Shown: piece by piece, positions 1 to 14,496 of the stretch
How positions within the stretch are numbered: the stretch's first letter is position 1
Layout: each line of letters opens with the position of its first letter
From: an uncultured Lachnospiraceae bacterium
Lineage (GTDB): Bacteria; Bacillota_A; Clostridia; Lachnospirales; Lachnospiraceae
NCBI GenBank assembly: GCA_946621895.1
Contig: CAMOOZ010000110.1
Coordinates: forward strand, 1-14,496
Reading direction: 5' to 3'
Length of the DNA stretch: 14,496 nt
Translations under genes and position numbers: made by a program
Notes under the pieces: model-generated
The model's database searches: none
Seen by the model: the letters and a program-made list of their open reading frames with translations, nothing else
Told to the model about the DNA's origin: nothing

Positions 1-8
1 ATGTTCAT
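1..8 (-). CDS. Start of next operon gene, cut by window edge
   Basis: On the minus strand an ATG at 8-6 overlaps the TGA stop (7-5) of the preceding gene as ATGA. This is the same coupling arrangement seen at other junctions in this operon, so it probably marks the start of the next gene. Only two full codons (Met-Asn) lie in the window, so no product can be named. No clear Shine-Dalgarno precedes it, and coupling by overlap would have to supply initiation. Confidence 0.3.
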
Positions 9-1000
9 TTTGTATTTACAAGGGAGGGCTTCCAGTATGGGCCGTATTCCACGCCCCCGGCGGCCTCCGGTGTTTCCTCCGCAGACGGATAGGTCCAGTA
101 TTCATTGATATAGGGCTTTATCGACTTATTCGGTCCCTCTTCCGGGAAACGGCTCCCGTCCCATCTCGCGCCCAGGATCCCGAAAAGCAGCTGCAGCACG
201 CCGCCCATGTGGAATGCGCTTTTCCCAAGCCTGCCTCTGATCATCGCGGCCAGCGGAAAGCCGTAGGCTCCGCAGCCAAGCAGCGCGATATCAAAATCAA
301 GGGCCGAGATCTCGCGAAACTGATGCTCCAGCGCGGTAAAAAAGTCCGGAAAATCCGGATCCCGGTATTCCCCGATGGTGAACATGGAGCGATAGGTGAT
401 AAGCTCGAACTCCGGAAGGATCTCCGTTTTCGGAAACAGCTTTTCCCGCCGATCATACTGGCTGCTGATGGTCTGCGAAAAGGGATTGACCACAAGCACC
501 CTTTTTCCCTTCAGCGCCCCGCTCCAGGGGGGATCGAAGAGCCAGGGGCTGGCCAGCCCGATATTCGGGACCCAGTACATGCTCTTTTTCCCAAAGCGCT
601 TTGCGAAATAGTTTTCAAAAGGTTCTCCGGAGCAGAGCAGAAAATCCGTTTCGGCAAGCGCCTCCTGCATCATGGAAAGGAAGCACTCTCCCGTTTCCCT
701 TGTCGGGGGAAAGACGCCGGCGCAGTTTTTTAAGCTCTCCAGAATCTGCGGATAGTTTTCCTGTCTTTCAAAATAGAAATTGCGCATCGCGGAAAGCTCA
801 AAAAAACCAAAGCGCCCCACGAAAAAGGGGCTGTCCTCCCGAAGCATCCGGTAAATCAGCGTATTCGCCTCCCTGCCGCGAAGCCCCTTTCTTGCGCAAT
901 AGGGATAGCTGGCCGCACCCCAGCGCCTCCTGATGGGCTGAATACCGTTTCTTATCCTGTTTTCCGCTCCATAGAGCAGGTAGGCAAGAGAATGCTTCAA
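5..1000 (-). CDS. Putative GT-D-like glycosyltransferase
   Basis: This is a soluble 331-residue protein without an evident signal peptide or membrane segment. Two stretches look like the nucleotide-sugar binding parts of GT-D/DUF1792-type glycosyltransferases. One is an N-terminal VGRFGFFELSAMRNF at about residues 61-75. The other is a C-terminal ALLGCGAYGFPLAA (239-252) followed by HMGGVLQLLFGILGARWD (264-281). The family link is by pattern memory and is moderate; the donor and acceptor are unknown. The start is TTG at 1000-998, overlapping the upstream TGA as TTGA, with a GGAG about 11 nt upstream; no nearby ATG would keep the N-terminal region. Last complete gene of the operon in the window, it presumably adds one sugar to the lipid-linked repeat unit in the cytoplasm. 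Confidence 0.6.
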   Translation of the reverse strand: MKHSLAYLLYGAENRIRNGIQPIRRRWGAASYPYCARKGLRGREANTLIYRMLREDSPFFVGRFGFFELSAMRNFYFERQENYPQILESLKNCAGVFPPTRETGECFLSMMQEALAETDFLLCSGEPFENYFAKRFGKKSMYWVPNIGLASPWLFDPPWSGALKGKRVLVVNPFSQTISSQYDRREKLFPKTEILPEFELITYRSMFTIGEYRDPDFPDFFTALEHQFREISALDFDIALLGCGAYGFPLAAMIRGRLGKSAFHMGGVLQLLFGILGARWDGSRFPEEGPNKSIKPYINEYWTYPSAEETPEAAGGVEYGPYWKPSLVNTK

Positions 1001-2172
1001 GCGCTTATCTGCTCCTTTCCTTTTTCGCTTTGGGATACGCTGTCGGAAACAGTCATCCCGGCCAGCATAAAGGGAAACCAGGACATCTGCGTGGAGGCGA
1101 TGGCGGAATAGCTGATCCCATAGCCCAGCAGCAGGAAATGGGTTGCCAGCACAAGATAAAACAGGCCTCTGTCCTTCACCCTTCGCAGGGAAAAGAGAAT
1201 AACACCCTCAAAGGCGATAAAGCACAGAAGCCCGATATAGCCGTTGCAGTAAAACAGAAGAAAATAGAGGCTGTGGGCTTCGGAGGCGACAAAGCCGGAT
1301 AAAAACAGGGAATCCGCTCCCCAGCCCTTTCCAAACAAACGCTGCCAGAGCGGGGCGGCATTCAGATCCTCCCACATCGCGGGCCACACCTCACCCCGGG
1401 CATGCAGGATCCCCCGGTGCTCCGCGGCATGCTGCAGGATGGCAGCCGGATTCGGCAAAAAGCTCCCGGTAAGCGCATAGGAATAGATCAGAGTAAACCC
1501 GATCCCGGTGATCAGCAGGATCCCTCCCGCAGCGCCCAGTATCCGGATATTCAGCCGGATCGGCACTCCTCTCCTTTTTTCCAGCAAAAACAGCGCCAGC
1601 AGAAAATACAGGGGCAGCAGCATGACCCAGCCGCTGCGGGAAAGGGAATACAGGCAAAGGTAGGGGACGGCGAAAAGCACCGTCAGCCATTTCAGCCACC
1701 GATCCCTCCCCCAGATCACGATAAACGCAGCCCCCAGCAATGCGGCATAGGAGAGATCCGTTTTAAAATAATAGAACTCCCCGCTGTTATCCATTCCCTG
1801 AAAAAGCCCTCCGGTGCGGATGATGCGGTGGGCCACATTCAGCCAGATCACCAGGTAGGAGGAAAACACCACCGCGCCGTGGCATTCGCCGATCCGTTCC
1901 CTGTACACCCTGCCGACAAAATAGATCAGATACGCCGAAAGCACCTTGAACATCGGCCTGTAGGCATCCGGGTTCTGAAAAAAGCCGAAAATGGCCACAC
2001 CTGCCAGGACAAGCACGAGATAGTCCGGCAGCGCCAGGTTTTTCGGCGAGGAATGCACCAGGATCAGCTGATAGGCAAGCATAACGATCAGCATCCCGAG
2101 GATCAGATAATCCAGGATGGCGAAGGAATAGAACATATCCACGATCTGTTTTGCAAAAAGAAATAACGGCAT
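997..2172 (-). CDS. O-antigen polymerase/ligase-like membrane protein
   Basis: This 391-residue polytopic membrane protein has roughly ten hydrophobic segments. Between them is a large extracytoplasmic loop containing HARGEVWPAMW and, further on, EAHSLYFLLFYCNGYIGLL. These resemble the RGxxW and HNxxL-type motifs of the Wzy_C/O-antigen ligase superfamily, whose members polymerise or transfer undecaprenyl-linked glycans on the outer face of the membrane. A SLSRSGW motif also fits that family. The ATG at 2172 follows an AAAGGA about 9 nt upstream and lies 6 nt after the previous stop. It is the second polymerase-like protein in the locus (the other is at 4512-5807). One may polymerise and the other transfer the chain, but the sequence does not say which. 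Confidence 0.75.
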   Translation of the reverse strand: MPLFLFAKQIVDMFYSFAILDYLILGMLIVMLAYQLILVHSSPKNLALPDYLVLVLAGVAIFGFFQNPDAYRPMFKVLSAYLIYFVGRVYRERIGECHGAVVFSSYLVIWLNVAHRIIRTGGLFQGMDNSGEFYYFKTDLSYAALLGAAFIVIWGRDRWLKWLTVLFAVPYLCLYSLSRSGWVMLLPLYFLLALFLLEKRRGVPIRLNIRILGAAGGILLITGIGFTLIYSYALTGSFLPNPAAILQHAAEHRGILHARGEVWPAMWEDLNAAPLWQRLFGKGWGADSLFLSGFVASEAHSLYFLLFYCNGYIGLLCFIAFEGVILFSLRRVKDRGLFYLVLATHFLLLGYGISYSAIASTQMSWFPFMLAGMTVSDSVSQSEKGKEQISA

Positions 2173-2178
2173 GCGGCA

Positions 2179-3072
2179 TCATCCTTTCATCAGCTTGTTC
2201 CGGACACGTCTGAAGCCATAGGTCAGACGGCAGTAGGCCCTGTCATAGGCTTTATTCTCCTCACGCCTGTCCGGATGCTTCAGCGGGAAGGAAAGCCGTC
2301 CCACCCCGGCAATCTCCCGGAAGCGGTCCTTCGTATGGGTGGCGTCCTCCCTGCCGCAGCCGATATTATTCACCAGATTGGCAGAAGGCACGATCCCGGT
2401 GCCGTATTTTAGCACCGTGAACAGCCACTGCATGTCCCAGGTGTCCACCCTGCCGTCATATACCCCCCGGGCGTCCCTGGAAAAGAGCGCAAACTCCGGA
2501 AAGGAAAACAGTTTTTTCAGCTCCGGCCGGCTTTTCCATTCCGGCCAGTCCTTCATTTCAATGTCATATTTCTCCCAGGCCCTTCGCCAGGACCCCCAGC
2601 CCCAGATGCTGGCAAATTTGGAGAAAAGATAGGAATCCGGCATGGAAAACTCCGGCAGGTTCAGCGTGCCCGAAACGAGAAAAACCTCGGGATCATCCCG
2701 ATAGCGCAGGAGATTTTCCTGTTCAAAGGCAAAAAAATCCGCCTCCGGCACGCAGTCGTCCTCCAGAATAATGGCCATTTCCTCCTGCCGGAACACCTCC
2801 GTGATCCCGGAGGCCATCCGCTTTTTGCAGCCCATATTCTGCTCCGCGTACACCGGGGTCAGGCTGCAGTCCCAGTCGATTCCCTCCTCCACCAGCCGCC
2901 TGCAGGCCTCAACCTTCTCCTTTTCCCCTTCTCTGCCTGCTCTCGGGCCGTCGGAGACCAGATAAAGACGCTTCGGCTTTGCCTGTCTGATCCTGGCAAA
3001 AACCTCCGCGGTCGTATCCGGCCGGTTGAACACCATAAAGGCCACCGGTATCTCTAATCGAAAATCCTTCAC
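2179..3072 (-). CDS. GT2-type glycosyltransferase, HlpA-like
   Basis: This 297-residue cytoplasmic protein starts with a GT-A Rossmann strand containing IPVAFMVFNRPDTT (8-21). It carries the acidic metal/nucleotide-binding motif ILEDDCVP at about 102-109. Further landmarks are NMGCKKR (79-85), SIWGWGSWRRAWEKYD (155-170) and DTWDMQW (210-216), which match the family often annotated as 'hemolytic protein HlpA-like' or sugar transferase. The probable role is transfer of one sugar to the growing lipid-linked oligosaccharide. The start codon is GTG at 3072, immediately after the TAA of the sugar phosphotransferase, with AGGAAAGGG a little upstream. Substrate specificity cannot be read from the sequence. 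Confidence 0.75.
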   Translation of the reverse strand: MKDFRLEIPVAFMVFNRPDTTAEVFARIRQAKPKRLYLVSDGPRAGREGEKEKVEACRRLVEEGIDWDCSLTPVYAEQNMGCKKRMASGITEVFRQEEMAIILEDDCVPEADFFAFEQENLLRYRDDPEVFLVSGTLNLPEFSMPDSYLFSKFASIWGWGSWRRAWEKYDIEMKDWPEWKSRPELKKLFSFPEFALFSRDARGVYDGRVDTWDMQWLFTVLKYGTGIVPSANLVNNIGCGREDATHTKDRFREIAGVGRLSFPLKHPDRREENKAYDRAYCRLTYGFRRVRNKLMKG

Positions 3073-3073
3073 C

Positions 3074-4522
3074 TTAAACGGAACCCTTTCCTGAAAGCAC
3101 CACGCCGAAGGTCTTGATCAAAAGCTTGATATCCAGACCCAGGCTCCAGTGATCGATGTAGTCCAGATCATAACGGACCACATCCTCAAAATCATCCACG
3201 ACCCCTCTGCCATAGACCTGCCACATCCCGGTAAGCCCCGGGGTCACGCTCATTCTGCGGCGGTAATAAAGATTATACCGTTCAAATTCATCCACGGTGG
3301 GGGGCCTTGTCCCCACCAGGCTCATGGAGCCTGTCAGCACATTATAGAACTGGGGCAGCTCGTCCAGGCTGGTCTTTCTTAAGAATTTTCCCACCCGCGT
3401 GATCCGGGGGTCGTCCTCCATCTTGAACATCAGCCCCTTCATTTCATTCTGCGCTTCCAGCGCCTTCTTTCTTTCCTCCGCGTCCATGAACATGGAACGG
3501 AATTTATAGATCCGGAAGCGCCTGCCGTTCTTTCCGATCCTCTCCTGTGAGAAAAAAACGGGCCCGGGAGAATCCAGCCTGATCGCCAGCGCGATAAAGG
3601 GCGTTAACAGCCCCGTAATGATAAGCCCTGCCAGGCCTCCAAAAATGTCCAGCAGCCTTTTTAAGAAAAGCTGCCTTGGATCCAGTGTCTTGATCGCATA
3701 GGAGATCACGGAAAAGCCCGCGAAATCCTGGATGAATCTTTCCGAAGCCGCCCCGTCCAGGATATCCACATTATAATGACACAAAAGCCCCATGCTCTCG
3801 AAGCTGATGATCATTTCCTTCACATCATCCTTTCGCGCGCCGGGCAGATCCAGAAGCACCTCATCCAGCGGCAGCTGGCGGGTGATCTCCAAAAGCTCCT
3901 GCACCCCCTCCTTTAAGGGCTCCTCCGCCGTTTCCCCCTCGGGGGTCTCCCGGATAAACACCCCGTTTTTCCCGTCGAGCAGGGCCGCTGCCGTAACATT
4001 CAGGCTCCACCCCTCTTTGCCGCGAAGCCTTGCAAGATCCTCCTGGAGCCTGCTCTTGTGGGTCACCAGCAAAAGCTTTGTCGTTTTTTCATCCCTGCGG
4101 GAGCGCCGCAGAATAAATGTACGAAGGGCCACATGGCCGAAAAAGGTCATGAACAGCTCAAGACATCCGAAAACGCCGAAGATCATCCGGGAAAAGCCCC
4201 GGATCTCATTCTGCAAAAAAAGCAGCAGCAGAAGCCCCAGCGTCAGAAAAAGCGTATACCGGAGAACCTCCGTAAACTCCGCATAAAGACCTCTGATGAA
4301 AAAATGCCTGTTTCCGTTGAAAAACAGCTTATATAAGATCAGTAAAAGGAAAAGATCCGCATAGCCCCTCGAGTGCACATCCCCGATCACTCCCTCCTCC
4401 GGCGGCAGCGTAGATCTGATCAGCACAGCCAGAAAAAAGGCCAGCATCGTGATGGCGATATCCAGGAGCAGAACGCGGTAGGTTCCGGCAGTTTCCTTTC
4501 TCCCCCCTCCGTCATGGTTCAT
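3074..4522 (-). CDS. Undecaprenyl-phosphate sugar phosphotransferase (WbaP/WcaJ type)
   Basis: This is the priming enzyme of the locus. It transfers a sugar-1-phosphate from a nucleotide sugar to undecaprenyl phosphate at the cytoplasmic face of the membrane. The 482 residues have the family architecture: four or five N-terminal membrane segments (about 17-135), a Rossmann-like middle domain (about 145-275), and the C-terminal bacterial sugar transferase domain. That domain shows KRLLDIFGG (288-296), FRIYKFRSM (336-344), the catalytic Asp-Glu in LDELPQFYNVL (387-397) and SLVGTRPPT (401-409), then PGLTGMWQVYGRG (428-440). The ATG at 4522 gives an 11-nt overlap with the polymerase gene. The usual acidic residue before MSLVG is Ser here. 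The sugar (Gal, Glc or a HexNAc) cannot be inferred. Confidence 0.92.
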   Translation of the reverse strand: MNHDGGGRKETAGTYRVLLLDIAITMLAFFLAVLIRSTLPPEEGVIGDVHSRGYADLFLLLILYKLFFNGNRHFFIRGLYAEFTEVLRYTLFLTLGLLLLLFLQNEIRGFSRMIFGVFGCLELFMTFFGHVALRTFILRRSRRDEKTTKLLLVTHKSRLQEDLARLRGKEGWSLNVTAAALLDGKNGVFIRETPEGETAEEPLKEGVQELLEITRQLPLDEVLLDLPGARKDDVKEMIISFESMGLLCHYNVDILDGAASERFIQDFAGFSVISYAIKTLDPRQLFLKRLLDIFGGLAGLIITGLLTPFIALAIRLDSPGPVFFSQERIGKNGRRFRIYKFRSMFMDAEERKKALEAQNEMKGLMFKMEDDPRITRVGKFLRKTSLDELPQFYNVLTGSMSLVGTRPPTVDEFERYNLYYRRRMSVTPGLTGMWQVYGRGVVDDFEDVVRYDLDYIDHWSLGLDIKLLIKTFGVVLSGKGSV

Positions 4523-5807
4523 TGTTTTTCCACGCCCTCAATGGTGCACTTAACATATCTTTTTCATACAGCAGCATGCCCATCAGGAGGATCAGGGGAT
4601 TCCTCCCGAGGATCGGAGAGACCAGATGAGCCTCAAACAGTGTATATACCGCCAGCGAAAGGATCATCAGCGCGGAAGCATATTCCTTCTCCCTCAGGCT
4701 AAAGTATAACCCATATAAGCCCAAAAGGCACGCACAAAGCGCCGGAACAAAGCCATACCAGTAAAACAGCCGGACAAAGCCCATGTCCAGCTCCGAAGTA
4801 TTTAACGGCGCGCCGAACAGGCCCCAGTCGGAAAGGTTTGCCGTCTGAAAGGCTGCCTGGATCCTGCCGTTTGTGTAGTAGTTTAAATCCCACCAGAAGG
4901 GATCCCTGATATCCTGCCTTGCCGCGCAGGCAACGGAAAAAAGGATAATGCTCAGAAAGACCCCGGCCCCGAGAAAGGCTGCCGCCCGTCCCGGACGCCC
5001 GTACTTCCCTGAATGCCGCGAAGCGGCAGCCTGAGGCATATCTGCGAATGCAGATATGCCGATAGGATCAGTGCAATTTGAGCCGCCTGCGGCACAAATG
5101 CGGGTATGGAAAATCGAATATCGATTCGATTTTCTATACTTTTCTTTCAGCTTAAGCACCGCCGCAAGCACCAGAGAAAATACCGCTCCCAAAAAGCCCA
5201 TTCTGGAATCCGTCAGCAGAAAAAGCCCCAGCTGCGCGAGAAAAAGCAGCAGCAGATGACAGAGCTTAAGCTTTTCAAAAAAAACAAACAGCGCCAGCAC
5301 CGTCAGCATAAGCGCCATGCAGTGCAGGGCATTGGGATGGCCCATCCCGAGACAGTACCGAACCTCATATCCGGCCGCATCTCCGCCGCGGTAAACGGTC
5401 CCCAAAGCTACTTTTCCGAAGATCCCCAGCACGGACAGCGAGGCGAGCACGGCACAGCCCAGGCAGTTCAGCAGGAAATAAACCTTCATTACCTTTTTCA
5501 TCTCCATGCCTTTGCAGGCGGCGATCCAGGCAATGATCCTGAGCATCTCGTTTCTGCCGCACATTTTCCAGGAAATGATCCCCAGAACGGTAAAAACAGC
5601 CAGGCAGATCCATTCCTTCGCCGGGCGCTTCACGGTCAGGACGCGAAAAAGGGTCAGACAGAAAACAACCCGGAAATACGCCCCGTCCCAAAAGGGCGTG
5701 AGCTCCGATTTATCCCAGAAGACATAGAACACCTCCAGCAGCAGCGCAAGATAAAACACTGCTTCAGAGAGGGCCTTCAGCTTTGGGTTATCGATAAATC
5801 GCGTCAT
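4512..5807 (-). CDS. Wzy-like polysaccharide polymerase with in-frame insertion
   Basis: This 431-residue polytopic membrane protein has about ten hydrophobic segments and typical Wzy landmarks: RYCLGMGHPNALH before the middle of the protein, LLTDSRMGFLG, and LDMGFVRLFYWYGFVPA near the end. It probably joins repeat units on the outer membrane leaflet. I place the start at the ATG at 5807 (protein begins MTRFIDNPKLK), giving a 20-nt overlap with the SGNH gene. A frame reading back to 5882 would extend deep into that gene and add an unlikely N-terminus. Residues about 224-268 form a hydrophilic block between two membrane segments. The block is encoded by a hairpin-rich DNA element (5002-5141) and looks inserted; removing it restores a short loop. 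The flanking loop is rich in Lys/Arg, so it is probably cytoplasmic. Confidence 0.82.
   Translation of the reverse strand: MTRFIDNPKLKALSEAVFYLALLLEVFYVFWDKSELTPFWDGAYFRVVFCLTLFRVLTVKRPAKEWICLAVFTVLGIISWKMCGRNEMLRIIAWIAACKGMEMKKVMKVYFLLNCLGCAVLASLSVLGIFGKVALGTVYRGGDAAGYEVRYCLGMGHPNALHCMALMLTVLALFVFFEKLKLCHLLLLFLAQLGLFLLTDSRMGFLGAVFSLVLAAVLKLKEKYRKSNRYSIFHTRICAAGGSNCTDPIGISAFADMPQAAASRHSGKYGRPGRAAAFLGAGVFLSIILFSVACAARQDIRDPFWWDLNYYTNGRIQAAFQTANLSDWGLFGAPLNTSELDMGFVRLFYWYGFVPALCACLLGLYGLYFSLREKEYASALMILSLAVYTLFEAHLVSPILGRNPLILLMGMLLYEKDMLSAPLRAWKNNEP
5002..5141 (-). repeat. In-frame palindromic insertion element
   Basis: Four consecutive inverted repeats lie inside the polymerase gene. (1) 5014-5028 has 6-bp arms TGCCGC/GCGGCA around GAA. 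(2) 5035-5060 has perfect 11-bp arms GGCATATCTGC/GCAGATATGCC around GAAT. (3) 5076-5099 has 11-bp arms with one mismatch around CT. (4) 5104-5139 has 16-bp arms with one mismatch around ATCG. The block is bounded by TACTT direct repeats at 5002-5006 and 5137-5141. The repeat-to-repeat distance is 135 nt, exactly 45 codons, so the frame is kept and no stop occurs. This arrangement recalls the Rickettsia palindromic elements that insert in genes. Whether it is repeated elsewhere in this genome cannot be seen from one window; no second copy occurs here. Confidence 0.65.
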
Positions 5808-6843
5808 AATCATAATGCAGATAATAGTCCCGGCAGCGGCGGATATGCTCCTGATAATTCCCGGCGGTAAGCTCCCCCTCACCCGCTTTGATCCATTGGA
5901 GGATCATGGAATTCACCTCGGCGCTGTAATGCTCCTTGTCCCGGTAAAGCTCCAGATCCTCCATGATCTCATGATGATCATAAAAGCAGTAGAGGGAAAC
6001 ATTTTCGTGGGAGAGCAGCTCCTTTGTCACCCTTTCCTCCGCGATAAAGATCTCCTCCAGGCGCCCCTCCCTGTACCAGTCGTCAAAGGCCACGATGCTG
6101 TACGGGGTATAGAAAAAAATGAAGTGAACCCCGGGATGCTCCGTTGTCAGCGGGATGAAAATGTTTTCTATCGTTCCCCGAAGCAGGCCCTCGTCCTCCT
6201 CTGTCAGCGCATGCTGCATGGGCTTTATCTCCTCCCTGCGGGCATAACCGCTTCTTAAGATCGCATCCAGCCCGGTGTCCGCCTCCCAGGCAGAATACTC
6301 ATCAAAGCTCGTGGTGGGCTCGCCCCTGAAGGTCCTCGTCAGATTAAACAGCAGCCCGCGGTAAAGGATATCCTTGTTCCAGAGATAAGAGGAATCATTG
6401 AAGGGATCATCGTCATAGAGATAATCCGGCTGATCCCCATATTGATCCCAGTCCCAGGCCCGGATCAGTCCCGCGAAATCAATGGGCATCAGCACGGTCT
6501 TACATTCAGGATTGCGGGCAAGGCATCTTTCCAGATTCGCCTTCAGCTCCTTAAAGCCCGCGCCCGCGAAAGGGAGCTTTACGGAATGCACGCCGAAAAG
6601 AGCGTCAAACTCCGTGGTCTTGAAATTCTGGGACATCGAGGTGCCCGTGATCATCGCATCATAATCAAAATGGCGCCCGATCCCGTCGTTGACATAGCGT
6701 TCCTCATACAGCCTGTAGGACAGGCCGGGAACAGGGCCGTGATAATGAAAGTACGGATCGAACAGGATCATCACCGCCGCCCACAGCATAAGCGGCACGA
6801 TCAGGACGAGCAATAAGGTTTTCAGATACTTCTCCGGCTTCAA
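5788..6843 (-). CDS. Membrane-anchored SGNH/AlgJ-like partner of MBOAT
   Basis: This 351-residue protein has one N-terminal membrane segment (about 9-28) and an extracytoplasmic domain. After the anchor comes MITGTSMSQNF (64-74), matching the GTS form of the SGNH/GDSL block I with Ser69 as candidate nucleophile. Near the end is RDKEHYSAEVNSMI, giving a DxxH pair (Asp302, His305). Proteins of this layout commonly sit beside MBOAT acyltransferases and finish acyl transfer to the polysaccharide outside the cell; here it lies 14 nt after the MBOAT gene. The start is TTG at 6843-6841, strongly supported by AGGAGAGG 8 nt upstream, which overlaps the MBOAT stop. The hydrolase-fold reading is moderate; the acyl group and target sugar are unknown. 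Confidence 0.72.
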   Translation of the reverse strand: MKPEKYLKTLLLVLIVPLMLWAAVMILFDPYFHYHGPVPGLSYRLYEERYVNDGIGRHFDYDAMITGTSMSQNFKTTEFDALFGVHSVKLPFAGAGFKELKANLERCLARNPECKTVLMPIDFAGLIRAWDWDQYGDQPDYLYDDDPFNDSSYLWNKDILYRGLLFNLTRTFRGEPTTSFDEYSAWEADTGLDAILRSGYARREEIKPMQHALTEEDEGLLRGTIENIFIPLTTEHPGVHFIFFYTPYSIVAFDDWYREGRLEEIFIAEERVTKELLSHENVSLYCFYDHHEIMEDLELYRDKEHYSAEVNSMILQWIKAGEGELTAGNYQEHIRRCRDYYLHYDYDAIYR

Positions 6844-6851
6844 GCGCTTTT

Positions 6852-6859
6852 CCTCTCCT
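6852..6859 (-). promoter_or_regulatory. Ribosome binding site deciding a TTG start
   Basis: The minus-strand AGGAGAGG begins inside the TAG stop of the MBOAT gene and lies 8 nt before the TTG at 6843. It is one of the best Shine-Dalgarno matches in the window and justifies the TTG start of the SGNH-like gene. Confidence 0.75.
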
Positions 6860-8405
6860 AGAAATTAAAATACAAAAACTCGGTGATGCTGGACAGTGAG
6901 ACGATACACCATAACAGCAGCCCTGCCGTCAGGAAAAGCTCCCTTTTGCGAAAGGCAAAGCTCTCCATCTTCTCCCGGACATTTTTTGTGAAAAACACCA
7001 GGACAAGGCAGAAAAAAAGGAAGAGATAAAGGGGCAGCGCGGGGAAATCGGTAAACAGGCCGTTTAATCCTGCCCTGGAAAGCAGCGTCACCTCCAGGTG
7101 ATCCTTAAAGGGAGCGTAAACGGATTCCAATAACGGCCCGGGGCGAAGCTGAAAAATCGCCTTCATCGTGGCCTTCCATTCCGTGATATTGTGCTCCCTA
7201 AAAAGCCAGTGAAGCGAGGTGGTCAGGCAGAAAACAAGCGCCGTGCGGATCACCTTCGTAATCGGGGAAAGATACGCAAGGCATATCCCTTTTGCGCGCC
7301 CCGGCGATATAGCGCTACCGGCGGAAGAATTGTGCCAAAGGGTTTTTATGCCCTGTATCGCCTTCCTCAGCGTTCTTTCCACACAAATAAACAGCCCATC
7401 CAGAAAGCCCCACAGCACAAAGGTCCAGGCGGCTCCGTGCCAGAGCCCGGAGAGGGTAAAGGTGATGATCGTGTTAAACCAGGTCCTAAGCTCCCCCTTT
7501 CTGCTGCCCCCCAGGGGAATGTAAACATACTGTGTAAAAAAACGGCTCATCGTGATATGCCATCTTTTCCAGTGCTCCCTGAGGGAATCCGCCTTGAAGG
7601 GGGAAAGGAAATTCGCGGGCAGCTCAAAATTAAACATTCTGGAAAGACCCGTGGCCATATCGCTGTACCCGGAAAAATCAAAATAAAGCTGCAGCGTATA
7701 GCAGAGCATCACGGTGAGGATGGTGGCCAGGTTCCTGTCCTCCAGATTATAAATATGCGCTTCCACGATCGGTCCCAGCATATCCGCGATCAGCACCTTT
7801 TTTGCCAGCCCCATGGAAAAGCCGTAGAGCCCGCGGGAGATATTCCCGGCATCCGGCCTGCGCTTCGCAGGATCCTTCAGCTGCGGGATCAGCTCCTCAT
7901 GCAGGACGATGGGCCCCGCGATCAGCTGGGGAAAAAAGGTGACAAAGGTGGAGTATTCCAGAAACGAATAACCGGTCTCCTTTCCCTTAAAGGCATCGAT
8001 CAGAAAGGAGAGCTGCTGAAAGGTAAAAAAGCTGATGCCCAAAGGCAGCATGATATGGATCAGCGGAAAATCCGTTGAAAAGTGATCATTCAGATTCCCG
8101 ATGAAAAAATCATAGTATTTATAATAGCCAAGCACGCCCAGGTCAAACAGGAGGCCGGCGCCGAAAAAAAGCCTTCTCCGCCACCCCTGAGCCGGCGTGA
8201 TCAGCCGGACCAGGACAAAATTCACCAGAATGCTTAAAACAAGCAAGATCGCGTAAGGCGGGTAATTATAGCCATAAAAAAACAGAGAGGCGCCCGTGAG
8301 GAAGGCCAGCGCCCCCCGCGGACATCCCTTATGCTGTAACGCAAAATAGCCCCCGATCGTAAGGGGCAGGAAAAGCAGTATGAAAATATAGGAATTAAAC
8401 AGCAT
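6858..8405 (-). CDS. MBOAT family O-acyltransferase (AlgI/DltB-like)
   Basis: This 515-residue polytopic membrane protein begins MLFNSYIFILLFLPL, typical of AlgI-like acyltransferases that move an acyl (usually acetyl) group across the membrane for polysaccharide O-acylation. Conserved landmarks are LPLGISFFTFQQLSFLID (120-137), YFDFSGYSDMATGLSRM (241-257), REHWKRWHITMSRFF (276-290) and the catalytic His in SGLWHGAAWTF (319-329, His323). The protein ends with the usual hydrophobic tail. It overlaps the upstream GT2 gene by 11 nt and is followed closely by the SGNH-like partner. A Ser/Gly/Pro-rich linker at about 352-383 appears longer than I would expect for the family and is encoded by partly palindromic DNA. 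Confidence 0.92.
   Translation of the reverse strand: MLFNSYIFILLFLPLTIGGYFALQHKGCPRGALAFLTGASLFFYGYNYPPYAILLVLSILVNFVLVRLITPAQGWRRRLFFGAGLLFDLGVLGYYKYYDFFIGNLNDHFSTDFPLIHIMLPLGISFFTFQQLSFLIDAFKGKETGYSFLEYSTFVTFFPQLIAGPIVLHEELIPQLKDPAKRRPDAGNISRGLYGFSMGLAKKVLIADMLGPIVEAHIYNLEDRNLATILTVMLCYTLQLYFDFSGYSDMATGLSRMFNFELPANFLSPFKADSLREHWKRWHITMSRFFTQYVYIPLGGSRKGELRTWFNTIITFTLSGLWHGAAWTFVLWGFLDGLFICVERTLRKAIQGIKTLWHNSSAGSAISPGRAKGICLAYLSPITKVIRTALVFCLTTSLHWLFREHNITEWKATMKAIFQLRPGPLLESVYAPFKDHLEVTLLSRAGLNGLFTDFPALPLYLFLFFCLVLVFFTKNVREKMESFAFRKRELFLTAGLLLWCIVSLSSITEFLYFNF
7280..7352 (-). repeat. Imperfect inverted-repeat block within MBOAT gene
   Basis: The ends read GGCATATCCCTTTTG (7280-7294) and CCAAAGGGTTTTTATGCC (7335-7352). 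These are inverted copies of each other apart from a few extra A residues. The interior contains CCGG...CCGG around TAGCGCTA. The block encodes the unusual linker HNSSAGSAISPGRAKG of the acyltransferase. It could be an old in-frame insertion like that in the polymerase gene, or simply variable linker DNA; support is weak. Confidence 0.3.
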
Positions 8406-9288
8406 GCCTGATATAATCCAGTATCTTTTTATCGATAAAATACGCGGCCAGCTCCTTCAGATAGGGAAGGCGCTTAAAGCCGTATTTCGCCGCCGTCCCG
8501 GGCCCCTGATACCAGGGCAGAAGGAAGGCGTTTTTTAAATAGTCCCTGCAGGCCTCCGAGCCCCCGAGCCCGTAACGCTCATACATTCTGAGATAATCCT
8601 TCAGCTTTCGGATATCATGCTCCCTGAAGGTATGGGTGTACTGATCCGCCGCAAGCCCCACGCAGACAAGAGACTTATCCGTATACGCGAAGCGGGGATT
8701 CTCCTTTAACAGCTCAAAATAGAGAAACATGTCCGAAGCCCAGTCGGATTCCGGGACAAAGCGGGCGCCGGTATTTCTGCAGATCATCGCGGAGGGAGTG
8801 CCGATCTCGTTGCCGAGAAACAGATTCCTGTAATCCTCCTCCAGCCGGGCGATGAATTCCGCCGAGGCGCATCTCTCCCAAGGCTCTCCCTCCTCCGGCG
8901 TCTGCCTGCTGCCGGAAAAGGCAAGCGAGGCCTCCGGATGTTCGTCCAGCATCGAAACGAACCGGCCAAGGGCCTGCGGACCGTTTAACCAGTCGTCGGA
9001 AAAGAAGAGCTTGACATATTCCCCATTTGCCTTCGCAAGAACCCGGTTCCAGTTATGCACGGGGCCAAGCCGCTCCGGATTCTTTTCATACCGCAGGGGA
9101 TCCCGTTTCCCTTCTCCGCGAAGCCTTCCCTTAAGCTGATCGATCCAGCCCGCGATCTCATCATTGTCCGAATCATCGGTGATGAAGATCGCATAGTCCC
9201 CGTAGTCCTGTTCCAGGATCGACCCGACACAGCGCTTCACCTGGGAAAGATTATTATAAACGGGAATACAGACGGAGACTCTGCTCAC
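8395..9288 (-). CDS. GT2 family glycosyltransferase (GT-A fold)
   Basis: This cytoplasmic glycosyltransferase has 297 residues counted from a GTG at 9288. The N-terminus shows SVCIPVYNNLSQVKRCV, then FITDDSDNDE, VHNWNRVLAKANGEYV and the DxD-like FFSDDW (95-100), all standard for GT2 enzymes that use a nucleotide sugar and a divalent metal. I prefer the GTG because it overlaps the GT17 stop as GTGA, matching other junctions here; an ATG at 9312 in the same frame would add eight residues and has no Shine-Dalgarno. The C-terminal part (KDYLRMYERYGL onward) is helical and unassigned. It probably adds one residue of the repeat unit; donor and acceptor are unknown. Confidence 0.85.
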   Translation of the reverse strand: MSRVSVCIPVYNNLSQVKRCVGSILEQDYGDYAIFITDDSDNDEIAGWIDQLKGRLRGEGKRDPLRYEKNPERLGPVHNWNRVLAKANGEYVKLFFSDDWLNGPQALGRFVSMLDEHPEASLAFSGSRQTPEEGEPWERCASAEFIARLEEDYRNLFLGNEIGTPSAMICRNTGARFVPESDWASDMFLYFELLKENPRFAYTDKSLVCVGLAADQYTHTFREHDIRKLKDYLRMYERYGLGGSEACRDYLKNAFLLPWYQGPGTAAKYGFKRLPYLKELAAYFIDKKILDYIRHAV

Positions 9289-10247
9289 TCTTCTTTGTAG
9301 GTGCCCAGGCATTTTTTGATCAGACGCTTAACGGCCACCTCTCCTTTCCGCAGGCTGTCCTCCGCCCGGATCCCCGCGCGTGATAATGCGGTTTTCACCG
9401 GGGATACGGGAGGAAGGATCAGGTACGCATATTCCTCCTGATGCTCTCTTAAATATTCGGGAAAGCCCTCATCCAGCGCCACCCGCTCAAAACGGGCATC
9501 CCTGCCGAAGGGATCAAGCCCCGCCAGCAGCCGCTTTTTTGTTTCCCTTAATATTCTTTCGTTGTCGTATTCCGTATGGGCGGCGCTGCGGACCTTTTCC
9601 GCGATCCTGGCCGTGATATCCCTTTCCTGCCTGCCCCCCATATAGCTGAAATGCCATCCGCCTTCAATCCTGATCCCGATGGCCTTCCTTTCCGGGAAAC
9701 GCAGTTCTCCGAGCTTTAAGCCGGTTTTCTGCAGCAAGGAAAAGCTGCAGAGCTTCGAGCCGATCCAGCGTTTTCTTTTTACCCCTTCAAACTCGCCGGC
9801 ATAGGAAAGGAGCTTTCCTGTTACCTCCTCCAGATTCAGATAGCAGTAAAACAGCCGCTGCGCGAAGTGATAGATCTTCTCCCTGTCCGGCGTTTGCAGA
9901 AGCTCCGCGACCTTCACCGGATCCGGGATCTCATCCAGATCGCTGAAGATCACCATATCCTCCGGCTCCGCTCCGGCCAGGCCCCTGCCCACCGCATTTT
10001 TCTGGAAGGTGTCCCGGACATGGGTATCCCCCGGTGGGGTATCCTCAACCGTCACATGGATCACCCTGTCCGCGAAATCCTTAAACAGTGCTTTGTTTTC
10101 CAGATAATACAGGGGCTTTTTCAGGCCGGAAAAGGTGGTCGTTGCTTCGCTGATCACGAAATAATCCACGACCGGGGAAAGAATCTCCATCCGCAGCCTT
10201 AAAAGATCCAGCTCATTGAAAAACTGAAAGCAGTCGTAGACCTTCAT
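9285..10247 (-). CDS. GT17 family glycosyltransferase (GnT-III related)
   Basis: The protein of 320 residues begins MKVYDCFQFFNELDLLRLRM, the hallmark start of glycosyltransferase family 17, named for eukaryotic beta-1,4-mannosyl-glycoprotein GlcNAc-transferase. Further family features are VVDYFVISEATTTFSG (26-41), KPLYYLEN, the acidic motif VIFSDLDEIPDP (99-110) and GGWHFSYMGG (196-205). The ATG at 10247 overlaps the DUF5672 stop as ATGA; the same frame is open to 10358, but the extra 37 residues do not resemble the family and run inside the previous gene. The bacterial enzyme probably transfers a sugar, perhaps GlcNAc, to the lipid-linked oligosaccharide; this specificity is inferred from family name only. 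Confidence 0.85.
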   Translation of the reverse strand: MKVYDCFQFFNELDLLRLRMEILSPVVDYFVISEATTTFSGLKKPLYYLENKALFKDFADRVIHVTVEDTPPGDTHVRDTFQKNAVGRGLAGAEPEDMVIFSDLDEIPDPVKVAELLQTPDREKIYHFAQRLFYCYLNLEEVTGKLLSYAGEFEGVKRKRWIGSKLCSFSLLQKTGLKLGELRFPERKAIGIRIEGGWHFSYMGGRQERDITARIAEKVRSAAHTEYDNERILRETKKRLLAGLDPFGRDARFERVALDEGFPEYLREHQEEYAYLILPPVSPVKTALSRAGIRAEDSLRKGEVAVKRLIKKCLGTYKEE

Positions 10248-11005
10248 TGCTGATGGGATCTCCCGTTTACCAGCGCGCCGTGAAGGCGCCTTAAGCCCGT
10301 GATCAGCCCTGGCTCCTTTTTCCGGAAATCCGGATAAGCGGCATTTGTTCCCGCCCATTTATGGAACACGAAGGGGGTGATCCCCTGAATTTCCGGGATC
10401 ATCTGTTCATGTCCGAAATACACGGCAAGCTTAAGCGGCGCAAAGCGCATGCCCGCCGCCTCAAAAAGATGCCTGTTCCGGCAGCAGATAAAGCCATCCT
10501 CATTATACCAGCCCTTTTCCGGCGTCCAGGGAATGCCCGCCTTTTCCGGGAAATCCAGCAGCCTTTTCGAGCGGATGGAAACGGAATTCCCCACCCGGCA
10601 GAGGTTTCCATGGATATCCCGGTAGGTGGTCTCATCTCCTTCCCTCGGCAGGGGCCAGGGGGAGCCGATATAGTCATAGTCCAGAAATTCCTGTAGAAAG
10701 CATTCCGGATGGACCACAAAGCCGTCGTAATGCACCAGCAGGCAAAAATCCGTATGGACATAATGCCCCAGGTGATAGACGGATTCATAGTTAAACCGGT
10801 CGATCCCCTGCAGGCTTTCGCAGCGTTCAGACCGGATGCCCGGAGGAAGCTTTTTCATCTCCCTGTCGGAAACAAGCACCGCGTCCCCGAATTCGATCCC
10901 GCGCATGCTGTATTCCATGGCCTTTAAGGTTTCCGGGATCAGGACGCCGGTCATCGCGATCAAAGTGACCTCAGGCAGCTTCAGTTTTTCCGCCGCTTCA
11001 GCCAT
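10244..11005 (-). CDS. DUF5672 protein, putative glycosyltransferase
   Basis: This cytoplasmic protein of 253 residues shows the DUF5672 pattern: FNYESVYHLGHYV (71-83), LLVHYDGFVVHPE (89-101), FLDYDYIGSPWPLP (107-120), VGNSVSIRSKRLLDFP (138-153), YNEDGFICCRNR (167-178), RFAPLKLA (187-194) and PFVFHKWAG (211-219). DUF5672 members occur in capsule and O-antigen loci. The HYDGFV and NED-type motifs suggest a GT-A-like fold, but I know of no assigned reaction. The ATG at 11005 gives an 8-nt overlap with the ABC gene. No Shine-Dalgarno is in position; instead a strong hairpin ends exactly at the start codon, so translation may depend on ribosomes finishing the ABC gene. Confidence 0.8.
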   Translation of the reverse strand: MAEAAEKLKLPEVTLIAMTGVLIPETLKAMEYSMRGIEFGDAVLVSDREMKKLPPGIRSERCESLQGIDRFNYESVYHLGHYVHTDFCLLVHYDGFVVHPECFLQEFLDYDYIGSPWPLPREGDETTYRDIHGNLCRVGNSVSIRSKRLLDFPEKAGIPWTPEKGWYNEDGFICCRNRHLFEAAGMRFAPLKLAVYFGHEQMIPEIQGITPFVFHKWAGTNAAYPDFRKKEPGLITGLRRLHGALVNGRSHQQ

Positions 11006-12749
11006 GGAGGGATGCCGGCAGGATCCTGCCGCCCTCCACCTTATAGATCAGGTCGCATTTTTCGATGGTATTTAACCGATGGGCAATGATCACCATGGTC
11101 TTTTTCCCGTGGAAGCTGTTGATCGCCTCCATCAGCGCGGCCTCCGTTTCATTGTCCAAAGCGCTTGTGGCCTCGTCAAAGACCAGAATCTCCGGATCAT
11201 GATAAAGTGCTCTCGCGATGCCGATCCGCTGACGCTGCCCGCCGGAAAGACGCACGCCCCGATCGCCGATGGTGGTCTCCAGCCCCTCGGGAAGCTCTTT
11301 GATAAACTCCGCCAGCTGGGCCTCCTCCAGCACCTGCCAGATCCGGTCGTCATTGATCTGTGCCTGGTCGATGCCGAAGGCGATATTATCCCTTATCGTC
11401 TCGTCCACAAGGTAAATGGACTGGGGGATATAACCGATATTCGCAAGCCAGGCGGGATAATTTTCAAAAATGCTTTTCCCGTCGCAGGTGATCTCTCCCT
11501 CCCTGAGCTTCAAAAGCCCCAGGAGGATATCCACCAGCGTGGATTTTCCGGCGCCGGAGGCACCCATGATCCCCACGGACTTTCCGCAGGGCACCTTCAT
11601 CCCGGCCCGGTCAAAGATCAGCTTGTCCGTTCCCGGATAGGCGTAGGTGATCCCGTTTAAGGAAATCTCCTCCGCAAGCTTCATCGGCGTGACCTTTTTC
11701 CCCGATCCGGAGGGACGGCCCGTCACCTTCGCCAGCTTCTCCGGATCCATGTTTTCATAAAGGAAATCAAGACAGGGCTGCTCATAGGCGATGTTATTGT
11801 AATAGGTGTTGATCCGGTTCACGCTGGGCATCAGGCGGATGGCCGCCGCCCCGAAAACGGACAGCTTCGTGACCAGATCCGCGGCGTTATGCCCGGAAAG
11901 CAGCACGATCAGGATATAGAGCAAAATCGCGCAGATGAAAAAGGTCTCGATGATCAGCCGGGGAAGCGCATTTAACACGGCGTATTTTCTGGCCACTCCC
12001 GCCCCCACCTTCCCGGATTCCTCATAGTGGGAGGCGAAAAACTCCGTCCGATCCAGGACCTTCACATCCTTGATCCCGTAGATCGCCTCAATGCGCCATT
12101 TTGCGATCCTGGACTGGATCTTTAAATTCTCCGTGCCAAGCCTGTTCAGCCTGGGCTTTAATATCCTGGACATGCCAAGCGTGATGACAAGGACAACACC
12201 CAGCAGAAAGGCGGTCATCTGCCAGTCCGTGAGGATCAGGACAATGCTTAAGGCCGCCGCCACCACCAGCTCCGTGGTCAGCTGGATCAGATCCAGCAGC
12301 ATATTGAAAACCTGGGGAATATCCGCGTCTGTCATCCGAAAGATCGTGGGGATATCCGCCTCCAGATAGAATTCATAAGGACGGTTTAAGAATTCCCGCA
12401 GCACCTTGCTGATCATCCGGTTGCGGTTATAGGCGATGAACCGGGTCTGCTCCCAGGTCAGATAGAGCAGATAGAGATTTTTCAGGATATAGATCACCAT
12501 CAGCGCCACAAGGAAAAGGGAGGCCAGCGCCTCCTGGCTTTTCAGCCCCAGCGTATCCCGCAGAAAGCCGACGACCTGATACTTCTCCATGGCCTGCGGA
12601 TCCAAAATCACGCCCACCACGGGCAGCATCATCGTGACGGAAAGCGTCTCCAAAAGGCCGCCGATAAAGATCAGCACGCCAAGATAGAGCAGGTTCAGCT
12701 TCTGTCCCCGTTCCAGCAGATAATTCAGTTCCCGGAAGATTTTCCCCAT
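10998..12749 (-). CDS. PglK-like ABC flippase/exporter, permease plus ATPase
   Basis: From the ATG at 12749 this is a 583-residue half-transporter. An N-terminal type-I exporter domain has about six membrane segments (17-285), including LLETLSVTMMLPVVGVIL. The ATPase domain has Walker A GASGAGKST (396-404), Q-loop YIPQS, signature LSGGQRQR (501-508), Walker B ILVFDEATSALD (521-532) and H-loop His557. The layout resembles PglK/WlaB, which flips undecaprenyl-linked oligosaccharide using ATP. No Wzx-like protein is in the window, so this is the best flippase candidate; export of another lipid-linked product remains possible. A GTG at 12806 opens the same frame, but the extra 19 residues are charged, unlike the family, and lack a ribosome site; AAGG precedes the ATG. 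Confidence 0.88.
   Translation of the reverse strand: MGKIFRELNYLLERGQKLNLLYLGVLIFIGGLLETLSVTMMLPVVGVILDPQAMEKYQVVGFLRDTLGLKSQEALASLFLVALMVIYILKNLYLLYLTWEQTRFIAYNRNRMISKVLREFLNRPYEFYLEADIPTIFRMTDADIPQVFNMLLDLIQLTTELVVAAALSIVLILTDWQMTAFLLGVVLVITLGMSRILKPRLNRLGTENLKIQSRIAKWRIEAIYGIKDVKVLDRTEFFASHYEESGKVGAGVARKYAVLNALPRLIIETFFICAILLYILIVLLSGHNAADLVTKLSVFGAAAIRLMPSVNRINTYYNNIAYEQPCLDFLYENMDPEKLAKVTGRPSGSGKKVTPMKLAEEISLNGITYAYPGTDKLIFDRAGMKVPCGKSVGIMGASGAGKSTLVDILLGLLKLREGEITCDGKSIFENYPAWLANIGYIPQSIYLVDETIRDNIAFGIDQAQINDDRIWQVLEEAQLAEFIKELPEGLETTIGDRGVRLSGGQRQRIGIARALYHDPEILVFDEATSALDNETEAALMEAINSFHGKKTMVIIAHRLNTIEKCDLIYKVEGGRILPASLHG
11005..11038 (-). promoter_or_regulatory. Hairpin abutting DUF5672 start codon
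   Basis: In the transcript TGGAGGG pairs with CCCTCCA, whose last A is the first base of the start codon. Inside lies the 16-nt palindrome CGGCAGGATCCTGCCG (11016-11031), with a 4-nt bulge between the two stems. The only good Shine-Dalgarno-like sequence, GGAGGG, is in the stem. The structure lies inside the ABC coding end, so ribosomes translating that gene would open it. A coupling role is inference. Confidence 0.4.
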
Positions 12750-12874
12750 CCGCGCCTTATCCCCGAAGAATCCTTTCCCCGCCTGTTTTGCCGTTTCCCG
12801 CCCCACGCGTGCTGCATTGCTGCTTCACGAGGCTGCGGCACAGCTCCGGCGAAGGACGCAGTGTTTACCTCTCC
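12750..12874 (-). other. 125-nt intergenic gap with weak structure
   Basis: This is the largest gap in an otherwise overlapping operon. It begins with GGAGAGG next to the GT2 stop. It contains an imperfect inverted repeat bounded by GTGC and GCAC (about 12810-12842), with repeated GCAGC/GCAATGCAGC runs, and ends in G-rich sequence before the ABC start. I see no convincing -35/-10 pair or U-tailed terminator. Part of it may be translated if the GTG at 12806 is used. It could be a remnant of an interspersed repeat or of gene loss. Confidence 0.35.
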
Positions 12875-13900
12875 TTAATGCCTGAGCAGGCGATCAAGCC
12901 TGACCGCCATCCGGTAAAAACCGGGGGAGAGCAGAAAGAGCCGCATTCTGAGCCTGTCCCCCCTTCCCGTCAGAACTTCGCCATACAGATCTCTGATCTC
13001 CTCCTTTTCCGCAAGGAGCATGGTTTCCAGCCGTTTCCTTGCGGGGACAGAAAGCCAGAGGTCATAGGAAAACATCCTTTTATAATACTGGACTTTCGCC
13101 AGCTTGGCAAGCTGAGGCAGCCCGTAGCGCCTAATGCATTCCGCATGCCAGAGCCAGTGCGGGATCTCGTCCCGAAAAAGCCGCTGCTCCCGTTTTTCCA
13201 TCAGGCTTCCCGGCCTGCCCACCGCATAGTGATAGAGGGGCTCATCCAGATAAACCGCCCGCTCCATCCGGCAGAAGGCCTCCGTCGTGTAGGGGATATC
13301 CTCGGAATCATGCCCGGTGAAAAACCGCATGTCCTTTACCATGTCCGCCAGAAAAAGCTTTGACCATACGGAATTATAGATCGAATAGCCCTCCGGATCC
13401 GTGAGGTAGATCTCCAGCGCCCTTTCCCGGGAGAGAAGCTCCGGCGGCCGGCAGGCGGGCGGCGTCTCAGCGGGAGCAGGCCCGATATTTTGCCGAAGCG
13501 CCTCCTCTTGCTCCTCCACATAGCGGCATATCGCCACCTGGGCGTCCGCATCCCTGCAGGAGGAGAGCAGCCTTTCATACATCGTCTCCTCGACCCAGTC
13601 GTCGCTGTCCGCATAGCCGATGTACTCCCCGGAGGCGAGCTGAAGACCCGCGTTTCTCGCATCGGAAAGCCCGCCGTTTTTCTTATGAATGACGCTCACC
13701 CGGGGGTCCAGCCTCCCATACTCATCGCAGCGCTTTCCCGAGCCGTCGGTGGACCCGTCGTCCACGAGGATGATCTCCAGATCCCTTAAGGTCTGATTCA
13801 GCAGGCTCTCCATGCAGCGGTCCAGATACGGCAGCACATTATACACCGGCACGATCACGGAGACAGCGGGTCTTTTCCTGTTCACGGCCCTGCCGCTCAT
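12875..13900 (-). CDS. GT2 family glycosyltransferase (WcaA/EpsH-like)
   Basis: This 341-residue cytoplasmic enzyme has a classic GT-A domain: VSVIVPVYNVLPYLDRCMES (13-32), LVDDGSTDGSG (45-55), GGLSDARNAGL (76-86) and the metal-binding YADSDDW (96-102). The C-terminal half carries helical elements common to EPS glycosyltransferases (SVWSKLFLADMVKDMRF, DSEDIPYTTEAF). It presumably adds a hexose or similar sugar to the lipid-linked repeat unit. The ATG at 13900 lies 16 nt after the GT11 stop; the preceding sequence lacks a good Shine-Dalgarno. A GTG five codons later is a possible alternative start and would also keep the whole domain. Confidence 0.88.
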   Translation of the reverse strand: MSGRAVNRKRPAVSVIVPVYNVLPYLDRCMESLLNQTLRDLEIILVDDGSTDGSGKRCDEYGRLDPRVSVIHKKNGGLSDARNAGLQLASGEYIGYADSDDWVEETMYERLLSSCRDADAQVAICRYVEEQEEALRQNIGPAPAETPPACRPPELLSRERALEIYLTDPEGYSIYNSVWSKLFLADMVKDMRFFTGHDSEDIPYTTEAFCRMERAVYLDEPLYHYAVGRPGSLMEKREQRLFRDEIPHWLWHAECIRRYGLPQLAKLAKVQYYKRMFSYDLWLSVPARKRLETMLLAEKEEIRDLYGEVLTGRGDRLRMRLFLLSPGFYRMAVRLDRLLRH

Positions 13901-13916
13901 CGCAAAACGGGAGTTT

Positions 13917-14496
13917 TCAAAGCAGCCTCCCCTCCGCGTCGATAAAGGTCCAACCCTTCCACTGCTCTTTTAACACCTCCACCGGCGTCCTTATCGTATT
14001 GTCCATCGGATACGGCCTGATCATCCGCTTATCCGCTCTTTTCCCCAGCCTCGCCCCCCAGGCGCTGAAGCTGGAATTCGCGCAGATCATCACCCTGCAG
14101 GCAGCCATCAGCGGCAGATCAAAAAAGGAGCGCTCTCCGTGATTCCAGTCACATAATGTCCAGGGAATGTCAGGCGGAAGCAGGGGCACAAAGTCCTTCA
14201 GCACATAAAGGGGATCATCCGAAAAGAGATAGTAATGCTCGGCCTCACCGGCAGCCTCTAACGCGGCCAGATAGTATTTTTCCGTGCAGATCCCGCCATA
14301 GCGGAAGGTCTTGTCCGGCTCCACTTGAATCGCGCCGTGCTGGACGTCGTGCAGGAAGACAGCGGCGAACTTCTGCTCCTCCTGCGTCAGGGAGGCGAAG
14401 GAACGGTGCAGGTCGTCCAGCGTGGCCTGCAGCTCCTCCGGGGTGACGTCCTTCTGATCCAGCTGCTTCAGGTATTTCGTGAAGCGGGCGTTCATG
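13917..14496 (-). CDS. GT11 fucosyltransferase-like C-terminal half in chimeric frame
   Basis: From about residue 66 onward (14300 leftwards) the protein reads like the C-terminal half of family 11 alpha-1,2-fucosyltransferases: GGICTEKYY (67-75), YYLFSDDP (88-95), SFFDLPLMAACR (123-134) and the signature CANSSFSAWGARL (138-150). The N-terminal half with the HxRRGDY GDP-fucose-binding motif is absent. In its place residues 1-65 resemble the C-terminal region of a type I restriction HsdR subunit. The frame is open to the window edge, and the first ATG (14495) begins one base from it, so the real start may lie outside. As seen, it should be inactive as a fucosyltransferase. It may be an assembly chimera or a recombinant gene. 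Confidence 0.7.
   Translation of the reverse strand, partial: MNARFTKYLKQLDQKDVTPEELQATLDDLHRSFASLTQEEQKFAAVFLHDVQHGAIQVEPDKTFRYGGICTEKYYLAALEAAGEAEHYYLFSDDPLYVLKDFVPLLPPDIPWTLCDWNHGERSFFDLPLMAACRVMICANSSFSAWGARLGKRADKRMIRPYPMDNTIRTPVEVLKEQWKGWTFIDAEGRLL
14301..14496 (-). pseudogene. HsdR C-terminal-like fragment fused to GT11
   Basis: The first 65 residues contain NARFTKYLKQL, then LDDLHRSFASLTQEEQKFA, FLHDVQHGAI and VEPDKTFR. This matches the conserved helical C-terminal region of HsdR (PF12008 type), where the pattern is LhrSFaSLtqEEQkyA, FLhDiQ and KTFRDYI. At KTFR the sequence switches to GT11. By hand count about nine in ten codons here end in G or C, against roughly 58% in the next 60 codons, so the two parts have different origins. 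No hsdS or hsdM is in the window. The fragment is not expected to have restriction activity. Confidence 0.7.

Follow-up and report, generated by a model that had tools for sequence, protein, structure and literature searches.

A structured repeat of Lachnospiraceae that favours the spacer between the Shine-Dalgarno motif and the start codon, with a copy inside a polysaccharide polymerase gene

The window, that is, the entire stretch of 14 496 nucleotides of an uncultured Lachnospiraceae bacterium analyzed here, includes a gene for a wzy-like polysaccharide polymerase into which a block of 45 codons is inserted in frame. This block is probably a copy of a mobile and structured but non-autonomous repeat, some 135–150 nt long, that is present in part of the Lachnospiraceae and habitually occupies the spacer between the Shine-Dalgarno (SD) motif and the start codon, in the sense orientation and with an SD supplied by the element itself. 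This reading draws on a computed covarying structure with a pseudoknot, the number of copies and their unrelated flanks, sites that are filled in one and empty in the other of two sister species, the bias of position and orientation, and the lack of any function common to the downstream genes. Small structured repeats of bacteria usually lie between genes, a location that is explained by tolerance.

The window looks like an exopolysaccharide cluster: it encodes a sugar transferase, an MBOAT protein and an ABC exporter, as well as a further protein whose match to Wzy_C stays below the cut-off. Within the 80 loci retained, almost all from Lachnospiraceae, the best counterpart of the sugar transferase is 52% identical. 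The ORF that carries the insertion (4512..5882, minus strand) was recognized as wzy-like from the ORF list, the homologues and their alignment; as listed, it encodes 456 amino acids, its true start probably sitting further in, and Pfam yields nothing for it at E≤1e-3. In the alignment of homologues (19 sequences out of the 120 listed polymerase homologues), the 45-codon block is a gap in all 19, and the orthologue from the genome G344, a protein of 403 amino acids, also lacks it, being 49% identical to the query over residues 2–229 and 62% over residues 280–418, with nothing in place of the block. The original prediction that the block is an in-frame insertion is thus borne out. By eye, the protein from which the block and one AAGTA are removed would read KEKYGRPGR, compared with SEKKGWRN. 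In an AlphaFold model of the protein built with 20 sequences, the block has a mean pLDDT of ~42–51 per ten residues (231–280), against 72.4 for the whole model, and its lowest-scoring part falls between two long helices of the membrane protein. A peptide search with the block among similarly sized proteins gave no match at E≤10 in 203 candidates.

The inserted element together with its flanking AAGTA repeat spans 5002..5141 on the minus strand, as read directly from the sequence, and amounts to a net insertion of 135 nt (45 codons). Equally directly read are the features from which the original prediction started, namely, TACTT at 5002–5006 and 5137–5141, with 135 nt from start to start, and four adjacent palindromes between these copies (5014–5028, 5035–5060, 5073–5101 and 5104–5139). 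The minus strand folds well as RNA, with −63 kcal/mol compared with the mean of −37.0 (sd 4.0) in 200 shuffles, none of which equals it (z −6.48). The four-hairpin build holds in the sense that there are four palindromic units, but in the minus strand these make up three local hairpins and a 3' segment D.

Read 5' to 3' on the minus strand, the element begins with hairpin A (5104..5139), a 15-bp stem with one mismatch, GTATAG...CCATAC. Then follow hairpin B (5073..5101; GCATTTG..CAAATTGC, with the apical GCCGC..GCGGC), a linker delineated by the alignment (ACTGATCCTATC, 5061..5072), of which the part CACTGATCC is kept in 8 of the 11 aligned G344 rows, hairpin C (5035..5060), a perfect 11-bp stem with the loop ATTC, segment D (TGCCGCTTCGCGGCA, 5014..5028), which can form a local hairpin or else a pseudoknot with the loop of hairpin B, and lastly the 3' tail TTCAGGG (5007..5013). 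The tail occupies the position where the relatives carry the SD, which in several G344 copies is GGAGGAAGTATG; in the window, no ATG follows it (AAGTACGG). The AAGTA flank recurs at both ends of several G344 copies, as AAGTATG, and may belong to the ends of the family and its target preference rather than represent a random target duplication. The covariance model R2, which was derived from 12 copies, that of the window included, matches 4999–5141(−) with 149.5 bits and detects this one copy in the window, a weaker hit on the opposite strand overlapping it.

BLAST over 397 Lachnospiraceae genomes yielded a match in G344 at E 9e-25 and weaker ones, at E≤0.05, in 57 other genomes, many of these weaker matches being short and probably due to chance. 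With all candidates scored, BLAST gives 28 matches in G344 at E≤1 and 19 at E≤1e-3; the corresponding numbers for R2 are 71 and 48. Relatives were found with R2 (E≤1e-3, at most eight candidates scored per genome) in 42 of the 397 genomes; calibration of the covariance models was short, so that the E-values are rough. The expectation of a dispersed palindromic family in a lineage of Clostridia is accordingly confirmed by the copies that BLAST and the model find in G344 and in these genomes: homologues of the polymerase lack the block, and its DNA recurs elsewhere. A broader covariance model, R3, has 18 matches at E≤1e-3 in G027, 16 in G350 and 33 in the single-contig genome G404, the latter comprising 15 of approximately full length, 16 of 70–119 nt and two that are mirror or overlapping matches. 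The matches of 70–119 nt (e.g. G404:C1 397546–397642) possibly form a shortened sub-family.

In a class-level sample of 391 genomes, three were matched by R2 and six by R3 at E≤1e-4. On reading, the R3 hits in G582 and G486 do not resemble members of the family, and the borderline R2 hit in G769 (9.6e-5) has no R3 match; the remaining four class-level carriers (G344, G075, G037 and G123) are also part of the family-level sample. Within the range of these searches, the element is restricted to the Lachnospiraceae. R2 recovered one copy (L076, 46.6 bits), in Candidatus Eisenbergiella stercoravium, from the 1.39 Mb of 80 named sugar-transferase loci. Nothing useful came from BLAST in phages and plasmids, or from a search for the exact patterns of the window hairpins in viral contigs (two loci, unrelated on reading) and genome contigs; such negatives, and that of the peptide search, are misleading, since the stems change while the layout stays. 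Among the 17 copies in G027, 12 have a mean identity of 94.0% (88.2–97.9%), and the mean for their 100-nt flanks is 59.2%, in our judgement the level of unrelated sequence under global alignment. Copy numbers in draft genomes are probably underestimates because contigs break inside copies of the element, as at the ends of C36 and C1 and the start of C47 in G350, and at the end of C41 in G027.

Good copies have a common layout that consists of the 5' hairpin A (TAGTGTGAAAAAT.. or AAGTATGAAAAA..), hairpins B and C, and the 3' segment D, which ends in a GGAATGGAG- or GGAGGAAG-like sequence. From AAGTA to AAGTA (or its counterpart), elements measure 135, 136 or 137 nt, and longer ones contain nested cassettes. 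In an alignment of 31 family copies made by sequence alone, in which 86.1% of the cells pair, 38 of the 47 pairs, pseudoknot included, show changes on both sides, with none of 500 shuffles as good, and the covariation score is 0.355, compared with 0.125 in shuffles and at most 0.101 in slid controls. An earlier set of 12 copies had two-sided changes in 18 of 44 pairs (0/500 shuffles). Such changes occur in 12 of the 15 pairs of hairpin A, 8 of the 9 pairs of hairpin C and 6 of the 8 pairs of the pseudoknot between the apical loop of hairpin B and segment D; the helix enclosing C is weaker, with 60% of the cells paired. When the loops and tails were cut by alignment columns and then paired freely, the pseudoknot pairs summed to 260 against 193 (sd 8) in shuffles, 0 of 2000 reaching this value. 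Because the relatedness of the sequences inflates the comparison with shuffles, and palindrome-correcting mutation could produce some of the compensations, the covariation would best be taken as support for a structure, short of proof that RNA is the active form.

Several copies in G344 differ from the common layout. A nested hairpin cassette, GGCAAACCGCTCTGCGGTTTGGTATGGG or a variant, lies between hairpins C and D in L147, L150, L152, L162 and L163, another cassette is located within hairpin B of L151, L152, L154 and L161, and at ~1540–1640 of L156 (G344:C287) a copy of the element runs into tandem GCGGTATGCGCCACTTGTG-like repeats. A conserved peptide encoded by the element was considered and rejected, frame 2 being open in 15 of 51 copies (the other frames in 3 and 1), which is too few for this to hold generally; so was a switch made of an SD-sequestering hairpin, CTCC..GGAG, which by eye is missing in several copies. 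The element matches no Rfam family above the gathering score, in the window or in 13 sources and 19 further loci searched at E≤1, and the matches above the cut-off in the scanned source loci fall outside it. A Clostridiales-1 RNA (RF01699, 100.4 bits) is found at L149:845–1028 (minus), ~460 nt from a G344 copy, and a TwoAYGGAY RNA (RF01731, 99.2 bits) at L168:2588–2752 (minus), ~0.9 kb from a copy.

The position of the element relative to genes was assessed at 109 distinct places (110 rows, with one place represented twice) in genomes other than G344, a non-random sample made up of the top-scoring R2 matches. Of the 109 copies, 87 have an SD-like motif in the 14 nt that precede their 5' end, compared with 16.3% of random placements. 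At the 3' end, 81 copies are followed by an ATG that is preceded by an SD-like motif and opens an ORF of at least 60 codons, or of 40 where the sequence ends before the ORF does, compared with 4.0% of 6919 random placements; some of the other 28 copies are truncated or have another copy after them. Both features coincide, that is, the copy lies between an SD-like motif and a same-strand SD-ATG-ORF, in 72 of the 109 cases, against 0.8% for random placement and none for the reversed element. A cruder test for a start codon (89/110 rows; 906/1773 random positions; 10/110 reversed elements) separates the copies from reversed elements but distinguishes them weakly from random positions, because codons inside ORFs count. 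In an uncontrolled count, 60 of 110 rows have an upstream ORF on the same strand that terminates between −60 and +15 relative to the 5' end.

The downstream genes are unrelated and have no common function: 81 proteins, out of 89 downstream ORFs, contain 108 Pfam families, none of which occurs in more than three of them. Junctions and downstream genes include ParA|ParB, a pair of FtsW-family and MGS-domain proteins, GatB and transaldolase, with core genes such as gatB and argS among them. Only one of 132 copy rows, that of the window, lies in a same-strand frame open for at least 80 codons on both sides. Thus, the spacer between SD and start codon is the usual site of the element, which lies there in the sense orientation, and in-gene copies are exceptional. 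Part of this bias could reflect survival of the copies rather than targeting, but survival appears inadequate as the sole explanation, since intergenic copies lying ahead of the SD ought to be tolerated as well.

Two sites differ in occupancy between the sister species G350 and G027. At the parA|parB junction, G350 has the element and G027 does not, the flanks being 98% and 95% identical; the empty site is GAAGAGGTGTACTGATATG, and the filled site GAAGAGGTGTAC-TAGTGTG...GGAATGGAGATT-GATATG. In these two sequences, the element sits between the SD and the ATG, shares at most one T with the site and supplies a new SD from its 3' end. The second site, again filled in G350 and empty in G027 (flanks 92% and 96%), has ATGGAGGTT to the left and right of the element; the bases that follow GGAGGTT are not the same, being AATTATG in the filled and CAGAATG in the empty site. 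Altogether, 9 of the 16 copies in G350 have a partner in the fetched parts of G027, of which two are empty and seven filled, and 7 of the 17 copies in G027 have one in the fetched parts of G350, all of them filled and none empty. We infer that the empty sites differ through insertion rather than loss, gain in G350 being the simpler reading of the two and loss in G027 the alternative.

The target duplication initially envisaged receives a mixed answer. Among the 62 copies in which an SD can be recognised at both ends, 22 have identical first 6–7 nt from the SD on the two sides, against 3.1 expected from shuffles across all genomes; the shared ends are explained in some cases by tandem copies (e.g. 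L165 and L241). Over 99 rows, the longest match between left and right ends averages 8.19 nt within the same copy and 6.86 nt between different copies of one genome (0/500). The cleanest empty site, parA|parB, with its single shared T at most, argues against regular target duplication, as far as can be judged from one pair.

These observations suggest a mechanism by which insertion could be tolerated. The element normally lies, in sense, in the short spacer that separates SD and start codon, often at operon-internal junctions, and its 3' end carries GGAATGGAG or GGAGGAA, which resemble an SD and are suitably spaced from the start codon; insertion would be tolerated because the downstream gene exchanges its own SD for that of the element. 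Movement would depend on an enzyme that acts in trans and favours a purine-rich SD-like tract. In the wzy-like gene, a look-alike of the target, GAAAGAAA|AGTACG, which resembles GGAGGA|AGTATG, would have been hit as a false ribosome-binding site (RBS), and the gene would have gained a 45-residue loop because the net insertion is 135 nt long and open in that frame. The target in the window, a single example, fits such sequence-directed insertion at a false RBS.

The enzyme acting in trans would acquire a name if the element were a MITE of an ordinary transposon, for instance of the IS200/IS605 type, with a DNA transposase whose target is SD-like. Hairpins near both ends, the fixed orientation and the lack of a clear target duplication at the cleanest empty site agree with this possibility, which we consider plausible although somewhat short of probable. 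As regards the terminal inverted repeats that a MITE would share with an autonomous transposon, there are hairpins near the ends but no autonomous partner is seen, Y1 being the one transposase family sought. However, among six carrier genomes, the Y1 transposase (PF01797) is matched only in G029, and not in G344, a fragmented MAG that carries the subfamily of the window copy, and by eye the left flanks show no fixed target of 4–5 nt beside the left end. It is also conceivable, if rather unlikely, that the family exemplifies a class of mobile elements acting at the RNA level, which insert in sense into translation-initiation regions, in the SD-start spacer, are pseudoknotted and renew the RBS from their 3' end; insertion would then occur on the mRNA or via pairing with the SD, and in-gene copies would mark cryptic SD-like sites.

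A cis-regulatory RNA leader, akin to a riboswitch or attenuator, that governs how the gene behind it is translated and has been copied into numerous operons as a useful device would explain the conserved structure with its pseudoknot, the sense orientation and location at the RBS, and the seven sites filled in both G350 and G027. We nevertheless regard such a leader as distinctly improbable, given that the downstream genes lack a shared function, the 108 Pfam families in 81 proteins having no more than three members each, that occupancy of two sites differs between sister species, and that the window copy lies inside a gene.

Specialization for in-frame insertion into genes, as in a family of the Rickettsia palindromic element (RPE) type, is suggested by the 45-codon insertion in the window and by the similar length and palindromic build; it is very improbable, and largely refuted by the position counts, in which a single row out of 132 is in frame within a long ORF; elements of 136 and 137 nt also speak against it. 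The resemblance to RPEs noted in the original prediction therefore holds for the dispersed, palindromic character and the in-frame location of this copy, but not for habitual, frame-keeping insertion into genes. That the palindromes arose by chance as a loop expanded in a rapidly evolving membrane protein, a reading compatible with the position in a loop and the low-confidence AlphaFold model, can be dismissed in view of the nearly full-length DNA homologues dispersed at other loci (E down to 9e-25) and the covariation.

The sharply defined site, fixed orientation and own SD of the mobile repeat of the SD-start spacer suggest how it can spread through operons of core genes (parA|parB, gatB, argS) without silencing them. 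The Lachnospiraceae are a major gut family, and because the repeat is found in 42 of the 397 sampled genomes, it might alter expression across many operons, interrupt the assembly of metagenomes and mislead the annotation of start codons. The copy in the window illustrates how this element can also lengthen a protein, here by a loop of 45 residues.

No description of this repeat family was found in the parts of the open-licence literature that were searched, and in the same material there was no report of a habitual location in the SD-start spacer, for RPE, ERIC/RU, BOX/RUP/SPRITE, bcr1 or otherwise. Hairpin A of one copy (L170) is similar to the 3' hairpin of Rfam TD-2 (RF03162), with 37.8 bits, below the gathering score of 48.7; there is a weaker match on the other strand, and one of 19 loci is involved, so that the resemblance is probably due to chance or convergence. 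By description, the closest matches are the small structured repeats of other bacteria. ERIC/RU-1, RU-2 and RU-3 of enterobacteria are structured repeats of 103–168 bp, mostly intergenic and occasionally fused to genes according to the available passages of PMC2759123, and share the small size and structure; those passages on ERIC/RU describe no SD-start habit, and the terms ‘start codon' and ‘Shine-Dalgarno' do not occur in that text. The pneumococcal BOX, RUP and SPRITE repeats, likened here by description, are structured, modular (BOX consists of A-B-C modules) and transcribed with operons in the passages available from PMC3049150, which mention no site in the SD-start spacer. The bcr1 repeat of Bacillus cereus, 167 nt in the available part of PMC2267715 and 147 nt in the literature on it, is, by description, a structured Firmicutes repeat of ~150 nt like the present one. 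RPEs, as far as the accessible text of PMC10969869 describes them, are dispersed palindromic repeats of ~150 bp that can lie in frame inside genes; compared by description, the family analyzed here is likewise a dispersed palindromic repeat of ~100–150 nt with an in-frame copy in the window, whereas it differs in the rarity of in-gene location (1/132 rows), the site in the SD-start spacer, the pseudoknot and the Lachnospiraceae hosts.
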